A DNA stretch of 64,000 nt from Acidithiobacillus caldus ATCC 51756 (GTDB lineage: Bacteria > Pseudomonadota > Gammaproteobacteria > Acidithiobacillales > Acidithiobacillaceae), in contig NZ_CP005986.1 in the NCBI RefSeq assembly GCF_000175575.2, positions 1,808,714 through 1,872,713 on the forward strand, read 5' to 3'. Below are positions 1 through 64,000 of this stretch, piece by piece. The notes beneath the pieces are model-generated. The model worked only from the letters and a program-made list of their open reading frames with translations. It was not told the origin of the DNA and did no database searches. The position numbers and the translations under genes are program-made. Numbering within the stretch: the first letter of the stretch is position 1; every line of letters begins with the position of its first letter.

Positions 1-22
1 TAGGCCAGCAAGGAGACAGAAG

Positions 23-232
23 ATGATTTTTCACGTATGGAGCCATGGAGACCCAAGTGTAGGTATTCCTGGAAACAATGCAGAGGTGGATATATCTTCT
101 GTAGAAGATTTTGATCCCGAAGACCGGAAAGAATACATAGACACCATAAAGAAATGCCTGAGCGCCGCCTTTTCTGAAATATGGGACGAACCTGTACATA
201 TTGCGAGCGATGAAGAAGTTCGAGATATATGA
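23..232 (+). CDS. Small acidic hypothetical protein (69 aa)
   Basis: A 69-residue open frame starting at ATG 23, nine bases after an AAGGAGA ribosome-binding site. The product is rich in Asp and Glu, with no membrane segment and no motif I recognise. Its end overlaps the next small gene's upstream region, and together with the two following genes it forms a tightly packed plus-strand run of small accessory proteins. Function unknown. The good Shine-Dalgarno site is the main reason to accept it. Confidence 0.6.
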   Translation: MIFHVWSHGDPSVGIPGNNAEVDISSVEDFDPEDRKEYIDTIKKCLSAAFSEIWDEPVHIASDEEVRDI

Positions 233-242
233 GAGGTCTGAA

Positions 243-587
243 ATGAAACTGCAACGCTATGACGTATTTGATGATAATTATCGCCCGAACGATGATGGCG
301 ACTGGTGCGCTGCTGAAGCGGTTGAAGAACTGGAGGCTGAGAACGAAACCCTTCTCGCCGAAATAGAACGGCTAAAATACTGCTTTGGCGTTCTGTTCAT
401 TGACTCTCTTGGGGCCAAACGTAAATCGGTTGATGAGTGCCGAGGAAAAGTGGAATATGTTGAAATTGGTGGCACTATCTATTGGCCTCTGTCAGAACGA
501 GACAAAGAGCGCCTTATTGCTGCCTCCTGTGGAAACGGAATTTTTGATGGACCATCGAAAGCGCCGCCACAAGAAGTTGATCGCTGA
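243..587 (+). CDS. Hypothetical protein with short coiled-coil segment
   Basis: A 114-residue protein. ATG 243 follows GAGAGGTCTGAA and is preferred over the further upstream ATG 201, which lies inside the preceding gene. Residues about 25-45 (AVEELEAENETLLAEIERLK) form a heptad-like leucine/glutamate helix, probably a short coiled coil of the kind seen in small phage and plasmid proteins. The C-terminal half carries no recognised motif. Function unknown. Confidence 0.6.
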   Translation: MKLQRYDVFDDNYRPNDDGDWCAAEAVEELEAENETLLAEIERLKYCFGVLFIDSLGAKRKSVDECRGKVEYVEIGGTIYWPLSERDKERLIAASCGNGIFDGPSKAPPQEVDR

Positions 588-651
588 GGAAGCGACATGG
601 CTGGGGTTTTAGGAAAATACATCGGCCACTTGGCGTATTCGGAGGTGTGAC

Positions 652-1056
652 ATGGGCCTATCCTGCGAATGTGCTTGTGATTACGGCAACTGTGGATGGT
701 GGTACGAGGTCCACACCATAGCGAAGCCGTTGGCAACCAAGCGGACCAGAAAGTGCGTCTCATGCCGTAGGCGAATTTCGGTAGGCGATCCGGCGTACCG
801 GATCCGTCGTTGGCGCACGGCCTCTGGTATGGTTGAAGAACGCATTCACGGCGAGGGTGGCGAGGTCCAACTAGCCGATTGGTATTTTTGCCCTGAGTGC
901 GGCGTTCTCTACCATGCTCTGGAAAAGGTCAACATGTGTTTTGATTTGGGAACCGATGATCTGCGGGACGTTTTGCGTGAGTTCAATGCCGAGTATGCCC
1001 CGAAGGGCTTGCCTGGTTTCGCACTGAAATTGCCACCGCTGGCTATGGGTCGATAG
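652..1056 (+). CDS. Cysteine-rich putative zinc-binding protein
   Basis: A 134-residue protein starting at ATG 652 behind GGAGGTGTGAC, a strong ribosome-binding site. Cys pairs lie near the N-terminus (CECACDYGNC), in the middle (CVSCRRRI) and later (CPECGVL), giving at least two CxxC knuckles that probably bind zinc. Such small proteins are common on phages and plasmids and often lack a known role. The following frame (1089-1253) also carries a CxxC and may have belonged to the same gene before a frameshift. Confidence 0.6.
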   Translation: MGLSCECACDYGNCGWWYEVHTIAKPLATKRTRKCVSCRRRISVGDPAYRIRRWRTASGMVEERIHGEGGEVQLADWYFCPECGVLYHALEKVNMCFDLGTDDLRDVLREFNAEYAPKGLPGFALKLPPLAMGR

Positions 1057-1088
1057 ACGGACGTGAGTGCGCGATATGCAAAAAACTG

Positions 1089-1253
1089 GTGCGCGAACCC
1101 TTCAAGCACGTCGCTGTCGTGCTAGACGGTGGCGAGCGGTGGGCCACGCAGAAAGACATGGACGACCCAAATATGTTTAGGGATCCAGGGTATATGGGAG
1201 AGTTTCCCATTGGGCCGGATTGCCACAAGCGGTATCTCTTGCCGGATGAGTGA
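1089..1253 (+). CDS. Small ORF of uncertain start, possible frameshifted tail
   Basis: A frame ending at TGA 1251-1253 encodes a protein-like stretch (REPFKHVAVVLDGGERWATQ, then MFRDPGYMGEFPIGPDCHKR) that looks genuine. It has no ATG: the first usable start is GTG 1089, yet the protein-like sequence extends upstream through CAICKK with no start. Either it begins at a non-standard codon or it is the continuation of the gene ending at 1056 after a frameshift. Function unknown. Confidence 0.35.
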   Translation: MREPFKHVAVVLDGGERWATQKDMDDPNMFRDPGYMGEFPIGPDCHKRYLLPDE

Positions 1254-1380
1254 GGATCGCGTTGCGGCGGTCGGGGTCGACATTGGCTGCGGCATGTGCG
1301 CCGTCCAGACCAGTTTGTCGGCGGAGGATTTGCCCGATGTTGTGCACACCCTGAAGCAGGTGTTGTGCGTCAAGGGGTGA
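1246..1380 (+). pseudogene. RtcB RNA-ligase fragment
   Basis: ATG 1246 opens a 44-residue frame whose sequence AAVGVDIGCGMCAVQTSL then SAEDLPD matches the conserved metal-binding segment of RtcB-type tRNA-splicing/RNA-repair ligases (consensus AVGVDIGCGM). Full RtcB proteins have roughly 400 or more residues, so this is an internal piece that stops at TGA 1378-1380, with no flanking RtcB sequence in any frame. It is best read as a decayed remnant. Confidence 0.6.
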
Positions 1381-1408
1381 AAAGCACGTAAACTGCTTTG
1401 GAGGTCTC

Positions 1409-2380
1409 GTGGTTCAGATATTAGCCATTGATGGCAATAACATTGGCTACGCCAGCATGTACACGCCCGCTCTGTCACGGCTTTCTCACGATGGCCAGCC
1501 GACGGGCGGCATCCTGGGGCTGGTGCAGTCGGTTATCCGCATTGCCAAACGCTATCCCGAAGCGGTGCCGATCGTGCTCTGGGACGGCCACGCGGCCTGG
1601 CGCAAGGAGCTCTGTCCCGAATACAAGGAAAACCGTCGCGACCGCCCCGACAAGGTGGCCGTAGCCGAATCCTGGAAACGGCAACAGCCCTGGGCCAATC
1701 TCTTTCTCCTGCAAATGGGTGTACTCCAGATGCGGGCACCCGATGCCGAAGCCGATGACCTCGCCGGCCGCCTTGCCTTCGCGCACGAGCGCTTCGCCGA
1801 TTTCGGTATCGATGGTATGACGCTGGTTTCGGGCGATACCGACTGGTGGCAGGCCCTGTCGCGTCACGTGACGTGGTTTACCCCCATCACGGATGGGGAA
1901 ATGACCCTTGCCGATCTCCAGACCGACAAGGCCAAGGACGGTCCCTTCTCGGGTATCGAGGAATACCTGCTGGCCAAGGCCATGGCGGGAGACCCATCCG
2001 ACAACATTCCTGGCGTGCAGCGCGTGGGCATACCCACGGCGCTCAAACTGCTGCGTTTGCACGAAGGCCTCGACGGTATCGCCGCCGCCGTCGCTTCCGG
2101 ACGGGCCAAAGACAAGGCGTCTGCCGCCATTGTCGACGCCATCGACCTCATCGAACGCAACCGGCGCATCATGGATTGGCGTTTGGCGCCGCCGAGCGCC
2201 GAGACCACGGGGATTGCCCGATTGTCGTTCTCTCCGGACGATTGCCGCGACTTGTGTGCCCACTTTGGTTTCGATCGTCTGGCCCATCGCCTCGAACCAG
2301 GCGGGGAGTGGGATACCCTGCAGCGGTCCTTTCTTCCGGAGGTTCCGGCGGCCTTCGATTTCGCGGAGTTTACAGCCTAA
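1409..2380 (+). CDS. 5'-3' exonuclease (Pol I N-terminal / FEN-like)
   Basis: A 323-residue protein starting at GTG 1409, right behind GGAGG. It matches the 5'-3' exonuclease domain of DNA polymerase I and phage flap nucleases: N-terminal LAIDGNNIGYAS with the first metal-binding Asp, then WDGHAAWRKELCPEYKENR, the acidic cluster DAEADDLAG, SGDTDWWQ, and the helix-hairpin-helix segment AGDPSDNIPGVQRVG at about residue 192. No polymerase domain follows. It probably removes RNA primers or 5' flaps during replication of the element and sits just upstream of the topoisomerase gene. Confidence 0.85.
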   Translation: MVQILAIDGNNIGYASMYTPALSRLSHDGQPTGGILGLVQSVIRIAKRYPEAVPIVLWDGHAAWRKELCPEYKENRRDRPDKVAVAESWKRQQPWANLFLLQMGVLQMRAPDAEADDLAGRLAFAHERFADFGIDGMTLVSGDTDWWQALSRHVTWFTPITDGEMTLADLQTDKAKDGPFSGIEEYLLAKAMAGDPSDNIPGVQRVGIPTALKLLRLHEGLDGIAAAVASGRAKDKASAAIVDAIDLIERNRRIMDWRLAPPSAETTGIARLSFSPDDCRDLCAHFGFDRLAHRLEPGGEWDTLQRSFLPEVPAAFDFAEFTA

Positions 2381-2427
2381 CGGGATTCGATTTGGACTGC
2401 CACAGCGACTTATTGCCTACCCCCCTC

Positions 2428-2435
2428 GCTATACC
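2428..2435 (+). promoter_or_regulatory. Box A promoter element before topB
   Basis: GCTATACC within CCCCCCTCGCTATACCTAACC, 30 bp before the TTG start of the topoisomerase gene. It is one of about fourteen copies placed at similar distances from start codons, so TATACC is read as a -10 region. No good -35 TTGACA is visible. Confidence 0.6.
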
Positions 2436-2464
2436 TAACCAAGCACAGCAGCGAGGAGCACACC

Positions 2465-4795
2465 TTGACCACCGTCGTCATTGCCGAAAAGCCGTCCATG
2501 GCCCGCGCCATCCGGGAAGGGCTGGGGCCGCAGGCCAACCGTTACGAGATCACCAATGCCTTTGGGCACATTCTGGAGCAGGCGGAGCCCGACGCCTATT
2601 TGCCCGGGGACGTACCGAAAACGGCCAAGGGAAAGAAGATCTGGCGCATGCAGGACCTGCCCATCCTGCCGGCGGAGTGGAAGAAGTTCCCCAAGCGGGA
2701 CGCCAAGGACCAACTGGCCAAGATCGGGGCGCTACTGAAATCCGCAGACACGGTCATCAATGCGGGGGACCCGGACCGGGAAGGCCAGTTGCTCATCGAC
2801 GAGATTCTCGAGCATTTCCATTACCGCGGTAAGGTCCTGCGGGTGTGGTTGAAGGCCCTGGACGCCGAGAACGTCCGCAAGGCCTTTGCCGCCTTGGAAT
2901 CCAACGAGAAATACCGGCCCCTCAAGGATGCTGCCGAGGCCCGCAGCCAGTCCGACTGGGTGGTGGGTATGAACCTCACCCGGGCGGTCACCGTCAAGTC
3001 GGGGGATCTGTTCTCCATCGGGCGGGTGCAGACCCCGACCCTCGCCATCGTAGTGCGACGGGATCTGGAGATAGAAAACTTCGTTCCCAGGGACTATTTC
3101 GAGGTCTTTGCCCAGTGTCGGCATACTCAGGGTGCGTTCCTGGCGAAGTGGGAGCCATCCTCGACGGACGGGCCAGGTTTCGATGAGGAGGGCCGCCTCA
3201 TCGACAAGCGACTTGCCGAGGCGGTTGCCCAGAAGGCCAAAGGCGCTGGCAAGGTCGCCCGCTTCGAAGCCAAAGAGCAGAAGCAGTCTGCTCCCCTGCC
3301 CTACTCCCTGTCGGCCCTGCAGAAGGTCGCCAGCAGCCGCTTTGGGATGAGTGCTCAGCAGGTGCTCGACACCTGTCAGAGCCTCTACGAAAAGAAAATC
3401 ACGAGCTACCCCCGCACGGACTGCCGGTATCTGCCGGAGGAGCAGTTGGTGGATGCTCCCCGGATTCTGGGGAAATTGCCGATACCGGACGGTATCCGCC
3501 CCCTGTTGAACCCCAGGCAAAAGCACGTGGCCTGGAACAACGCCAAGATCACGGCCCACAACGCCATCGTTCCGACGGGCGAGCCGGCGCGAGGGCTGTC
3601 GGACGCGGAGGCCAAGCTCTACGATCTCATCTGGAGGTCGTATGTCGCCCTGTTCCTGCCGGATTACCGCTATCGGGCGCTGTCGGCCACCATCGCCCTT
3701 GGCGGCGAATCCTGGAAGGCGACGGGTCGACAGGATATCGACCTCGGCTGGAAAAAGCTTTTTGGGGCGCAGGCGCTCGAGGACGACGAGGACGCGGATG
3801 GGGGCAAGGCACCGCTTCCGGTGATGCAGACGGGAGACCCCGTCCAGGGCGATGGCGGCAAGGTCGAGGCCCGGCAGACGAAGCCGCCGGCGCGGTTCAC
3901 CGATGGTTCGCTCATCGACGCCATGTCCAACATCCACAAGTTCGTGACCGACCCGCAGGCGAAGGCGAAGCTCAAGGAAACCTCGGGGCTCGGCACGGAA
4001 GCGACCCGGGCGAGCGTTCTGGAGACCCTGCTCCAGCGGGAATATCTCCAGAAAAAGGGCAAGCAGTTGATCTCGACGCCCAAAGGCCGCGCCCTCATCG
4101 CCTATCTCGAGAAGCAGCGATTGGGCAGTTTTGCCGACCCCGTCACGACCGCCCGCTGGGAGGATGTGCTGGGCATGGTGGCCGAGGGCAAGGTCCCGAT
4201 GCAGAAATTCACGGCGGCGGTGACCCAGGAAGTAGCCAAGGCCATCGAGGTGCTCAAAAGCGGTTCCGCCATGGCCGGCGGCGGAAGTTCCTCTCAGCAG
4301 CCCTTGCGGGCGCAGCCCTGTCCCATTTGCGGTGGGGATGCGGTGGTGCGGCGGCTGCAGTCGAAGAAAAACCGCAAGGTCTTTTTCTGGTCCTGCTCAA
4401 ACCGTGACGCCCATCCCCTTTTGCAGGACGACAACGGCAAGCCCGACAAACCCTTTGCGGAGCGCAAGGAGGACAGCGGCCCGCCCGGGCCGGAGTGTCC
4501 CCATTGCGCCGGCACGGCGACCCGGACAAAGACCACCTCGACGGGCAAGACCTATTACCGCTGTCCGTCCTGCCAGGCGGCCTTTTGGCCAGATCGTGAG
4601 GATCCGCAACGGCTGGGGGCTCCCTGGCTACCGGCGGAAAGCGGTGGACGGCGAGGGTCCAGCACGAAGTCCTACTCCGGTGCGAAGCGATCTTCTGGTG
4701 GCGCCACATCTGCCCCGAGAGCCCGGAGCGGTGCCGGCGGCAAAAAGTCGGCTTCGTCCGGCACCAAAGGCGGCAAGGGACGGAAGGCCGGATGA
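2465..4795 (+). CDS. topB: Type IA DNA topoisomerase (topoisomerase III-like)
   Basis: A 776-residue topoisomerase starting at TTG 2465 behind GAGGAG. It has the TOPRIM strand VVIAEKPSMARAI at the N-terminus and GDPDREGQ at about residue 100. The catalytic tyrosine lies in ITSYPRTDCRYL at about residue 315. After the core come two C-terminal zinc ribbons (CPICGG...CSNRD near 618 and CPHCAG...CPSC near 677) and a Gly/Ser/Lys-rich tail. Element-borne topoisomerases of this kind support plasmid replication and transfer by passing single strands. Box A lies 30 bp upstream; the next gene overlaps its stop codon. Confidence 0.92.
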   Translation: MTTVVIAEKPSMARAIREGLGPQANRYEITNAFGHILEQAEPDAYLPGDVPKTAKGKKIWRMQDLPILPAEWKKFPKRDAKDQLAKIGALLKSADTVINAGDPDREGQLLIDEILEHFHYRGKVLRVWLKALDAENVRKAFAALESNEKYRPLKDAAEARSQSDWVVGMNLTRAVTVKSGDLFSIGRVQTPTLAIVVRRDLEIENFVPRDYFEVFAQCRHTQGAFLAKWEPSSTDGPGFDEEGRLIDKRLAEAVAQKAKGAGKVARFEAKEQKQSAPLPYSLSALQKVASSRFGMSAQQVLDTCQSLYEKKITSYPRTDCRYLPEEQLVDAPRILGKLPIPDGIRPLLNPRQKHVAWNNAKITAHNAIVPTGEPARGLSDAEAKLYDLIWRSYVALFLPDYRYRALSATIALGGESWKATGRQDIDLGWKKLFGAQALEDDEDADGGKAPLPVMQTGDPVQGDGGKVEARQTKPPARFTDGSLIDAMSNIHKFVTDPQAKAKLKETSGLGTEATRASVLETLLQREYLQKKGKQLISTPKGRALIAYLEKQRLGSFADPVTTARWEDVLGMVAEGKVPMQKFTAAVTQEVAKAIEVLKSGSAMAGGGSSSQQPLRAQPCPICGGDAVVRRLQSKKNRKVFFWSCSNRDAHPLLQDDNGKPDKPFAERKEDSGPPGPECPHCAGTATRTKTTSTGKTYYRCPSCQAAFWPDREDPQRLGAPWLPAESGGRRGSSTKSYSGAKRSSGGATSAPRARSGAGGKKSASSGTKGGKGRKAG

Positions 4796-5082
4796 GACGC
4801 ACGTCCAACCTGGCGGTCAATACCCGATTTTCGCAGCGCACGGGGATCCTGTTTCCGGCTCCGGGGAGCGCGGTGCGGTTTGCGCGGGATTGGGACAATC
4901 CCGTCGATCGGGACGCCGTCGGTATCTATCTCCCCGATGTGCCGGTACCCCTGGGTTGGCTGTACCGGAAGGACGCCAATCGTCGGACCGTGCTGGCAGC
5001 ACTCGATGCCGGCAAGACGGTGGACGGACGGCTCATTGTCGCGGGCTCTGGTGCGAAACCGAAGGTGGAGTTTTGGCTTTAG
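4792..5082 (+). CDS. HIRAN-like small protein
   Basis: A 96-residue protein whose ATG overlaps the topB stop (ATGA), suggesting translational coupling. The middle reads FARDWDNPVDRDAVGIYL then PLGWLYRKDANRRTVLAALD, a layout like HIRAN domains (Asn-Pro-x-Asp-x-x-Ala-Val followed by a Gly-Tyr/Trp-Leu strand). HIRAN domains bind DNA ends in repair and restriction proteins, so a role beside the topoisomerase would make sense. The family assignment is by eye. Confidence 0.5.
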   Translation: MRRTSNLAVNTRFSQRTGILFPAPGSAVRFARDWDNPVDRDAVGIYLPDVPVPLGWLYRKDANRRTVLAALDAGKTVDGRLIVAGSGAKPKVEFWL

Positions 5083-5128
5083 GATCGGGGCGATACCGCA
5101 GGGTCTGACGCTATCGCCAAGGGCTTTG

Positions 5129-5136
5129 GCTATACC
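5129..5136 (+). promoter_or_regulatory. Box A promoter element
   Basis: GCTATACC within CTTTGGCTATACCATTTTGCC, 31 bp before ATG 5167. The same CTTTGGCTATACC context occurs before csf4 (17805) and before the sliding clamp gene (29738). Confidence 0.6.
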
Positions 5137-5166
5137 ATTTTGCCGAGGTTTTTCTGGGAGACGGAT

Positions 5167-6351
5167 ATGGTGGATGAAATCAAACGGGTACGCCTCACCC
5201 TGGCGGGAGATCAAGCCGATTATGTGGACGAATTGGCGCAGCGGTATGGGGTTACGCGCACCCAGGTTATCCGGGTGATGGTCGATTGCATGAAGCAGCC
5301 GGAATTGGGCAGTGTCGAGGAACAGTTGCAGATACTGCAACAGTCCGAATTGGCCCCGCAATCCGGGAGTGAAAATCCACCTACGGTTTTCCTGGAGCAA
5401 TTGCGGCAATTGTCGGGTCGGGTAGAGTTGATCGCCCGGCAGATCGCGGATCTGCAGCGTGGCCCCGCGCCCGCAGGGGCCTTGCAGGCGGCGGGCTGCG
5501 CCCCGCAGGGGGCCTTGCAGGCGGCGGGTCCTGCGGGTCCTGAGGACGGCGGTATGCCCCCCGCGGGGCCCGTGCCGGGCGCAGGGCTGCCGCCCGCAGG
5601 GCCTGCGGATGGCGACGATTCTGCCTTTGCTGGTGGTAGCCAGCCACCGTCTTTTGACGATGTCGATTTCTTCGATGGCCAGGAATCCGGTAGCGGCAAT
5701 GGGTCGGGGATGGATGTCCGTCCCGAAGCCGTTGCCGATATTCTGCGGGCCGTTGCGGACCTGCGGGAAGACGTGCAGGAGCAGATCGAGGGCATGCGGG
5801 CAACGCTGGCGGCTTTGGGGGAGCGTGTCGATCCCGATGTGTCGGTTTTGTTGAACGCCATCCGTGACCATCTTCAGGAATCCTTCAATGGGCTCGTGGA
5901 TGCAATGTCCAGTTCGGTGCCGAAGGCCATTGCGGAGTCGGTATCGTTGGAGATGCAGCCCGGCAGTGGTGACCTGGAGACCAAGGATCTGCTTGCGGGG
6001 CTGCATCGGCGCATGGACGCCCTGACAGAGTATGTCGATGGGGTCCGCGAGAGTCTTTTGCGCATGGAGGAGGCCCTTGGCCAACTGGGGCGCGCGGAGG
6101 TTTCTGCCGCTGTGGAAGAGCGATTGACGCGCCTTGGGACAGCGTTCAATGGGCTGGCGGCGGATTTGCGCCCGCTGCTCGATAGGGGCGATGCGGAGTC
6201 CCGCATGCAGGCCATCGAGGAAAAGGTGGGCCGGATGACGGACCTGTTGGAGTCGCTGCTGGCGGAATCCTCGCGCAGTTTCGTGCTGCTGCCGTCCAAG
6301 GGTTTGGGGAAGGCCCTGGTGGGGCAGATCCGTCTGGTCAAAGAGGACTGA
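5167..6351 (+). CDS. Ribbon-helix-helix / coiled-coil protein, possible relaxosome accessory factor
   Basis: A 394-residue protein. ATG 5167 behind GGGAGACGGAT is chosen over TTG 5140, which lies too close to box A. Residues 1-45 (KRVRLTLAGDQADYVDELAQ, then GVTRTQVIRVMV) look like a ribbon-helix-helix DNA-binding domain. Residues about 98-160 are an Ala/Gly/Pro linker built from the GC-rich modular repeat. The rest is long amphipathic helices typical of coiled coils. It lies 5' of the relaxase, so an accessory role at the transfer origin is plausible; this is inference from position. Confidence 0.6.
   Translation: MVDEIKRVRLTLAGDQADYVDELAQRYGVTRTQVIRVMVDCMKQPELGSVEEQLQILQQSELAPQSGSENPPTVFLEQLRQLSGRVELIARQIADLQRGPAPAGALQAAGCAPQGALQAAGPAGPEDGGMPPAGPVPGAGLPPAGPADGDDSAFAGGSQPPSFDDVDFFDGQESGSGNGSGMDVRPEAVADILRAVADLREDVQEQIEGMRATLAALGERVDPDVSVLLNAIRDHLQESFNGLVDAMSSSVPKAIAESVSLEMQPGSGDLETKDLLAGLHRRMDALTEYVDGVRESLLRMEEALGQLGRAEVSAAVEERLTRLGTAFNGLAADLRPLLDRGDAESRMQAIEEKVGRMTDLLESLLAESSRSFVLLPSKGLGKALVGQIRLVKED
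5459..5607 (+). repeat. GC-rich modular repeat cluster (in frame)
   Basis: Tandem short modules such as CCTTGCAGGCGGCGGGCTGC and GCCCCGCAGG, each a small imperfect palindrome of about 15-18 bp. Here they are read in frame as a linker (LQAAG, APQG and PAG units). The same modules recur in at least ten other places in the window. Confidence 0.8.
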
Positions 6352-6352
6352 G

Positions 6353-6799
6353 TTGGCCGGTCTGTTGGTCCTTGTCCGTCCGCACACCTCGTTACTGGAC
6401 GGCCCGCGGGTGGCGTGGTGGCTGGGGCGCCACCAGGGGATACGGGGGGCGGTGTTCCCCGTCGATCCCGATTATGCCCGTCATCCCCTGTGGTCCTGGG
6501 CGTTGCGTCGCTACGGGCGTTTGGCCGGTGGCCACCGCATGATCCCGCTCGATTCCCAGAGTCCTTTTGGTTTGCGGCATTTGGCCGCCTGTCTCCATCG
6601 TGGGCAGGCGGTGGTGCTCTTTCCCCAGGGGACGGGAATCGACCAGCCGGATCGTGCCGATCGCGGAGGCTATCGCTGGCTGGTCCGTCGGTGCCGGCCC
6701 CAGGTGTTTGCCGTGCGGATATCGGGTTGGAGCATCGGGGCCGATCTCTTCCCCGGGGCGGTCGATCCGCTGTTCGAGGAGGGTACGGGGCGTGGATGA
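6353..6799 (+). CDS. PlsC-like acyltransferase domain protein
   Basis: A 148-residue protein starting at TTG 6353, two bases after the previous stop. It shows the acyltransferase signature of PlsC-type enzymes: an HX4D motif in VRPHTSLLDG near the N-terminus and LFPQGTGID in place of the usual FPEGT. These enzymes acylate lysophosphatidate at the inner membrane. The protein is short for the family (usually over 200 residues) and lacks a membrane anchor of its own, but the next gene encodes a membrane protein. A lipid-modifying enzyme in a transfer operon is unusual. Confidence 0.65.
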   Translation: MAGLLVLVRPHTSLLDGPRVAWWLGRHQGIRGAVFPVDPDYARHPLWSWALRRYGRLAGGHRMIPLDSQSPFGLRHLAACLHRGQAVVLFPQGTGIDQPDRADRGGYRWLVRRCRPQVFAVRISGWSIGADLFPGAVDPLFEEGTGRG

Positions 6800-6872
6800 A
6801 CTCCCTATCAAGCCCAAAAAGCTTCCCGAAGCCCTGTTGCCGGAACCCCTGCGCGAATCCGGAATAGCGTCA

Positions 6873-6995
6873 CGCAGGGCTGCGCCCGGCAGGACTGGCC
6901 CTGCGGACGGCAGGGCTGCGCCCCGCAGGGGTCTTGCAGACGGCAGTCTTGCAGACGGCAATATGCCCCCCGCAGGGGGTCCTGCGGACGGCGCG
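6873..6995 (+). repeat. GC-rich modular repeat cluster (in frame)
   Basis: Modules including GGCTGCGCCCCGCAGGGG, CTTGCAGACGGCAG and CCTGCGGACGG inside the interrupted membrane-protein gene, read as a linker rich in Ala, Gly, Asp and Arg. Confidence 0.75.
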
Positions 6996-7148
6996 GCGGG
7001 TGAGCGTGGGACGTATCGTCTGTCTGGAGGGCAGACGGTGCCGTTGCCGACCGCGCTGTGGGAGCCGCGCTGGAAGTGGGTGGGGAAACTCCTGGGGAGG
7101 CAGGTTCCCACACCGACAGTCTGGCTTTTGCCGCAGGATGCCGAAACC

Positions 7149-8567
7149 GAGCTATGCTCGAATCTGGTGTACGGGAGGTCTACAACTAGCTTGAGGAGGG
7201 TGGCGCACTGTTGCTAGAAAAGGGTTTCTGGATCCGATTCGCAACGAATGAGGAGTGCGCCATGCAAGAGAGTACTGGTTTCGACGGAGGAATGGGAGAG
7301 TTGGGCCTGAACATCGAGGGCTTATTGCGGCGGTCCGCGCGCCAGCTGATCCAACAGGCCATCGAGGGCGAGGTGCAGGTGCTGCTGGAGGAGTATGCCG
7401 CGGTACGCATGGTCGATGGTCGCCGGGCCGTCGTGCGGAATGGATATCTGCCGGAGCGGGAGATCCTGACAGCGGTCGGCCCCGTGCCTGTACAGGTCCC
7501 CAAGGTGCGAGACCGCTCCGGTTCGGGCGTGGTCTTCCGTTCTTCCCTGGTACCGCCCTACGTGCGCAAGTCGCGGACCGTGGCCGCAGCGCTCCCCTGG
7601 TTGTACCTGCACGGGGTATCGTCGGGACGGATGCACGAGGCGCTGTCTGTTCTCCTGGGCGAGGAGGCCAAGGGGCTTTCTCCGGCCGTGCTGGGACGCT
7701 TGAAAGTCGAATGGGCGCAAGAGCATGCCCAATGGCAGCGCCGGTCTCTACAGGGAAAACGCTACGCCTATTGGTGGGCCGACGGGGTCTATACCCAGCT
7801 GCGGGCGGAGGACGATCCCCGGATGTGTCTCTTGGTCATTATTGGCGTGACGGCCGAGGGCAAGAAGGAGGTCGTGGCGGTCACCGACGGTTTACGGGAG
7901 TCCAAAGCCTCCTGGCTAGAGATCCTGCGGGACTTGCGCGACCGCGGGCTGCAGGAGGCGCCACTACTGGCCATAGGAGATGGGGCGATGGGTTTCTGGG
8001 CCGCCCTGGACGAGATTTACCCACAAACCCGTCATCAGCGCTGTTGGGTGCACAAGACGGCCAACATCCTCAACGAGCTACCGAAGCGCCTTCAGGGGAA
8101 AGCCAAGGCCGCCCTGCAGGCGATCTGGATGGCCGACACCCGTGAAGCTGCGGAGAAAGCCTGGCAAGCCTTCGTGCGGGACTACCAGGCCAAATATCCC
8201 AGAGCGGTCGCAAAGCTCGAGAAGGACCGGGACGTGCTGCTGACCTTCTTCGACTTCCCGGCAGAGCACTGGCGGCATATCCGCAGCAGCAACGCCATCG
8301 AATCGACCTTCGCCACCGTACGGCAACGCAGCAGCCGCACTAAAAACTGTGTCTCTCGAGCCACTTTCCTTGGCCTGAGCTACAAGCTCATCCAGCAGGC
8401 AGAGAGACACTGGCGCGGGATTCAGCATCCGGAAAGACTGCGCGAGCTCTTTGCCGGGGTGACATTTGTCGATGGGATGCCTGCCAACGAAACCCGGCTG
8501 GATCCTCAACAGGACGCCGCCTGAATCGTGTTAGCAAATGCTCATACACCAATCTTGACCATAGCTC
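7149..8567 (+). mobile_element. IS256-family insertion sequence, copy 1 (1419 bp)
   Basis: Bounded by imperfect inverted repeats that start GAGCTATG and share GGTGTA about 20 bases in (left GAGCTATGCTCGAATCTGGT, right read inward GAGCTATGGTCAAGATTGGT). It is flanked by the 9-bp direct duplication GCCGAAACC. It encodes one transposase on the plus strand. The second copy at 25361-26779 has the same length, and the sequence looks identical by eye. Confidence 0.93.
7262..8524 (+). CDS. IS256-family transposase
   Basis: A 420-residue transposase. ATG 7262 behind GAGGAGTGCGCC is preferred to the upstream TTG 7211. Residues carrying the DDE-type site are visible: the Asp in YWWADGVYTQL, the Asp in LAIGDGAMGFWAAL, and the Glu in SSNAIESTFATVRQRSSRTK, the characteristic C-terminal IS256 motif. 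RCWVHKTANIL is also typical. The gene looks intact and is duplicated at 25474-26736. Confidence 0.95.
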   Translation: MQESTGFDGGMGELGLNIEGLLRRSARQLIQQAIEGEVQVLLEEYAAVRMVDGRRAVVRNGYLPEREILTAVGPVPVQVPKVRDRSGSGVVFRSSLVPPYVRKSRTVAAALPWLYLHGVSSGRMHEALSVLLGEEAKGLSPAVLGRLKVEWAQEHAQWQRRSLQGKRYAYWWADGVYTQLRAEDDPRMCLLVIIGVTAEGKKEVVAVTDGLRESKASWLEILRDLRDRGLQEAPLLAIGDGAMGFWAALDEIYPQTRHQRCWVHKTANILNELPKRLQGKAKAALQAIWMADTREAAEKAWQAFVRDYQAKYPRAVAKLEKDRDVLLTFFDFPAEHWRHIRSSNAIESTFATVRQRSSRTKNCVSRATFLGLSYKLIQQAERHWRGIQHPERLRELFAGVTFVDGMPANETRLDPQQDAA

Positions 8568-9031
8568 GCCGAAACCGCAGAGGAAACTCAGGAAGCCGGA
8601 TCGGTGTCGACGGAGAAATCTCCACCAGCGGTTGCACCGCAGCAGGCGGTGGCTGCGCCACAGCAGGCGGTTGCACCGCAGAATGGGGCTGCTGCGCCGC
8701 AGTCCAGCCCGCCGCAGGCGCCGCAGGCAGCGGATGCGTCCTGGAAGTCGTGGGCGTTCCCGCTGATTACGGTGCTGGCTGGGCTTGCGGTCGTCTTTGG
8801 GCTGGGTTTTCTGTTGGGGGCGGATAGGGCGTTGGGGCGGACGCCAGCAGCACTGCGGTCTGGCCCGGTTGCTGTCTTACTGGACGTGCCAGTGGGTGGG
8901 CTCCTGTTGCTGCTTGGAAGTTTTGCCTGTCTGGTGCAGGCCCACGACGACGCGAAACTCCGTTGGGTCTGGCGGGTGGCCGCCGTGCTGCTCGCGGCTT
9001 TTGCTGCGTGGGTCTGGCTTGGAGGCTGGCT

Positions 9032-10753
9032 TTGAGCGAAAGGCGCTCCGACACCTCCGTCTCCGGCAAGAGTTTCGTCCGCGGCAAGACCATTGACGAA
9101 GATGAGCGCCTGCGGCGGCCGCAGGCGGCCCGGGTGGTGCGCCGGGTGGTGGCCGAGCGGCGGGCCTTGCCGGTGGGTGCGGCGGGGAAAATCGCCAGGG
9201 CGGCGTCCGTCGGCGGCGGGCGGCTGTTCCGACCGCTACCCAAAGGGGTTCCGCACAGCGAGGCGGCGCGCCGGGTGACGGTCAAGCTGGGCTATGTCCC
9301 CAATCGCAAGATCGGTCAGTGGGCAGCGCACGGGTCCTATCTCGAGCGCGAGAATGCCCAGCAGGAGGGTGAAAAAGGCTTGGGGTTCGATGCCCAGGAC
9401 GATGAGGTCTCCATCAAGGGTCGGCTGCAGGAGTGGCAGCTGTCGGGTGATCCTCGCCTGTTCAAGATCGTGCTGTCACCGGAGGATGGGGACCGACTGA
9501 ATCTGCGGGAGGCGACGCGGGAGACGATGGCGCGCATTGCCCCGCACATGGCCGAGGATCCGGCGTCGGTCGAGTGGATGGCCATCGATCACTACAACAC
9601 CGGACATCCGCACGTGCACGTGCTGATTCGGGGCAAGGCGGATTTTCGCATCCCGCGGGAGATCGTGAAGCGGGGCATGCGCGATGTCGCGTCGGAAGTG
9701 GCGACGGAGCGTTTGGGCTACCTGTCGCCGGCGGAACTGGCCAGACGGCAGGAACAGCAGATCGAGGCACGCCGTTTCACGCCGCTGGATCGGGAGATCG
9801 AGCGGATGACGAAACCCTTGCCGGATGGACGCGCGGTCTTGTCGGAGGTCGTTCGCCGGCCCAGGGAGTCTGGGTATGCGCAGCAGCGTATCCGCATGCG
9901 GCGGCTGGAGGCCTTGGAGCGTCTGGGACTTGCGGAGAAGGTCGGTTCGTCCACCTGGGCACTGGATGCCGGTTGGACGAAGGCACTGAAGGAGCTGGAG
10001 ATCGTGCGCACACGCACGAAGATGGTGGCGGAGTCCAGGGCGCTCATGACGGAGCCGCGGTGTCTGCCGCAGGTGACGAAGCTCGGCCCGGGGCAACGGA
10101 TCGTCGGGCGGGTCCTCGGAACCGGGCTCGATGAGCGATTCGACCGCAGTTTTGTGATCCTCGAAGGCACGGATTACCGGGCGCACATCGTCTATCAGAC
10201 GGCGGGCATCGAACAGGCCCGTGCGGCGCAGCAATTGCAACTGCGGCATCTCGTGGCCATCGAGGGGAAAAGCTTCGAGAAGGACGGTCGCCGGATCCCC
10301 TACACCGCCGTAGAGGACTATGGGCTGGTGATCCCCGACAAGCCCAAGGAGGTCCGGATTCCCGAGAAAGCCCTGGACGATGCCCTGGATGCCGGCATGA
10401 CGGCCCAACCGGAGGCATCGACGACGGGTTTTCAGCGGCTCTGGCACGAGCAGTTGCTGGAGCGGATGCGGCGGCGGGAGCGCGAGAAAAGGGAGCGTGA
10501 GCGTGACGCATCTTTGCCGGTGGAATCGGTGCGCGAGGATGCTTCTCCCGTCGCACCAGAGCCGGCTCAGCCGGAGCGTACACCGCAGGATCTGCCGCCA
10601 GAGGTTTCGCCGAAGGCTTCGCCGGAGGCTTCGCCGGAGGTTCCTGCCGAAAAGCCGACTCCGTCGCCCAAACGTCCAGGACGTGGCGAACGGGGTGGTC
10701 CGGCCAGGGGATCGAAGAAGCCAGGCAAGGGCCGTGGTGACGATCTCGAATAA
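9032..10753 (+). CDS. Conjugative relaxase (VirD2-like, DUF3363 type)
   Basis: A 573-residue protein starting at TTG 9032, overlapping the stop of the membrane-protein gene. The histidine triad region HYNTGHPHVHVLIRG at about residue 186 is the metal-binding motif of VirD2/MOBP-type relaxases. The N-terminal part carries KLGYVPNRKIGQWAAHGSYL. The C-terminal half, with the winged segment AVLSEVVRRP and SSTWALDAGWTKALKELE, matches the DUF3363 extension, followed by a charged Pro/Glu tail. It nicks the origin of transfer and stays attached to the 5' end of the transferred strand. Confidence 0.85.
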   Translation: MSERRSDTSVSGKSFVRGKTIDEDERLRRPQAARVVRRVVAERRALPVGAAGKIARAASVGGGRLFRPLPKGVPHSEAARRVTVKLGYVPNRKIGQWAAHGSYLERENAQQEGEKGLGFDAQDDEVSIKGRLQEWQLSGDPRLFKIVLSPEDGDRLNLREATRETMARIAPHMAEDPASVEWMAIDHYNTGHPHVHVLIRGKADFRIPREIVKRGMRDVASEVATERLGYLSPAELARRQEQQIEARRFTPLDREIERMTKPLPDGRAVLSEVVRRPRESGYAQQRIRMRRLEALERLGLAEKVGSSTWALDAGWTKALKELEIVRTRTKMVAESRALMTEPRCLPQVTKLGPGQRIVGRVLGTGLDERFDRSFVILEGTDYRAHIVYQTAGIEQARAAQQLQLRHLVAIEGKSFEKDGRRIPYTAVEDYGLVIPDKPKEVRIPEKALDDALDAGMTAQPEASTTGFQRLWHEQLLERMRRREREKRERERDASLPVESVREDASPVAPEPAQPERTPQDLPPEVSPKASPEASPEVPAEKPTPSPKRPGRGERGGPARGSKKPGKGRGDDLE

Positions 10754-10819
10754 GGGTCGCGCGTCGCGAGTCGCGCGTCATGCGTCTATGACCGTAACGG
10801 AAAAAAGGAGGCATCATTT

Positions 10820-11533
10820 TTGAACGCAGAACCCGCGACTCGTGACCTGCGACTCGGGATTCCTCGGATGCGTCGTGTTCTGGTGGTGACCGTTCACGTC
10901 CTGATGAGCCTGTTGATGTTGCTGGTGCTTGCTTTTCTTGCCTTATTGACGGTCGCCCGGGCGCAGCACTGGGTATTCAACGGGACGACCTGCATGCCGC
11001 TGGGATTCTATCGGTTAGGGCCAAAGCCGAAGGTGGTGCGCGATGGCGATTACGTGATGCTCTGTCCGGAGCTGGGGAATCCGCTGCACCTGCGTTTTGC
11101 CGGTGCGCAGGCCTACCAAAAATCGCTGCCGGCAGACACAAATCCCGCCATGGCGCAGGCCATTTCCGGGAACTGGCTCGAATTCTCGCCTAAGGGGCCT
11201 TGCGCCAAAGGCATAATGCCTTTTGCCAAGGTGGTGGCGGCGATACCCGGGCAGCAGGTGATGGTGGCGCCACAGGGCGTCCGGGCCAATGGCCGGTGGC
11301 TTCCCAATAGTGCCGTGGTAACCCGGGTGGATGGGATTCCGGTCATCCACGTGGCCTACGGTCGGTATGTGGTTCCCAAGGGCTACTTTTGGGACTACGC
11401 CCCCGGGAATTTCGCGTACACCAGCGCCTATTATGGGCCGATCCCGGAGGACCATATTTTGGGCAGCCTCAAGCCCGTGCTGGTGATTCCCGGAAGCGAG
11501 TATTGGTACCACCCGAAGGTTCGGCACGGATAA
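10820..11533 (+). CDS. traF: TraF-type signal peptidase S26 (conjugal transfer)
   Basis: A 237-residue protein starting at TTG 10820 behind AAAAGGAGG. A single N-terminal membrane anchor (about 18-48) is followed by the S26 core: GTTCMPLGFYRL where the family has its nucleophile Ser-Met-Pro, GDYVML, and the catalytic-lysine strand FAKVVAAIPGQQV, then GYFWDYAP near the end. TraF in IncP-type systems cleaves and cyclises the TrbC pilin. The nucleophile position appears to be Cys rather than Ser, which is odd. It follows the relaxase gene. Confidence 0.8.
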   Translation: MNAEPATRDLRLGIPRMRRVLVVTVHVLMSLLMLLVLAFLALLTVARAQHWVFNGTTCMPLGFYRLGPKPKVVRDGDYVMLCPELGNPLHLRFAGAQAYQKSLPADTNPAMAQAISGNWLEFSPKGPCAKGIMPFAKVVAAIPGQQVMVAPQGVRANGRWLPNSAVVTRVDGIPVIHVAYGRYVVPKGYFWDYAPGNFAYTSAYYGPIPEDHILGSLKPVLVIPGSEYWYHPKVRHG

Positions 11534-11634
11534 TCGTCCTCCAATCTTTGAATTTTGTTGAACTTTTCTTTTGGAAAGCGTACAAAATGCGTGCAGGCCA
11601 AGAGACGCCCTCAGGGAAAGCGGCTCGCGCCTGC

Positions 11635-11673
11635 AAGCCCAAAACGTGAAGCCGGCGCGTTTGGGCTTTTTTT
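11635..11673 (+). terminator. Rho-independent terminator after traF
   Basis: AAGCCCAAAACG pairs with CGTTTGGGCTT across a GC-rich loop and is followed by a run of seven T, about 100 bp after the traF stop. Confidence 0.75.
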
Positions 11674-11759
11674 GTGCCCTACACCCACCCCTGCAGGGCG
11701 CAGCCCCCGCCGCTGGCAACGCTACCGACCCGCGACGCGCGGAAGTGCCAAGGCGCATT

Positions 11760-11767
11760 GCTATACC
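11760..11767 (+). promoter_or_regulatory. Box A promoter element before lipoprotein gene
   Basis: GCTATACC within GCATTGCTATACCCAAGGG, 28 bp before ATG 11795. It lies just after the traF terminator, consistent with the start of a new transcription unit. Confidence 0.6.
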
Positions 11768-11794
11768 CAAGGGAAGGTTTTCCTGGAGGGTTCC

Positions 11795-12340
11795 ATGTTC
11801 AAGAAACTTGTGCTGCTATCCACACTGACACTGCTTGCCGGCTGTTCGACCCTGCCGGCCAATTACGATGCTGGTCTTCCGTCTGGACCGTCTGCGACGG
11901 CTTCGGCTCCTGCTGTGCCGCAGCCTGCGGCGCGGCCACCGGCGAATCCTGCAGCGAAGACGGCGCCATCCCCCCACACGCACCGCATGTGTTCCGCCCG
12001 TCTGGGCCAGGCCCAGGGCTATCTGCGGGGGCTGCTCGCGACCGACAGCCAGCTCGCAAAATCCTGTTTGTCGGCGAATCCCGCCGCGGTCTGTTGGGGG
12101 AATCTCGCCAGCACCTTGGTGCAGCAACAGCGGGGCTTGTCGGATTTGGTGCAGGACTCCGGATCCTGCCCGCAACTGGGATCCCTGCGTCAACTGGCGG
12201 ACGCCTATTTCCGTGCGGCTGGTGAAGTGGCGCAGGGTTGTGCCGATACCGGTGCGCCGCGTTGCCTCGAGGGGGATGCGGTGCAGGAGGCGTCCCATCG
12301 GGGTCAGGCCCTGCGCCAGGCCATCGGGGTGGCCCAGTGA
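11795..12340 (+). CDS. Putative lipoprotein
   Basis: A 181-residue protein starting at ATG 11795 behind GGAGGG. The N-terminus KKLVLLSTLTLLAGC is a classic lipoprotein signal with the lipobox LAGC, so the mature protein should begin at Cys20 and be anchored in the outer membrane. A Pro/Ala-rich linker precedes a C-terminal domain with six further cysteines (CSARL, SCLSA, VCWGN, SCPQL, GCADT, RCLEG) that probably form disulfides. Function unknown; surface lipoproteins of transfer regions often act in entry exclusion or pilus assembly. Confidence 0.75.
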   Translation: MFKKLVLLSTLTLLAGCSTLPANYDAGLPSGPSATASAPAVPQPAARPPANPAAKTAPSPHTHRMCSARLGQAQGYLRGLLATDSQLAKSCLSANPAAVCWGNLASTLVQQQRGLSDLVQDSGSCPQLGSLRQLADAYFRAAGEVAQGCADTGAPRCLEGDAVQEASHRGQALRQAIGVAQ

Positions 12341-12939
12341 TGTACCCGACCGTCGCTCTCGACCTGGACGGGGTGCTGCTCGACTTTGAGGCGGCCTGGA
12401 AAACCTGTGCTGCCTGGACCCTGCGCCGGCCCGTGGAGCGGATTACGGACGACTACGCTCTGGAGGACCGGTTTGGTCTCAGCCGGCGGGAGGTGGCCAA
12501 GGTCTGGGATGCGTTCCACCAGGGGAACTGGTGGGAACGGGTGCATCCCTATCCCGAGGCCTGGGACCTGATCGAACACCTGTCGGGACTCGGGGCGTGC
12601 GTCTGGGCGGTCACCAACGTCGATGCCCGCCATCTGCACGCGCGGGCCCTGTCTCTGGAGGGCATGATCCCCGAGTCGCGGATAATCACGCTGGGTGCCA
12701 AGGCGATGCCCGAAGATCGGGTGGCTATCCTGCGGGATCTTCGGGCGACGGCCTTTTTGGACGACCGCTTGGACAACGTGCACGCCGCCCTGCCCTACGT
12801 GCCGATCTGTTCCTGGATTCACCGGGACTATCGCGGGTTCGGGGAACCGGAAAACGGGGTCCTGGTGATCGACGACCTGCGCGATTTCGGCACGGTGCTC
12901 CAGGATTTTCTGTATCCGGTGTTGGTGGCCACCGCATGA
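12340..12939 (+). CDS. HAD-superfamily hydrolase
   Basis: A 199-residue protein whose ATG overlaps the lipoprotein stop. The N-terminal VALDLDGVLLDF is HAD motif I with both aspartates, VWAVTNVDAR fits motif II, and TAFLDDRLDNV fits motif IV. The layout resembles small 5'-nucleotidase/phosphatase-like HAD proteins. Substrate unknown. It is the second gene of a packed operon 11795-16205 whose genes overlap by a few bases. Confidence 0.75.
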   Translation: MYPTVALDLDGVLLDFEAAWKTCAAWTLRRPVERITDDYALEDRFGLSRREVAKVWDAFHQGNWWERVHPYPEAWDLIEHLSGLGACVWAVTNVDARHLHARALSLEGMIPESRIITLGAKAMPEDRVAILRDLRATAFLDDRLDNVHAALPYVPICSWIHRDYRGFGEPENGVLVIDDLRDFGTVLQDFLYPVLVATA

Positions 12940-13610
12940 GGCGGACGCTGTCTGGCCTGCTGGTGGGCCTTTTTGGTTTTACTGCTGCTGCAGCTTACGG
13001 TTCTGGAGCAACGACCAATGCGGTCGCCATGCAGCGTATTGCGCAGGATCGGCAGATGGCCCCGAAGCCCAATTACGCCTGGACGCATCCCTACTGCCTG
13101 CGCTACCGCAGCGCGCATCCCGATCTGCTGATACTCGGGGATTCCATTTTCGACGGGTGGAGTGGCTATCTCCTGCACGTGTTCCCTGGTGCCTTGGTGG
13201 ACGCGCGGGTTGGGCGGCAGTTTGCGTCGGCCATTCCGATTTACCAGAAGCTACGGGCTTATCCCGGGGTGCGGGCCATCGGCACGGTGGTGGTGGAGCT
13301 GGGGACCAATGGGCCGGTGACGTCGGAACAGGTGGACCAGTTCCTGCGCCTCGTGGGGCCTCGCCGGCGCGTGGTGTTCATCGTGCCCGAGGTGCCGCGT
13401 CCGTGGGGCCCCGAGGTACAGGATCTCTATGCGAGCCTGCCGCAGGCCTACCCGAACGTCCGGCTGGTGTACTGGAACCGGATCGCCTCGTTGCCAGACG
13501 GGCGGGAGAACGGGGCGTATTTCTGGGGGGATGAGGTGCATCCCAACTGGCAAGGGATACGCGCTCTGGTGGGTGGATTGGGGGCGGTGTTGGAGGGGGA
13601 TCGGTCATGA
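12936..13610 (+). CDS. Exported SGNH/GDSL-type hydrolase
   Basis: A 224-residue protein starting at ATG 12936, overlapping the previous stop. A signal peptide (RRTLSGLLVGLFGFTAAAAYG) is followed by SGNH blocks: LLILGDSIFDGW (Ser nucleophile), a Gly in DARVGRQFAS, VVVELGTNGP (Asn), and WGDEVHPNWQG (Asp and His). It is probably a periplasmic esterase or acetyl-hydrolase that could act on peptidoglycan or polysaccharide during transfer-channel assembly; the substrate is inference. Confidence 0.75.
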   Translation: MRRTLSGLLVGLFGFTAAAAYGSGATTNAVAMQRIAQDRQMAPKPNYAWTHPYCLRYRSAHPDLLILGDSIFDGWSGYLLHVFPGALVDARVGRQFASAIPIYQKLRAYPGVRAIGTVVVELGTNGPVTSEQVDQFLRLVGPRRRVVFIVPEVPRPWGPEVQDLYASLPQAYPNVRLVYWNRIASLPDGRENGAYFWGDEVHPNWQGIRALVGGLGAVLEGDRS

Positions 13611-15052
13611 AATCCAAAGACACCTCGATGATGCTCCCGATTTTCGCGGAGCCGGAAGCAGAGAGTCGATATGCCATCCGGGTTGGGGATCTGCTGGACG
13701 TGTTGCCAACCTTGCCGGAAAACCATTTCGACGGGGTGTTGTGCGATCCGCCCTACCATCTCACCCAGAAGTCGCGCGGGGGGAGCACACGCAAAGCCAA
13801 TGAAGATGATCCCTACGGTCGGCACGGTGTCGGTACGGACCGCGGATTCATGGGGGAGACTTGGGACGGCGGGGATATCGCCTTTCGCCCGGAGACCTGG
13901 CGGGCGGTGATGCGGGTGATGAAGCCCGGCGGTTACCTGATGGCTTTCGGAGGCAGCCGCACCTTTCATCGGCTGGCCGTGGCCTTTGAGGATGCAGGGT
14001 TTGTTTTGGCCGATACCCTGATGTGGCTATATGGCAACGGATTCCCCAAAAATCTCGATTTGAGCAAGGCGATGGATCGGCATTTTGGGATGCAGCGTCC
14101 AGTAGTCGGCAAGCGCAAACATCCGACCCTGAAAAATTCGGACCTCGTTGAGGAAGCGGCAAACGCCGCCCATGGGAAAAATTTCTGGCGTCGGGAGTGG
14201 GATGTCACCCTGCCTGGACATGCGGATTCTGCGCGGTGGAACGGCTATGGTACGGCTCTGAAACCCGCCTACGAGCCCATTCTGCTCTGCCGTAAGCCCG
14301 GAGAGAAAACCTACGCCGAAAATGCGCTGAAATGGGGTTGTGGGGCGCTGAACATCGATGGGGCGCGCATACCGGTATCCGAGAGCGAGGGCGAGCGGCC
14401 ATTGCGGGAGGTCACGTGCGATCCCGACAAAAACGGCATGGTTTACGCCGGGCGACGTAATGCGGGTGGCGGTTTTGACGGCGGATCCCGAGCCATAGGT
14501 TCCACCAGCGAAGGCCGCTGGCCGGCCAATGCGATCCTGGACGAGGAAGCCGCAGCGATGCTGAATACTCAGGCAGGCCCACGCAAGAGTGGGGCCATGC
14601 CGAAAGGGACCCTGCGCCGGGCGCGACAGGGGAACGCTTTTGGACGTTTCCCGGGGGTGGCGACGCACAAGGACATCGCGGCGAGTGTGGGGAATGCCAG
14701 CCGGTTTTTCTATGTCTCCAAGGTGTCCACCAAAGAGCGGCAGGCGGGGGTGACTTCTGGTGAGCCTAGGTATGCGCATGGAACCACCTTGCGCAGGATA
14801 GAGAACAGCGAAAAGGTTGGGAACGATCACCCGACCCTCAAGCCCATCGACCTTACCCGATATCTGGCCAACCTGATTTTACCGCCATCCAGGGGAGACG
14901 ATTCGCGTCGACTTTTGGTGCCTTTTTCGGGGGCTGGGTCGGAGATGATCGGTGCCTTGCAGGCTGGGTGGGATACGGTTTTGGGAATAGAGCAATCGGA
15001 GCATTACGCCGAGATTGCGCGGAAACGCTTGATTTATTGGATAGGAGGATAA
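13607..15052 (+). CDS. DNA methyltransferase (DPPY, beta-type N6/N4)
   Basis: A 481-residue protein with ATG 13607 overlapping the previous stop. Motif IV is DGVLCDPPYHLT near residue 45. The S-adenosylmethionine site is at the C-terminal end (LVPFSGAGSEMIGALQAG, then VLGIEQSEHYAEIARKRL), so the catalytic motif precedes the cofactor motif, as in beta-class enzymes. HPTLKPIDLTRYL is also typical. A roughly 200-residue insert between them probably helps target recognition. No cognate nuclease is adjacent, so it is an orphan enzyme, possibly shielding the element from host restriction. Confidence 0.85.
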   Translation: MKSKDTSMMLPIFAEPEAESRYAIRVGDLLDVLPTLPENHFDGVLCDPPYHLTQKSRGGSTRKANEDDPYGRHGVGTDRGFMGETWDGGDIAFRPETWRAVMRVMKPGGYLMAFGGSRTFHRLAVAFEDAGFVLADTLMWLYGNGFPKNLDLSKAMDRHFGMQRPVVGKRKHPTLKNSDLVEEAANAAHGKNFWRREWDVTLPGHADSARWNGYGTALKPAYEPILLCRKPGEKTYAENALKWGCGALNIDGARIPVSESEGERPLREVTCDPDKNGMVYAGRRNAGGGFDGGSRAIGSTSEGRWPANAILDEEAAAMLNTQAGPRKSGAMPKGTLRRARQGNAFGRFPGVATHKDIAASVGNASRFFYVSKVSTKERQAGVTSGEPRYAHGTTLRRIENSEKVGNDHPTLKPIDLTRYLANLILPPSRGDDSRRLLVPFSGAGSEMIGALQAGWDTVLGIEQSEHYAEIARKRLIYWIGG

Positions 15053-15057
15053 GCTGC

Positions 15058-15948
15058 ATGTTGCCTATGTCGAAGAAGATGGCGTTGTGGTTTGGCTGGA
15101 CGGGTTTTGTGGGAATGGGGGTTCTGGCCGCAGGAATCTGGACGGTCGACCTGTTGGGTACGGCCCATGCCCAGACGAATCCCGCCGCAGCAGCGGCGAA
15201 CTACCGTCCTCTGGTGGACAAACTGAGCGCGGGGCGCGCGACGGTCCTGTCCACCTTTGCCGGACCCGATGGCTTGACGGGTCTGGTCGTTGGACCAGCA
15301 AATGGCGCTGGCCCCAAAAGCATCGCCTGGGGTATCGATGGCGAGAACGGTCCCGTGCTGATCCCGGGTCCAGTGCTCGACTCTCAAGGAAAGAATCTCT
15401 CCCAGCAGGCGGCCGAACGGCATGGCGTAATACCCAAACCCATGGCCGGTGGGAAACTCGCGCAGGCGATGTTGGCGGCTCCTGGGTTCACGGTGGGCAC
15501 CAAGGGACCGTTGTTCACGGTATTCCTCGACCCCAACTGCATTTTCTGCCACGACTTCTGGACCAAGGCGTATCCTTTGGCCAAGGAGGGCAAGTTGCGG
15601 TTCAAGGTCGTCCCTGTGGGATTCCTGAAACCGTCCAGCCTGCCCAAGGCGGTGACCATACTGCAGAGCAAGGATCCGATGGCGGCCTGGGCACAGAACG
15701 AGGTGATTTTCAACGTCAAGACGGAAGCAGGCGGAACCACGCCGGCCAAGGTGCTGGACCCCAAGGTGCTGGCCGAGGTGAAGGCCAACACGGAACTGCT
15801 GGCCAGGACGGGTGAGGTTGCCACGCCCACGATTGTGGCCTGCCTCAAGGGCGACAAGACGCCGCAGGTGTTTCACGGCATGGCGCCCGGGATGATGGCG
15901 GATCTTGGGCGGGGTGCGAGCATTAAGGGGGACGGAACATGCTCCTGA
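15058..15948 (+). CDS. DsbC/DsbG-like thiol:disulfide interchange protein
   Basis: A 296-residue exported protein. ATG 15058 lies nine bases after AGGAGG. A hydrophobic signal (WFGWTGFVGMGVLAAGIW) ends near HAQT. The thioredoxin-type site is FLDPNCIFCHDFW at about residue 162 (CxxC), and the cis-Pro loop is EVATPTIV. It would form or isomerise disulfides in the periplasm; the Cys-rich lipoprotein of the same operon is an obvious candidate client. Confidence 0.8.
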   Translation: MLPMSKKMALWFGWTGFVGMGVLAAGIWTVDLLGTAHAQTNPAAAAANYRPLVDKLSAGRATVLSTFAGPDGLTGLVVGPANGAGPKSIAWGIDGENGPVLIPGPVLDSQGKNLSQQAAERHGVIPKPMAGGKLAQAMLAAPGFTVGTKGPLFTVFLDPNCIFCHDFWTKAYPLAKEGKLRFKVVPVGFLKPSSLPKAVTILQSKDPMAAWAQNEVIFNVKTEAGGTTPAKVLDPKVLAEVKANTELLARTGEVATPTIVACLKGDKTPQVFHGMAPGMMADLGRGASIKGDGTCS

Positions 15949-16205
15949 CGACCCAGGAAGATGCTCGAATGATGGAAGCCGATCGCTTCCTCGATACCCA
16001 GATCGAGGTGCTCGATATCGCGCGGGATATGCTCGTCAAGGAAGGCTTGCCGCAGGACGATCACCATCTTGACCTGGCGCTACATGCCCTGGTGCGCGGA
16101 GTCGAGATTGGACTCATGGACAGCCAGCTGGCCGACCGCATCGTGCGTTTTGGTGCGGCGCATGCGCGGCAGTATCCCTCGATCGGACGAGACTATCCGC
16201 GCTAA
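15939..16205 (+). CDS. Small helical hypothetical protein
   Basis: An 88-residue all-helical acidic protein; ATG 15939 overlaps the end of the DsbC-like gene and follows GGGGGAC. No recognised motif. Its last codons coincide with a copy of box B (16185-16203). Confidence 0.55.
   Translation: MLLTTQEDARMMEADRFLDTQIEVLDIARDMLVKEGLPQDDHHLDLALHALVRGVEIGLMDSQLADRIVRFGAAHARQYPSIGRDYPR
16185..16203 (+). promoter_or_regulatory. Box B motif
   Basis: GGACGAGACTATCCGCGCT, one mismatch to TGACGAGACTATCCGCGCT, 33 bp before the superinfection-immunity-like gene. It overlaps the end of the preceding coding region. Confidence 0.5.
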
Positions 16206-16235
16206 GGATGGAACCACCGCATAGGAGATGCCCCA

Positions 16236-16457
16236 TTGGTCACCCTTTTTATTCTCGTTGCCTTCCTTTTCGCTGCCTTCTACTTTTTGCCGACAATACT
16301 GGCCTATCTGCGCAAGAAGTCCAATCTCGTGGCGATTTTCGTCATGAACCTGTTGCTGGGCTGGCTTTTTGTGGGCTGGGTCATCGCCCTGATCTGGGCT
16401 TTGTCCAACGACAGTCCGACGACCATCGTCATCCATAGCGGGAAAGAGGATCGCTAG
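16236..16457 (+). CDS. Superinfection immunity family membrane protein
   Basis: A 73-residue protein starting at TTG 16236, eight bases after AGGAG. It has two membrane segments separated by a short basic loop: LVAFLFAAFYFLPTILAYL and FVMNLLLGWLFVGWVIALIW. The pattern LP-T-x-A, basic loop, then LLGWxxxGWVIALIW is that of the T4 Imm-like superinfection immunity family, which blocks entry of a second phage genome. On a conjugative element it may act in exclusion. Confidence 0.75.
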   Translation: MVTLFILVAFLFAAFYFLPTILAYLRKKSNLVAIFVMNLLLGWLFVGWVIALIWALSNDSPTTIVIHSGKEDR

Positions 16458-16766
16458 TTTGCTCCCCAGGGATCCGGGGCCGGTAATACCGGATAGGGAT
16501 CCACAGACCAGCCGACGGTGTCTGTTTGAGAAAAAACGGCGGCAGCGCGGGATTGGGTTTTTGCTTTAACTCCGCTCAAGGGACCGCGCCGTACCCCCCC
16601 CGACGATATGGGGGATTTTATTTTTGCTCAACGCTGAATTGTACTGAAAGCCACGAAAGATTATGCGGGGATGATCTAGCAATACCATTTGGGCCTATTG
16701 GTTATCACCCCATAATCCGTAGTGCTGTACTCGGATAGAGATTTTCCTTGTGCGCCACGACCCCTC
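16458..16766. other. Intergenic region before the outer-membrane protein gene
   Basis: About 310 bp with no credible gene. It holds a possible terminator (16594-16626) and, nearer the left edge, GGATCCGGGGCCGGTAATA then CCGGATAGGGATCC, which could fold. No further structure was recognised. Confidence 0.5.
16594..16626 (+). terminator. Possible Rho-independent terminator
   Basis: A run of C (16594-16601) can pair with GGGGG at 16610-16614, followed by ATTTTATTTTT. It would end the operon that closes with the superinfection immunity gene. Confidence 0.45.
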
Positions 16767-16774
16767 GCTATACC
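16767..16774 (+). promoter_or_regulatory. Box A promoter element
   Basis: GCTATACC within CCCCTCGCTATACCAGATAGG, 42 bp before ATG 16816. Confidence 0.6.
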
Positions 16775-16815
16775 AGATAGGCGATGTTGCCAACGATCTT
16801 CTGCGAGGTATGGAT

Positions 16816-17643
16816 ATGAAAAAGATGCTGCTGGGTTCGGTGCTCATGGCGATCTCCACTATGGCTCTGGCCGGCACGGCGTCGGACGGGATTTCGTCCA
16901 TCGTGGCCACCAACAACGAGGCCGGTATTGCCGTGACGGGCAATCTGTTCAACTACCAGGAGCACATCACGCCCGGACCGTCGGATACGGAATCCGGCTG
17001 GACTCCCGGCTTTCAGGTGAAGGCCAGCGTTATGCGTGATCTGATGGGCCTTTCGAACGTCTATGGGCAGGTCAAGTTCAGCTACAATTCGGGCGGGATC
17101 GATTACCACGGTGCGGTAGAAAACCTCAGCACCGGAACGGCCACCCCTTACGACACCACCGACGATTCCACGCAGTACCGCATCCTGGGCCGTCTGGGCA
17201 AGGGTTTTGCCATCACGGACAACGCCATGCTGACGCCCTATGTGGCCATCGGCTATCAGCACTGGAATCGGCATCTGGTTGGACCCTACGGCTACACCGA
17301 AGACTATTCGGCGGTTCTGACTGGGCTTGGGGTCAAGGGCCAGTATGCCCTCACACAGCGTCTCGTACTGGGAGCCAATGCGGAATTCCTTGCGGTGGTG
17401 GATGGCCAGATGACGCCGAATCTGGACGGTCTGCCTCTGGGAACAGCCAACTTCGGCACCACCGGCGAAGAGCGGGTAGGCATGGATGCCGACTATCGTT
17501 TGATGGGCGGCCTCCACCTCTTTGGCAACCTGGACTACACCCACTACGACTACACGGGCGGCAACCTGAATTACGGCTTCTATGAGCCGTTCAGCGCCAG
17601 CAACCAGTTTGCCGTCGGTGCCGGCCTGGCCTACAGCTTCTGA
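16816..17643 (+). CDS. Outer-membrane beta-barrel protein
   Basis: A 275-residue protein. ATG 16816 is chosen over ATG 16810 because GCGAGG sits seven bases before it. The signal peptide KKMLLGSVLMAISTMALAG probably ends at AxA-like ALAG. The rest alternates polar and aromatic residues in strand-length blocks, with YGQVKFSYNSG, LTPYVAIGYQHWNRH and LFGNLDYTHYDY, and it ends in AYSF with the terminal Phe typical of barrel proteins. It has its own promoter box and terminator. Role unknown; a surface receptor or exclusion function would suit a mobile element. Confidence 0.75.
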   Translation: MKKMLLGSVLMAISTMALAGTASDGISSIVATNNEAGIAVTGNLFNYQEHITPGPSDTESGWTPGFQVKASVMRDLMGLSNVYGQVKFSYNSGGIDYHGAVENLSTGTATPYDTTDDSTQYRILGRLGKGFAITDNAMLTPYVAIGYQHWNRHLVGPYGYTEDYSAVLTGLGVKGQYALTQRLVLGANAEFLAVVDGQMTPNLDGLPLGTANFGTTGEERVGMDADYRLMGGLHLFGNLDYTHYDYTGGNLNYGFYEPFSASNQFAVGAGLAYSF

Positions 17644-17670
17644 TCGATGTTCCCTTCTCCTCCTCTCTTC

Positions 17671-17697
17671 GGCGCCCTTATGGGCGTCTTTTTTTTG
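17671..17697 (+). terminator. Rho-independent terminator
   Basis: GGCGCCC, loop TTAT, GGGCGTC, then eight T, 28 bp after the barrel gene stop. Confidence 0.85.
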
Positions 17698-17753
17698 GTC
17701 AGTCGCGCGTCCATCGAGGTTGATGTTTTGCAGTAGGGGGTGGATGCGCGGCG

Positions 17754-17772
17754 TGACGAGACTATCCGCGCT
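17754..17772 (+). promoter_or_regulatory. Box B motif upstream of csf4
   Basis: TGACGAGACTATCCGCGCT, taken as the consensus form, 68 bp before the csf4 start and 33 bp before box A. Confidence 0.55.
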
Positions 17773-17804
17773 ATGAGCGCAGGGATGGTGTGCCACGGCC
17801 TTTG

Positions 17805-17812
17805 GCTATACC
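17805..17812 (+). promoter_or_regulatory. Box A promoter element of the csf operon
   Basis: GCTATACC within CCTTTGGCTATACCTCATC, 28 bp before ATG 17840. The upstream 26 bp (TGTGCC...CCTTTGGC) closely match the region before the clamp gene at 29738. Confidence 0.65.
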
Positions 17813-17839
17813 TCATCGGGCAACAGAAAAGGATTGGAT

Positions 17840-20020
17840 ATGAGCAAGCTATTCACGTTGGACCGCTTCGCTGGAGCGGGGCTGCGCCTGCGGTCCTTGC
17901 AAATCCGTGTGGCGCAGGATGTCGATCACTGTCTGGTGGAACCCCTGCCGGAACCCGAAGCCATCACAAGCCGTGATGGGGAGGCGCTGTCCTGCCGGCG
18001 CAGCCTCTGCGGGTTCATCGAAGCGGGTACGGGGGTCGGGAAAACCATCGGCTATCTCGTTCCGCTTTTGGAGTATGCCAGCCAACACAAAAAGCGGGTG
18101 GGCATCAGCACCTACACCCGCTTTCAGCAGCGGCAGGTGGCCAAGGATCTGGCTCTGGTGCAGCAACGGATTTTCGACGGACTCGATCTCCAGGTCGCCA
18201 TCCGGCTGGGTCGGCAGAACTTTGTGAGCCGCGAGCGCGTCGCGTTCTGGCGGGAACGTCTGAAAGGAACGGATTTGCCCAAAGCGTGGGAGGATTTCTT
18301 CGCCTGGGTGGACCGTTGGGACGAATCCACCGATCCGCTGGACACCACCTTTCTCGCCTGGCGGGAGATTTATCCGGACATGCCGGAGTTTTCCGGCCTG
18401 GCGGAAGAGGATTTTGCGTTGCGGGAGGACGAGCCGCATGCGTGGTACGAGGCGCACGCCAAGGCGGCCCAGTCCGCCGATGTGGTCATCACCAACCACG
18501 CCACGTTGCTCATTCACGGTGCCCTGAAGACTGGGCTTCTGGGCGATCTCGACGCGGTGGTCGTCGATGAGGCGGATCAGCTGATCTCGGCGGCCCAGTC
18601 CCTGCTGTCCCGCCGCCTGCGGGCCTCGCTCGTCGTTCGCGACCTGCGTCGTCAGTATCCCGATCCCAGGGAGTTCGATTTCGCCGAGGCCCGACAGGAA
18701 GCTGACGCGATTCAGGACCTCCTCCGGGAACTGGGGGAGACGCTGGAGTATCGGGAAACCCTGCTGTCCGAGTGGCTAGCGCGTTTTCCCGAGGAAAGCG
18801 CGGCTTTACGTGGTCATCTGGATCGATTGATCCCGCTGCTGCCCAGTCCGTCTGCGCGCCGGAATTTTCAGCGGGTGCTGGCGGGCCTCGACGGCGGGGA
18901 AACCGTCGATGTCGTCTATTCGCCCATCCGCCATCTGCCCGCCTTCCATATCGACGATCTGGAGCCGGAGCGTTTCGTCGGGAAGCTGTTCGTGGCTTTT
19001 GGTGAGGACGAGGTTTTTCTCCCCCGCGTCGTCCTGGTATCGGCCACCCTGTCCGATCCCATGACGGAAAAGCTGGATTTCGTTCACCAGACTTTTGGTC
19101 TTTTTCGCCAGCCCTTCTTGACGAGCCGCTACGAACCGGACCGGTTTGGCTCCATGACTTTCGTCCTGCCCGATCCCCGGGTCGGTGCGCCTTTCCTGGT
19201 GGACGATGAGGACCTTTCCGAGCGGATGTGGAATCCCGAGTGGCTGGCCTATGTCGAGAACGCTCTCGGCATCGACGATCACCACAAGCTCCTGCTCACC
19301 CCCTCTTTCGAGGACATCGCCCGATGGATGGAGCGACGCGGGCTGGAAGTTGGGAAAACGCGGCTGCACGATGGCATCCTGTACCACCAGCCGGACGTGC
19401 CCGGAGCGAAGCTCGTGCAGCGCATCGAACAGGACCCGGACGTTCGGGTGGTCATCACCCCGAGCCTGTGGGAAGGCGTCAATCTGCGCCTCGATGGAAA
19501 GCCCTGGATGCAGGACGTGCTCATTTCGAGGGTTCCCATTCCGCCCTACTCGCCTCTGCTTCAGGAGCGGAAAATCGCCTGGCGGCTCGCGCGGCAGGCC
19601 GAGCAGGCCCGCAAGAAGCGGGAGCGTGGCGAAAAGGCCGTCTGGCGCACCGAAGAAGAGGTTCGTGCCGAACTCGTGTGGGAGTCGGCCAAGAAGGCCT
19701 TGCGGCGTCTGCGCCAGGGTCTTGGGCGCGGTATCCGCGACGAACGGGATACCGTTCGGGTGTGGATGCTGGATCCCCGCGTGCTTTTCCCAACGGACGC
19801 CTTGAACGGCCTGCTGTTTGTCGCCGCCGGTCTGGAGGACGGCGAGCATCTGGTGCAGGCCGCCGAAAAGATACCGGCGCATCCCGCCCTGCGGCGGTGG
19901 AGCCAGTCCGTGCCGGCGCGGTTCCGCGGGCAGCTATCCAATGCAGACATTTTCCTGCGCGACGGAACCCTATCGTCGCTGGTTGAATCGGAGGGGGCGC
20001 TGCTATGCACTACGTGCTGA
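17840..20020 (+). CDS. csf4: Csf4, DinG-family helicase of type IV CRISPR-Cas
   Basis: A 726-residue superfamily 2 helicase. ATG 17840 lies behind AAAGGA; TTG 17834 is possible. Walker A is EAGTGVGKTIGYL at about residue 62, motif II is VVVDEADQLISAAQ at about 242, motif III-like LVSATLSDPM at about 399, and the C-terminal motif VI region LRQGLGRGIRDERD at about 627. DinG-like helicases define type IV-A CRISPR systems, where they are needed for interference with plasmids. The next gene overlaps its end. Lacking an obvious Fe-S cysteine cluster, it resembles Csf4 rather than chromosomal DinG. Confidence 0.9.
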   Translation: MSKLFTLDRFAGAGLRLRSLQIRVAQDVDHCLVEPLPEPEAITSRDGEALSCRRSLCGFIEAGTGVGKTIGYLVPLLEYASQHKKRVGISTYTRFQQRQVAKDLALVQQRIFDGLDLQVAIRLGRQNFVSRERVAFWRERLKGTDLPKAWEDFFAWVDRWDESTDPLDTTFLAWREIYPDMPEFSGLAEEDFALREDEPHAWYEAHAKAAQSADVVITNHATLLIHGALKTGLLGDLDAVVVDEADQLISAAQSLLSRRLRASLVVRDLRRQYPDPREFDFAEARQEADAIQDLLRELGETLEYRETLLSEWLARFPEESAALRGHLDRLIPLLPSPSARRNFQRVLAGLDGGETVDVVYSPIRHLPAFHIDDLEPERFVGKLFVAFGEDEVFLPRVVLVSATLSDPMTEKLDFVHQTFGLFRQPFLTSRYEPDRFGSMTFVLPDPRVGAPFLVDDEDLSERMWNPEWLAYVENALGIDDHHKLLLTPSFEDIARWMERRGLEVGKTRLHDGILYHQPDVPGAKLVQRIEQDPDVRVVITPSLWEGVNLRLDGKPWMQDVLISRVPIPPYSPLLQERKIAWRLARQAEQARKKRERGEKAVWRTEEEVRAELVWESAKKALRRLRQGLGRGIRDERDTVRVWMLDPRVLFPTDALNGLLFVAAGLEDGEHLVQAAEKIPAHPALRRWSQSVPARFRGQLSNADIFLRDGTLSSLVESEGALLCTTC

Positions 20021-20688
20021 AAGTGCGCTGCAAAACGCCCATCGCCATGGGCAAGGCGGGTTTCTACTCCGGTCTGGACGCCGTGCTGCTGCATCGCCTC
20101 TGCCTCTGGACGGGGGGAGATACCGATGCGGCGCGGGAGCGCATGCCTCTGGAAAGGGACGGCGAACTCTGGGCCTGTGGGGGCGGCTACAATCCCCAGG
20201 ACGCCCTTTTTCTCTCCCGCACCGCACCCAGGCGGGTGCCCGTCTTTCGGCTTTTCCTGCGGGATGGTGGGTTTCGTGAAATGGCGGACTTGTCTCCGGA
20301 CGAACTGCAAACGCAGATCAACGCCTTTTTCGGTCAGGAAACCGAGGCGACGGGGGACGCCTATGCCGTCGTGCGCAACGCGCGGGAACTGCATTTCCGC
20401 TTCCGTTCCACGGATCCCGAGCGGGTTTTGTATCTCCTGCGTGTCGAGCCTTTCCTGGGGCCAGGGCATTCCGTGGGTTGGGGCGAGATCGAGCACGTGG
20501 AACTCGAGGAAAAAGGCGATGCCGATGCGCTCTGGGTGTACACCGATCCCCTGAACCGCTTGACCCGTCCCGTGCCCATGGACTGGACGGGTGTGGATGG
20601 TCAGGAATCCCTGTCGGCGCTGGAGGCCCCCTACTGGAGCATGCCCAAGGTGCCCGCTCGGGTGCCCTATCCGGTGGGGGTGCGCTGA
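20005..20688 (+). CDS. csf3: Csf3, Cas5-like RAMP subunit of type IV CRISPR-Cas
   Basis: A 227-residue protein starting at ATG 20005, overlapping csf4 by 16 bp. The N-terminal strand YVLKVRCKTPIAMG then FYSGLDAVLLHRL resembles the Csf3/Cas5 opening (basic strand, then a conserved LDGLL-like helix). A glycine-rich loop GPGHSVGWGEIEHVEL at about residue 151 is the RAMP signature. Csf3 caps the 5' handle of the crRNA in the effector complex. Assignment is by fold logic and operon position; lack of the strongest Cas6 features argues against it being the crRNA nuclease. Confidence 0.78.
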   Translation: MHYVLKVRCKTPIAMGKAGFYSGLDAVLLHRLCLWTGGDTDAARERMPLERDGELWACGGGYNPQDALFLSRTAPRRVPVFRLFLRDGGFREMADLSPDELQTQINAFFGQETEATGDAYAVVRNARELHFRFRSTDPERVLYLLRVEPFLGPGHSVGWGEIEHVELEEKGDADALWVYTDPLNRLTRPVPMDWTGVDGQESLSALEAPYWSMPKVPARVPYPVGVR

Positions 20689-21521
20689 TGGAACGGACAC
20701 CGTTACAGGAAGCCGTGTGGTTCTTTTACGAACGGCTGGGACATCGTTTTCCGGCCCCCGACTGGGGGGAGCAACGCGAGGACGTGTGCTCCATCTGCGG
20801 CACGGAGGGGCGGGGCTACGACGATGAACGCCCGAACCATCGGATTTTCCGGTGTCTCGCGTGCACGTCTTTCTATGCGCCGACACCCGACCATTTTCTC
20901 ACCACGGGTAAGGACCGGTCTTTCGCGGGCATCGTGAAGAATCCCTGGGTGCTGGACGCGAACGGACGTTTTCGTTCACCCATTGGCAAGGCGAGCCGCA
21001 AGGACGACGCCTTTGTGGTGAACGCCCGTGCCCATGGGATGGATTTTTACCCTGCGGAAAACCCATTTCAGACCTTGTACCGGGGAATCTACGATGGGGA
21101 GTTCGCTTTCCCGCTCCTTTTCGTCCGCCTTGGGCAGAACAAGATCGAGTCGATGCGGATGATGCGTTTGTCCACGTCCGACATGCTGTTTTTCTGGGAC
21201 AAGAGCGAAATGCGGACCTTCGATCTCGCGCTCGTCCGCGAGGCGGGCCGCTTGCCTTTGGGGGAAAAGCCCTGGTCCGACTGGGCGAGGTGGGGTATTC
21301 CCGAGGATCTTGCCGAGCGTGTGCGTTTTCTCAAGGACGTGCGCGGAAAAGCCCCTTTCCGGGTGCTGACCATGCACGGCGACAACCGGCTTTTCCTGCG
21401 GCAGGTGGTGGACCGCGAAGAGGCGAAAAGACCAAGGCCGAGAAGAAAAAGAGGAGCAGAAAATGAAGATTCTGGACGGAGAAGCACTGCACAAGAAGGC
21501 CTGGGATATCTGGGCGGGTAA
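20688..21521 (+). CDS. csf1: Csf1, large-subunit-like zinc-finger protein of type IV CRISPR-Cas
   Basis: A 277-residue protein; ATG 20688 shares a base with the csf3 stop. A CxxC pair at about residues 34-37 (VCSICGTEG) and another at about 56-59 (RCLACTSFY) form the zinc finger typical of Csf1. After this come KASRKDDAFVVNARAHG and several basic stretches, with a very basic tail (KRPRPRRKRG) that overlaps the next gene. Csf1 is the signature Cas8-like subunit of type IV effector complexes. Confidence 0.85.
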   Translation: MERTPLQEAVWFFYERLGHRFPAPDWGEQREDVCSICGTEGRGYDDERPNHRIFRCLACTSFYAPTPDHFLTTGKDRSFAGIVKNPWVLDANGRFRSPIGKASRKDDAFVVNARAHGMDFYPAENPFQTLYRGIYDGEFAFPLLFVRLGQNKIESMRMMRLSTSDMLFFWDKSEMRTFDLALVREAGRLPLGEKPWSDWARWGIPEDLAERVRFLKDVRGKAPFRVLTMHGDNRLFLRQVVDREEAKRPRPRRKRGAENEDSGRRSTAQEGLGYLGG

Positions 21522-21918
21522 GGCTTCGGTGGACGAGCGGGATTTCCTGTTCGCGCCGTACAGGGACGCCATCGTGTTCCGGTCCCGCTCGGAGCCCTTG
21601 CCGGCCACGCCGGAGGTCTGGCGGATGCGGTCCCTGCTGGCCCCGGTGATGCGCCGTGAGCATCGGGAGCGGGTCGTGAAGCCCAGGGAATTTCGCGGGT
21701 GGCTCGCGTCCCTGCTGGAGCGCCACGGCTGGGTCCTACGCTCCATCGAGAAGGTCGAGTCGATGGAGATGACCATCCGTCACGGTCGACGTCTCACGGT
21801 CGTCGATACGGTGTTCACCGCGCAGGTGGTGGATCGGGAAAACGCCGACCAGTCCTACCGGAGCGGCATCGGTCGGTACAAGGCTTTTGGCTGCGGAATG
21901 CTGATTCCGCAGGGTTGA
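21463..21918 (+). CDS. Short Cas6-like crRNA endonuclease (Csf5/Cas6e-like)
   Basis: A 151-residue protein starting at ATG 21463 behind GAGGAGCAGAAA, overlapping csf1 by 59 bp. DGEALHKKAWDIW then ERDFLFAPYRDAIVFRSR resembles the first ferredoxin-like domain of Cas6e, and GIGRYKAFGCGMLIPQG is the C-terminal glycine-rich loop of Cas6 proteins. It is shorter than usual (about 200-250 residues) and appears to lack the first strand. The I-E-like hairpin repeats of the arrays are the expected substrate. It is followed directly by the mini-array. Confidence 0.72.
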   Translation: MKILDGEALHKKAWDIWAGKASVDERDFLFAPYRDAIVFRSRSEPLPATPEVWRMRSLLAPVMRREHRERVVKPREFRGWLASLLERHGWVLRSIEKVESMEMTIRHGRRLTVVDTVFTAQVVDRENADQSYRSGIGRYKAFGCGMLIPQG

Positions 21919-22002
21919 TCGCGGCTTTCCGTCGATCGGCGGAAAGCGAACCGTTCTTTCAAAATCGAGCGTGCGTTTGTCCGATAGGATTTTCCTAACG
22001 GA

Positions 22003-22023
22003 AACCGTGTGTTGCGCAATAGG
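22003..22023 (+). promoter_or_regulatory. Leader end of mini-array
   Basis: The bases before the first repeat, ending GTGTTGCGCAATAGG, closely match the bases before the main array (GTGTTGAGAGATAGA). The shared segment probably marks the leader-repeat junction. Confidence 0.5.
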
Positions 22024-22290
22024 GTCGTCCCCGCGTGTGCGGGGGAAATCCGAGGTGCAGTCGAGGCTCCCGCTACCAGCCGACGTCGTCCCCGCGTGTG
22101 CGGGGGAAATCCTAATGATGCTGAAAAGTTGGGGCAGGTCTGGTCGTCGTCCCCGCGTGTGCGGGGGAAATCCTCCTTGCAGTCCGCATTTCGCATTTGC
22201 TGCGTTTTCGTCCTCGCAATGTGCGGGGGAAGGCTTCGCATTTCGCATTTGCCGCGGGCATGGTCGTCCCCGCGTCGGCGGGGGGATTCG
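22024..22290 (+). CRISPR. CRISPR mini-array between cas6-like gene and csf2
   Basis: Three intact 28-bp repeats (22024-22051, 22085-22112, 22146-22173) start GTCGTCCCCGCG and end TGTGCGGGGGAAATCC. Two decayed repeats follow (22207-22234 and 22263-22290). The first three spacers are 33 bp, the last 28 bp. The repeat differs from the main array at two sites (TGTGC for TGCGC, AAATCC for AAAACC). The array lies inside the cas gene cluster and ends 46 bp before csf2. Confidence 0.88.
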
Positions 22291-22336
22291 CACCGAAATC
22301 GGTGTTTTTTGTTCGTTTGATAAGAGGAGACACGAT

Positions 22337-23311
22337 ATGTCGATGTTGGAAACTCTGGATGTTTCGGGAAAACTGCTGGCCGTTTCGCCTATCGCGGTGT
22401 CGCCGCCCGGAGCGGCGTTTTCGTCGGACGACAAGGGGGCACCGCAGCGGCTTCCTTCGGTCGGCAAGAACCGCTACCTGCCGGCATCCACCTTTCGTCA
22501 CGTCCTGCGCTACGGGACCATACGGGTGGTGCAGGAAGCCATGAAAGCGCAGGGGAAAAGCTTGAGCCTGGACGCCCTGCTCATGCTGGACAAAGGGTTC
22601 TTTGCGCAGCGGAAAAAGGACAAGGGAACCCTCCCAGGCCGGAGCAACGGCAAAATGAAAGCCAAGGACGTCCTGCGCATGGAACAGGAAGTGCGGGAAA
22701 AGAACCCGCTGCTGGGTCTCTTTGGGGTGTGGACCATCCCGTCCATGCTGCGGGTGCGCAACGCCTTCCCGATCCCCAACGCGCAGGGGCAGACCTACAC
22801 GGTGGCGTCGGGCCTCGTGCGCAAGGCGCTGGAAGAGGATCTGGTGGACGCCTTGACCAAGGAGGATGCGGAGGACTATCTCCAGCGTCTCGACGACTGG
22901 TCGGAGGCCGACAAGGAGACCACGGGCCTCAAGCACATCAGCGAGCGCCCCTGGGAGGAGATCGTGGCTGGTGTGGAGTGCGAATGGGGCTACCAGATCC
23001 ACAGGTTTACGCCCTTCCAGTCCGGCGCGGTACTGGCTGGTCTGCGCTACTTCGCCAGCGATCCGGTCATCGGTGCGCACAAGGCGGTCGGGCGCGGTGA
23101 GCTGGCGATGGAACTGAACGCCAGCGTCATCCGCCAGGATATCCTGAACGGCCCCCAAAGCGCGGAAGCCGGAACGCTCACCCTGCGGCGCGGAGAATTC
23201 CGTGTGGATGGTCTGCTGGCCGAGCATCTATCCGAATTCGACCGGCTGGCGAAGGCGGGTTTTCCGGGGATGGATTTCCATTGCCTGCCCGCGCTGGTGG
23301 AGGGGGAGTGA
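22337..23311 (+). CDS. csf2: Csf2, Cas7-like backbone subunit of type IV CRISPR-Cas
   Basis: A 324-residue protein. ATG 22337 lies behind AAGAGGAG; the longer frame runs back into the mini-array and is not used. The N-terminal LLAVSPIAVSPPGA and NRYLPASTFRHVLRYGTIRV fit the Cas7 opening, where Leu-Pro-Ala/Gly-Ser-x-Arg is conserved. A long helical insert (about 70-190) is followed by CEWGYQIHRFTPFQSGAVLAGL and a Gly-rich AVGRGELAMEL. Csf2 polymerises along the crRNA spacer. It is separated from the other csf genes by the mini-array, so its expression may be set separately. Confidence 0.85.
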   Translation: MSMLETLDVSGKLLAVSPIAVSPPGAAFSSDDKGAPQRLPSVGKNRYLPASTFRHVLRYGTIRVVQEAMKAQGKSLSLDALLMLDKGFFAQRKKDKGTLPGRSNGKMKAKDVLRMEQEVREKNPLLGLFGVWTIPSMLRVRNAFPIPNAQGQTYTVASGLVRKALEEDLVDALTKEDAEDYLQRLDDWSEADKETTGLKHISERPWEEIVAGVECEWGYQIHRFTPFQSGAVLAGLRYFASDPVIGAHKAVGRGELAMELNASVIRQDILNGPQSAEAGTLTLRRGEFRVDGLLAEHLSEFDRLAKAGFPGMDFHCLPALVEGE

Positions 23312-23330
23312 GTGTGGAAAATCGCATAAA

Positions 23331-23351
23331 AACAGAGTGTTGAGAGATAGA
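23331..23351 (+). promoter_or_regulatory. Leader end of main CRISPR array
   Basis: AACAGAGTGTTGAGAGATAGA directly before repeat 1, similar to the mini-array junction. The preceding AATCGCATAAAAAC could supply a -10 element for array transcription. Confidence 0.5.
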
Positions 23352-24348
23352 GTCGTCCCCGCGTGCGCGGGGGAAAACCGTGGGCATCTCCCAATCGCGC
23401 GCGCAGGTGTGCGTCGTCCCCGCGTGCGCGGGGGAGAACTGGCTTCGAGACCGACGCGACCGTGGTGCAGGCCGTCGTCCCCGCGTGCGCGGGGGAAAAC
23501 CGGGATCAGCGGCGTACTCATCCACTTGTGGGCCGTCGTCCCCGCGTGCGCGGGGGAAAACCTTACAGTATGGCGCGGAACGCAGCCGGTGGCGTGTCGT
23601 CCCCGTGTGCGCGGTGGAAACCTGATCACCGGGACAAAACCGGGCGGCGGTCGTCCCCGCATGTGCGGGGGAAACCCGCTCCGGACTCCGCTCGTACCCG
23701 TCATTCACCGGCGTCCCCGCGTGCGCGGGGGAAAACCTCATCGCTATACCAATGCGCAAGGGGCGGACCCGGCGTCCCCGCGTGCGCGGGGGAAAACCCG
23801 CCTTGAGCTCCCTGTTCCGCCATGTGGAGGAGTCGTCCCCGCGTACGCGGGGGAAAACCGGGCGCTGCGGTGGGGGATGACATTTCCCAAAAGTCGTCCC
23901 CGCGTACGCGGGGGAAAACCGTACGCGGCTCATGCACACCATTCCAGCGATGGGTCGTCCCCGCGTGCGCGGGGGAAAACCGAGAAAGCAGGAGATTGGA
24001 GAGCGTTCTCTATTGTCGTCCCCGTGTACGCGGGGGAAAACCCCGAGCCAGCACCCGACTCTTGATAGCGAATCTGTAGTCCCCGCGTATGCGGGGGAGA
24101 ACCGCAACCGTACCGGACCCCGCGCCGCCCACGCTAGTAGTCCCCGCGTATGCGGGGGAGAACCAGTCGATATCAGCGGAAACGCTTCGGACATTGCGCC
24201 GTCCCCGCGTATGCGGAGGAGAACCACAAGCGGCCAGGTCTCCCGTCATGCTCAAGAAGTCGTCCCCGCGTACGCGGGGGAAAACCGTACACCATGGCGC
24301 AAATAATCGACTTTCTGGCCGTCGTCCCCGCGTGCGCGGGGGAAAACC
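23352..24348 (+). CRISPR. Main type IV CRISPR array, 17 repeats, 16 spacers
   Basis: 28-bp repeats starting GTCGTCCCCGCG and ending GCGCGGGGGAAAACC with a 61-bp period, so most spacers are 33 bp. Repeats start at 23352, 23413, 23474, 23535, 23596, 23650, 23710, 23771, 23832, 23893, 23954, 24015, 24076, 24137, 24198, 24259 and 24321. Repeats 5 and 13-15 carry several changes, spacer 5 is short (about 26 bp), and the last repeat is intact. The palindrome CCCCGCGTGCGCGGGG gives the stem-loop cut by Cas6. No cas1 or cas2 is nearby. Confidence 0.95.
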
Positions 24349-24367
24349 GGAACCCGCGACGGGCCTT

Positions 24368-24835
24368 TCAGGCCGTTTTCCGCCGCAGGGTTCCCTCGTC
24401 CTTTCCTCGACAGACCGCCCGGCCCGGTTTAGCCAATCGCCCACGAATCCAGGTGGGGAGGTCCATGTCCCGCGTGAGCATTATGCCTTTGGGGCTGTGG
24501 CCCAGGTGAACGACCGGCGATTCCGAAAGGGAAAAGTGGTCGCACTCCACCCAACGGGCGAAGGCCTGTTGGAAAAACCGGGAGAGGAACCGGATTTTGT
24601 CCCGTTGGCCGATCCGGCGGAAAAAGGCCGCGTGCACCTGCAGGTATTCCTGGTCGTGCTCGACCAGAAGCATCCCGTAAACCTGCAGGGGCTGGCCTTC
24701 GGCGTGGGAAATGCCGGCCCAGGCGGACCGTGTTGCGGACGTTTGCCCGAGCACGCGAACACCGTTTTCTTCGAGCATCTGCACTCCCCGACGATACGGC
24801 AGATGTACCCATTCGTGATGCGACCGCTTTTCCAT
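24368..24835 (-). CDS. Unknown protein at the distal end of the CRISPR array
   Basis: A 155-residue protein reading towards the array and ending 20 bp from its last repeat. The start ATG 24835 follows a perfect AAGGAGG. The sequence is protein-like (GISHAEGQPLQVYGMLLVEH, then FFRRIGQRDKIRFLSRFFQQ) with a basic tail, but I recognise no family. Upstream, TTGAAC at about 24891 on the minus strand could be part of a conventional promoter; no box A is present, unlike most genes here. Its position suggests a link to CRISPR function or to a competitor's counter-defence, but this is only inference. Confidence 0.6.
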   Translation of the reverse strand: MEKRSHHEWVHLPYRRGVQMLEENGVRVLGQTSATRSAWAGISHAEGQPLQVYGMLLVEHDQEYLQVHAAFFRRIGQRDKIRFLSRFFQQAFARWVECDHFSLSESPVVHLGHSPKGIMLTRDMDLPTWIRGRLAKPGRAVCRGKDEGTLRRKTA

Positions 24836-24942
24836 GGTGGCCTCCTTTTTTCCACCAAAATCGCAAGGTTAGAGTAACATAAAACGCTTTTGTTCAAAAA
24901 GTCGGGATTTTGTGCATGGAATGGTCACCGCCTTGCGGGTTC

Positions 24943-24950
24943 GCTATACC
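24943..24950 (+). promoter_or_regulatory. Box A promoter element upstream of helicase gene
   Basis: GCTATACC within GTTCGCTATACCCAGG, 96 bp before ATG 25046. A variant, GCTATACG, lies at 25004-25011 (35 bp before the start) and fits the usual spacing better. Confidence 0.5.
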
Positions 24951-24987
24951 CAGGAATACGCGAACGACGATCGGGTGCTGCTTCCGC

Positions 24988-25006
24988 TGACGAGACGATC
25001 TGCGCT
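24988..25006 (+). promoter_or_regulatory. Box B motif upstream of helicase gene
   Basis: TGACGAGACGATCTGCGCT, two differences from the consensus, ending in the GCTATACG variant of box A. Confidence 0.5.
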
Positions 25007-25360
25007 ATACGGGAAAAGACGGACAGGACGAGCAGGACCAACACGATGCAATTGACCGACGAACAGCAAAAGGCCGTTGCCATGGCCCAAAAAATGGAAA
25101 GCTTCAAGGTGTCGGCTCTTGCCGGTACCGGCAAAACCTCGACGCTGGTGGCTATCGCCAAGGCCATGGGCAATCGCCGAGGGCTGTACCTCGCATTCAA
25201 TGCCGCCATCGCTGCGGAAGCCAAGCAGCGATTCCGGGGTACGCAATGCGAGAGCCGGACTTTCCATTCCTTGGCCTATCGGGAGTGTGGCTACAAGTAC
25301 AAAAACCGTATGCATGCGCGGTTGACGGGGAGTTTCTTGCGCCGGCGTTTTGGGGTGAAC

Positions 25361-26779
25361 GAGCTATGCTCGAATCTGGTGTACGGGAGGTCTACAACTA
25401 GCTTGAGGAGGGTGGCGCACTGTTGCTAGAAAAGGGTTTCTGGATCCGATTCGCAACGAATGAGGAGTGCGCCATGCAAGAGAGTACTGGTTTCGACGGA
25501 GGAATGGGAGAGTTGGGCCTGAACATCGAGGGCTTATTGCGGCGGTCCGCGCGCCAGCTGATCCAACAGGCCATCGAGGGCGAGGTGCAGGTGCTGCTGG
25601 AGGAGTATGCCGCGGTACGCATGGTCGATGGTCGCCGGGCCGTCGTGCGGAATGGATATCTGCCGGAGCGGGAGATCCTGACAGCGGTCGGCCCCGTGCC
25701 TGTACAGGTCCCCAAGGTGCGAGACCGCTCCGGTTCGGGCGTGGTCTTCCGTTCTTCCCTGGTACCGCCCTACGTGCGCAAGTCGCGGACCGTGGCCGCA
25801 GCGCTCCCCTGGTTGTACCTGCACGGGGTATCGTCGGGACGGATGCACGAGGCGCTGTCTGTTCTCCTGGGCGAGGAGGCCAAGGGGCTTTCTCCGGCCG
25901 TGCTGGGACGCTTGAAAGTCGAATGGGCGCAAGAGCATGCCCAATGGCAGCGCCGGTCTCTACAGGGAAAACGCTACGCCTATTGGTGGGCCGACGGGGT
26001 CTATACCCAGCTGCGGGCGGAGGACGATCCCCGGATGTGTCTCTTGGTCATTATTGGCGTGACGGCCGAGGGCAAGAAGGAGGTCGTGGCGGTCACCGAC
26101 GGTTTACGGGAGTCCAAAGCCTCCTGGCTAGAGATCCTGCGGGACTTGCGCGACCGCGGGCTGCAGGAGGCGCCACTACTGGCCATAGGAGATGGGGCGA
26201 TGGGTTTCTGGGCCGCCCTGGACGAGATTTACCCACAAACCCGTCATCAGCGCTGTTGGGTGCACAAGACGGCCAACATCCTCAACGAGCTACCGAAGCG
26301 CCTTCAGGGGAAAGCCAAGGCCGCCCTGCAGGCGATCTGGATGGCCGACACCCGTGAAGCTGCGGAGAAAGCCTGGCAAGCCTTCGTGCGGGACTACCAG
26401 GCCAAATATCCCAGAGCGGTCGCAAAGCTCGAGAAGGACCGGGACGTGCTGCTGACCTTCTTCGACTTCCCGGCAGAGCACTGGCGGCATATCCGCAGCA
26501 GCAACGCCATCGAATCGACCTTCGCCACCGTACGGCAACGCAGCAGCCGCACTAAAAACTGTGTCTCTCGAGCCACTTTCCTTGGCCTGAGCTACAAGCT
26601 CATCCAGCAGGCAGAGAGACACTGGCGCGGGATTCAGCATCCGGAAAGACTGCGCGAGCTCTTTGCCGGGGTGACATTTGTCGATGGGATGCCTGCCAAC
26701 GAAACCCGGCTGGATCCTCAACAGGACGCCGCCTGAATCGTGTTAGCAAATGCTCATACACCAATCTTGACCATAGCTC
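25361..26779 (+). mobile_element. IS256-family insertion sequence, copy 2 (1419 bp)
   Basis: Same length and inverted repeats as the copy at 7149, and apparently the same sequence, but flanked by a different 9-bp duplication, GGGGTGAAC. The two copies are in direct orientation 18.2 kb apart and bracket the relaxase-to-CRISPR region. Confidence 0.93.
25474..26736 (+). CDS. IS256-family transposase (copy 2)
   Basis: A 420-residue protein, the same translation as the transposase at 7262-8524, with the same ATG behind GAGGAGTGCGCC. The DDE region and the C-terminal SNAIESTFATVRQR motif are intact. Confidence 0.95.
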   Translation: MQESTGFDGGMGELGLNIEGLLRRSARQLIQQAIEGEVQVLLEEYAAVRMVDGRRAVVRNGYLPEREILTAVGPVPVQVPKVRDRSGSGVVFRSSLVPPYVRKSRTVAAALPWLYLHGVSSGRMHEALSVLLGEEAKGLSPAVLGRLKVEWAQEHAQWQRRSLQGKRYAYWWADGVYTQLRAEDDPRMCLLVIIGVTAEGKKEVVAVTDGLRESKASWLEILRDLRDRGLQEAPLLAIGDGAMGFWAALDEIYPQTRHQRCWVHKTANILNELPKRLQGKAKAALQAIWMADTREAAEKAWQAFVRDYQAKYPRAVAKLEKDRDVLLTFFDFPAEHWRHIRSSNAIESTFATVRQRSSRTKNCVSRATFLGLSYKLIQQAERHWRGIQHPERLRELFAGVTFVDGMPANETRLDPQQDAA

Positions 26780-28007
26780 GGGGTGAACGGGGATCTGGCT
26801 GCCGCCATTGCGGAAACGGCCATGCGCACCATCCGTGCCTTTCTGCGCACCGTCGACCCGAAGATCGAAGCCCAGCATGTGCGCAGTAGCGATTATTGCC
26901 GGGTTATCGACAGGAAATTCCGTCTGGCCCTGGAGGAATATCGGTACATGCCGGATGGGGAAGATCGGGACCATCTGCGGCAGTATATCGCGCTTCTGGA
27001 GCAGCATCGGGCCACTTGCCATCAGATCGGAAAAGAAGGGCTATCGCTCGCACGGCGGGTCTGGGACGATATGGAAGACCCAAAAGGGGAAACCCCCATC
27101 GTCCACGACTTCTATCTGCGCGAATACGTGCTGTCGCAACCCGATCTGGGGCGCTGGTATCGGTATCTGCTTTTCGATGAAGCGCAGGACGCGGATCCGC
27201 TCATGCTCTTTCTCACCCAGTCGCAAAAGATCCCCGTGTTCTATGTCGGGGATGCGTACCAGCAGATCTACGAGTGGCGCGGTGCGGCCAACGCCATGGA
27301 GAGCCTCGACCTGCCTGAATCGACGCTGACCCTGTCCTTTCGCTTTGGTCAGGCGGTGGCGGACGACGCCAACGAGGTACTGGATTTGCTCGGTTCCAGG
27401 CTGTATCTGCGCGGGAATCCAGAAAAATCGTCGCTGGTCCGGATGGGGAAATGCGGAGAACTACCGTCTGCTGGGGGGAACGGTAGCCGCGCCATTGTCG
27501 TTCGCACCAACGCCGAGGCGGTACAGCAGACCCTGAGTGGGCTGATGTCGGGTCGCCGTGTAGGGCTGTGCGGTGCATCCTCCATCCGCAGTTTCCTGAA
27601 AGGATATCAGGACCTGATCGAGGGCAATCCCAGTGGCGAATTCGTGTATTTCCAGAATGAGCAGGAACTTCGGGAATTCGCCCAGACCGACATGGGCCAG
27701 GATCTGCGCATGCTGGTGAAGCTGGTCGATGAATACGGTATCGAGGAACTGGAGCGCATGGTGGAACGGGCCGTGGACCTCGACCGGAGCACGGGGCGTG
27801 TGGATATCTCCGTGACGACGGCCCACAAATCCAAGGGCCTCGAATTCGATCGGGTGTTCGTGAGCGAGGAACTGTTCAATCCCAAGCGCCTGGAAAGCGA
27901 TGAGGAAAAGCGCCTTTTGTACGTCGCCAAGACCCGCGCCAAGCAGGTGCTGTGCAACGCCCGTCCTTTGGTAGCGGCGTAAGCACCATCGCCCCGCCCT
28001 CGCCTTC

Positions 28008-28015
28008 CGCTATAC
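28008..28015 (+). promoter_or_regulatory. Box A promoter element
   Basis: GCTATACC within CCTTCCGCTATACCAGACAGG, 32 bp before GTG 28047. Confidence 0.6.
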
Positions 28016-28046
28016 CAGACAGGAATCGGTAGCGCAGGAGTTGCCC

Positions 28047-28256
28047 GTGAATAATCCACACGTACATGAGCAAAACCCGGGGGACCGCTGCCCCGTATGC
28101 GGGAGACGGGATTGGGAGCGCGGGGGCTGGTATCGGCTGGCCGACCGCAAGACGATTCACGTCTTGCGTTGCCGAAACTGTCGGACGGTGCATCGGGTTC
28201 CCAGTCACCGGTTCTTCCAGGTCGCCTCAATATCCGATCGGGAGACCGTCCGCTAG
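28047..28256 (+). CDS. Small zinc-ribbon protein
   Basis: A 69-residue protein; GTG 28047 follows AGGAG by six bases. Two CxxC pairs, DRCPVCGRRDW and VLRCRNCRTVH, form a zinc ribbon. Its stop overlaps the start of the lytic transglycosylase gene. Function unknown, probably nucleic-acid or protein binding. Confidence 0.65.
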   Translation: MNNPHVHEQNPGDRCPVCGRRDWERGGWYRLADRKTIHVLRCRNCRTVHRVPSHRFFQVASISDRETVR

Positions 28257-28837
28257 TGCTCCCCCTCGATACCCTCATCGCGCAGTGCGCGCCCTTTGTG
28301 GCCCCGAAAACGATGTCGGCCATCGTGCGGGTCGAGTCCGGTGGCAATCCACTCGCCATGTGGAACAACACCACAGGGCAACGCATCCTGCCGCCCAACC
28401 GCGCGGCGGCGATTGCCTATCTGCAGGGGGCCATTGCCGCCGGCCAGAAGGTGGACGTGGGGATCGCCCAGGTGGATACGGAAAACTTTGCGGCCTATGG
28501 GCTGACGCCGGAAAATGCCTTCGATGCCTGCACCAATCTTCGGGTTGGGGCGAAGATACTGCAATCGGACTATGCCCGCGCAGCAGCCCGCTTCGGCCCG
28601 GGTCAGGTGGCCCTCTACCACGCCTTCGAGGCCTACAATTCTGGCCACCTCTGGGGTGACGCGCACTATGCGAACACCGTCCTGCGCTCGGCGGGGATCC
28701 CGGTCTACGTCCAATCTTCCGGGAAAATGGTGTATCGTCCCCTCGCGACCGTCTTTAGCTGGTCGACAGCGCCTACGGTATCTGCGGCGTCGCCACCCAG
28801 AGCTTCCGTGTCGGCGGCGTATGTTCTGAAATGGTAG
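28256..28837 (+). CDS. VirB1-like lytic transglycosylase
   Basis: A 193-residue protein; GTG 28256 shares a base with the preceding stop. The core shows the SLT layout: catalytic Glu in MSAIVRVESGGNPLAMWNN, VDVGIAQVDTENFAAYG, NLRVGAKILQSDYARA and YHAFEAYNSG. It matches type IV secretion transglycosylases (VirB1) that open the peptidoglycan for the transfer channel. A clear N-terminal signal is not seen, so export is uncertain. Confidence 0.82.
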   Translation: MLPLDTLIAQCAPFVAPKTMSAIVRVESGGNPLAMWNNTTGQRILPPNRAAAIAYLQGAIAAGQKVDVGIAQVDTENFAAYGLTPENAFDACTNLRVGAKILQSDYARAAARFGPGQVALYHAFEAYNSGHLWGDAHYANTVLRSAGIPVYVQSSGKMVYRPLATVFSWSTAPTVSAASPPRASVSAAYVLKW

Positions 28838-28856
28838 TCCAGAAAAGGATCACGAC

Positions 28857-29717
28857 TTGGGCTTTCTCACCAATCCAAAGGTTCAGCGCCACGAGGTCAA
28901 CGCGCGAGGACGAGACTTCATCGTCGGTGATCTTCACGGTTGCCGGTCGATGCTGGACACCATGCTTTCCCATGTGGGCTTCGATGGTGCCCAAGACCGG
29001 CTGTTCTCTACCGGCGATCTGGTGGACCGTGGGCCGGATTCCGAGGGGTGTCTCGAACTGCTGCGGGAGCCTTGGTTCTACCCGGTTCTGGGTAACCACG
29101 ATGCCATGCTCATCGCCTGGATATACGGTGGCCGAATCGATGCGCGTTGCCGTCGGTATGAGGATGCTTTCGTCAACAACAAGGGCTGGAAGTGGGTCCG
29201 CCGTTTTACCCGATCCAGCGAATTCCTGCCGCTTCTGGAGCGGGTTCCGTTGGTGCTGGTTGTGGGTTCCACCATACAGGATTCGCCATCGGAACGCTTT
29301 CATGTCGCGCACGCAGAACTTCTGGGAAGCAGTCCCTGGAGCGATGCCTTGTTGGATGCTCCCGAGGAAGAGCAGCAGAGGATCTGGTCCGAAAAGCGAT
29401 TCATCGCTGGTTTTGATGGAATCGGCGACGGAATCGATGCCGTGCTTTGGGGGCGAGAACTGCGGATCTGCGGCGACGATTTCCCCGATCGCGACGATCC
29501 GGCCCTCTCGACCACCTATGTGGGTCACACCATCACGGTATTGCGGGAGAACCCGCCCAAGCTTTTGCGCCGGGCGTCCCACGTCTTTCTGGATACTGGG
29601 GCCTATCGCGCCGAAGCCGAACCCAATGGGCGCCATGGACTGAGCCTGTGGTGTCATCGGGAACAGCGAGGCTGGCACTTCGATGGGAAAGCCTTCTCGA
29701 GTATCACGATAGCCTAG
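28857..29717 (+). CDS. Calcineurin-like metallophosphatase
   Basis: A 286-residue protein starting at TTG 28857 behind AAAGGAT. Metal-binding motifs appear in the expected order: FIVGDLHGCRS, STGDLVDRGPDS, VLGNHDAML and, later, YVGHTITV. This is the PPP-type serine/threonine phosphatase or bis(5'-nucleosyl)-tetraphosphatase family, like lambda phosphatase. Substrate unknown. Confidence 0.82.
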   Translation: MGFLTNPKVQRHEVNARGRDFIVGDLHGCRSMLDTMLSHVGFDGAQDRLFSTGDLVDRGPDSEGCLELLREPWFYPVLGNHDAMLIAWIYGGRIDARCRRYEDAFVNNKGWKWVRRFTRSSEFLPLLERVPLVLVVGSTIQDSPSERFHVAHAELLGSSPWSDALLDAPEEEQQRIWSEKRFIAGFDGIGDGIDAVLWGRELRICGDDFPDRDDPALSTTYVGHTITVLRENPPKLLRRASHVFLDTGAYRAEAEPNGRHGLSLWCHREQRGWHFDGKAFSSITIA

Positions 29718-29737
29718 ACGGTGTGCCCTGCCCTTTG

Positions 29738-29745
29738 GCTATACC
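29738..29745 (+). promoter_or_regulatory. Box A promoter element before clamp gene
   Basis: GCTATACC within CCTTTGGCTATACCGGACG, 50 bp before ATG 29795, running directly into box B. Confidence 0.65.
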
Positions 29746-29764
29746 GGACGAGACAATCTGTGCT
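29746..29764 (+). promoter_or_regulatory. Box B motif directly after box A
   Basis: GGACGAGACAATCTGTGCT, immediately 3' of box A. If TATACC is the -10 region, box B here would lie at the start of the transcript. Confidence 0.5.
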
Positions 29765-29794
29765 CGGAATAGAAACCATCGCCAAGGAGCTTTC

Positions 29795-31000
29795 ATGGAG
29801 CGGCAACTCAGCATCGACACCCTGCGGAAAATCGCCACGGCGTCGGCTGCCCTGGTCAAGGGCAATTCGGTACAACCCATTTACGATCACGTACTCATCG
29901 AAGACCAGCGGGTGGTCCTGGGTAATGCGACTACCCAGCTGGAGTGGTTTCTGGACGAGGAGGAGCGCAGTTTTGGGTTCGCGCCAGAGGCTTATCCCGC
30001 GCGGGATCTGGAGCGCATCGCCAAGAGCCTGCCCGACGGTGCCCTGGTGGAGTTTGGGGAGCAGGGACAGATTCGTTGTGGGCGGTCACGTTTTCGTCTG
30101 CCCGTCTACGACGGTGCGCAGTATCCGGTGAAGGCAGAGCCTCTGCCGAGTGCCTGGATCCGCGTACAGACCCAGGATCTGGAGCGCATTTTCCCTTCCC
30201 TGCGCCGCTGTGTCGCCAAAAACGATACGCGCACGTACCTGAACGGTATCCATTGGCAGATTCGTCGTGTTGGCGAGCAGGAGGCAAGCCTGTTGGTGCT
30301 GGAGGCGACGGACGGCCACCGTGCTGCGCGGTTTTCTCTGGAGTACACCCCGCCTTTGGATTCCGCAAACGACGATAGCGCAGCCTCGCAGGGGGATTGC
30401 TCCCCGCAGGGGGATTGCTCCCCGCAGGGGCTGGACGCCATCCTGCCGGTGGAGGGGCTTTCCGCCTGGATGAAACTCCTGTACAGCCAGAAGATTGCGG
30501 AGTTTTCCATCGCGCAGACCCGGTCTGGGGTGATTTTTCAGGGGGGTGGTTTGCGCCTGTGGCTGACCTCTCTCGATGGGCGCTATCCGAGTCTGGACAC
30601 GATTCTGGCGCAACTGGAGAAAAGAAAGGATGTGCTATCCCTGTCCATCGCCGATTTTCAGCGGGCCTTGACGCTCGCCACCATCGGTGTGGGCGAAAGC
30701 CAGGCGGTCACCCTGTCCACGGCTCCCGATCACCTGCTTTCCGTTGCAGCAAAGGGTGAGGAACGCCAGGCCGAAGACCAGATTCCCGCCCAATGGTCGG
30801 GTTCCCTACCCCTGCGATACAGCTTCAACGTCCAGTACCTCATGGATTTTGTGGATTCCGTCAAAGAGACCACGAAGGGTTCCGAGGATACGGAGGATCC
30901 GCAGATGGCGCTGCGTTTCGATGTGTCCGAGAAAGACCCGACGTCGACCTTTGCGGAAGTGCCCGGTGGCGTGCTGGTCGTCATGCCGATTCGGGAATAG
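29795..31000 (+). CDS. dnaN: DNA polymerase III beta sliding clamp homologue
   Basis: A 401-residue protein; ATG 29795 lies behind CAAGGAG. The three-domain clamp pattern is recognisable: LRKIATASAALVK...QPIYDHVLI in domain 1, RTYLNGIHWQI and LEATDGHRAARFSL in domain 2, SLDGRYPSLDTIL and a C-terminal GGVLVVMPIRE. About 13 residues (QGDCSPQGDCSPQG) between domains come from two 18-bp modular repeat units. An element-encoded clamp alongside an exonuclease, topoisomerase and helicase suggests partly autonomous replication. Confidence 0.85.
   Translation: MERQLSIDTLRKIATASAALVKGNSVQPIYDHVLIEDQRVVLGNATTQLEWFLDEEERSFGFAPEAYPARDLERIAKSLPDGALVEFGEQGQIRCGRSRFRLPVYDGAQYPVKAEPLPSAWIRVQTQDLERIFPSLRRCVAKNDTRTYLNGIHWQIRRVGEQEASLLVLEATDGHRAARFSLEYTPPLDSANDDSAASQGDCSPQGDCSPQGLDAILPVEGLSAWMKLLYSQKIAEFSIAQTRSGVIFQGGGLRLWLTSLDGRYPSLDTILAQLEKRKDVLSLSIADFQRALTLATIGVGESQAVTLSTAPDHLLSVAAKGEERQAEDQIPAQWSGSLPLRYSFNVQYLMDFVDSVKETTKGSEDTEDPQMALRFDVSEKDPTSTFAEVPGGVLVVMPIRE
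30382..30433 (+). repeat. GC-rich 18-bp repeat units inside dnaN
   Basis: Two exact copies of CAGGGGGATTGCTCCCCG followed by part of a third, read in frame. The same 18-bp unit occurs at about 47616 in another gene. Confidence 0.8.
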
Positions 31001-31055
31001 GAAGGTCGACGTACTGCAGCAGGTTTTATTAGCAGTTTGCCGAAGGAGATTGAAA

Positions 31056-31259
31056 ATGAAAATCGACATTGTGCTTGAAGACGACCTGCCCCTTTCCGAA
31101 GCCTCACGGATCGTCCGGCGTATGGCGTCCACCATCGGCTGGGACGTGGAGTGGAAAGGGGATAACACCTTTCAGTTGCGTCGTGGCCCCGCGGAAGACG
31201 AGCAGGACGGATTTGGCCGGGTCGCGCCCATTACCGATGGGCTCAGAGCGTCTGGATAA
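31056..31259 (+). CDS. Small hypothetical protein
   Basis: A 67-residue protein; ATG 31056 follows GAAGGAG. An N-terminal KIDIVLEDDLPLSEASRIVRR strand-helix and a central WDVEWKGDNTFQLRR hairpin suggest a small alpha/beta fold. No family recognised. The next gene's ATG overlaps its stop. Confidence 0.55.
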   Translation: MKIDIVLEDDLPLSEASRIVRRMASTIGWDVEWKGDNTFQLRRGPAEDEQDGFGRVAPITDGLRASG

Positions 31260-31591
31260 TGACTGACCTGGACGATCGTCGAAGAATGGTTTGTGACCAG
31301 CGGTTCCTGCAACGAATTTTCAGGAATCGCTGGATTCTGGCGTGTGTGTCATGGCCGCTGTTCAGCCTTTTTCTGTACGCCTTTGGCACCCTGGTCGTTT
31401 ATCTGTTGGCGACACACCAGACAGGAACCTATTTCGGATCGCTGCTCAAACCCAAAAACTTTTCCTTTCTTTATGCCGTCCTGGAGGTCCTGATGCGCAT
31501 GGTGATCGGCTGCCTTTCCAGCATCTTTCTCCTGCTGTGCAGCACGCTGGTCGAGTATTCCTGTAGTAGCCTTGGGGACGTTTTCCGATAA
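31259..31591 (+). CDS. Small membrane protein with two to three transmembrane segments
   Basis: A 110-residue protein; ATG 31259 overlaps the preceding stop (TAATG). Hydrophobic segments WILACVSWPLFSLFLYAF, LVVYLLAT and VLMRMVIGCLSSIFLLLCS. Last gene of the clamp transcription unit; it ends nine bases from the convergent virD4 stop. Function unknown. Confidence 0.55.
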   Translation: MTDLDDRRRMVCDQRFLQRIFRNRWILACVSWPLFSLFLYAFGTLVVYLLATHQTGTYFGSLLKPKNFSFLYAVLEVLMRMVIGCLSSIFLLLCSTLVEYSCSSLGDVFR

Positions 31592-31600
31592 TCTCGGCGG

Positions 31601-34174
31601 CTATCCTTTCAGCATCCCGCTCAACTCCGACTTGTCGGCGCGCCGGTCCAGACGTTGGGTATCCTGCATCCAGGCGTCGGCACCGCCGCTGGCTTCCAGT
31701 AGCCGCGCCGGCAACTTCTCGATGAAGGACGCGCGAATTTCGGTGAGATCGGTAACGGAGTCGGAGACCTCCACGTCCAGGGTTCCGTCCTCAGCATCCT
31801 CGTCCGCACCCTCTTCCAGTATCGTCCCGGTATCCAATCCACCACCGCCGCCACCATTCTGATCGCCACTGCGCGTGTCAGACGTGCCGTCGGCACCGCT
31901 GCGCGGGGCACCGCTGCGCGGAGCAGAACTGCCGTCCGCACCGCTGCGCGGGGCGGTATCGCTATTCGTAGGATCAAGACTGCCGTCCGCAGGACCCGCA
32001 GGACTGCCGTCCGCAGGACTGCCGTCCGCAGCACTGCTCCCCGCAGGGGGGGTGTCGGTGTAGTCGGATTCCTCGAAGGTATCGAAGTCCGGTTTGGTGG
32101 ATTCGATGGAGGTAGGTTTGTCGTGGCCCAGGAGTTTGGCGTAGTAGTCCTTGGCGCGGGCGCTGATTTCGTCCGAGGTTGCCGGTGGTGGGATCTGGGC
32201 GCGTTCGAGGAAGGTGGGATTCTTGAAGTAGAGGATCTGGCGCCCATAGACGGGGGCAAAGCCTGCGACCATGACGATCATGTCGCCGGCCTTGACGATG
32301 TTGGAACCCCTTTTGATGGGGCCGCGCAGGCGCAGCACTTCGTCTGGGGTGAGCAGGTCGCGGGCCTGGTAGTTGAGGCTGCGGCTCTGACCCTTTGGCG
32401 ATGGGAGGACGCTGCCCTCGAGGCTCTGGGTGACGTTTTCGAGGACGACGGTTTTCTTGCCGAGCATCTTCGAGAGCCATTCGGCGGTGGTAACGTCGTT
32501 GGGTGCGTAGAAGATGCGGACGTGGCAGTTCTCGATGATGACCGAACCGCCCGACTTGCCGTAGCCCCGGCCCTCGTCTTCCAGCTGCGATTTGCTCTGG
32601 GTGATGAGAAAGAGCTTGACGTTGTAGCCGGCGAAGAAGGCGATGGCGTCCTGGAAGATATCCATCTTGCCCAGGGAGGGAAACTCGTCGAGAAGCAGGA
32701 GCAAGGGATGTTTTCCCTTGCAGATCATACGTCCGTCCTTGGGGATGAGGCGGTCTTCGGCGGTGAACTTCGAGGCGATGAGGTTGATGACCAGACGAAT
32801 GAGGGGTTTGAGGCGGTTCTTGTCCTCCGGGCTGGTCACCAGGTACAGGGAGACGGGAGCATCGGCGTCCTGCAGGTCGGTGATGTGGAAGTCGGAGTAT
32901 TCCGTCCACTCGGCGACGATGGGGTCGCGGTAGAGGGAGAGGAAGCTCATCATGGTCGAGATGACGCCCGACTTTTCGTTGGGGGCCTTGTTTTTCATTT
33001 CCTTGGCCGACTGGGCGATGGCCGGGTGGACGGTGGCATTGCCGTAGAGGGCGGTCCACTGTTTCAGGAGCACCGGATTGCTGGGCCGGTGCTGGGTATC
33101 CATCATCTTGTCGAAGGCCTGATCGACGTCCTCGAGTTCGGGGTCGTTCAGGAAAGCGGCGACCCCGCGCATGGTCTTGTCCGGCTCAGCGTACAGGACG
33201 TGCAGGATGACGGAGGTGAGCAGGGCAAAGCCCGTTTTCTGCCAGTGGTCGTTGAGACCCTTGCCGTCGGGGTCGACGATCATGGTGGCGATGTTCATCA
33301 CGTCCTTGACCTCGAAGGGGGTGCCGACCCGCACCTCTTCGAGGGGATTGAAGTGGCAGCACTGTTCCTTCGTGCCCAGGTCGCCGTTGTTGTCGGCTTC
33401 CATACCGTTCAGGGGATCGGCGGCCATGCCGAAGCCCGGGTTGAATTTCAGGATCTTCTGGCCGATGGATTTGCGCCAGCCGGCGGTGAGCAGATAGTTT
33501 TCGCCCTTGATGTCGTGAACGACGACGCTTTCCTGCCAGCCGCCCAGGAGGGTGGGCAGCACGAGGCCCACGCCTTTACCGGAGCGGGTGGGGGCGAAAC
33601 AGATGATGTGTTCGGCGCCGGCGTGCTGCAGGTAGTCGGTCTCGTCGCGTTCGTTGGGGATGCCGCCGACGTAGCAGACCCGCTTGGAGGGTTTTTGTCC
33701 CTTTGCAGGGTGCAAGCCCTTATCCGGGAGCAAAGCCATCTTGACGATTTCGTCGCGGCTTGCCCAGTGCGCGGAGCCGTGCAGGTCGGTTTGGTACTGG
33801 GATTGCCAGAGGCGCTGGGAGCGGACGAATTGCCATATCCCCATGGCCAGGGTCGGCACGGCCGCAATGGCGCCGGCAATCTCCGTGGCCTTTTGCATCA
33901 TGGGGTATTGCCATTCGGCGTAGGCCATTTTGCCGAGTTCCCAGGGGGAGAAGACCGGTAGCCCCAAAAAGGGCTTGGCGACGTATCCGGGGAAAAAGTT
34001 GGGATCGTAGATCTCGGGGATGGCTATATGCACTCCGAGGCTCGCGCCCAGATAGGAAGCAAAGAACCCGGTCATGGCGGTAGCAAACAGCCCCAGCGTG
34101 GGGGCATTACGGATCCTCTGCTGGGCGCGGTAATCGAGGATATTCTGTTCGGGTCTGTGGACAACGCTGGCCAT
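31601..34174 (-). CDS. virD4: Type IV secretion coupling protein (VirD4/TraG)
   Basis: An 857-residue protein. N-terminal membrane helices (LGLFATAMTGFFASYLGASL and a second near residue 85) are followed by the ATPase domain with Walker A FAPTRSGKGVGLVLPTLLGG at about residue 190 and Walker B LLLLDEFPSLGKMDIF at about 495. FLITQSKSQLEDEGRGYG is also typical. Residues about 707-761 are a modular-repeat linker (GSPADGSPAGPADG, APRSGADG) before an acidic C-terminal tail. It recruits the relaxase-DNA complex to the transfer channel. Box A lies 29 bp before the ATG. Confidence 0.93.
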   Translation of the reverse strand: MASVVHRPEQNILDYRAQQRIRNAPTLGLFATAMTGFFASYLGASLGVHIAIPEIYDPNFFPGYVAKPFLGLPVFSPWELGKMAYAEWQYPMMQKATEIAGAIAAVPTLAMGIWQFVRSQRLWQSQYQTDLHGSAHWASRDEIVKMALLPDKGLHPAKGQKPSKRVCYVGGIPNERDETDYLQHAGAEHIICFAPTRSGKGVGLVLPTLLGGWQESVVVHDIKGENYLLTAGWRKSIGQKILKFNPGFGMAADPLNGMEADNNGDLGTKEQCCHFNPLEEVRVGTPFEVKDVMNIATMIVDPDGKGLNDHWQKTGFALLTSVILHVLYAEPDKTMRGVAAFLNDPELEDVDQAFDKMMDTQHRPSNPVLLKQWTALYGNATVHPAIAQSAKEMKNKAPNEKSGVISTMMSFLSLYRDPIVAEWTEYSDFHITDLQDADAPVSLYLVTSPEDKNRLKPLIRLVINLIASKFTAEDRLIPKDGRMICKGKHPLLLLLDEFPSLGKMDIFQDAIAFFAGYNVKLFLITQSKSQLEDEGRGYGKSGGSVIIENCHVRIFYAPNDVTTAEWLSKMLGKKTVVLENVTQSLEGSVLPSPKGQSRSLNYQARDLLTPDEVLRLRGPIKRGSNIVKAGDMIVMVAGFAPVYGRQILYFKNPTFLERAQIPPPATSDEISARAKDYYAKLLGHDKPTSIESTKPDFDTFEESDYTDTPPAGSSAADGSPADGSPAGPADGSLDPTNSDTAPRSGADGSSAPRSGAPRSGADGTSDTRSGDQNGGGGGGLDTGTILEEGADEDAEDGTLDVEVSDSVTDLTEIRASFIEKLPARLLEASGGADAWMQDTQRLDRRADKSELSGMLKG
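31888..32053 (-). repeat. GC-rich modular repeat cluster inside virD4
   Basis: Modules read on the minus strand as GGGGAGCAGTGCTGCGGACG, repeated CCTGCGGACGGCAG and CCGCGCAGCGGTGCCCC units. They code for a Ser/Ala/Gly/Asp linker in the coupling protein tail. Confidence 0.8.
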
Positions 34175-34202
34175 AGTTCATCCAAAAAAACGCATCTTCT
34201 TT

Positions 34203-34210
34203 GGTATAGC
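34203..34210 (-). promoter_or_regulatory. Box A promoter element before virD4
   Basis: On the minus strand GCTATACC within TATTCGGCTATACCAAAGAAG, 29 bp before the virD4 start. Confidence 0.6.
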
Positions 34211-34227
34211 CGAATACCCGCGATATA

Positions 34228-34392
34228 GCACCGCTGCGCGGGGCAGACGTGCCGCCGGCAGGACCCCCTGCGGGGGGCATATTGTCGGGCGCAGCCCGCC
34301 GTCCGCAGGACCAGGACTGCCGTCCGCAGGACTATCGTCCGTAGGACTGCTGCGCGGGGCGGGCGTGCCGCCGGCAGGACTGCTCAGGGGGG
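34228..34392. repeat. GC-rich modular repeat cluster between virD4 and antirepressor gene
   Basis: An intergenic cluster of the same modules (CACCGCTGCGCGGGGCAGAC, CTGCCGTCCGCAGGAC, GTGCCGCCGGCAGGAC). It fills the space between two divergent promoter boxes, so here the modules are not translated. Confidence 0.8.
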
Positions 34393-34394
34393 TT

Positions 34395-34402
34395 GCTATA
34401 CA
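34395..34402 (+). promoter_or_regulatory. Variant box A before first antirepressor gene
   Basis: GCTATACA followed by TAGACGG, 36 bp before ATG 34438. The flanks (GCTCAGGGGG upstream, TAGACGG downstream) match those of box A at 35140. Confidence 0.5.
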
Positions 34403-34437
34403 TAGACGGCTCAAGGATGCAGCAGAAGGAATGCCGA

Positions 34438-35076
34438 ATGGGAGATGTGTTTCCTGTGGTTCGCCGGAAGATTGGTGATGAGGAAATGCTCGTTGTAAAC
34501 GCGCGGGATCTGCATGGGTTCCTGGATGTGGGTAAAGTCTTCGCGGCCTGGATTCAAGAACGTATCAAACAACACCGCCTAGTTGAAAACATCGATTTTT
34601 CTATATCAACGTGCTCAGCTGGTGGCAAAGGTTCCGCTGGGGGGAGACCAAAAACCGAATATCATCTATCGTTGAAATCGGCTATTTTCATCGTTGCTCA
34701 AGAAAAAAATTCGCGTCCTCTGGTTGTTCAGAAATTTATCGAATCCGTGCAGGATGTTTGCGCTCTGTGGGACGCCATTCGGAACATCGAACTGCCGGAG
34801 GACATTCCTCATCCCATGTATGTGTATGCCATAAAAAACCCGGATACGGGCAACATCAAGATTGGTATTTCCAAAGACCCGGAGGCCCGGCTGAAACAGC
34901 TACGGGTCGGTAACGACGCCGACCTGCGCCTGGTCCTCGTGGAAAAGATCGAGGCTCCAGACCGATTCCAGGACGAGCGATTTGCCCATCTGAAAAACCA
35001 GTACCTGCGGATCCGTGGGGAGTGGTTCCGATCGGGAGCACGGTTGACCACCCAAAACAGGAAAACGGTGAAGTGA
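34438..35076 (+). CDS. AntA/AntB-type antirepressor with T5orf172-like (GIY-YIG-related) domain
   Basis: A 212-residue protein; ATG 34438 follows AAGGA by seven bases. Residues 1-90 match AntA/AntB antirepressors (LVVNARDLHGFLDVGKVFAA, then WIQERI, then YHLSLKSAIFI). Residues about 120-200 (MYVYAIKNPDTGNIKIGISK, PEARLKQL) match the T5orf172/MUG113 domain, related to GIY-YIG nucleases. Such proteins relieve repressors in phages. It has a paralogue in the next gene, which shares only the N-terminal part. Confidence 0.78.
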   Translation: MGDVFPVVRRKIGDEEMLVVNARDLHGFLDVGKVFAAWIQERIKQHRLVENIDFSISTCSAGGKGSAGGRPKTEYHLSLKSAIFIVAQEKNSRPLVVQKFIESVQDVCALWDAIRNIELPEDIPHPMYVYAIKNPDTGNIKIGISKDPEARLKQLRVGNDADLRLVLVEKIEAPDRFQDERFAHLKNQYLRIRGEWFRSGARLTTQNRKTVK

Positions 35077-35092
35077 CGAGACTATCCGTGCT
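35074..35092 (+). promoter_or_regulatory. Box B motif
   Basis: TGACGAGACTATCCGTGCT, one difference from consensus, starting at the stop of the first antirepressor gene and 90 bp before the second gene's start. Confidence 0.55.
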
Positions 35093-35139
35093 TTATCTGA
35101 GAGGTGACTGTACGTCGGCCATTCTTGCTCAGGGGGTTC

Positions 35140-35147
35140 GCTATACC
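35140..35147 (+). promoter_or_regulatory. Box A promoter element before second antirepressor gene
   Basis: GCTATACC followed by TAGACGG, 35 bp before ATG 35182. Confidence 0.6.
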
Positions 35148-35181
35148 TAGACGGCCCGATTGTTCTATGGAGGAAGTGCGG

Positions 35182-36105
35182 ATGGAAGCGTTGGTTCCGG
35201 TAACCCGGCAGATGATTGGTGGCGAAGAGGTCTTTGCGGTGAACGCGCGGGACCTTCATGCCTTCTTGATGAACCGAGACAAGTTTGCTACCTGGATAAA
35301 GGACCGTATCGCGCAATACGGATTCATTGAAAATCATGACTTTATAGGTTTTTCGGAAGTTTCCGAAAAACCCAAAGGTGGTCGTCCCAGCAAGGACTAC
35401 CTGCTCACCCTCGACATGGCCAAGGAACTCGCGATGGTCGAGCGCACCGAGCGGGGCCGGCAGGCGCGGCGGTACTTCATCGCTTGCGAAAGGGAACTGC
35501 ACCGGCTCCAGGCGCAGACGAAAGGCCGTGGGCTCATTACCGAAAGTCCGCTGGACCAGTACCTGCACGGCATGGACCGCGATCTCATCGTGCGCGAGTT
35601 GCGCTTTCTCACCGAGGTGCAGAAGACCGTCCCCGGGATGCACGAGAACCAGGCTTTCCTGAGTGCGCTGGCCTACACCGAACTGCGGCTCGGTATCGAA
35701 CTGACTCCCCTCTTTCCGCCCGAGGCCCTCGCCCTGCCCTGCCCGCATCAGGAGGTCGAGTTGCGGCCGACGGACATCGCCAGGCGCTTTGGTGTTGTCT
35801 ATGCCAGCGGCAAAGAGGACGGTGCCACCGTCAACCGGATTCTCGCGGATCTGGGTTTTCAGACGCACACCAAAGGCGAACCGCTCGACTGGACCCCGAC
35901 GGACAAGGGCTGGCCCTTCGCCGTGGTCAAGGAGGTACCGAACCGGTCCCTCAAGGCGGGCCGGACGATTCGCCAGTTATTCTGGCGTATAGGGCTCATT
36001 GAACATGCCGACGTGCGCGAGGCGCTCGATCGCAAAGGCCGCGAGCGGCAGGCGCGGTTGGCCTCGAGCCGCAAGCGCGGGCAGCGTGCGTTGGATTTGC
36101 ACTGA
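35182..36105 (+). CDS. AntA/AntB-type antirepressor with C-terminal DNA-binding region
   Basis: A 307-residue protein. ATG 35182 sits eight bases after GGAGG; ATG 35167 overlaps that site and is rejected. Residues 1-75 repeat the AntA pattern (VFAVNARDLHAFLMNRDKFA, WIKDRI, DYLLTLDMAKELAM). A helical middle is followed by LRPTDIARRFGVVYASG and a basic tail (RKGRERQARLASSRKRGQR), suggesting a second helix-turn-helix. Probably a transcriptional switch for the element. Confidence 0.75.
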   Translation: MEALVPVTRQMIGGEEVFAVNARDLHAFLMNRDKFATWIKDRIAQYGFIENHDFIGFSEVSEKPKGGRPSKDYLLTLDMAKELAMVERTERGRQARRYFIACERELHRLQAQTKGRGLITESPLDQYLHGMDRDLIVRELRFLTEVQKTVPGMHENQAFLSALAYTELRLGIELTPLFPPEALALPCPHQEVELRPTDIARRFGVVYASGKEDGATVNRILADLGFQTHTKGEPLDWTPTDKGWPFAVVKEVPNRSLKAGRTIRQLFWRIGLIEHADVREALDRKGRERQARLASSRKRGQRALDLH

Positions 36106-36132
36106 CTACGTCAGATCGAAAAGGAGGAAACA

Positions 36133-36471
36133 ATGGAAATGCGTTTCGTGGTCACTGGATTGGAAGAGACTCCGTTGGAAAAACTGGATCGACTCATATC
36201 CGATGCGTTGCCCAGGCAACTGGCGCTCGCCAAAGATTTTGTTACCTTCCATCCCAATGTCTTCCAGTTTCAGGAAATCGTCGAGGATAGCAATGGGTCA
36301 AAAGACCTTTTGATCAAGGGAGAGATCGCAGGACACGCTTTCGAGGCCCTATTCGAAGAATCGGGCATCTATCTCCTGATCCGGAAGGGCGAAACTTGCC
36401 GGTCTTTGGCCCTGCGGTATATGACCGTGGACACGGCTCAGTTATTGTACGATTGGGCATTGCAGAAATGA
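36133..36471 (+). CDS. Hypothetical protein
   Basis: A 112-residue protein starting at ATG 36133 behind AAAGGAGG. Mixed alpha/beta composition with an N-terminal MRFVVTGLEETPLEKLDRL. No family recognised. The next gene overlaps its stop by four bases, so the two are probably co-translated. Confidence 0.6.
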   Translation: MEMRFVVTGLEETPLEKLDRLISDALPRQLALAKDFVTFHPNVFQFQEIVEDSNGSKDLLIKGEIAGHAFEALFEESGIYLLIRKGETCRSLALRYMTVDTAQLLYDWALQK

Positions 36472-36917
36472 ACGATCCTCGTTTGCCCTTGGGGAATTTG
36501 TCCATTGACGAACTGGTGAACCTTGGCCGGGATAGCGACGATCCAATTCTAACGGAGTTGTGCCGCCGCCTGTCTCCCGATTGCTCTGCCAATTCTGGTG
36601 GCCAGCTTGAGCTTCATCAGTGTAAAGGGAAAACCATCATCGATGTCCGGGAAGCGGGAGACCGGCTGGTTTTGCTGTTCGATGGTGGTAACTATTTCGT
36701 GGTTGGCGCAGAAATTAGCTGTCTGGACGGTGGTGACGCTTACCTGGATTTTGGCGCTCCACTAACCATGCCGGAGAAACATCGTTTGGGATTGATTTCT
36801 CCCAGTGAATGGGATGCGCATCTCAAAGCGTTGAAAGAGCAGGAACGGAAGAACCGCGAAGCAGAAATAGAGCGGTTGGAAGCTCGGTTGGCGGCCTTGC
36901 GTGAGCATGCGGAGTAA
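36468..36917 (+). CDS. Hypothetical protein with C-terminal coiled coil
   Basis: A 149-residue protein; ATG 36468 overlaps the previous stop. The middle has strand-rich RLVLLFDGGNYFVVGAEISC; the last 35 residues (LKEQERKNREAEIERLEARL) form a charged helix. No family recognised. It is followed by about 100 bp of AT-richer DNA without a clear terminator. Confidence 0.6.
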   Translation: MNDPRLPLGNLSIDELVNLGRDSDDPILTELCRRLSPDCSANSGGQLELHQCKGKTIIDVREAGDRLVLLFDGGNYFVVGAEISCLDGGDAYLDFGAPLTMPEKHRLGLISPSEWDAHLKALKEQERKNREAEIERLEARLAALREHAE

Positions 36918-37018
36918 ACGATTTTTTGATGGTAAATCTTGGTGTATTCTGACTTGCAATTATCCGTAAGACACTCGGTCGAGATTTCGGTGCTCTTGTA
37001 GTTTATTTTCCAACACGG

Positions 37019-37771
37019 CTATTCCAGATCCATATCGTTCCTGTTGTACTGTCGATTTTTGCTTTTAGGTTTATTTTCTGGCATCGTGCTATCGTGTATT
37101 TTGGCATTTGTATTCCAGCTTTCAGAGAGCATATCTATCACCCCGCGCGGAAGCGACTGCCGAATGGCATTTAGCGTTTTTTCAGGGGCGACATCAAAAA
37201 GCGACTGCACATGAGAAACCAATCTGTCTGAAAATCCCAACAAGGCGTTTCGATCGGGTACCCAGCGCACAACCTCAACAAACCTGGCCCACAATTTTTC
37301 TGCGGACGTTGATTTGGCGATTAGCTCCAAATCCGCCTCATCTTTTGCTCTCCCAGACTCCATCTTTACCAAAAACAACGTTTCCGGGGATAGGCAGCGT
37401 ATCGTCCAACATCCGCTCTCCGTTTGCATCTTATCGATGACTGGGGAGTTTTCCAGTATGTCACGTATAAGTATACTCCCCCAAATGTTTTCTGTTGGAG
37501 TGTGGTCTATTCTAAAACTATCCCCCAGGGAGCACTGATACTTTTTCTCTATATCCAAGGTTAAATCGGGGTCGATCTCCGGCGAAAATATATCTATGTC
37601 ACCGGATGAAATGCGGATATCCATGGCGAGCATGGCGCTGCCACCAACCAGCACCACCTGCCCCCCACTTTTAACCCCTTTGTGAGCGTCCAATAAATCC
37701 CGGAGTATCTCTTTGGTTTTCCCCCAGTCCACAGCCGATCGATTATTTTCCACGTTTTCTACCCTGCGCAT
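37019..37771 (-). CDS. Nucleotidyltransferase-fold protein (AbiEii/DUF6036-like), possible toxin
   Basis: A 250-residue protein with the NTase signature VLVGGSAMLAMDIRISSGDI followed by DIF: the Gly-Gly-Ser, then Asp-x-Asp about 12 residues later. LFLVKMESGRAKDEADL fits the KxxAxRxKDxxD element of this group. It overlaps the preceding 118-residue gene by 29 bp, an arrangement typical of toxin-antitoxin pairs such as AbiE and MNT modules. The region is AT-richer than its neighbours, suggesting separate acquisition. Confidence 0.65.
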   Translation of the reverse strand: MRRVENVENNRSAVDWGKTKEILRDLLDAHKGVKSGGQVVLVGGSAMLAMDIRISSGDIDIFSPEIDPDLTLDIEKKYQCSLGDSFRIDHTPTENIWGSILIRDILENSPVIDKMQTESGCWTIRCLSPETLFLVKMESGRAKDEADLELIAKSTSAEKLWARFVEVVRWVPDRNALLGFSDRLVSHVQSLFDVAPEKTLNAIRQSLPRGVIDMLSESWNTNAKIHDSTMPENKPKSKNRQYNRNDMDLE

Positions 37772-38099
37772 AAAAGCGAATCAGACCCTCCAGAAAATCC
37801 GCCAATATCCGGTCCCGGTTGTACGCCGTTTGTTCTGGATCGGGATCGGGAGTCTTTTCCTGGGGTACGGAAAGATCGAGCCCCCAACGCGGCAATATGG
37901 AGGACATGGTACGGGCACTTTGGGCCGACGTCCGATTGGGACTCCGCACTTCGGCCAGGGCTGCCGTCATGGCACGGCGATGCCTTTCCGGCCAGCGTGT
38001 CACGGGAACACGCTTCCAGGCCAGTTCCAGAGATTCCCGCAATACCGTATCGGACTCCAGAATACGGCGCTCATGTGCGGAGATCCTTTCCGGGTACAT
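37743..38099 (-). CDS. Partner of nucleotidyltransferase, possible antitoxin
   Basis: A 118-residue basic, helical protein (ERHRRAMTAALAEVRSPNRT; YNRDRILADFLEGLIRFYAQ) whose end overlaps the nucleotidyltransferase gene. No family recognised. Pairing with the downstream NTase suggests an antitoxin or adaptor; this is inference from gene order. Confidence 0.55.
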   Translation of the reverse strand: MYPERISAHERRILESDTVLRESLELAWKRVPVTRWPERHRRAMTAALAEVRSPNRTSAQSARTMSSILPRWGLDLSVPQEKTPDPDPEQTAYNRDRILADFLEGLIRFYAQGRKRGK

Positions 38100-38199
38100 G
38101 ACACTCTGCTCCCTTTCCGAACCCAGATTTTGGGGCTGGGAATAAGCGTATATTTTGTGCTCGTTTCGCTAAAATATCCAGCAAGATGGACCTTCGACC

Positions 38200-39504
38200 T
38201 CACTGCACCGAAGCCATCCGCTGCAAGGCGTCCAAAAGCCGTTCCGCCGTCACTTCCCCACCTTCGCCGTCCACCTGCGCGACGATCGCTGCGGCCAGAG
38301 CGTAGGGGACGGTCAGGGTGATGGTCCTGGTGTCGGCATCCCCGACCACCGGCGCTTCCTGGACACCATCGGGCCGGTTCCGGGACCGTTCCTCGTCCAG
38401 ATGACCCGCACCGTCCGATTCCTCGTCCTGTTCTTCCTCCCCAACTTCGGTGGTATCCGGTTCTGTCGGCGGCTGCGCCGCAGCAAGCGGCTGCGCCGGG
38501 CACGATTGCGCCGCAGCAGGCGCTTGCCCAGCAGCAAGCGGCATCGCATCCCGACCGGCATCCTCTACCGGTTCCGATACGGTTTCCGCCGCGCTGTGGC
38601 TGGGTGTGGCGGAATCGCCGGACACGGCTTCGTCGGATACGACTTCGTCGGACACGACCTCGCCGGTATCGCCATCCGGTGCGCCGGGCTTGTCAGAATC
38701 CGGATCCCGGGATACCGGATCCCGGGATACCGGATCTGGATGCAGATGCCGGTTTTCGATCTCCGTCATCAGCGTGCGGCTGAATGGTGTCCCGTCGCGG
38801 ATGGCCTCAGCCAGGTCGTCCAACCAGCCATCCTTGTCGCCACCCTGCCAGGAGAGCAGCTTGTTCAGTTCGAAGGCCCCGATGTCCGGAAGAGATATTC
38901 CGAGACGAGCCGCCAGGGCCTTGGCCTCGGGGTTGGTCCTGGAAAGGATGCGGCTTACCCAGGCCCGGTCTCGCCCCAGACGCCGGGCCACATCGGCTTT
39001 GCTCATTCCGCAGGTATCCATGAGGATATGCAGGGCTTCGGCTATATCGTCGTCGCTCATGTCTTCGCGGGCGATGTTTTCGACGAGCTGCATCTCCAGC
39101 CGGTTCTGGCCCCCCTGGGTCTGGATGACGATGGCGGGAATCTTCGTCAGATCGTATCCCGCGCGGGCGCAGGGCTTGCCGCTGTCTCGGGCAATAGTGG
39201 CCGCGCGGTAGCGCCGCTCGCCGGAGACGATGCGGTACCGGTTCTCACCTACCTTCTCGACCGTAATTGGGTTGAGAATGCCGTGTTCCAGAATGCTCTC
39301 GGCCAGGTCCTCGAGGCGCTGGCCGTCGCCGCTCGCTTCCATCTGCCGCCGCGGCTGGTTGGGATCCGGCTCCACCGCGTCCAGGGCCAGGGAAAGGACC
39401 TGCATCCCCCCGTTTTCCGGCGATGGGGCCGTGTCCTTCTTGAGTACGGAGCGGATCTCGCTGAGATCCAGGCCACTCATCAAGTCGGTATTGGCCTTGC
39501 TCAT
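38200..39504 (-). CDS. parB: ParB-family partition protein
   Basis: A 434-residue protein whose ATG overlaps the parA stop. The ParB/Spo0J N-terminal domain is clear: VEPDPNQPRRQME, LAESILEHGILNPITVEKVG, YRIVSGERRYRAATIARDSG, VENIAREDMSDDDIAEALHI, then a helix-turn-helix GMSKADVARRLGRDRAWVSR. The C-terminal 170 residues are an Asp/Glu/Ala-rich linker with repeated AAQP units and a short terminal domain. It binds centromere-like sites for segregation of the element. Confidence 0.93.
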   Translation of the reverse strand: MSKANTDLMSGLDLSEIRSVLKKDTAPSPENGGMQVLSLALDAVEPDPNQPRRQMEASGDGQRLEDLAESILEHGILNPITVEKVGENRYRIVSGERRYRAATIARDSGKPCARAGYDLTKIPAIVIQTQGGQNRLEMQLVENIAREDMSDDDIAEALHILMDTCGMSKADVARRLGRDRAWVSRILSRTNPEAKALAARLGISLPDIGAFELNKLLSWQGGDKDGWLDDLAEAIRDGTPFSRTLMTEIENRHLHPDPVSRDPVSRDPDSDKPGAPDGDTGEVVSDEVVSDEAVSGDSATPSHSAAETVSEPVEDAGRDAMPLAAGQAPAAAQSCPAQPLAAAQPPTEPDTTEVGEEEQDEESDGAGHLDEERSRNRPDGVQEAPVVGDADTRTITLTVPYALAAAIVAQVDGEGGEVTAERLLDALQRMASVQ

Positions 39505-40595
39505 TCCGTGCCTCCTTCGGCTTCGCGACTCAACTGGTCCAGAATGTCGTCCTGGGAGTCCGCTTCCCCAGACGTTTCTTCGCCATCGTCCTCGCCTATC
39601 TGGGCCGATGCTTCCTCGCCATCATCGTCGTCGGGTATGTACGTGTCGTGGGTCACTTCCCCATCCTCAGGCTCAGCCACTTCGGGGTCTCCCCCTGCCG
39701 TAGGCATATTGCCCCCCGCAGGGGCCGCAGGACTGCCCCCCCCAGGGGCCGCAGGACCGCCACGGGCGGAGAACTGGGTGTCGAGGATGGCGTCGGCGTT
39801 CTCTGGTTCCGGGACTTCGGTGCCGATATCGGGTATGGGAGTCGATTCGAGCAGGGCCAGGAACAGTTGGTACCAGGCGGTTTTCTGGGCCTGGTCGCGG
39901 CAGACTTCCCAATAGGGCTTGCCGATACGCAGGGCGGAGCGCACGTCCTCGCGGTCGAAGAGGATGTAGGGGAAGGTGAACTCGGGCAGGCTTTTCAGGA
40001 TGTTGTCGGCGATGGCCTTGTTCTTGGTGGAGTTGGCCTTGAGGCGGTTGATGAGGATGCGGACCTTGAGGTCCTCGTTGATGGGGAGCACGTCTCCGAG
40101 GCTCAGGGAGACCATGGACTTGAGCCCCTGGGTACCCAGGGCGTCCGGGGTCACGGGAAGGGCGTGGACGTTGGCGACAAAGAGGGGAGCCAACTGGCGG
40201 GTGTTGGGTGCCGGGGGGCAATCGATGACGACGACGTCGTAGGGGCCGCTGCCGCTTTCGAGCAGGTGCAGGCGCTTCAGGGCGGCGAGGGCGGCGTTGA
40301 AGTCGCGATCGACCCGATCGAGGCCGATGGACGCCTGCAGGAAGTCGAATCCGAAGATGGGGGACTCCTGCAAAGGCGCCCGTTTCAGGGGATCCCAGAT
40401 ATCGAGCACCGTCCCATCGAGGGTGTGGTGGCGGCTACCATCGCCCGTAACCAGAAAGGTGGCGCTACCCTGCTGGTCGAGATCGACGAGCAGGGTATTG
40501 AAACCCAACTGGTGCGCGAGTATGGCGAGGTGGACGGACAGGGTGGTCTTCCCTACCCCGCCCTTCTGGTTGGCAAAGGCATAAATCTGGGCCAT
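39501..40595 (-). CDS. parA: ParA-family partition ATPase
   Basis: A 364-residue protein. ATG 40595 gives the normal ParA N-terminus MAQIYAFANQKGGVGKTTLS (deviant Walker A); the longer frame upstream overlaps the previous gene. Further motifs: LLVDLDQQGSATF and VVVIDCPPAPN. After residue about 270 comes a non-conserved acidic tail that includes a modular-repeat linker (GPAAPGGGSPAAPAGG). It drives segregation with ParB. Confidence 0.93.
   Translation of the reverse strand: MAQIYAFANQKGGVGKTTLSVHLAILAHQLGFNTLLVDLDQQGSATFLVTGDGSRHHTLDGTVLDIWDPLKRAPLQESPIFGFDFLQASIGLDRVDRDFNAALAALKRLHLLESGSGPYDVVVIDCPPAPNTRQLAPLFVANVHALPVTPDALGTQGLKSMVSLSLGDVLPINEDLKVRILINRLKANSTKNKAIADNILKSLPEFTFPYILFDREDVRSALRIGKPYWEVCRDQAQKTAWYQLFLALLESTPIPDIGTEVPEPENADAILDTQFSARGGPAAPGGGSPAAPAGGNMPTAGGDPEVAEPEDGEVTHDTYIPDDDDGEEASAQIGEDDGEETSGEADSQDDILDQLSREAEGGTE
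39699..39768 (-). repeat. GC-rich modular repeat cluster inside parA
   Basis: CCCCGCAGGGGCCGCAGG and related modules encode the Gly/Pro/Ala linker in the ParA tail. Confidence 0.7.
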
Positions 40596-40599
40596 GGTT

Positions 40600-40893
40600 T
40601 CACTCTCCCTTGAGAATTTCCTGGACGATGGCGGAGATGCTGATCTGCTTTCCCATTTCCGCTTCCAGCCGGAGGAGCTTTTCCTGGGCGGCTGGGGTGA
40701 TGGAAATGGCAAAGGGTTCGTAGGGCGGCAAGGGGTGGATGCGGCTTGCCCTGCGCAGCCCGATACGCACCAGATCCGTGAGGCTGGCTGCTTCGAGGGC
40801 TGTGCTCACTCGGTGATTGCGCGCTTCGGGATCCTGTCGCCATTCCTCGGCGATGAGGTCGCGGCGCAGCCGGGGATGAATGTAGGAACGCAT
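40600..40893 (-). CDS. Small DNA-binding-like protein upstream of parA
   Basis: A 97-residue protein starting at ATG 40893, ending five bases before parA. A basic N-terminus (RSYIHPRLRRDLIAEEWRQD) precedes FAISITPAAQEKLLRLEAEM and KQISISAIVQEILKG, a strand plus two helices reminiscent of ribbon-helix-helix repressors. A role in autoregulating parAB would be typical, but is inferred. Confidence 0.6.
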   Translation of the reverse strand: MRSYIHPRLRRDLIAEEWRQDPEARNHRVSTALEAASLTDLVRIGLRRASRIHPLPPYEPFAISITPAAQEKLLRLEAEMGKQISISAIVQEILKGE

Positions 40894-40905
40894 GCTCGTC
40901 TCCCT

Positions 40906-42186
40906 TTACGGTTCTGGATACGGATCGATGGTGGTGGGTTGGGCTGGCGATCGGGGATTGGCCGAAGTCGCCACGAGATTGGTGCCGTGCCGGTAGGGAC
41001 CGGGGAACACCAGGTCCTTGGTGACCACCACATTGAAGGCGTATCCGGGCCGGATGGTCAGGGTAGGCGCGATGTTGACGTACTTCTGGAACATCTGCGC
41101 CTCCGCCTGCCCAAAGGTCTGGGCGAGGGCCTGTTCGCCGTCCTGCAGGGCCTGGTTGCCAGTCACCCCCGTCGTATTCGTGCTGGTGCTCGTCGGGCTC
41201 GCAACGGCCATGCCCACGTCGATGAGCGACAGCAGCAGGGCATTCTTGAAGATCGTCCAGGTGTGGTTGTTCACCAGATCGTGGAAACCGGCGTAGCCAT
41301 CGGGCGCGGTCCCCGGCATCTTGGACAGCTGGATATAGGTGCCATTGGGGAATTCGATGCGGGTCCAGGCGACGTTTACCCGGGTCTGTCCCATGGCACT
41401 GGAAGCTGCGTATTGGCCGATGAGCCGGGATCCCGCCGGGATGAGGACGTAGGCGCCGTTCAGGCTGTTGTAGACGGGATGGGGAACCACGGCGGTGACC
41501 TGGCCCGGGATGTCCGATTTGATGCCGGTCGTAAGAATCCCCGGAATGACGGTTCCCTGGAGGAGTTCGTAGGGACTCACTTCCTTGCGCACCAGGTGCG
41601 TGCTGTAGACGCTTACCGATGCATCTGAAGGTTTCTGGCTTGCGGCTTTTGCCATCGCCAGGGACTGTGCCAGGGCATCGGACGCCGTCATGCCGGTAGG
41701 CTGCAAGGACAGCGGCTCACCGGCTGACGGGCCGCTCCAGGAAATCACCTTTCCGCCGGAGCCACCCTGCTGTCCGAGCGCCTGCTGAAAGGCCAGCATC
41801 TGCGGACTGGGCCGTGTGTTTTGCGGCGCATTTACGGGTGGTACTTCTGCTGGAGCAGAAGCGGCACTCGCCTTTGAAACAGCCGATTTGGCCGGAGCCG
41901 ACGGCGTGCTGGGCTTCGGGGTCGATATGCTGGGAGCGGACTTGGGCTGTGGCGCTATTTCTGGCGCCTTGTGGGGATGCATGGGCGCCGGTTTGGCAGC
42001 ACCACCAAAACCGTGCAGCGCACCGATGGCCCAAAAGCCACCGGCGGCGATGGCGACGACCCCCACGACGGTGAAGGCCGCGATCTTGCCCGATCGCAGG
42101 TGGGCACCCAGTTGGGTTTTGTCCGGGATCAGGTTTCCCCGGACCTTTTTGGAGCGTTCGCCAGCAGGCGTGCTGTTGTCCGCCAT
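40906..42186 (-). CDS. trbI: TrbI/VirB10 channel protein
   Basis: A 426-residue protein with one N-terminal membrane helix (IAAFTVVGVVAIAAGGFWAI), a Pro/Ala/Lys-rich periplasmic linker, and the VirB10 C-terminal barrel: SPYELLQGTVIPGILTTGIK, GQVTAVVPHPVYNSLNGAYV, IPAGSRLIGQYAASSAMGQT, GYAGFHDLVNNHTW. It spans both membranes in the type IV secretion core. It starts three bases after trbG ends. Confidence 0.93.
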   Translation of the reverse strand: MADNSTPAGERSKKVRGNLIPDKTQLGAHLRSGKIAAFTVVGVVAIAAGGFWAIGALHGFGGAAKPAPMHPHKAPEIAPQPKSAPSISTPKPSTPSAPAKSAVSKASAASAPAEVPPVNAPQNTRPSPQMLAFQQALGQQGGSGGKVISWSGPSAGEPLSLQPTGMTASDALAQSLAMAKAASQKPSDASVSVYSTHLVRKEVSPYELLQGTVIPGILTTGIKSDIPGQVTAVVPHPVYNSLNGAYVLIPAGSRLIGQYAASSAMGQTRVNVAWTRIEFPNGTYIQLSKMPGTAPDGYAGFHDLVNNHTWTIFKNALLLSLIDVGMAVASPTSTSTNTTGVTGNQALQDGEQALAQTFGQAEAQMFQKYVNIAPTLTIRPGYAFNVVVTKDLVFPGPYRHGTNLVATSANPRSPAQPTTIDPYPEP

Positions 42187-42189
42187 GGG

Positions 42190-43404
42190 TCAATGTCCCT
42201 CGTGCACGATTTTGACGACCTTGCCGGAATCGCCTTTGCCGGCAATGAGCAGGATTTTGGGCGGTACCCCATCGACGATGTAGTACCCATCGCGGAACGT
42301 GGTATTCACGATGGCGTTTTGTCCTGCGGCGTTCTCGGCCAGTATCGAGGGGATGCCGCCGTGGCTTCCCTGCCCCGGTCGGAATTGGATGAAGGTCTGT
42401 TTGCCGTCGTCAAAGACCCGCTCCGGCAGGATGGACCGGCAATCGCTGTTGCTGAACCAACCCCCGCCAGCGCAGCGCATTTTCCAGCGAAAGTCGAGAT
42501 CGCTTGGATCGATGGAAGGCAGTACGGCTACCGTTTCGGCTTGGACCTTTTTCTGGAAATTGGCCTGGCGTTTAGCCGAAGCCTGCCAACGTATCAGGAT
42601 GTCCTCGGGATAGTAGAAGCCGACCATGGGGGTATAGCGGTTTTTGTCGCTCACCACCTCGATGGGGTAATTCATCGGCTTGCCGGAGGGCGACGTGCCG
42701 GTGATGATGAGGTTCCCGTGCAGTCCGGCAAACCGCGGCGTGATGGCAAGTTCCGGCTGATTGCCGACCATCAGGGTGTTCGTTTGCCAATAGGCGGGAG
42801 AGAGGCCAACCCCCTTGGGGTCTTGCATGCCTCGCTGCAGCACGATGATGGACGTATGCAGGGGAGCCGTGACCAGGGTGGGATAAGACTGGCCATAGGC
42901 GTAGAGGATCTCGCCGTTGGTGCCAACGATGGGCGGAAGGTTACGCAGCCGTCCGGCCTGGTAGGCCTGCATGAGTGCCTCTTCCGCAGCCTGCTTGCTG
43001 AGCTTCGAGATCTTCCCTTCCGGGGGTGCCTGAATAGCCTGCTCCCAGACCTCCGTCGAACTCTCGGGTTTCCCTACCGTCGGCTGGGCATTCGGTTGCT
43101 GGACAGTGGCCACGCCTGGATTCCCGCCCGAAGGGTTTCCACCCGATGGCATTGCCTGAGCCTGGCCAGATATCGGAGGCACTTCACCAGGGATCCCATT
43201 GGGGGCGGCAGGTCCTGCGGACGGCAGTCCTGCGGACGGCGAGTTGCCCCCCGCAGGGTTATTGCTGCCCGCAGGGCCCGCAGGGGTGCTGCTTTGGGGA
43301 GGAAGGGAGGAAGACGGGGAAGTCACCACCCCCGCGCTGCTCGAGGCGCTGACCAGTAGAGCAACCGCTGCCGATACGACCGGGAGAATGTGGGTTTTAC
43401 GCAT
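42190..43404 (-). CDS. trbG: TrbG/VirB9 outer-membrane core protein
   Basis: A 404-residue protein. ATG 43404 behind GGAG is preferred to ATG 43416. A signal peptide (ILPVVSAAVALLVSASSSAG) precedes a long linker with modular-repeat code (GSNNPAGGNSPSAGLPSAG), then the VirB9 domain: GEILYAYGQSYPTLVTAPLH, TGTSPSGKPMNYPIEVVSDK, PERVFDDGKQTFIQF and the terminal VPPKILLIAGKGDSGKVVK. It is part of the outer-membrane core complex. Confidence 0.92.
   Translation of the reverse strand: MRKTHILPVVSAAVALLVSASSSAGVVTSPSSSLPPQSSTPAGPAGSNNPAGGNSPSAGLPSAGPAAPNGIPGEVPPISGQAQAMPSGGNPSGGNPGVATVQQPNAQPTVGKPESSTEVWEQAIQAPPEGKISKLSKQAAEEALMQAYQAGRLRNLPPIVGTNGEILYAYGQSYPTLVTAPLHTSIIVLQRGMQDPKGVGLSPAYWQTNTLMVGNQPELAITPRFAGLHGNLIITGTSPSGKPMNYPIEVVSDKNRYTPMVGFYYPEDILIRWQASAKRQANFQKKVQAETVAVLPSIDPSDLDFRWKMRCAGGGWFSNSDCRSILPERVFDDGKQTFIQFRPGQGSHGGIPSILAENAAGQNAIVNTTFRDGYYIVDGVPPKILLIAGKGDSGKVVKIVHEGH
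43209..43289 (-). repeat. GC-rich modular repeat cluster inside trbG
   Basis: CCGTCCGCAGGACTGCCGTC on the minus strand and CCCCGCAGG-type modules encode part of the TrbG linker. Confidence 0.7.
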
Positions 43405-43415
43405 GCCCTGCTCCA

Positions 43416-44108
43416 TTAGGGAATCCGGTTCCAGTTGAAGTTGGTGATGAAGATGCCGAAGGGATCGACCTTGAGGATCTTGGGGTTATTGGAAACGGGC
43501 TCGATGCGGTAGGTGACGTTCCCCTCGTAATCGCGTTGCCACTGGATTTCTCCGCCAGAGCCATACTGGGTTTCCGTCCACTGCACCTGCATCGTGCCGC
43601 CCTTGGCGGTTGGGGTACCCAGGGGCAAGATCGAGGTGATCTCCACCGTTCGCCCGCCCAGGTTCTTGCTGTAGTTGGAGTACGGGTTGTGGCGCTGGTA
43701 ATAGGCCGTCAGCGCCTGACTCTCCTTGTTTCCGACGATGTCGTAGGTGGAGGTATAGATCTGCTTTTCTGCCGCGACGACGGGGAGCCGTTCGCGCACC
43801 CGGCGCACCCAGTTGGCGATGACGTGGCGCACGACCGGCAGGTCGTAGGTCCCGGCCCGCACGGCTTCGGCCAGATGCACGGTGTCGCCCATCTTGTCCA
43901 CTTCGACCACGTAGGGGACCACATGCACCCGATCCGCCTCGTACACCATGCCGGCACCGAACACCAGAGCGATGCCGATGGAGACGAAGGCCATGGTCCG
44001 CCAGTTGCGGGCCTGAGCAATGTAGTCCCCGTAGCGTTCGAGCCATTCCCGGCGTGCGAGGAGGTATTCCTCTTTGGTCTTACCGGTTTCCTTGCCTTGG
44101 TCTGCCAT
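43416..44108 (-). CDS. trbF: TrbF/VirB8 inner-membrane protein
   Basis: A 230-residue protein. ATG 44108 (ADQGKETGKTKEEYLLARRE) is chosen because the upstream frame consists of modular repeats. One membrane helix (MAFVSIGIALVFGAGMVYEA) is followed by the VirB8 periplasmic domain with VVEVDKMGDTVHL, AYYQRHNPYSNYSK and VQWTETQYGSGGEIQWQRDY. It nucleates the transfer channel. It is the first gene of the trbF-trbG-trbI-parAB run, with box A 30 bp upstream. Confidence 0.9.
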   Translation of the reverse strand: MADQGKETGKTKEEYLLARREWLERYGDYIAQARNWRTMAFVSIGIALVFGAGMVYEADRVHVVPYVVEVDKMGDTVHLAEAVRAGTYDLPVVRHVIANWVRRVRERLPVVAAEKQIYTSTYDIVGNKESQALTAYYQRHNPYSNYSKNLGGRTVEITSILPLGTPTAKGGTMQVQWTETQYGSGGEIQWQRDYEGNVTYRIEPVSNNPKILKVDPFGIFITNFNWNRIP

Positions 44109-44137
44109 ACCTGCCCCTGAAACGTTCCGTTCGCCTT

Positions 44138-44145
44138 GGTATAGC
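44138..44145 (-). promoter_or_regulatory. Box A promoter element before trbF
   Basis: On the minus strand GCTATACC within CCCCTCTGCTATACCAAGG, 30 bp before ATG 44108. Confidence 0.6.
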
Positions 44146-44167
44146 AGAGGGGGGTAACGATAGGTCG

Positions 44168-44345
44168 CGAGTCCCCCTGCGGGGCGCACCGCTGCGCGGG
44201 GCAGAATCGCCGGGCGCAGACATACCGTCCGCAGCCCTGCCGTCCGCAGGACCCCCTGCCGGGTGCAGCCCCTGCCGTGCGCAGGCGTGCCGCCGGCAGG
44301 GCCCGTGCCGGGCGCAGCACCCCACGAGGCGCACGGGCTACGCCG
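44168..44345. repeat. GC-rich modular repeat cluster upstream of trbF
   Basis: Intergenic modules (CCCTGCGGGGCGCACCGCTG, CCGTCCGCAGGACCCCCTGC, CGTGCCGCCGGCAGGGC) directly upstream of the trbF promoter box, a layout like the cluster at 34228. Confidence 0.8.
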
Positions 44346-44485
44346 CGCGGTATTGACATTAACGGGCGATCGACCTATCGTTTCATCCAGCCGCGGGTAA
44401 TTCCTGAGCCACTCCGGACCCCGATGCAAAGGGCTCCTAAGCGCGGTGTGAACGCGTGGAACTCAGGGTCTGCCACCCTATCACC

Positions 44486-44520
44486 AAGGCTCCGGCTTAC
44501 GGGTCGGAGCCTTTCTGTTT
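44486..44520. terminator. Hairpin with T-rich tail
   Basis: AAGGCTCCG pairs with CGGAGCCTT across GCTTACGGGT, followed by TCTGTTT. It could stop plus-strand transcription entering the DUF3800 remnant, or minus-strand transcription. About 90 bp upstream (44400-44485) no gene is visible. Confidence 0.6.
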
Positions 44521-44523
44521 AGA

Positions 44524-45153
44524 GCGGGCAATTTCGACTTCAGCCCGAAGGGCACCTGCTACTTCGTGCTGACCAGCGTAAGCACGCGGCGCCCCTTCAC
44601 CGCGCATGGTCCGCTGGATGACTACAAGCACGATTGCCTGGAATTCGGGCTCGACACCGAATATTTCCACTGCGCTGAGGACAATCCGCGGGTGCGCGGC
44701 CGTGTATTCGAGTTGATCGCCGGGCATCTGGACGGTCTGCGCATCGACAGTCTGATCGTGGAGAAGCCCAAGACCGTTCCGGCATTGCGCGAGGATAGGC
44801 GCTTCTACCCGGAGATGCTGGGCTACCTGCTCAAGTTCGTCCTGCCCAAAGAGATCGAGTCGGGGGCGGAAGAGGTCATCGTCATCACGGACACCGTTCC
44901 GGTTCAGAAGAAGCGGCAAGCCATCGAAAAGGCCATCCAGCAGGCATTGGCCAAGATGCTTCCGGCGGGGATGAGTTACCGCATCCTGCATCACGCGTCA
45001 CGCTCGCACTACGGCTTGCAGGTGGCGGACTATTGCTGCTGGGCGGTGTTCAGAAAGTGGCAGCGGAGTGAAACGGAGCACTACGACCGGATCAGAGCTG
45101 CGGTGCGCAGCGAGTTCGACATTTTTCGCACCGGCACGAGGTACTACTACTGA
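44524..45153 (+). pseudogene. DUF3800 protein, 5'-truncated
   Basis: The frame GNFDFSPKGTCYFVLTSVST...TGRYYY-like end matches DUF3800 proteins, which normally begin with a short strand ending LDESG. Here the first residues are replaced by sequence from the adjacent hairpin (LFRAGNFDF), with no start codon before GTG 44566. Conserved later parts, VIVEKPKTVPALREDRRFY and SRSHYGLQVADYCCWAVFRK, are intact. DUF3800 is RNase H-like and common on mobile elements. It is probably non-functional unless the GTG is used. Confidence 0.6.
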
Positions 45154-45587
45154 TGCCAAGTCTTGCCCGGAAAAAATTGACCCCCCCGACTACTCCGTCG
45201 CCGGAGAGAGCCCCTTGGGCTCTTGTCATCGGGGGGGAACCTTTGATCGGAAGTTTACCCTCTTCCCCTGCAGGACGCAAGGGAGCTCTTCGGGTGCCGG
45301 AAACCGTCGGGGTGCGCCATGGGTCAGGCGCTCGCCCAATGAAAACGGCCGCCCCCGGTTACACCAGGCGACGACCGCCGAACGGGCATTCCCGTTCCCG
45401 ACATTAGGCTAGCACAATAATGATCCAACAAGCAACTAGCGCGGAAAAACGGAGCACAACAACCGGGTAAGGCCCGCCGTGCGGAGCGGATTCAAAACCA
45501 CAAGATTTTTCTGGGAAAATCCCCACCGGGAGTACTCGCCCCTACGGCGAGCAACCGACCCGCGACCCGTGACCCGTGACTCGGGAC
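45154..45587. other. Non-coding region with strong inverted repeats
   Basis: About 430 bp without a credible gene. A run of C (from about 45180) can pair with TCGGGGGGG at about 45229-45237, enclosing the smaller hairpin AGAGCCCCTTGGGCTCT. Further on, CTCGCC and GGCGAG flank CCTAC near 45540. Such folds suit an untranslated RNA, an attenuator or a transfer origin, but none can be assigned. At 45559-45590 is ACCCGCGACCCGTGACCCGT, related to the traF start region. Confidence 0.4.
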
Positions 45588-46766
45588 TTACCTATTTTCC
45601 GCCTCGATCTCCGGCGCTCCCAAAAGCCTTCCCCACGCCCAGGCGGTGTTGCGCTGCACCAGAGGAATCCCGGTACCCTGCGCCCACCACTCGTTGTTGG
45701 TCAGCAAAACCACCTGCGGTTGCTGAATCAGGGCTTCCATCCACACGAAGGGCAAGAGCTGGTCGTAGCAGATACTCGCCCAGGCCCGCACACCGTCGAT
45801 CTTTCGCACGGGTTCCCACCAGGCGGCCCGATACCCCACATTCTGGCTGTCGACGTAGCCTGTGCCCCGCGACCAGGGGTGCCACATGGATACGGGTACC
45901 GGAAAAGCGGAATCGAACAGCACCTCAGGGGCCTTGCCTTTTTGAAAGGCAACGATGGAGTCCGTCAATAGGCCGACCTGTCGCGGTACCGACAGGCCCA
46001 TGAGCCAAATCTGGCCCCTGGGCACCGCCTGTTGTATGGCCCAGGCATTACCGGCCCAATCGGTCTCCAGGGTTTCTGGGAGCAAGAGCACCCGTGCTCC
46101 CCGCCCCTTCGCCAGGGTCTCTTCCAGAATGCGCCGATGCCGCGCCAGATTGGCCTGCACGTTGGGGACCGCCGGCCCCATGTCGAGGTCGATACCTCGC
46201 CACCCTGCAGGCACCATACCCGGACGGAACCACAGGAGATTGAACCCCAGAAGCAGGGTGAGTAGTGCCAGTGCCAGCCAATCCAGGCGTCGCCCGAGTC
46301 CGATGACGACTGCCAGCAGAAGCCCTATTCCCCATACGCCGGATCCCGGAAAGAAGAACCCGGCGGACGCGAGCGGTGACATCCAGTCGAAAAAGGCCAT
46401 GGGCGGCACCAAGGCATCGAAGAGCAAGACCAGCGCCGCCTTCCACGGACGGTCGGCAACCGTCCACCCCATGGCCAGGGCCGTGGCGGACCCAAGCCAC
46501 AAGGCCGCTCCCTCCCAGATGGGCGCGTGGCTACCGAAAAACACCGCCACCCCGCGCACCAACCCAATGCTGCCCGCAGCATAGTAGGACAGGGCGACGG
46601 CAAAGCGCATCCAGGTTTTTCCCTGAATCCGAACGAGCCAAACCAGGACGATCGACAGCGCGGGTCCAACCCAGTGCAGCGGCAGCATCCACGACGCTCC
46701 CAGCGCCGCCGCCACCGCCATGGAGCCCAGGACCTTGAGGAAAGCATCCCTGTGCTCAGCCAGCAT
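45588..46766 (-). CDS. traB: TraB-like conjugal transfer protein (Lnt/nitrilase-related)
   Basis: A 392-residue protein. ATG 46766 is chosen since it overlaps the previous gene by 11 bases; the longer frame runs through that gene. The N-terminal half has six or more membrane segments (VLGSMAVAAALGASWMLPLH, WIGLLLAVVIGL). The C-terminal half is a carbon-nitrogen hydrolase with LLLPETLETDW (Glu) and WASICYDQLLPF (Cys). This is the Ti-plasmid TraB type, related to apolipoprotein N-acyltransferase, and it may modify transfer lipoproteins. Confidence 0.78.
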   Translation of the reverse strand: MLAEHRDAFLKVLGSMAVAAALGASWMLPLHWVGPALSIVLVWLVRIQGKTWMRFAVALSYYAAGSIGLVRGVAVFFGSHAPIWEGAALWLGSATALAMGWTVADRPWKAALVLLFDALVPPMAFFDWMSPLASAGFFFPGSGVWGIGLLLAVVIGLGRRLDWLALALLTLLLGFNLLWFRPGMVPAGWRGIDLDMGPAVPNVQANLARHRRILEETLAKGRGARVLLLPETLETDWAGNAWAIQQAVPRGQIWLMGLSVPRQVGLLTDSIVAFQKGKAPEVLFDSAFPVPVSMWHPWSRGTGYVDSQNVGYRAAWWEPVRKIDGVRAWASICYDQLLPFVWMEALIQQPQVVLLTNNEWWAQGTGIPLVQRNTAWAWGRLLGAPEIEAENR

Positions 46767-47013
46767 CCGACGCAAGTGCTGCTTCCTGGGCCACCTTTGC
46801 GGCGATGCTCTCCCATTTCCGGCGAAACGCCGGGTCGGCGGATTCGACCAGAACCGTCCCAAAGGCAATGGCGTTGCGGATACGGGACGCAAACTGGTCG
46901 TACTCGCCCGCTACGATCCTAGTCTCTCCCGACCAGGACAACACGTTCCAGACCCGTCCCGAACGGGAACGGATGGTGGCGATGGGTTCGACTGCTCCGG
47001 TTTTCTCGATCAA
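46756..47013 (-). CDS. Small hypothetical protein upstream of traB
   Basis: An 85-residue protein; TTG 47013 overlaps the preceding stop (TTGA). WNVLSWSGETRIVAGEYDQF then FASRIRNAIAFGTVLVES suggests an alpha/beta fold. No family recognised. Overlap with traB suggests co-translation. Confidence 0.55.
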   Translation of the reverse strand: MIEKTGAVEPIATIRSRSGRVWNVLSWSGETRIVAGEYDQFASRIRNAIAFGTVLVESADPAFRRKWESIAAKVAQEAALASDAG

Positions 47014-47264
47014 TGCAGCACCTCCACCTTCTTTTGGCTCCCATCAATCCGCGCCCACTTGACCTGCAGCCGTTCGAGTGCCGCATCGGGGGAAATGTCG
47101 AGCAGCAGGAAAAGCCGGCAGGCCAACCAGCCATGCAACCACTTCCGTGCTTCCAATTCGCCCGGTCGAAAAGAGGTCTCGACCGCATCCAGCAGCACCG
47201 ACGCGATGAACTGCCGGTCGCGTAACACGTCCTGCTCCAACAACGAATCCGCAACCCAATGCAC
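47010..47264 (-). CDS. Small helical hypothetical protein
   Basis: An 84-residue protein. GTG 47264 lies seven bases after AAGGAGG, so the longer frame from ATG 47294 is rejected. Helical, with LEARKWLHGWLACRLFLLLD. First gene of the unit leading to traB, with box A 32 bp upstream. Function unknown. Confidence 0.55.
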   Translation of the reverse strand: MHWVADSLLEQDVLRDRQFIASVLLDAVETSFRPGELEARKWLHGWLACRLFLLLDISPDAALERLQVKWARIDGSQKKVEVLH

Positions 47265-47295
47265 CAGAATTCCTCCTTCACACGGCTTCTGCATC

Positions 47296-47303
47296 GGTAT
47301 AGC
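47296..47303 (-). promoter_or_regulatory. Box A promoter element of traB unit
   Basis: On the minus strand GCTATACC within GGATGCGCTATACCGATGC, 32 bp before GTG 47264. Confidence 0.6.
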
Positions 47304-47310
47304 GCATCCC

Positions 47311-47400
47311 CTTGGCAGGCCTTGCAGGCGGCAGGCCTTGCAGGCGGCGGGCTGCGCCCCGCAGGGGGTCCTGCGGACGGCGGTCCTGCCGGCGGCACGC
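47311..47400. repeat. GC-rich modular repeat cluster between divergent promoter boxes
   Basis: CCTTGCAGGCGGCAGG twice, then GGGCTGCGCCCCGCAGGGGG and CCTGCGGACGGCGG, between the minus-strand box at 47296 and the plus-strand box at 47448. Confidence 0.8.
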
Positions 47401-47447
47401 CTGCTGGCGGTGGGGCGCGGTGGTGAAAGCTATATCCACGAGAAGGA

Positions 47448-47455
47448 GCTATACC
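47448..47455 (+). promoter_or_regulatory. Box A promoter element
   Basis: GCTATACC within AGGAGCTATACCAGAACAACC, 35 bp before ATG 47490. Confidence 0.55.
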
Positions 47456-47489
47456 AGAACAACCATTGGCTCAGGACCAAAGCTTGGGA

Positions 47490-47927
47490 ATGCTATCCAC
47501 GGAGAAGGAGGAAATTACGGCGGGCTGCGCCCCGCAGGGGGGCCTTGCAGACGGCAGCCTTGCAGGCGGCGGGCTGCGCCCCGCAGGGAGATTGCGCCCC
47601 GCAGGGAGATTGCGCCCCGCAGGGGGATTGCTCCCCGCAGGGGGCCTTGCAGGCGGCGGGCCTGATAATGCAACTGCTGCCGGCGGCCCGGGTTGCGCCA
47701 CGACCCGTATCGCCGGAGCGGTTGCCAGCGCTATTACCATCCTCTGCGCATTGCTACTTGCCCTGGACGGCAACCCACCCATGCGCTGGCTCTTCGTGGG
47801 CTGGAGCGTGGCCAATACCCTGTGGGTCTTTTATGCCCTGCGCCTGCCCTCGATGTCCCTGCTCTCGAGTCAGATCGTGTTTTGCCTGATCGATGTGGCC
47901 GGGATGCTGCACTACTGGATTCTTTGA
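47490..47927 (+). CDS. Small membrane protein with repeat-derived N-terminus
   Basis: A 145-residue protein. ATG 47490 is preferred over TTG 47466, which is too close to the promoter box. Residues about 10-60 are encoded by modular repeats (GGLADGSLAGGGLRPAGRLR). Three hydrophobic segments follow (AGAVASAITILCALLLAL; WLFVGWSVANTLWVFYAL; SLLSSQIVFCLIDVAGML). The repeat part makes up a third of the protein and differs in kind from the membrane part. Function unknown. Confidence 0.6.
   Translation: MLSTEKEEITAGCAPQGGLADGSLAGGGLRPAGRLRPAGRLRPAGGLLPAGGLAGGGPDNATAAGGPGCATTRIAGAVASAITILCALLLALDGNPPMRWLFVGWSVANTLWVFYALRLPSMSLLSSQIVFCLIDVAGMLHYWIL
47516..47665 (+). repeat. GC-rich modular repeats with 18-bp tandem units
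   Basis: Includes two copies of CGCAGGGAGATTGCGCCC and one CGCAGGGGGATTGCTCCC in tandem, the last identical to the unit in dnaN (30382), flanked by CTTGCAGGCGGC modules. Confidence 0.8.
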
Positions 47928-47943
47928 ACCCGAAGGAGTACGC

Positions 47944-48717
47944 ATGTCGGATGCCGCAAAACCCACAAAGCCGGGAATTTCTGAGCCATTACGGAATTTT
48001 TACGCCCACCTGTTCGAGGCGATGGAAATCCTGATTGGAGAACACCAGAGTTTCGGAAACTGGGCCGTTGGGGGTATTCCCGATCTGCGACCGCAGAAGG
48101 CGCAGAAATCCCTGGGGCTGTGGTATGCCGATGGCGCGATTCCCGGTATCGCCGTTCCCGGTGCTGTGAGCCTGGCTCTGGTGCCGGGAGACACGCGCGT
48201 GGGACTCTTCTTGCCCTGTGCGGCCTTGCAAGGGAAAAACGGGATCACCTGGCTCGAAGATGTCCTGGCGCAGTCGTTCAATGGGGAGCGATGTTCCATC
48301 GTGCGCCGGGATGCCAACCAGGTGCTGTTCGATTACCACTTTTCGGGTGAACCCTTTGACCCGGCCAGCCTGCACGCCGCCATGCTGGAACCCGATGGCC
48401 CCATGGCGCAGATACTGGCCCAGCGGCTGGCCTACACCGTCTCGACCCTGTGGGTCAATGCCATTCGGGTGCTGTACGCCGATGGCAAGGTGGGGTCGGA
48501 CGATTTTCTGGTCCGTTCGATGCGACCGCTTGCTCCGGACGATCTGCGGGATTTGCCGTCTGGAGTGCTGGTGCAGAGCAACGAGATTGGGGACCGGGTG
48601 TACGTGAGCTACATCCGGGCACAGGCGACGGAAGCGCAGATACTCGACTACCTGCGCAAGATCGGGGTAGCTGGGGATCCGCTCACCGTCGAGCGACTGG
48701 AGGAGTCCGCGCTGTGA
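47944..48717 (+). CDS. Hypothetical protein preceding EAL-like gene
   Basis: A 257-residue soluble protein; ATG 47944 follows GAAGGAG. Segments such as VSLALVPGDTRVGLFLPCAA and WVNAIRVLYADGKVGSDDFL suggest an alpha/beta fold, but no family is recognised. The next gene's GTG overlaps its stop, so it probably works with the EAL-like protein. Confidence 0.6.
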   Translation: MSDAAKPTKPGISEPLRNFYAHLFEAMEILIGEHQSFGNWAVGGIPDLRPQKAQKSLGLWYADGAIPGIAVPGAVSLALVPGDTRVGLFLPCAALQGKNGITWLEDVLAQSFNGERCSIVRRDANQVLFDYHFSGEPFDPASLHAAMLEPDGPMAQILAQRLAYTVSTLWVNAIRVLYADGKVGSDDFLVRSMRPLAPDDLRDLPSGVLVQSNEIGDRVYVSYIRAQATEAQILDYLRKIGVAGDPLTVERLEESAL

Positions 48718-49391
48718 CCCTCAGCCCTTCCAGTATTGCCTTTCGCCGTGAACCCATCGTCCGGCTGCGCGATGGGGCCATTCTGGGCGAAGAATGGCTC
48801 CTGGATCACCGGCCCCTGCCCGACCGTAAGAAAGACTGGCTGGTCGTGGTCATGGCCATGGTCGAGAAGGTACCGGTGGCCAAGACCCCGGACGACCGAT
48901 TCATTTCCGTCAACGCCGACACCGGGCAGTTGTCCTGCTCCCACTTCCAGCCCTTGTGGGTGGCGCTGGCGCGGCGCTGTCGGGAGACACATCGCCGGCT
49001 GGTCATCGAGTGGACGGAAAGCGCCAAGGTAATTTCTCGCGACGCCGTGAATCTGTTTGCCTGCTTGCGGGAAGATTTTGGAGTCGAGATCGCCATCGAC
49101 GACGTGGGCTCGGCGGGCCTCGACAGCCTCTGGCGCATCACCCAGATCCGGCCCGACTGGATCAAGGTGGACGGCAACTTTTTCCATCGCGCGCTCACCG
49201 ATCCGCTCACCCTGGATGGTTTGCGCCGCATCGTCGATATGGCCAACGAAAACCGGATGGGCTGCATCGTCGAGTGGATCGAAAAAGCCGAGCATCTGGA
49301 CGCTGCCCGGGAATACGGTGTGGGTTATGGGCAAGGATTTTGGTGGACCAAGCCAATCGCGCAAAAACGGACTCCGCGCAACGTGCTCTGA
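48714..49391 (+). CDS. EAL-domain-like protein (degenerate)
   Basis: A 225-residue protein starting at GTG 48714. The fold of cyclic-di-GMP phosphodiesterases is visible: GEEWLLDH in place of ExLxR, FISVNADTGQLSC, RLVIEWTESAK, IAIDDVGSAGLDSLWR, PDWIKVDGNFF and IVEWIEKAEHLD, then GYGQGFWWTKP. The key Leu-Arg of the EAL motif is changed and VEWIE replaces EGVE, so catalysis is doubtful; it may bind a cyclic nucleotide or act as a structural adaptor. Confidence 0.7.
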   Translation: MTLSPSSIAFRREPIVRLRDGAILGEEWLLDHRPLPDRKKDWLVVVMAMVEKVPVAKTPDDRFISVNADTGQLSCSHFQPLWVALARRCRETHRRLVIEWTESAKVISRDAVNLFACLREDFGVEIAIDDVGSAGLDSLWRITQIRPDWIKVDGNFFHRALTDPLTLDGLRRIVDMANENRMGCIVEWIEKAEHLDAAREYGVGYGQGFWWTKPIAQKRTPRNVL

Positions 49392-49503
49392 GCGACACAC
49401 AAGTAAGGACGGATATCGTCTCTATCTGTCCTCCTGGCGGTCCTTCCTGGACGCCTTGGAGGGGCGATGGCCAGACGCCAAGCATCGGTGCTAAAGTGCT
49501 CTT

Positions 49504-50445
49504 ATGTGGACGCGCGACGACTACTGGCTGGCTATACACTTCAAGCTGCAACTTTATGAAGCCATGGGCGAGGCGTTCCAGCGTTTGGTGGCCGATGTGC
49601 TGATGGCACACTACCAGGATTTCGTGCCGGTTCGCCCGTCTGGATCAGTGGGCGATCACGGCAATGATGGCTATGTGCGCAGCCTTGGCGTTTTTTTTCA
49701 AGTCTATGGGCCGGCTAACGTCCAGGAGCGGGAAGCAGCGCGCAAGGCACACGCGGATTTTGCCAAGTTGCGACGGCATTACCCTGACTTGAAGTCCTAC
49801 CGCTTCGTGCTCAACGACCGCTTCCGGGGGATCCCCGCGAGCGTATTGGATGAGCTGAACGCTATGCAACGCGAAACCGGCATCGATTGCCAGGCCATAG
49901 GCGCTGGCCATCTCCTCGGTCTGTTTCGCGGGCTTGCGGCCGAGGCGCGTACGCTGATCGTACAGGGTGTGCCAGGGGATCTGCCCGACTGGATCGACCC
50001 CCGCGCCGTGGCTGAGGTGCTCGAACATCTCGCGCGCTACGATGCAGGCTGGGGTGACATCTCCAAGCGCCTCGCGCCGGACTTTGACGAAAAAATCCGC
50101 TTCAACGGCCTCGATGGTTTCGCCGCCGACAGGCTGCGCAGCCTGTCCTATCAGGTCGGCAGCGTCGATGCCTTCTTCCAGGTGCGCGACCCGGCACTTG
50201 CGCAGGCGGTAGCGCAAGAGCTGCGCGTGCTGTACGCCAAAAGCCAGCAAAGCATTGCGGAAGTTGACGAAGACGCCGCAGCGCTGCGCTATGTCTGGAT
50301 GATCAAGCGCATCATTCCGCCTGACGCGCGGAAGCGCCCGATCGTGCTCAAGGCTTACCGCGAGGCCGCCGAAACGGTGCTGGCCAAGTATTTTGAAACC
50401 TGCGACGTCTATGACACACCTGGAACTAGCGGTCGCACCGCATGA
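49504..50445 (+). CDS. ABC-three-component system effector with nuclease-like N-terminus
   Basis: A 313-residue protein starting at ATG 49504. The N-terminus has a restriction-endonuclease-like pattern: FQRLVADVLMAHY, then GSVGDHGNDGYVRSLGVFFQ and VYGP. The C-terminal part (IRFNGLDGFAADRLRSLSYQ, then VWMIKRIIPPDARKR) fits the conserved C-terminal domain of ABC-3C effectors. It is first in a three-gene overlapping set with the small middle component and the DUF2326 ATPase. These systems are predicted anti-phage defences. Confidence 0.72.
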   Translation: MWTRDDYWLAIHFKLQLYEAMGEAFQRLVADVLMAHYQDFVPVRPSGSVGDHGNDGYVRSLGVFFQVYGPANVQEREAARKAHADFAKLRRHYPDLKSYRFVLNDRFRGIPASVLDELNAMQRETGIDCQAIGAGHLLGLFRGLAAEARTLIVQGVPGDLPDWIDPRAVAEVLEHLARYDAGWGDISKRLAPDFDEKIRFNGLDGFAADRLRSLSYQVGSVDAFFQVRDPALAQAVAQELRVLYAKSQQSIAEVDEDAAALRYVWMIKRIIPPDARKRPIVLKAYREAAETVLAKYFETCDVYDTPGTSGRTA

Positions 50446-50671
50446 GCACATCCGCTTTGCCGACAGCCTGGTCGGGCTAGCGGGGTATGTTCGCACGCTG
50501 CTTGCCGATGCGCCACGCACACTCGACGAGCTGCTGGCGCAGCTTGAGCGGCCGGACAGCCTTTTGCCCTCGCGGCCCGACATGGGCGAACTTGCTCTGG
50601 CGGTGACGCTACTCTACGCCATCGGGGCAGCCCGCCTGACGGACGGTGACCGTGTGGAGCTTGTGGCATGA
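50411..50671 (+). CDS. ABC-three-component system middle component
   Basis: An 86-residue helical protein; ATG 50411 overlaps the end of the effector gene by 35 bp, and its stop overlaps the ATPase start. RPDMGELALAVTLLYAIGAA with a short beta hairpin at the end (ARLTDGDRVELV) fits the small winged-helix middle component of ABC-3C systems. Confidence 0.68.
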   Translation: MTHLELAVAPHEHIRFADSLVGLAGYVRTLLADAPRTLDELLAQLERPDSLLPSRPDMGELALAVTLLYAIGAARLTDGDRVELVA

Positions 50672-52380
50672 GGCTCATCTGCCTCAGCTGCGACCGGCCA
50701 AGCTTCAAGCCTCTGGTGTTTCGACCCAGCGGCCTGTCCGTGCTGGTGGGCGACGCGCAGCAAGAGCAGGGCAGTTCCAATGGCGTGGGCAAGACACTAG
50801 CGCTGCGCCTGGTGCACCACTGCCTAGGGGCGCACCCTCGTCAAGAGCTGAAACATGGCGTTGGCGACTGGCGCTTTGCACTGGAGTTCGAGATCGGTGC
50901 TCAGAAACACCGCATTGAACGCAATGGCGATGGGTCCGACATCACCATTGACGGCGAGTCGCTGAGCGTGCGTTTGGTGCGCGACTGGCTCAACTGCCAC
51001 GGTCCGTTCGTGCTGCCGCAACGGGGCGGCTTGACCTTCCGCAGCCTCTATCGGCGTTTTGCGCGCGTGGAGCGTCAGGATTTACTCGACCCCGTGGCGC
51101 TCGGGCATGAGGAGAAACATCAGGGCCTCGTGCATACCCTCTACTTGCTTGGGCTCGACATCGATCTGGCGCTGGGCAAGATCGCGCGCCGCGAGCGCCT
51201 GTTGCAGCTCGACGCCAACCTGAAGCTGCTTGCCCAGGCCGACAGCCGCCTGCGTGACCTGCTGCGCACTGGCATGGCGACGCAGGCGCAAATTGCCGAA
51301 CTGAAAAGAAATATCGATGAGTGGCAGCGCCGACTGGATGCCATGCAGGTCGCCGACGACTACGAGCAGGTGCGCCAGGATGCCCAGCGATTCACCGAAG
51401 CACTGCGCCAGCACGAAGCGCAGCTTGCGCGCATCGATTTTCAGCTCAAGGGCATCGAGCGGGCGCTCGACAGAAGGCCAGACATCACCCGTGAAGCCTT
51501 GCTGAGCTTTTACCGGGGCCTTGAGCACGTGTTCAAGCCCGAGATGCTGGCGCACTTCGAGGCAGTCGAGTCGTTTCACCGCTCGCTAGCCGAACAGCGC
51601 CAGCGGCGGCTCGAACGCGACCGCATCGCGCTCACCCAACAGCGCCAGCGCATCGAGCAGGAACGCCGCGAAGCCGCACGCCAACGCGACGAGGCGCTTG
51701 CCTATCTGGGTAGGCACCACGCCATGGACGATTATGTTGCAGTGGCGCAGCGCTTGGCGCAGATGCGCGCAGATGTCGAGCGGCTGTGCCGCTACGAGGA
51801 CGCCAAGTCTGCTTGGGAGAGAGAACGCATCGAGATCCAGGAACAGGATGCCGAGGACAGCCGCCGCGCCAGCGACTACTTGGCCACACGCCCCATTGAC
51901 TGGGCCGACCGACGCTATCGTGAGATGATCCACACCCTCTACCCGAATGAGCCCTGCGGCATCACGCTGGAAAACAACCTAAACCCGAACAATAAGTTGC
52001 GCTACAACCTGGCGGTGCAGGTGCAAAGTCAGAACTCCGACGGCATCAACGCAGTGCGCGTCATGGCGTTCGACTGGCTCATCTACCGCTACGGCGCACA
52101 CCACACCATGCGCCACCTGTGGCACGACAACGGCCTGTTCGACCCCGTGGATCCACACCAGCGCGCTGCCTGGCTTAGCCTCACGATGCGCGAACTGCAA
52201 GCCTCGGACATGCAGTACATCGTCTCGATCAACACAGAAAACTTCGCCTCCACGCGCGAGATGCTCTCGCCGCAGGAGGCGCAGGCGCTGGATGAGGCTG
52301 TGATCGTGCGTCTCTTGGGTGATGCCGACGAGCACAAGCTGCTGGGGGTACGCTTCGGCGTGGGAAGCCGGACCGCATGA
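50668..52380 (+). CDS. SMC-like ATPase (DUF2326) of ABC-three-component system
   Basis: A 570-residue protein; ATG 50668 overlaps the previous stop. Walker A is SSNGVGKTLALRLVHHCLG at about residue 36. Two long coiled-coil arms (about 150-300 and 300-400, for example LERDRIALTQQRQRIEQERR) enclose a short hinge. The C-terminal part, NNKLRYNLAVQVQ and VRVMAFDWLIYRYGAHHTMR, is the DUF2326 region with the second half of the ATPase. It probably senses invading DNA and licenses the effector. Confidence 0.8.
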   Translation: MRLICLSCDRPSFKPLVFRPSGLSVLVGDAQQEQGSSNGVGKTLALRLVHHCLGAHPRQELKHGVGDWRFALEFEIGAQKHRIERNGDGSDITIDGESLSVRLVRDWLNCHGPFVLPQRGGLTFRSLYRRFARVERQDLLDPVALGHEEKHQGLVHTLYLLGLDIDLALGKIARRERLLQLDANLKLLAQADSRLRDLLRTGMATQAQIAELKRNIDEWQRRLDAMQVADDYEQVRQDAQRFTEALRQHEAQLARIDFQLKGIERALDRRPDITREALLSFYRGLEHVFKPEMLAHFEAVESFHRSLAEQRQRRLERDRIALTQQRQRIEQERREAARQRDEALAYLGRHHAMDDYVAVAQRLAQMRADVERLCRYEDAKSAWERERIEIQEQDAEDSRRASDYLATRPIDWADRRYREMIHTLYPNEPCGITLENNLNPNNKLRYNLAVQVQSQNSDGINAVRVMAFDWLIYRYGAHHTMRHLWHDNGLFDPVDPHQRAAWLSLTMRELQASDMQYIVSINTENFASTREMLSPQEAQALDEAVIVRLLGDADEHKLLGVRFGVGSRTA

Positions 52381-52587
52381 TGATTAAAATGCCACGCGCT
52401 CAGCGTCGTCCCCGAGACCTGGGGAGTCTTCCCAGCTAGTCGAAAAAATACCCGAGCAACTCTATGCCATACTGCATCCCGCCTCACCCAAGGGACTCGC
52501 GCGGACCCAGACCTGGGAAGCCGACCCAGGAAGGACGCTCCTTTTCTTTCGGAAAATCGCCGAAGCCGGGGTGGGAGCAGTCGAGTC
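52381..52587. other. Convergent intergenic gap
   Basis: About 200 bp between the convergent ABC-3C ATPase and specificity-subunit genes. CCGAGACCTGGGGAGTCTTC could form a weak hairpin. No gene or repeat family member recognised. Confidence 0.4.
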
Positions 52588-53991
52588 TTAGCTTGGCTCA
52601 GCGGGCACAAAAAGCGCCGATTCGAACGCGGCCCAGGCAGATTGACGCAGAGTGGCGGCCTCAGAGCGCTTCGCCTGCGCACTCGTGTCAGCCGCACTCA
52701 ACTCCGAAATCAGGGCCTTCTGAACTGCAATGGACGGCAGGGGAATCGGGGCTGTCCGAATGACGCTCGAGTTGATCGTTCCTAATCCGCTGGTGGTCTT
52801 GCCAGACTTGAAGAAGTGATCGCGGCCGGCCTCGCTGTTGAACCACGCCATGGCGAACTCCGGCAGCAGAAGGGACTGTTGCGGCCGGGCTTTGATGATG
52901 TGGTTTTGGTGAACACAGTCCGTGATCTCGCCGTTCCAGAGCGCCACCCGGCCAAGCTCGGCGCGACTTCCGTTTCCTTCGACAAACAAGATGTCGCCGA
53001 CTTCAAGACGCAGGCTCGCCATGTCGGCATCGGGGACATTGATCGTCTTTATCTTGTCCAGGATCAAGCGTCCGCGCTGCACGTTCGCCACGCGCAGGTA
53101 GGGGCGCGCGTGCGTCCCCGGACGATTTGTTGGCGACTTCTGAAGACCATAGCTGACGGCTGCGACGGTTCCGAGTTCGACAATGGGGCACGTCGCAACA
53201 CGTACCCCTTGATCGCCCACAGTAGCGCGCAACATGCCCTCGTGGCTCCATAGCTCCACGTCCTTGAACCGCGCCACGAATACCGGACGATCCGGCAAGG
53301 GCGGTGGCGGAGCCACGCCCAAAGCGGTCTCGAAGGCCAGCCAGCCAGCGCGCTCGATGGCTTCGGCCTCCCGTTCCAGTTGCTCGGCGCGGGTCAGTGC
53401 GTCAGCGTAGGCGGTAATCAGCACATCCTGTTCTGCCAGCGAAGGGACGGGAATTTCGAGACTCAGGAAACCTTCCGGCGTGACGCGCTTGCGGCCACTG
53501 GTGCCGGATGCTTTGCGCTGCAGCTCGCCCTTGAAGTGATCCGCCCGCAGCAAATGGTGCAGGTATGCGGGGCGCAGCTTATCTGCCCTCGGTGTAAAGA
53601 CCGGATATTCGCTAGTGACCACCGCCTTGGGGATGCTCGATGGAATTAGCCCGACCGCACCATTGCGCGCATCGATTTTCGAGAACACGAGGTCTCCAGG
53701 ATAAGCAGCGAACATCGACCCCTTGAAGGCCTCGGCACGCTCGCGCGGCAGCACCTCGCCCGAGAACTTGATGGTGATGGACTGCCAGTCGCCGAGCGCA
53801 CCATTGACACGCACCGGCTCATGGCGCGGGATAACGACATCCCTCAGCGGTGACACAGGGAAGCCGCTGGCCCGTACCGAGCCAGCTTCATCTTCAATCC
53901 AGCGTTCTATCTCCCTCCACCGCCGGATTACGCAGTGGAGGGCCCCGGAAAATTTGGCGTTGCCTCCGGCTGCGCGCCTTGTGCTAACCAA
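52588..53991 (-). CDS. Restriction-modification specificity subunit (HsdS-like)
   Basis: A frame of up to 467 residues with two target-recognition halves. The first ends in GTSGRKRVTPEGFLSLEIPV followed by PSLAEQDVLI and a helical spacer; the second ends SGLGTINSSVIRTAPIPLPS and IAVQKALISEL. These are typical conserved regions of type I S subunits. The start is uncertain: the only start codon at the beginning of the frame is TTG 53991, inside the preceding gene's last 64 bp. It pairs with the fused nuclease-methylase upstream. Confidence 0.85.
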   Translation of the reverse strand: MVSTRRAAGGNAKFSGALHCVIRRWREIERWIEDEAGSVRASGFPVSPLRDVVIPRHEPVRVNGALGDWQSITIKFSGEVLPRERAEAFKGSMFAAYPGDLVFSKIDARNGAVGLIPSSIPKAVVTSEYPVFTPRADKLRPAYLHHLLRADHFKGELQRKASGTSGRKRVTPEGFLSLEIPVPSLAEQDVLITAYADALTRAEQLEREAEAIERAGWLAFETALGVAPPPPLPDRPVFVARFKDVELWSHEGMLRATVGDQGVRVATCPIVELGTVAAVSYGLQKSPTNRPGTHARPYLRVANVQRGRLILDKIKTINVPDADMASLRLEVGDILFVEGNGSRAELGRVALWNGEITDCVHQNHIIKARPQQSLLLPEFAMAWFNSEAGRDHFFKSGKTTSGLGTINSSVIRTAPIPLPSIAVQKALISELSAADTSAQAKRSEAATLRQSAWAAFESALFVPAEPS

Positions 53992-56423
53992 TGCGCGAAC
54001 TCTCGATAGGCTTTGAGCAGCTCGGGCAGATCGTTTGCCACACCCTCGCCGGTTTCCCCGGTGGAGGTGATGCCAACGCTCTTGGGTGCGGCAACGAATA
54101 CGGGATAGTCAAACCGCTCGCGCACCCGCGCCCACAGGGCGGCGGTGTGGGCTTCGTCGATGGCCTTGTACTTCGCCTTCAGCTCCGAGAACAGGGCGTC
54201 GCTGCGCTTTCGCACGGCGGCCAGCGCGGCGTCGGCCTGTTTCTTCAGTTCGGCGGCGGCCTTCTTGTGTTCCTTGTGTTCCTTGGCGGCCTCGCCAGTC
54301 CATGCCGGCTTGTTTTGCACGGTTGGCCTGGCTTGCCGTGGATAGGCAGGCGCCTCGCCGTGCTGCCAACGCAGCAGCGTGCGTTGTATGCCCAGAGCCG
54401 CCAGTTCGTCGAGCAGGCGTTGCACTTCGGCATCGTCCCCGCAGACGATGCGCGGCGCGTATGCAGCATGGGCTTCGTCGCGCTGCTGGTCGAAACGGGC
54501 ATCCAGCTCCGCATGCGCTTGCGCCCAGGCAGCCTCCCATTGCGCAGCCTCCGCTTCCGTGAACTTGCGCAGGAACACCAGCGAGGCTTTGACCGTGGCG
54601 TTGCTGGAGCGGAAGGTTGCTTCCGGCAGGCTGACCACGGCCAGCAGCTTGGCTTTGCCCTCGGCCCAGCGGCGCAGCCAGGCGAGCGAAGGATTGTTGA
54701 GATTTCCATCGGGCAGCACGATGCCCATGCGCCCGCCGGGCTTGAGGAGATTCAGGCAGCGCTCGACAAAGATCAGCTCGGTTGGGCGGTTTTTCTTGCC
54801 CTTGCCGATCTCAAACAGATCCAGGATGGGCTTCCTGGCGGCAGCGGCGGCGAGCAGGCTCTGATGGCTTTCTTCCCAGGCTGGTCCGTAGCCGCCCTCG
54901 CGGCAGCGTGCCAGATAGGCTTCGTCTTTGGGCACGCGGGTTTCATCGCTGCCGCCGACCTTCTGGTCGCGCCCAACGTTGGAGCCAAACGGCGGGTTGG
55001 TGAGCACCACGTCGAACCGCCCACCGAAGATACCGTTGATGTCGAGCAGACCGTCGTGATAATGGATGCCACCGTGCCCGTCGCCATGCATGATCATGTT
55101 CATCTTGGCGGTGCGGGCGGCACGCGGTTCGGCATCGGTGCCGTAGATGCATTGCCAGGCAAGACGCCCGACGCGGGTGTCGATGGGCTTATTGTTGTCG
55201 TCGCTGGGAAGCAGCTCGCGGTTCAGGCGCGAAAAGGCTTCCTCGATCTGCCGTTCTTCCTCCTCCTCGGGCAGGCCCAGCGCTTCGATGCGGGCACGCT
55301 CTTCATCCTTCTGGCGCTGGATGTCGGCCACGATCTGGGCGCGCACGTGCTCGAAGGCGCGGATCAGGAAACCGCCGGAGCCGGAGGCCGGATCGCAGAT
55401 CCGTTCGCCTTCCCGCGGGTTGAGCAGATCGACCATGAACTCCACCACTGGGCGTGGGGTAAAGAACTGACCTAATTCGCCACGGAAGGTGGTGCCAAGG
55501 AACTTCTCGAAGGCGAGGCCCTTGATGTCGTCTCCGGTCTTGGAGAGATCGAAGCGTTCCAGTTGCTTGACGATGCGACGGAAGGTTTCCTCTGAGATGT
55601 CGAGCTTGTCGGATGCGGCAAAGAGATCGTCCGCTTTGTAGTAAGCCTTGGTCTGCTCGAACAGTCCGTCGTGCACCGCTGGGTCGGTAGGCAAACGGAC
55701 GGCGGCGCGGCGGTCGATGTAGTCTGTGGTGAAGGTGCCGTGCTGGCCGGAACGCTCCACGTACATCTTGATGAACAGGATTTTGGAGATGGTGTCGAAG
55801 GCGCGGCCCGGGTCCATTTTGTGTACGTCGCGCAAGATGCTATGGCAGACGAACAGCAAATCCTGAAACTCCTTGCGGTTGAAGGCGCGCAGGGATTCGC
55901 GGATTTCCTTCAGCCGGCGGGCCGAGCCCCAGTCCGTGGCCTTGGGAATCTCGTTGATGGCAACGAATTCCCCCGGCAGACCAGGCACCAGCTTGAACAC
56001 GGCTGTGTGCCGCGCATTGGTGGCGATGAAAAACTCGCAGCCGGTGGCGCGGGTGTAGGACTCGCCCTGGTAGTAGTCGCGCTCCTGAATTTCGATGGTG
56101 TCGGTCTTGCATTCGACGACCAGAACGGGCGTGCGTCCGGCTTCCTTTTCCATGGCCGTTTGCCAGACTACGATGTCGGCACGCGGGCTTTTATGGCCAT
56201 GCTGCGTGCGCCGCTCCTGATCCATCTGCTCCAGCACGTAGCCGTAATGGTCCACCAGCGTGCGGATGAATTTCTGCCGGACGATTTCCTCTGGCTTGTT
56301 GGTGACGTCACGCCACTCCTTGCACAACGGAATCCACAGCCAGTTGCCTTCCTGATGGAGTGCATCGGACTCGTTTGGGAACGACGATCCTGGGATATAG
56401 GTGGGCTTTCTGGTATCTACCAT
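53928..56423 (-). CDS. Fused nuclease-methyltransferase subunit (BcgI/type IIB-like or R-M fusion)
   Basis: An 831-residue protein starting at ATG 56423. An N-terminal nuclease domain shows PRADIVVW then VLVVECKTD (Asp83, Glu104, Lys106), the PD-(D/E)xK set. A helical segment leads to the N6-adenine methylase with GQFFTPRPVVEFMVDLL, CDPASGSGGFLIRAF and VVLTNPPFG at about 472. The C-terminus is Lys/Ala-rich helix. Nuclease and methylase in one chain plus a separate S protein, and no HsdR motor gene, resemble BcgI-type enzymes. Confidence 0.8.
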   Translation of the reverse strand: MVDTRKPTYIPGSSFPNESDALHQEGNWLWIPLCKEWRDVTNKPEEIVRQKFIRTLVDHYGYVLEQMDQERRTQHGHKSPRADIVVWQTAMEKEAGRTPVLVVECKTDTIEIQERDYYQGESYTRATGCEFFIATNARHTAVFKLVPGLPGEFVAINEIPKATDWGSARRLKEIRESLRAFNRKEFQDLLFVCHSILRDVHKMDPGRAFDTISKILFIKMYVERSGQHGTFTTDYIDRRAAVRLPTDPAVHDGLFEQTKAYYKADDLFAASDKLDISEETFRRIVKQLERFDLSKTGDDIKGLAFEKFLGTTFRGELGQFFTPRPVVEFMVDLLNPREGERICDPASGSGGFLIRAFEHVRAQIVADIQRQKDEERARIEALGLPEEEEERQIEEAFSRLNRELLPSDDNNKPIDTRVGRLAWQCIYGTDAEPRAARTAKMNMIMHGDGHGGIHYHDGLLDINGIFGGRFDVVLTNPPFGSNVGRDQKVGGSDETRVPKDEAYLARCREGGYGPAWEESHQSLLAAAAARKPILDLFEIGKGKKNRPTELIFVERCLNLLKPGGRMGIVLPDGNLNNPSLAWLRRWAEGKAKLLAVVSLPEATFRSSNATVKASLVFLRKFTEAEAAQWEAAWAQAHAELDARFDQQRDEAHAAYAPRIVCGDDAEVQRLLDELAALGIQRTLLRWQHGEAPAYPRQARPTVQNKPAWTGEAAKEHKEHKKAAAELKKQADAALAAVRKRSDALFSELKAKYKAIDEAHTAALWARVRERFDYPVFVAAPKSVGITSTGETGEGVANDLPELLKAYREFAHWLAQGAQPEATPNFPGPSTA

Positions 56424-56463
56424 GGGTGGTATTCGCTCTTTTTCCTGCAGTGGTTCGAATGCG

Positions 56464-57159
56464 CTATTCAGACCTCTGGACAACGATGTTATTCAACATC
56501 GCCGTTAGAAGATGGTCTTCCGGTTCCACTCTTCTCCGAGATAAAGGTCGATTCGCCATTAGCCGCAATTTCCTTTTTTTTCCTTTATCCAGGGTAACCA
56601 ACCAAGGTTCGAAATCGAGTTCCCGATAGACCACCTGGAACGGAGAATCCTTTATCCCCATATCCATTAAGCGGGTGTCGCACGTTTTCAGGAAACGCAG
56701 GATTTGATCCTCAACGACCCGAATGGGCAAAATGACTGAAGCGGTATTGGTGTACTGAACCGGGTCAAGATTCCGAACCTGCGTCCTGTTGATGCGCAGC
56801 GTCACTCTCGCTCCATTCGAATAGATACGCAGTGGCGGCCAGATAAAGCCGTCACCCACATAGGCCATATCGTGGGCCATAAGCCATTCCAGAGCGAGTT
56901 CCCGCCCTTGGGTTTCTGGCAACGGTTCGTACAGAAGCCGATAGAAGTTCCAGGCGAACCAATGGGCCAAAGGGTGCATACAGAGTCGCACCGTTTCTCG
57001 CGCGTACCATTCTCCGTTATCCAAGATCGTGTTGCGCGTCAGACACAACGAACCGACCTGTATAGCCAGATCGGCCAATGTCGCTTCGCATGGTTTACCC
57101 TCGTACCGGGAGAGGCCATGGGCACCATCCAGCCAAGTCACCTGGAAAATCTCTTTCAT
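56464..57159 (-). CDS. Unknown protein downstream of IscB
   Basis: A 231-residue protein; ATG 57159 overlaps the iscB stop (TGATG). Segments EIFQVTWLDGAHGLSRYEGK, ETVRLCMHPLAHWFAWNFYR and LVVYRELDFEPW-like parts are protein-like and conserved in appearance, but I recognise no family. The start coincides with the right end of the IscB element. Removing the element would join its frame in register with the HEPN gene at 58837, so it may once have been part of, or coupled to, that gene. Confidence 0.6.
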   Translation of the reverse strand: MKEIFQVTWLDGAHGLSRYEGKPCEATLADLAIQVGSLCLTRNTILDNGEWYARETVRLCMHPLAHWFAWNFYRLLYEPLPETQGRELALEWLMAHDMAYVGDGFIWPPLRIYSNGARVTLRINRTQVRNLDPVQYTNTASVILPIRVVEDQILRFLKTCDTRLMDMGIKDSPFQVVYRELDFEPWLVTLDKGKKRKLRLMANRPLSRRRVEPEDHLLTAMLNNIVVQRSE

Positions 57160-58571
57160 CAGTTTGCGCGGGAAACCCCGGCATTCATGCCGGGGAGGGA
57201 TAGCGCGGCAGGCGTAGCCTGCCCCAGTCCCGCATCTCCTCTGTCGAGTGCTATCTTGGTCCACAAATATCCATAACCGTCCGCCCGCTGAATCAGCGCG
57301 CAAAAGCGGTGATGGATACCCTGCACCAGACCGTTTCCGGTCTGGAGGTTGAAGCTGCCACTGGCACGGATAGCGACGCGGCCCAGATAGGTGCCCGTTT
57401 TCTTTCCGGTCGTGACGATGGCTTTCACCAGGTCACCCGTCTGGAAACCAAAGACGCTTTTGCTTCGGGTCAAGTACCCGCGCGGAAAACCGTGTTTCGT
57501 CAGCCGCGTGCGCTGATAGCTGCCGCGTCCGGTGGCTTTAATGCCGAGAACTGGTTGCTGCCAGTTTTGGATGGCGTCAACACACCCCACGCAAGCCGCA
57601 TCGAGACAATGGGCTTTGGGAATGGACATCTGGTGTCGGTTCCACTTCGTTCTGCCGCCACTGGCGACTTCCACGTCCAGACCCGTTGCTTTAAGGCGTT
57701 GGAACAGTGCCCAGCGAGTGCTGTTCACCGCCGCCGCATCTTTTAACGGCGCTTTGGCCTGGGCCAGTATCTTGCGGACTCGCTCCGGAGCCTTCGCCAG
57801 AAACTGTTCCAATGGCATATTGCCTTTGGCCTGATTGCAGTCGCGACAGGCGATGGTGAGGTTGCTCACACGGTTGCTGCCGCCTTTGGATCGGGGATGA
57901 ATGTGATCGATTTCCAGAGGTGTGTTTTTCGCTCCGCAATAGGCGCATTCCCGTCCCCATTTCTCCAGCAGATACTCCCGGACCTCGTATCCGGCCAGGG
58001 TGCCTTGTTGGTACTCGCTGCCTGCGATTTCCGGATTCTGCAGGGCCTGGGTGTCGAACCGCACCAGTTCCTGCGACAGCGCCGTCACCGGCGCCAGACG
58101 CATCAGCCGGTTTACCCAGGCCAGCATCGTATCCACCCGATGCTGTAAAGACGGCGCCAGCCAGCCTTCCGGCTTCGTCCGGTTGTCAAACCGGGCGGGA
58201 CGGTAGCGCAGGTTCCCGCGGCGGCGGCGGCGAAATGCCCGGCGCTGGGTGAGGGCATCGCGGATCGCGTGCCCCCGGTGCTTCAGTTCCAGCAGCATCA
58301 GCACCGTGAAAGTGCGGAGAATTTCGCCCGTGGTTGCGTCAACGGTTTCTTTCTCCCGCACCAGCGCCATCCCAGTGGTTTTGCTGCCGGGATGCAGTTT
58401 CAGCCGCAGCGGCTGCAGGACGGATTCCGCCTGCAACCTGTCCACCAGCCGGATGGTGAACGGGACCATGCGATGCACCCGTGCCCGCCCGCTCTCCAGC
58501 AGCAACCGTGCCCGTTTCTCCGAGCACGGCATGAGTGGTCTCTTCCGTTTGTCCAAAACAAGCACCGCCAT
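57159..58571 (-). CDS. iscB: IscB RNA-guided HNH/RuvC nuclease
   Basis: A 470-residue protein with the N-terminal PLMP domain (VLVLDKRKRPLMPCSEKRAR), RuvC-I (LKLHPGSKTTGMALV), an arginine-rich bridge helix (RRAFRRRRRGNLRYRPARF), RuvC-II (LSQELVRFDTQAL), the HNH domain (CAYCGAKNTPLEIDHIHPRS, then CRDCNQAKGN) and RuvC-III (AHCLDAACVGC). IscB is the ancestor-like relative of Cas9 and uses an omega-RNA made just upstream. The usual RuvC-I aspartate is replaced by His (CAT for GAT), so only the HNH domain may cut. Confidence 0.92.
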   Translation of the reverse strand: MAVLVLDKRKRPLMPCSEKRARLLLESGRARVHRMVPFTIRLVDRLQAESVLQPLRLKLHPGSKTTGMALVREKETVDATTGEILRTFTVLMLLELKHRGHAIRDALTQRRAFRRRRRGNLRYRPARFDNRTKPEGWLAPSLQHRVDTMLAWVNRLMRLAPVTALSQELVRFDTQALQNPEIAGSEYQQGTLAGYEVREYLLEKWGRECAYCGAKNTPLEIDHIHPRSKGGSNRVSNLTIACRDCNQAKGNMPLEQFLAKAPERVRKILAQAKAPLKDAAAVNSTRWALFQRLKATGLDVEVASGGRTKWNRHQMSIPKAHCLDAACVGCVDAIQNWQQPVLGIKATGRGSYQRTRLTKHGFPRGYLTRSKSVFGFQTGDLVKAIVTTGKKTGTYLGRVAIRASGSFNLQTGNGLVQGIHHRFCALIQRADGYGYLWTKIALDRGDAGLGQATPAALSLPGMNAGVSRAN

Positions 58572-58853
58572 TTTAACCTCCTATGCCCTTACGGGCCTTG
58601 TGACGCGGAGACTTCCGTCTCCGTCTCCCCTCGGGGTGGTGTGGCACCGGCTCCCGTGGTTTCCCACGGCGGAGAGAGTATTCGGCGCTTTGCCTTTCAC
58701 CAGCATTGCCCTCTCCTTCCAGTGTCCGGGACTGAGGAAGCATCCCGGAGTGGGTCTCAACGACCTGTACCACACGTCTGCCGGATCACTCCGGCCCCCT
58801 GGTCAACCGAGCCTGCGTCACCGCAAGCTCCGCCCTTCAGGGCGGGGTAGTTG
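58572..58853 (-). ncRNA. Omega-RNA of the IscB element
   Basis: About 280 bp upstream of iscB, non-coding and highly structured: CCGCCCTGAAGGGCGG at the 5' side, GAGACGGAGACGGAAGTCTC nearer the gene, and GGTTTCCCACGG-type pairs between. IscB omega-RNAs are transcribed from this position with the guide at the 5' end taken from the flank of the element. Here the guide would derive from minus-strand sequence ending GATTCTGGATTGATG. Confidence 0.75.
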
Positions 58854-59238
58854 ACATCAATCCAGAATCAAGACTCTTGATGACATCAATGATTTTCGCC
58901 GATTTTTTAACACAAAGCATCGAGTCCGTTCGATGAACGGGCTCGCGAAGACGATAATCCGCCTGAGCACGCTTCTTTCTTAGCTGATCCAACTCCAGAC
59001 CAACTTCCGCGATCTGAAGCTTTGTTTCGTCATCACTCTCCCTGCCTTCACGCATCCACGAGATGAGTTTTTCGTGTAGATTGGCACGGGCATTGCGAAT
59101 ATGATTAGGAGAAACCTCTAAACAAGCGTGAAATGCCGCATAATAACCCCTGGAAACAGCGCACCTCCAATACGCCTCCCCATCAATGCGAGATAATTCT
59201 TCCGCGAGGCGGACTAAATCCTCAATGCTCACAGACAT
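58837..59238 (-). CDS. HEPN-domain protein, 3' end altered by IscB element
   Basis: A 133-residue helical protein; ATG 59238 overlaps the preceding stop. SRGYYAAFHACLEVSPNHIR contains R-x6-H, the HEPN RNase signature. HEPN proteins are common toxins that cut RNA. Its last six residues (MSTTPP) are encoded by the left end of the IscB element, so the original C-terminus has been replaced. It pairs with the TPR-like gene upstream, a plausible toxin-antitoxin arrangement. Confidence 0.68.
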   Translation of the reverse strand: MSVSIEDLVRLAEELSRIDGEAYWRCAVSRGYYAAFHACLEVSPNHIRNARANLHEKLISWMREGRESDDETKLQIAEVGLELDQLRKKRAQADYRLREPVHRTDSMLCVKKSAKIIDVIKSLDSGLMSTTPP

Positions 59239-60017
59239 CAGAACACCATTTCTGCGGAGAAAAGAACGTTTTTCAATATACTTGTTGGAATATTTTTATC
59301 TCTAATCAGCCTCTTTACAGCAAGATGGTCAGCGCGCAAAAAAGCGTTTTCTTCAGCTACAACAGAAACGGTAAAGGAGAAAGGATAACCAATTTCCTTT
59401 ATATCTATTTCTGCCCATGACATGGACTTAATCCGGCAATTACCATTTGCTAATTCTTCTACATAAGAACTTACAGCATATTGCAAATCTTTTTCACAAA
59501 TACCAGACTCTTCGAGGAATGTACTCAGGTCCTTGATAATTTCTGGATGATAATCTATAGTATCCATGTCCACTCCTGAAGCGGAAAGTTTTTCTGCCAG
59601 TTGAGTTGTATTCTCCATATCTGGAATAGTCATATACAACATCAGCGCTAAAGCAAGAAGTCCAGGATTCCCTTCCCCATGCGTTGCCAGGAATTCTCTG
59701 GCTTTTTGTGCGGCAAAAGAAATCTGTCCAACGGCCATTAAGCAGGAGAGAAAGTTTTGCATTGTGATGGCCGGTGTTTGCGAATGGCGCAACGCCGTAG
59801 CAAAGCTTGACAGCATGCCTTCCACATCGTTCTTCATAACTGCCAGAAAGCCCATCGCCTCAGCGCTGTCCGCAGGATCCCTGTGTCTACATTCATCGGC
59901 CAATATACGAACGCGGTCGAGCATTTCCCCGCTGGGCAGCGTATCCGCATTAAACAGTTTAATAGCGAGCCGCAACGCTTCTCTGGATTTTCTCTGCGGG
60001 AGATGAATAATCGTCAC
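59238..60017 (-). CDS. TPR-like helical protein, partner of HEPN gene
   Basis: A 259-residue protein starting at GTG 60017. Repeated helical pairs (KAREFLATHGEGNPGLLALA, LIRDKNIPTSILKNVL) suggest TPR-like repeats in the first 170 residues, followed by an alpha/beta C-terminal part. Codon use is AT-rich compared with the neighbours. The four-base overlap with the HEPN gene suggests one module; no exact family recognised. Confidence 0.6.
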   Translation of the reverse strand: MTIIHLPQRKSREALRLAIKLFNADTLPSGEMLDRVRILADECRHRDPADSAEAMGFLAVMKNDVEGMLSSFATALRHSQTPAITMQNFLSCLMAVGQISFAAQKAREFLATHGEGNPGLLALALMLYMTIPDMENTTQLAEKLSASGVDMDTIDYHPEIIKDLSTFLEESGICEKDLQYAVSSYVEELANGNCRIKSMSWAEIDIKEIGYPFSFTVSVVAEENAFLRADHLAVKRLIRDKNIPTSILKNVLFSAEMVF

Positions 60018-60117
60018 CTGTGCACTCCCAATGTCCGACTAGCTGTTCCGCCCGTTGTTATAGCCGTTGTTGTACCCCTGCTGGCGCCCCTCTTCACGAG
60101 CCTTCTCGATATCCCAA

Positions 60118-61094
60118 CATGCCTGTTAACCTTTCTCAGCAACAAGCCGGACCGGGATATGTTCCATACAGGCATTGAGCAACCTCAGGGGCAGTTCTGG
60201 CTCCCAGAAACGGCGATTGAAGCGATAGACAAACTCGTTCAGATATTCCTGCAGATATTTGCCGGATACCCCATGGAATGTGCCCAAAAGAAAGGCCTTG
60301 AGGTTACCAATGGCGATGTGTACCCACGGCAACCACTCGTCCACCTGATGCGGTTTGGTCACGCGCCCCTCATGCTCTTGGCTCTCTCCGAGAACTCGCA
60401 GCGCTATTAAGCCGTCGGTGCGGGTAGGTTGCTTGGGGCGCAAGCGTCGCCGCGCGAATTCGCGAATCCGGTCGGCAGAGACCGAAGGCGTCGTCTCGAT
60501 GGCAATAAAGCCCGCCTTCTTGCCCCGGTTTTCCACGGCAACCAAGATCGGTGTTTTGCCTTCGGCCCCTCGACCGCTCTTCCCCCCAGACCGGCGTCCA
60601 CCGACAAAGGCATCGTCCAACTCTACCAGCCCTTCCAAGCGATACAGACTGTCGCGATCGCCCATGGCGCGGCGCATGCGGCGCAACATCCGGTGAGCCG
60701 TGATCCAGGAGACCCCAATCTGCTTCGACAGCCGCAGGGCGGACAATCCGCCCTTGTCGCTCGCCATCAAATAGATGGCCAGGAACCATTGCACCAGGGG
60801 CACATTGGACGAATGAAAAATTGTGCCGGCCGTCACCGAGGTCTGATGGCGACAGTGCCCGCACTGAAAGAGTTTTCGTCCGGCGATCCAGTATCCGCGG
60901 TCATGGCCGCATTTCGGACATCGAAACCCCTCGGGCCAGCGCTTTTGTTTCAGCGCCTCCAAGCAGGCCTCTTCCGTGCCAAACCGCGCTTGCCACTGCA
61001 AGAGGTTCGTCGCTTCAGCTTTCATCTCAGACCTCCTTTCTCTATGCCTCACAGAGAGTTAGAGCTTGATTGCTGAGAATGATTCAGAGGCATG
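60118..61094 (-). mobile_element. IS1595-family insertion sequence (977 bp)
   Basis: Inverted ends CATGCCTGTTAACCTTTCTC (left) and CATGCCTCTGAATCATTCTC (right, read inward), continuing CAGCAA, flanked by the 8-bp duplication TATCCCAA (60110-60117 and 61095-61102). Contains one transposase gene. Confidence 0.9.
60126..61025 (-). CDS. IS1595-family transposase
   Basis: A 299-residue protein; ATG 61025 follows GGAGGTCTGAG. An N-terminal zinc ribbon (CPKCGHDRGYW...CGHCRHQTS) precedes the ISXO2-like catalytic domain with LVELDDAFVGGRRSGGKSGR, a central HQVDEWLPWVHIAIGNLKAF and the C-terminal NEFVYRFNRR motif. The typical glycine-rich loop and final NEFxxRxNRR are intact, so it may be active. Confidence 0.92.
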   Translation of the reverse strand: MKAEATNLLQWQARFGTEEACLEALKQKRWPEGFRCPKCGHDRGYWIAGRKLFQCGHCRHQTSVTAGTIFHSSNVPLVQWFLAIYLMASDKGGLSALRLSKQIGVSWITAHRMLRRMRRAMGDRDSLYRLEGLVELDDAFVGGRRSGGKSGRGAEGKTPILVAVENRGKKAGFIAIETTPSVSADRIREFARRRLRPKQPTRTDGLIALRVLGESQEHEGRVTKPHQVDEWLPWVHIAIGNLKAFLLGTFHGVSGKYLQEYLNEFVYRFNRRFWEPELPLRLLNACMEHIPVRLVAEKG

Positions 61095-61328
61095 TATCCC
61101 AATGAGTGTATCTAGTAGAAATTGCTGGTTGCGAGTCAAGCCAACGCAGGAACCAGAAGATCACGGGTCCACCCACCCAGACGGCGTAGATCCACAGACC
61201 AGCAACCGGCAGCGCAGCGCGAACGACAGGACCGATCACAACGCCGGCAAGCCAGAACAGAAACAGTTTCGTATTGAAGCTCATGGCAACCTCCTTGGCA
61301 GTGCCGAGAACCTTACCCTCACACCTCC

Positions 61329-61347
61329 AGCGCGGATAGTCTCGTCA
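61329..61347 (-). promoter_or_regulatory. Box B motif
   Basis: TGACGAGACTATCCGCGCT on the minus strand, exact match to the 17754 copy, 45 bp before the interrupted membrane-protein gene. Confidence 0.55.
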
Positions 61348-61430
61348 GCTAACGGGCAGCGCAAGGAATGGCCAGCCGGAGAGACAGAAAGGGAACCCCA
61401 CCATGGCGGGGTGCTTCTTTTTGCCGTCTT

Positions 61431-61679
61431 CTAGCTATTCCGACCGTGGTGATAGCCTGCCTGATAGCCCTGCCTGCGAGCCTGCTCCACCTTCTCCTTG
61501 GTAAAATCAATGCCGGCATAGCCGCCCGCACCAAGCTTCTTCAGAGCAAACACTAAGATTGGCAGGCCTCCAAACAGGACAACAATCCAGATACCGAAAG
61601 TCGGGATCTGCACCAATTGTTTGCTGAACAGCACGACTAGAAGCCAAATCAGAAAGATGGCGAGTTTCAGATTCTTCAT
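61431..61679 (-). CDS. Small membrane protein (82 aa)
   Basis: An 82-residue protein starting at ATG 61679. Two hydrophobic segments (LAIFLIWLLVVLFSKQLVQI; IWIVVLFGGLPILVFAL) and a polar tail EKVEQARRQGYQAGYHHGRN. Paralogue of the interrupted gene next to it. Such small proteins near trbL might act in exclusion or membrane-channel assembly; this is only positional. Confidence 0.65.
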   Translation of the reverse strand: MKNLKLAIFLIWLLVVLFSKQLVQIPTFGIWIVVLFGGLPILVFALKKLGAGGYAGIDFTKEKVEQARRQGYQAGYHHGRNS

Positions 61680-61714
61680 GATCAGCCCCTTTTGCGGAAA
61701 GCTTCTACACCCTG

Positions 61715-61733
61715 AGCGCAGATTGTCTCGTCA
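61715..61733 (-). promoter_or_regulatory. Box B motif
   Basis: TGACGAGACAATCTGCGCT on the minus strand, 36 bp before ATG 61679. Confidence 0.55.
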
Positions 61734-61750
61734 CAGCCCATCATCCATGA

Positions 61751-63691
61751 TCATTCACTGTGTTTCAACCCATGATTAGCCGCCTGTACACCTTGATTCT
61801 CAGGCGACCCAGGGAAAAGAAAGCGTTCGGCTAGGTCACTTGTCTCTTTGTAATCTTTGAATATTTTTTTGAATGACCCATCGGACTGATTTTCCTGCTG
61901 CCCCGCCGCCAGGGTCTCGTTGAGCTTGCCCAGGCTCTCCTGCATGGGGGCGAAGGCCTGCTGTATGGACTGCTGCAAGGCGGCGCGCAAGGCCTCCTGG
62001 GGCGTTGGTGCCTGTTGCCCAGCGGATGGGGTAGCCGATGTCGTCGGCGTTTCCTGAGACGCAGACGTACCACCACCAGAGGCTGGCTTGGCGGACTCAG
62101 TGACCCGGCTTGCGCCGACATCCGTGCCCAGGTCATCCGAACCACCCGCACCTTGGGTAACCTGCGCGGGACCACTCTCGGCCCCGGTATCGGTGGCCAC
62201 GGCATCGCCTGGAGCAGGCGTGGCGCCCGCAGGCGTGCCGCCCGCAGGACCGCTGTCCATAGTATTGCTCCCCGCAGGGGCAGGGCTGCGCCCAGCGAGG
62301 GCTGCACCCCGCAGGATGGCTGCACCCCGCAGGGGGCTCGACGCAGACGATCCCGGCGCGGGCTTGGGTGATGCGGAAGGCGAAGCCCCCCAGTTGGATG
62401 GGGGTAACACAAATCCAGCGTCTTGGCGCTTCGCTTTCAAGGTTCCGGGATCCGGTGCGGGTACGGCGTTCTCCGCGCCAGGGAAATCTTCCATGTCACG
62501 AACGCCACCGCCACCAGATCCGCTCAAGCCACCCGCAATGCCACCGCCGCCTCCGGGGAAGGGTCCACCGCCACCTGCCCCTTTCAGTTCGCCGGCAGCA
62601 CCACCCATATTGGCGGCCTGCGCTCCGGTCAGCGCACCGGCACCACCGCGACCCGCCAGGGCCGCGCCTCCCATCAGGGCTGCGCCACCGGCGAGGGCGA
62701 CTCCGGCAAGAAAGGCCGTTCCTTCCGCACCGCCGGACAGGCTGGACGCACCGCTCATGATGCTCGACGCGATGCTCGGCAACTTCTTCGTCATCCAGGC
62801 GATGAGCAGCACAAAGATGAGCACTTCGCCGTAAGCAACGATCGCCCCACTCAGGTTGGCTGTCGGATGGTTGCTATTGACCTGACTGAGGATCTGGGTG
62901 ATAACCGTGCCCGCGCTCTTCTGCAGGAATCCAATCCATAACAGAATGACGAGGAACCTTACGCCGACCGACAGCGCGTACTTGAGATAGCCCTCGGCGT
63001 GTTGGACGGTCCAGCGGCTACCCGCAAAACCCATCAGGATAATGCCGACACTGGCTACCATGGCGGCTTCCAGCTGTATGGCGATGTACTCCAGCGCCAG
63101 GTAAATCATCGCCAAAAGGGCAATGATACCGACCACCAGACCCACCAGCATGCCCAGAACATCCGACAGGAGCACCGTCGGACCGCCCGTAATAGTCTGC
63201 CAGATACTTTCCAAAGCACCAGTGCTCTTATCCGGAATTCGTGGCCCCACGAGGCAGGCCATGAACACCTTGCTCGCTGTCCCAAAAATCCAGGACAACA
63301 GGCCACCGCTCGCACCCGTCGCCTGAATAGCGCTTTGCTGGAATCCGTTTTCCACCCAGCCAATGAGTTTGTGGCCATTGAGCAGGAGCGTGTAGAAGAA
63401 CGCAAAACTCATCATCTTCTTGATGAAGGACGTGAAAACTTCGTGGACGTCCTTGCCACCAATGAGCCATTGGGAGACGAGATAGACAAAATCCAGACCA
63501 AAGAGCATGTAGAAAATTTCTTCAGCGTCGGCCTTGAGGCTTTGGTACCATCTCAATGTCTCGCTATCAAAAGCGTTGAGGATGACCCCGGCACCAGATC
63601 CGTTAATGGATGGCGCGGGTGCCGCCAATACGTCTGGCGACACGAACAAACATAAAAGCAAAAATAGACACCAAATCCCGTATTTCTTCAT
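61751..63691 (-). CDS. trbL: TrbL/VirB6-like channel protein
   Basis: A 646-residue protein with a signal peptide (YGIWCLFLLLCLFVSPDVLA), then six or more membrane segments between residues about 60 and 310 (VGLVVGIIALLAMIYLALEY, AMVASVGIILMGFAG, FLVILLWIGFLQKSAG, VLIFVLLIAWMTKKLPSIAS), as in TrbL/VirB6 polytopic proteins. The C-terminal half is Gly/Ala/Pro/Ser-rich and includes a modular-repeat stretch. It forms part of the inner-membrane channel. Confidence 0.9.
   Translation of the reverse strand: MKKYGIWCLFLLLCLFVSPDVLAAPAPSINGSGAGVILNAFDSETLRWYQSLKADAEEIFYMLFGLDFVYLVSQWLIGGKDVHEVFTSFIKKMMSFAFFYTLLLNGHKLIGWVENGFQQSAIQATGASGGLLSWIFGTASKVFMACLVGPRIPDKSTGALESIWQTITGGPTVLLSDVLGMLVGLVVGIIALLAMIYLALEYIAIQLEAAMVASVGIILMGFAGSRWTVQHAEGYLKYALSVGVRFLVILLWIGFLQKSAGTVITQILSQVNSNHPTANLSGAIVAYGEVLIFVLLIAWMTKKLPSIASSIMSGASSLSGGAEGTAFLAGVALAGGAALMGGAALAGRGGAGALTGAQAANMGGAAGELKGAGGGGPFPGGGGGIAGGLSGSGGGGVRDMEDFPGAENAVPAPDPGTLKAKRQDAGFVLPPSNWGASPSASPKPAPGSSASSPLRGAAILRGAALAGRSPAPAGSNTMDSGPAGGTPAGATPAPGDAVATDTGAESGPAQVTQGAGGSDDLGTDVGASRVTESAKPASGGGTSASQETPTTSATPSAGQQAPTPQEALRAALQQSIQQAFAPMQESLGKLNETLAAGQQENQSDGSFKKIFKDYKETSDLAERFLFPGSPENQGVQAANHGLKHSE
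62219..62340 (-). repeat. GC-rich modular repeat cluster inside trbL
   Basis: CCCCTGCGGGGTGCAGCCAT and CCTGCGGGCGGCAC-type modules on the minus strand encode the linker LRGAAILRGAALAGRSPAPA and PAGGTPAG. Confidence 0.75.
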
Positions 63692-63700
63692 GGTGTTTCC

Positions 63701-64000
63701 TCAATTCACGCTAGCGGTCAGCGCATTGGAGGTGGCGTTTAACGTCCCACCATGTGTGGTAATCCTTTCATCCAGCGGATTGGACCCAAAGAGCATCTGG
63801 CTTCCGGTCTGGTTCAACTCGTCTTGGTGTGTCGTATGCTCCAGCTGCGCCTTCCGCCAGTCCGCCTCGGTCTGCGCTTCGGCTCGGGTGAGGTTATACA
63901 GCTGCGTGAGCGATGCCGTGGTCTGCTGGCCAACGGCGACGGCCCCCTGCAACAGGGCGTTGCGGCTGTTGGGATTGGCCATGGCGTTGGCAATGGCCTG
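63701..64000 (-). CDS. trbJ: TrbJ-like protein, 3' part (runs off window)
   Basis: The frame enters from the window edge and ends at 63701, ten bases before trbL. The visible 99 residues are helical (QTTASLTQLYNLTRAEAQTE, LEHTTHQDELNQTG), like the C-terminus of TrbJ/VirB5-type proteins, and the position directly before trbL is that of trbJ in Ti/ICE-type trb operons. The internal Met at 63982 is not a start. Confidence 0.65.
   Translation of the reverse strand, partial: QAIANAMANPNSRNALLQGAVAVGQQTTASLTQLYNLTRAEAQTEADWRKAQLEHTTHQDELNQTGSQMLFGSNPLDERITTHGGTLNATSNALTASVN

Follow-up and report, generated by a model that had tools for sequence, protein, structure and literature searches.

A probable crRNA-producing second array beside csf2 in the type IV-A CRISPR locus of Acidithiobacillus caldus

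The locus and its cas genes

The type IV-A CRISPR system of Acidithiobacillus caldus ATCC 51756, which is carried on an ICE, contains a short array of repeats directly upstream of csf2. We consider it likely that this mini-array is a genuine, non-adapting second type IV-A CRISPR array, which would make crRNAs, is old and keeps a conserved place beside csf2. Within the window (the whole stretch of 64,000 nucleotides analysed, from contig NZ_CP005986.1), the order on the plus strand is csf4/CasDinG, csf3, a csf1-like gene, a Cas6e-like gene, the mini-array, csf2 and the main array, the last of which comprises 17 repeats at 23352–24348 by repeat comparison. This single locus thereby holds csf2, csf3, a Cas6-type enzyme, CasDinG and a CRISPR array, the combination by which type IV-A is recognized.

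The csf4/CasDinG helicase gene (17834–20020) matched the PADLOC typeIV_DinG profile Csf4_0_IVA (E = 4e-95) and, below the cut-off, TIGR03117 (E = 2e-22). It overlaps the Cas5-like csf3 gene (20005–20688; PADLOC typeIV_Cas5, E = 8e-16), which is 36% identical to its counterpart in L034, a related locus from another family. The csf1-like gene of the zinc-finger type (20685–21521) matched no profile and gave weak tblastn matches to equally placed genes in L034 and in G026, a genome of the window's own family. The gene for the Cas6e-like crRNA endonuclease (21463–21918) matched PF08798 (E = 2e-11) and PADLOC Cas6e (E = 2e-12). A phmmer search of this protein against the PDB returned no useful match; it retains His10, which is invariant across an alignment of five type IV Cas6e-like proteins. 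The gene for the Cas7-like backbone subunit, csf2 (22337–23311), matched PADLOC Csf2_0_IV (E = 1e-27) and TIGR03115 (E = 1e-11, below the curated cut-off). Because the genes from csf4 to cas6 overlap, they are probably co-transcribed. A strong terminator-like hairpin followed by eight T, at 17671–17700 just 5′ of csf4, divides this operon from the preceding gene. Beyond the main array, a UvrD-like helicase gene (24890–27982) is apparently split by an IS256-family transposase gene (25423–26736; NF033543, E = 4e-92), with the N-terminal part running to about 25429 and the C-terminal part resuming at 26783.

Five Cas-like genes and two repeat-arrays have been reported in ICEAcaTY.2, one of the A. 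caldus ICE-2 elements, and strain SM-1 also has two arrays with a similar organization and no spacers in common (Acuna et al. 2013, PMC3826726). The ICEAcaTY.2 locus is almost certainly the present one, so a second array as such was already known; the position of the array relative to csf2, its processing, the terminator and the self-matches described below are absent from that paper (PMC3826726). Parts that we count as new here may have been described before in the literature on Acidithiobacillia type IV loci. Moya-Beltran et al. reportedly treated Acidithiobacillia type IV loci in 2021, and theirs is the paper most likely to describe loci of this kind.

Anatomy of the mini-array

Repeat comparison mapped five repeats at 22024–22290, in agreement with the original prediction of three intact and two decaying repeats between the cas6-like gene and csf2. 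The intact repeats R1 (22024–22051), R2 (22085–22112) and R3 (22146–22173) are identical 28-mers, GTCGTCCCCGCGTGTGCGGGGGAAATCC, which start at 22024, 22085 and 22146 with a spacing of 61 nt and are separated by spacers of 33 nt. This part of the array has the regular repeats and the unrelated spacers of constant length expected of a CRISPR array, and spacers S3 and S4 are irregular. R4 (about 22209–22236) is degenerate, with one extra base and about five changes, and keeps its hairpin. It is followed by the short spacer S4 (22237–22262) and by the degenerate repeat R5 (22263–22290), in which the predicted Cas6 cut falls after 22283. S3 and S4 have a 20-mer in common with one difference, a pattern that suggests duplication of one unit followed by decay; no further copy of this 20-mer was found in the genome.

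The repeat differs from that of the main array at two sites, as had been noted from the sequence, and we place these at positions 15 and 26 of the consensus. T26 is confined to the mini-array, and T15 is also present in 4 of the 17 main-array repeats. A genome-wide search allowing up to 3 mismatches matched the repeat only at the present locus, which excludes chance as an explanation for the repeats. A search of Rfam and a search for the repeat in viral contigs returned nothing. Through the array runs a long open frame (21971–23311), which we rejected as a gene and take to be a by-product of GC-rich repeats.

The decay, which is located at the leader-distal end, has spared the hairpin. All five mini-array repeats keep the stem, and likewise the G after GCGGGG. 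None of the five changes in R5 falls within the twelve stem positions, and the stem change in R4 yields a G–U pair. Two repeats in the main array (23596–23623 and 24198–24225) are decayed with broken stems, unlike those of the mini-array, although the numbers are small.

The 22 nt adjoining the first mini-array repeat (22002–22023) resemble the main-array leader at 23330–23351, with 16 of 22 positions identical, and these two leader edges form the only such pair of 22-mers within the window. An alternative offered alongside the original prediction, a remnant of an older array that has a leader of its own, is supported as well. L034 has almost no room for a leader ahead of its first repeat, which counts against our reading of the mini-array as a genuine second array. 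At the other end, an intrinsic-terminator-like hairpin of six pairs with a T run (22290–22311) lies between R5 and csf2. It folds far better than shuffled sequences, and the window contains three sites of this class on both strands against 0.35 expected. A scan for one promoter type found no consensus promoter upstream of the mini-array or near csf2.

Related loci and candidate regulatory guides

In about 1,660 genome look-ups, with some genomes repeated, we found one close relative of Csf2, which is 43% identical and belongs to L034. This locus reads cas6, mini-array (five repeats and one degenerate), csf2, csf4, csf3, csf1-like gene, main array. The order cas6, mini-array, csf2 in a second family is new here, on the basis of two loci. 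As in the window, the L034 mini-array uses a variant form of the repeat in its main array. The repeat nearest csf2 follows a shortened spacer, again as in the window, and keeps an intact stem beside a decayed loop and decayed flanks. The two repeats on the cas6 side of the L034 mini-array lack the same 2 bases, an indication that spacers were once gained at this end. The blocks csf4–csf3–csf1 and cas6–array–csf2 stand in opposite order in the window (17834–23311) and in L034 (7495–13198), as if swapped, while the main array comes last in both.

In G026, an array of 11 repeats lies directly ahead of csf2 and a second array follows two apparent cas1 and cas2 genes; the leaders of the two arrays are similar. 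The type IV-A locus in question (L017, G026 C712, 1–7870) has the order array–csf2–csf4–csf1–csf3–cas6–cas1–cas2–array. Two further Csf2 matches, L051 and L052, show the canonical order csf1–cas6–dinG–csf3–csf2. The same order is found in type IV-A operons on plasmids of Klebsiella, Alteromonas and Aeromonas. These share with the present locus a Cas6e-like enzyme, CasDinG, csf3 and csf2, with an array following csf2, but have none before it. Searches of viral contigs, genome contigs and phages returned no close relatives of Csf2 or DinG.

The strongest sequence evidence for a regulatory crRNA, a reading that the original prediction overlooked, comes from L034 rather than from the window. If 8 nt downstream of the predicted Cas6 cut are taken as the handle, the last unit of the L034 mini-array yields a guide whose first 17 nt are CGTCATCGGCCGAATAC. 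This stretch has an exact match once in the locus, on the minus strand at 7422–7406, about 75 bp upstream of cas6, and 0 of 2,000 shuffles equalled it. The four bases preceding the target are AAGC, so that AAG is present but offset by one. In types I and V-A, Cas-regulating RNAs (CreR) have been described whose guides are partially complementary to the promoter of the cas operon they belong to (PMC12737573, PMC13131331), and the last L034 unit shows such complementarity to what is presumably the promoter. Like CreR (PMC12737573, PMC13131331), it lies inside the cas locus, resembles a crRNA unit, includes a degenerate repeat and is partially complementary to DNA upstream of the cas operon to which it belongs. 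The present system differs from those with CreR (PMC12737573, PMC13131331) in being type IV-A and nuclease-free, and in that the unit in the window lacks a convincing match. We did not find CreR autorepression in type IV described in the literature searched, in which coverage of Acidithiobacillia type IV work is incomplete.

A precedent for repression by such a system is the type IV-A1 system of P. oleovorans, in which a self-targeting crRNA represses a chromosomal gene, pilN, without cutting (PMC11551745). It is alike in that a type IV-A crRNA serves as natural repression without DNA cleavage, and it differs in that it is directed at a pilus gene of the host and that the guide comes from an ordinary array rather than an operon mini-array (PMC11551745). 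Because type IV-A silences without cutting, a self-directed guide would be harmless to DNA and could easily turn into a regulator. We put at about even the chance that, in the lineage represented by L034, the last mini-array unit is a Cas-regulating crRNA with which the nuclease-free Csf complex would repress its own operon; Cas6 cutting of the array could free the csf2 message there as well. If true, this would extend CRISPR autoregulation to a nuclease-free system on mobile elements and would explain why the array is kept within the operon. If there is no such guide, the mini-array is an ordinary second array in a known locus.

A similar autorepressor in the window is improbable in our judgement. 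It would require that a crRNA from R4–S4–R5 guide the nuclease-free Csf complex to csf1 at 21214–21205, lowering expression of the operon. The L034 unit with the 17-nt seed match upstream of cas6 has the same ordinal place, and S4, whose first 10 nt match this antisense site, gives the only mini-array guide with an operon seed of at least 10 nt. When 83 guides from eight arrays were compared with their own operons, seeds of at least 10 nt occurred only in L034 (17) and in the window (10). Spacer 3 also has 13 nt in common with the csf1 site, a result reached in 10 of 1,000 shuffles, although this match is out of register. The 10-nt match itself is near chance level, however, since about 2% of random guides have a seed of at least 10 nt; moreover, the flanking bases are GTC and not AAG, and the site, on the minus strand, lies within csf1 rather than at a promoter. 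Upstream of csf4, the matches of mini-array spacers, including R4–S4–R5, were not above chance, and a CreR acting at the csf4 promoter was rejected for this reason. Self-matches in the arrays of G026, Klebsiella and Alteromonas and in both main arrays were also at chance level. We regard the matches of S4 and spacer 3 as a lead rather than evidence.

crRNA production, csf2 control and decay

Because even the decayed repeats have intact stems, Cas6 could plausibly cut each of the repeats, and processing of the mini-array into crRNAs is predicted from these stems and from the Cas6 histidine. In the mechanism that we favour, the array extends from a leader edge on the cas6 side through three intact and, at the far end, two degenerate repeats to an intrinsic terminator. 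Its transcribed repeats would fold into hairpins, the Cas6e-like enzyme would cut at the 3′ base of each stem, and up to four crRNAs would be released for the Csf complex. Making crRNAs would be the main role of the array. The equivalent array in L034 has a last unit that resembles a Cas-regulating crRNA aimed upstream of its own cas6 operon. We infer the steps of transcription, Cas6 cutting, crRNA loading and repression.

The original prediction gave this processing another purpose, proposing that the operon is one transcript, that Cas6 cutting in the mini-array frees the csf2 mRNA and that the amount of backbone subunit is thereby controlled through Cas6. The cleavable array stands as a prediction, with five of five stems intact and the Cas6 histidine present, whereas control of csf2 as its purpose is not supported; the terminator-like hairpin between R5 and csf2 argues against simple read-through. 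Probable co-transcription from csf4 to cas6 would suit such a switch, as would the retention of the stem in all repeats, including, in the window as in L034, the csf2-proximal repeat, which is otherwise decayed. A cut in R5 would leave csf2 a 53-nt leader with a ribosome-binding site (29 nt in L034). However, crRNA production needs intact stems too, and plasmid type IV-A operons manage without an array before csf2. We therefore rank trimming of the csf2 message as secondary because of the terminator, a by-product that would affect those transcripts that read through into csf2, and we think it quite unlikely that a processing switch accounts for the array.

It is also unlikely, if somewhat less so, that the mini-array is a silenced, decaying leftover that yields no useful RNA. 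Two of the five repeats have decayed, and S3 and S4 resemble a decayed duplicate. A search of the genome returned no cas1 gene, so the mini-array would gain no spacers through the genome's own machinery. Targets of S1 and S2 are likewise lacking, with no convincing protospacers in plasmids, although few databases cover plasmids of acidophiles, and no other site for S2 across 29 genomes; this lack also counts against the reading that we favour. Against an inert array stand the three identical repeats and the intact stems, together with the retained leader similarity and terminator. The position beside csf2 is conserved in relatives, and both published strains carry two arrays.

What the first reader, a model, noticed from the sequence alone, without database searches (positions are those of the whole stretch)
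23738..23770. CRISPR spacer 7 carries the element's own promoter box
Spacer 7 contains TCGCTATACCAATGCGC, i.e. box A in its usual CGCTATACC form. Box A precedes most genes of this element. This suggests the protospacer lies in the promoter of a gene on a related element. Type IV-A systems lack a nuclease effector and can silence by binding, so a promoter target would be effective.
Basis: partly seen in the sequence, partly recalled or inferred. Interest (0 to 1): 0.8.

Follow-up and report, generated by a model that had tools for sequence, protein, structure and literature searches.

The report
CRISPR spacer with ICE promoter box
One of about 20 CRISPR memory sequences on a bacterial mobile element contains the short promoter signal that this element and relatives in another genus use, which suggests, but does not prove, that the CRISPR silences rival elements at their promoters; no matching target was found in any searched database.

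Summary
Spacer 7 (23738-23770) carries CGCTATACC at 23742-23750. GCTATACC is the most over-represented 8-mer in the window (14 copies against 0.44 expected). The promoter reading of this box is well supported: it has a bipartite form, YGCC-N10-GCTATACC, with 19 copies in this genome against 0 in a reversed control, and recurs 18 times (control 1) in another genus of the family, including upstream of the orthologous topoisomerase gene. It precedes about a dozen transcription units here, not "most genes".

The host is A. caldus ATCC 51756 (inferred) and the element ICEAcaTY.2, whose type IV-A CRISPR is published.

No protospacer was found in plasmids, phages, viral contigs or genomes searched. 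The best near-match, 26/33, is a chromosomal galE coding motif of chance quality. Promoter origin rests on statistics: the box appears in any of 20 spacers with p about 0.004, and cross-trained flanks fit box sites about 1.3-6 times better than background. Three other spacers have real targets: two plasmid relaxase genes, one on the cell's own plasmid, and one noncoding plasmid site. None is at a box A promoter. I put promoter origin at about 0.5.

The parts
23738..23770 (+). Spacer 7 (A7), 33 nt, TCATCGCTATACCAATGCGCAAGGGGCGGACCC
23742..23750 (+). Box A core CGCTATACC inside spacer 7, at spacer positions 5-13
23352..24348 (+). CRISPR array A: 17 repeats of 28 nt, 16 spacers
22024..22290 (+). 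CRISPR array B, between cas6 and csf2, with degenerate last repeats
17834..20020 (+). csf4 (CasDinG helicase) of the type IV-A system
   Evidence: PADLOC typeIV_DinG E 3.6e-95
20005..20688 (+). csf3-like (Cas5)
   Evidence: PADLOC Csf3_0_IV E 7.9e-16
20478..21521 (+). Unassigned ORF in the position where csf1 (large subunit) is expected; start not settled
   Evidence: no hit in Pfam, PADLOC or NCBIfam, only chance hits among PDB sequences
21463..21918 (+). cas6/csf5
   Evidence: Pfam PF08798 E 2.1e-11; PADLOC Cas6e and typeIV_Cas6
22337..23311 (+). csf2 (Cas7)
   Evidence: PADLOC Csf2_0_IV E 9.8e-28
17791..17812 (+). Bipartite box A site (YGCC-N10-GCTATACC) about 25-30 nt upstream of csf4: the CRISPR genes appear to be driven by the same promoter type
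2414..2435 (+). Bipartite box A site upstream of the topoisomerase gene; the ortholog in G021 has the same signal
23678..23709 (+). Spacer 6 (32 nt): perfect match in the resident plasmid C3, corresponding to the MobQ-type relaxase gene of its relatives
24104..24136 (+). Spacer 13: perfect 33/33 match to a stretch of plasmid pTcM1 without annotated genes
23441..23473 (+). Spacer 2: 30/33 match to mobF of Acidiphilium plasmid pACRY05

Best explanation
Spacer 7 is a genuine spacer of a type IV-A CRISPR on ICEAcaTY.2. It most likely derives from the box A promoter of a related, unsequenced integrative element. The crRNA would carry the same sense as the promoter's non-template strand and bind over the box, so the nuclease-free Csf complex would block transcription initiation, with CasDinG extending the silencing. 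Shown: the spacer, the box, its promoter-like distribution, the type IV-A genes, and that sister spacers target mobile plasmids. Inferred: the source element, the promoter position of the target, and the silencing itself.
For: GCTATACC is the top over-represented 8-mer of the window, and its chance of landing in any of 20 spacers is 0.0036, against 0.12 if protospacers were drawn from this kind of ICE DNA. The bipartite box is concentrated in these elements: 19 against control 0 in the own genome, mostly at 1801-1856 kb, and 18 against control 1 in G021 of another genus. A flank model trained on G021 sites puts the spacer in the top 2-18% of background depending on the columns used, likelihood ratio about 1.3 to 6; trained on own sites and tested on G021, about 2 to 3.5. 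Type IV-A genes are present. Published work finds that IV-A complexes repress at promoters even without CasDinG (PMC11551745).
Against: No protospacer found in any searched collection. Another flank test was neutral: 0.41 bits against mostly coding CGCTATACC sites. The GC-rich 3' half of the spacer lacks the T-rich stretch typical of box A leaders. Resemblance to the nearest single box site is not significant (shuffle p 0.11). None of the three spacers with known targets hits a box A promoter or an ICE. Outside these elements, the CGCTATACC copies inspected mostly read as Arg-Tyr-Thr codons.
Confidence: 0.5

Rival explanations
1. Chance: spacer 7 was taken from a coding region of an unsampled plasmid, phage or other element, where CGCTATACC encodes Arg-Tyr-Thr. 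The crRNA acts as an ordinary anti-plasmid guide.
For: The three identified targets of this array are on mobilizable plasmids, two inside relaxase genes. Genome-wide, CGCTATACC is not enriched (30 against control 33), and the non-element copies inspected mostly read as R-Y-T. The spacer is open in that frame (HRYTNAQGADP).
Against: It requires a 0.001-0.004 coincidence with the top 8-mer of the window, and the flanks also lean towards box sites.
Confidence: 0.4
2. Spacer 7 targets a galE-type gene (UDP-glucose 4-epimerase), coding motif LRYFNAAGADP.
For: 26/33 identity, 25/29 over positions 5-33, in two genomes of the family; translated HRYTNAQGADP against LRYFNAAGADP.
Against: Such a match is expected by chance: BLAST E about 0.04 per genome for the whole array, and other stretches of the array score alike in other genomes. 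The 7 mismatches fall at codon positions 1, 2, 3, 1, 2, 1, 2 and change conserved residues while synonymous sites are kept, the opposite of homologous coding divergence. Seed positions 2-4 mismatch and the flanking TTG does not resemble the known PAMs.
Confidence: 0.05
3. Self-regulation: crRNA 7 binds box A promoters of its own ICE and tunes its genes.
For: The csf4 gene itself has a box A site, and natural self-targeting by a IV-A crRNA is known in Pseudomonas oleovorans (PMC11551745).
Against: The best own box site matches only 22/33, with mismatches at spacer positions 1, 4 and 5; the reversed decoy gives 21.
Confidence: 0.03

Closest known systems
Type IV-A CRISPR of ICEAcaTY.2 / ICEAcaSM.2 (Acuna et al. 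2013, PMC3826726)
   Same: This is that locus: two arrays and five cas-like genes. The paper reports spacers resembling pTcM-1 family and Acidiphilium plasmids, as recovered here.
   Different: In the passages I read, the paper does not describe the promoter box or spacer 7's content.
Type IV-A1 CRISPR of Pseudomonas oleovorans (PMC11551745)
   Same: csf genes with CasDinG and nuclease-free repression; promoter targets work even without CasDinG.
   Different: The promoter targets there were designed; the natural self-target described was pilN. Here the natural target of spacer 7 is unknown.

Membership tests
Type IV-A CRISPR-Cas | CasDinG (csf4) helicase | tested here: met
   PADLOC E 3.6e-95; the NCBIfam csf4 hit is below its curated cut-off
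Type IV-A CRISPR-Cas | csf2 (Cas7), csf3 (Cas5) and a Cas6 with array | tested here: met
   NCBIfam csf2 hit below its curated cut-off
Type IV-A CRISPR-Cas | csf1 large subunit | tested here: inconclusive
   ORF 20478-21521 sits in the expected place but has no family hit
Type IV-A CRISPR-Cas | Usually no own adaptation genes (from general knowledge) | tested here: met
   No Cas1 (PF01867) in the whole genome; the control search rings in 9 of 14 genomes
Spacer from a box A promoter of a related element | Protospacer just upstream of a gene on a box A element | tested here: inconclusive
   No protospacer found in any searched collection; absence is weak evidence because other A. caldus strains' ICEs were not available
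Spacer from a box A promoter of a related element | Contains the box core beyond chance | tested here: met
Spacer from a box A promoter of a related element | Upstream YGCC ten bases before the box | not testable with these tools
   It would lie outside the 33-nt protospacer, just before its 5' end

The most novel reading that the evidence does not exclude
An ICE-borne type IV-A CRISPR aims a guide at the shared promoter signal of its own ICE family, while the sequence around the core spares its own copies, so that rival ICEs with the same regulon can be silenced at the promoter.
Probability: 0.4. Interest if true: 0.6.

Novelty: new member of a known kind. Interest (0 to 1): 0.36.

Why it matters
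If true, it would be a natural case of promoter targeting by a nuclease-free CRISPR in a conflict between related integrative elements, including how such a guide avoids its own element. Independently of spacer 7, the box marks a shared, element-wide promoter class in what look like integrative elements of at least two genera of the family.

Tried and rejected
Spacer 7 in plasmids and phages gave chance hits only. An exact 18-mer in viral contigs gave none. Masked patterns gave 19 genome and 60 viral loci; extended over 33 nt, none looked like a protospacer. The G011 hit (25/33) lies in a sequence that reads as coding and was treated as chance. galE was considered and rejected as chance. Similarity to the own sites at 44145 and 47303 was not significant (shuffle p about 0.15-0.2). 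Related repeats or csf4 relatives in viral contigs: none; csf4 in other family genomes at E 1e-20: none. The paper most relevant to Acidithiobacillia type IV systems (PMC8658065) is not held.

Full report
Where it is. The window is G000:C1:1808714-1872713, in a 2,987,045-base genome of 4 contigs. The cas genes are csf4/CasDinG (17834-20020), a csf3-like ORF (20005-20688), an unassigned ORF (20478-21521), cas6 (21463-21918) and csf2 (22337-23311). Cas1 is absent from the genome. Array A has 17 repeats of 28 nt; array B lies at 22024-22290.

The observation. Spacer 7 is TCATCGCTATACCAATGCGCAAGGGGCGGACCC at 23738-23770. It holds CGCTATACC at 23742-23750. With arrays and the duplicated IS masked, GCTATACC is the most over-represented 8-mer of the window (14 against 0.44). 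A Markov model gives 0.0036 for its presence in any of the 20 spacers and 0.00095 for the 9-mer; drawing 20 protospacers from the ICE window itself gives 0.12 and 0.057. Genome-wide the 9-mer is not enriched (30 against 33 for the reversed pattern), but 10 of the 30 copies, counting the spacer, fall within 1806-1856 kb.

What box A is. Many sites are preceded by YGCC ten bases upstream. YGCC-N10-GCTATACC occurs 19 times in this genome (control 0) and 18 times in G021, a member of another genus (control 1); the other genomes are at background. GCTATACC sites in G021 cluster at about 526-627 kb and 2076-2306 kb, which suggests two elements. The site at 2414-2435 precedes the topoisomerase gene; the G021 site at 566832 precedes a gene starting with nearly the same protein sequence. 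Most bipartite sites are followed by a plausible start codon within tens of bases, including csf4. This supports an element-wide promoter class. Whether TATACC acts as a -10 box and YGCC as a factor-binding element is inferred, not shown.

Looking for the target. Spacer 7 alone against plasmids and phages gave only chance hits. An exact 18-mer found nothing in viral contigs. A pattern masked at every sixth base with 3 mismatches found nothing relevant in 29 family genomes or 369 genomes of the class. Masked patterns in GTDB genome contigs and viral contigs gave hits that do not extend over the spacer. The best near-match is 26/33 in galE of two family genomes (L010, L016), reading LRYFNAAGADP where the spacer would read HRYTNAQGADP. 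Its quality is what the array query gives by chance, and six of its seven mismatches fall on first and second codon positions of conserved residues, so I judge it a coincidence. In this ICE and about 235 kb of the G021 regions, no spacer matches clearly better than its reversed decoy.

Controls from the same array. Spacer 13 matches an unannotated stretch of pTcM1 33/33. Spacer 6 matches a MobQ-type relaxase gene, 31 of 33 in pLAtc3 and 32 of 32 in the resident plasmid C3. Spacer 2 matches Acidiphilium mobF 30/33. The bases 5' of these protospacers are GAT, AAA and GAA. So the array targets mobile plasmids and the searches can find real targets, but none of the three is at a box A promoter.

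Do the flanks fit a promoter? A first model against mostly coding copies was neutral (0.41 bits), partly because the comparison copies were chosen to carry the leading C. Models trained on one genome's sites and tested on the other's, with the 8-mer excluded, give the spacer likelihood ratios of about 1.3 to 6, with 1.4-18% of background scoring as high. A recurring downstream pattern, AA-N-N-CG, which the spacer shares, occurs in 8 of 96 box sites against 0.5% of background, but I noticed it while ranking sites by similarity to the spacer, so I do not count it separately.

Judgement. Weighing the box coincidence (ratio about 16 to 34 if all spacers came from such elements, less if only a few did), a modest flank ratio, the failure to find a target and the plasmid bias of the identified targets, I put promoter origin at about one half. 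Published work shows that type IV-A complexes silence from promoters (PMC11551745), so the proposed mechanism is plausible, but nothing here shows that crRNA 7 acts on any promoter.

Noticed in passing
23678-23709; G000:C3:7663-7694 (L022): Spacer 6 matches the cell's own 27.5-kb plasmid perfectly over 32 nt (relaxase gene in its relatives), with AAA as the 5' flank, so a resident plasmid coexists with a matching type IV-A guide, which fits silencing rather than destruction.
   Followed up: partly
window box sites; G021:C1 526-627 kb and 2076-2306 kb (L180-L191): YGCC-N10-GCTATACC is a promoter-type signal shared by element-like regions of two genera; a second form, GCTATACCAANNCG without YGCC, also recurs.
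   Followed up: partly
7211-8524 and 25423-26736: Two copies of a Mutator-family transposase; the second appears to interrupt a UvrD-like helicase (24890-25429 and 26783-27982).
   Followed up: no
34393-35076 and 35104-36105: Adjacent AntA/AntB antirepressor-domain genes with very similar box A upstream regions.
   Followed up: no
L022 about 4266, L024 about 1904, L169 (G000:C1 about 1806361): Two resident plasmids and a site just outside the window share GCTATACCA followed by a CCCCTTTATCTTGC-like segment, possibly a transfer-origin-like element.
   Followed up: no
22174-22263: Array B's last two spacers share GCATTTCGCATTTGC between degenerate repeats.
   Followed up: no
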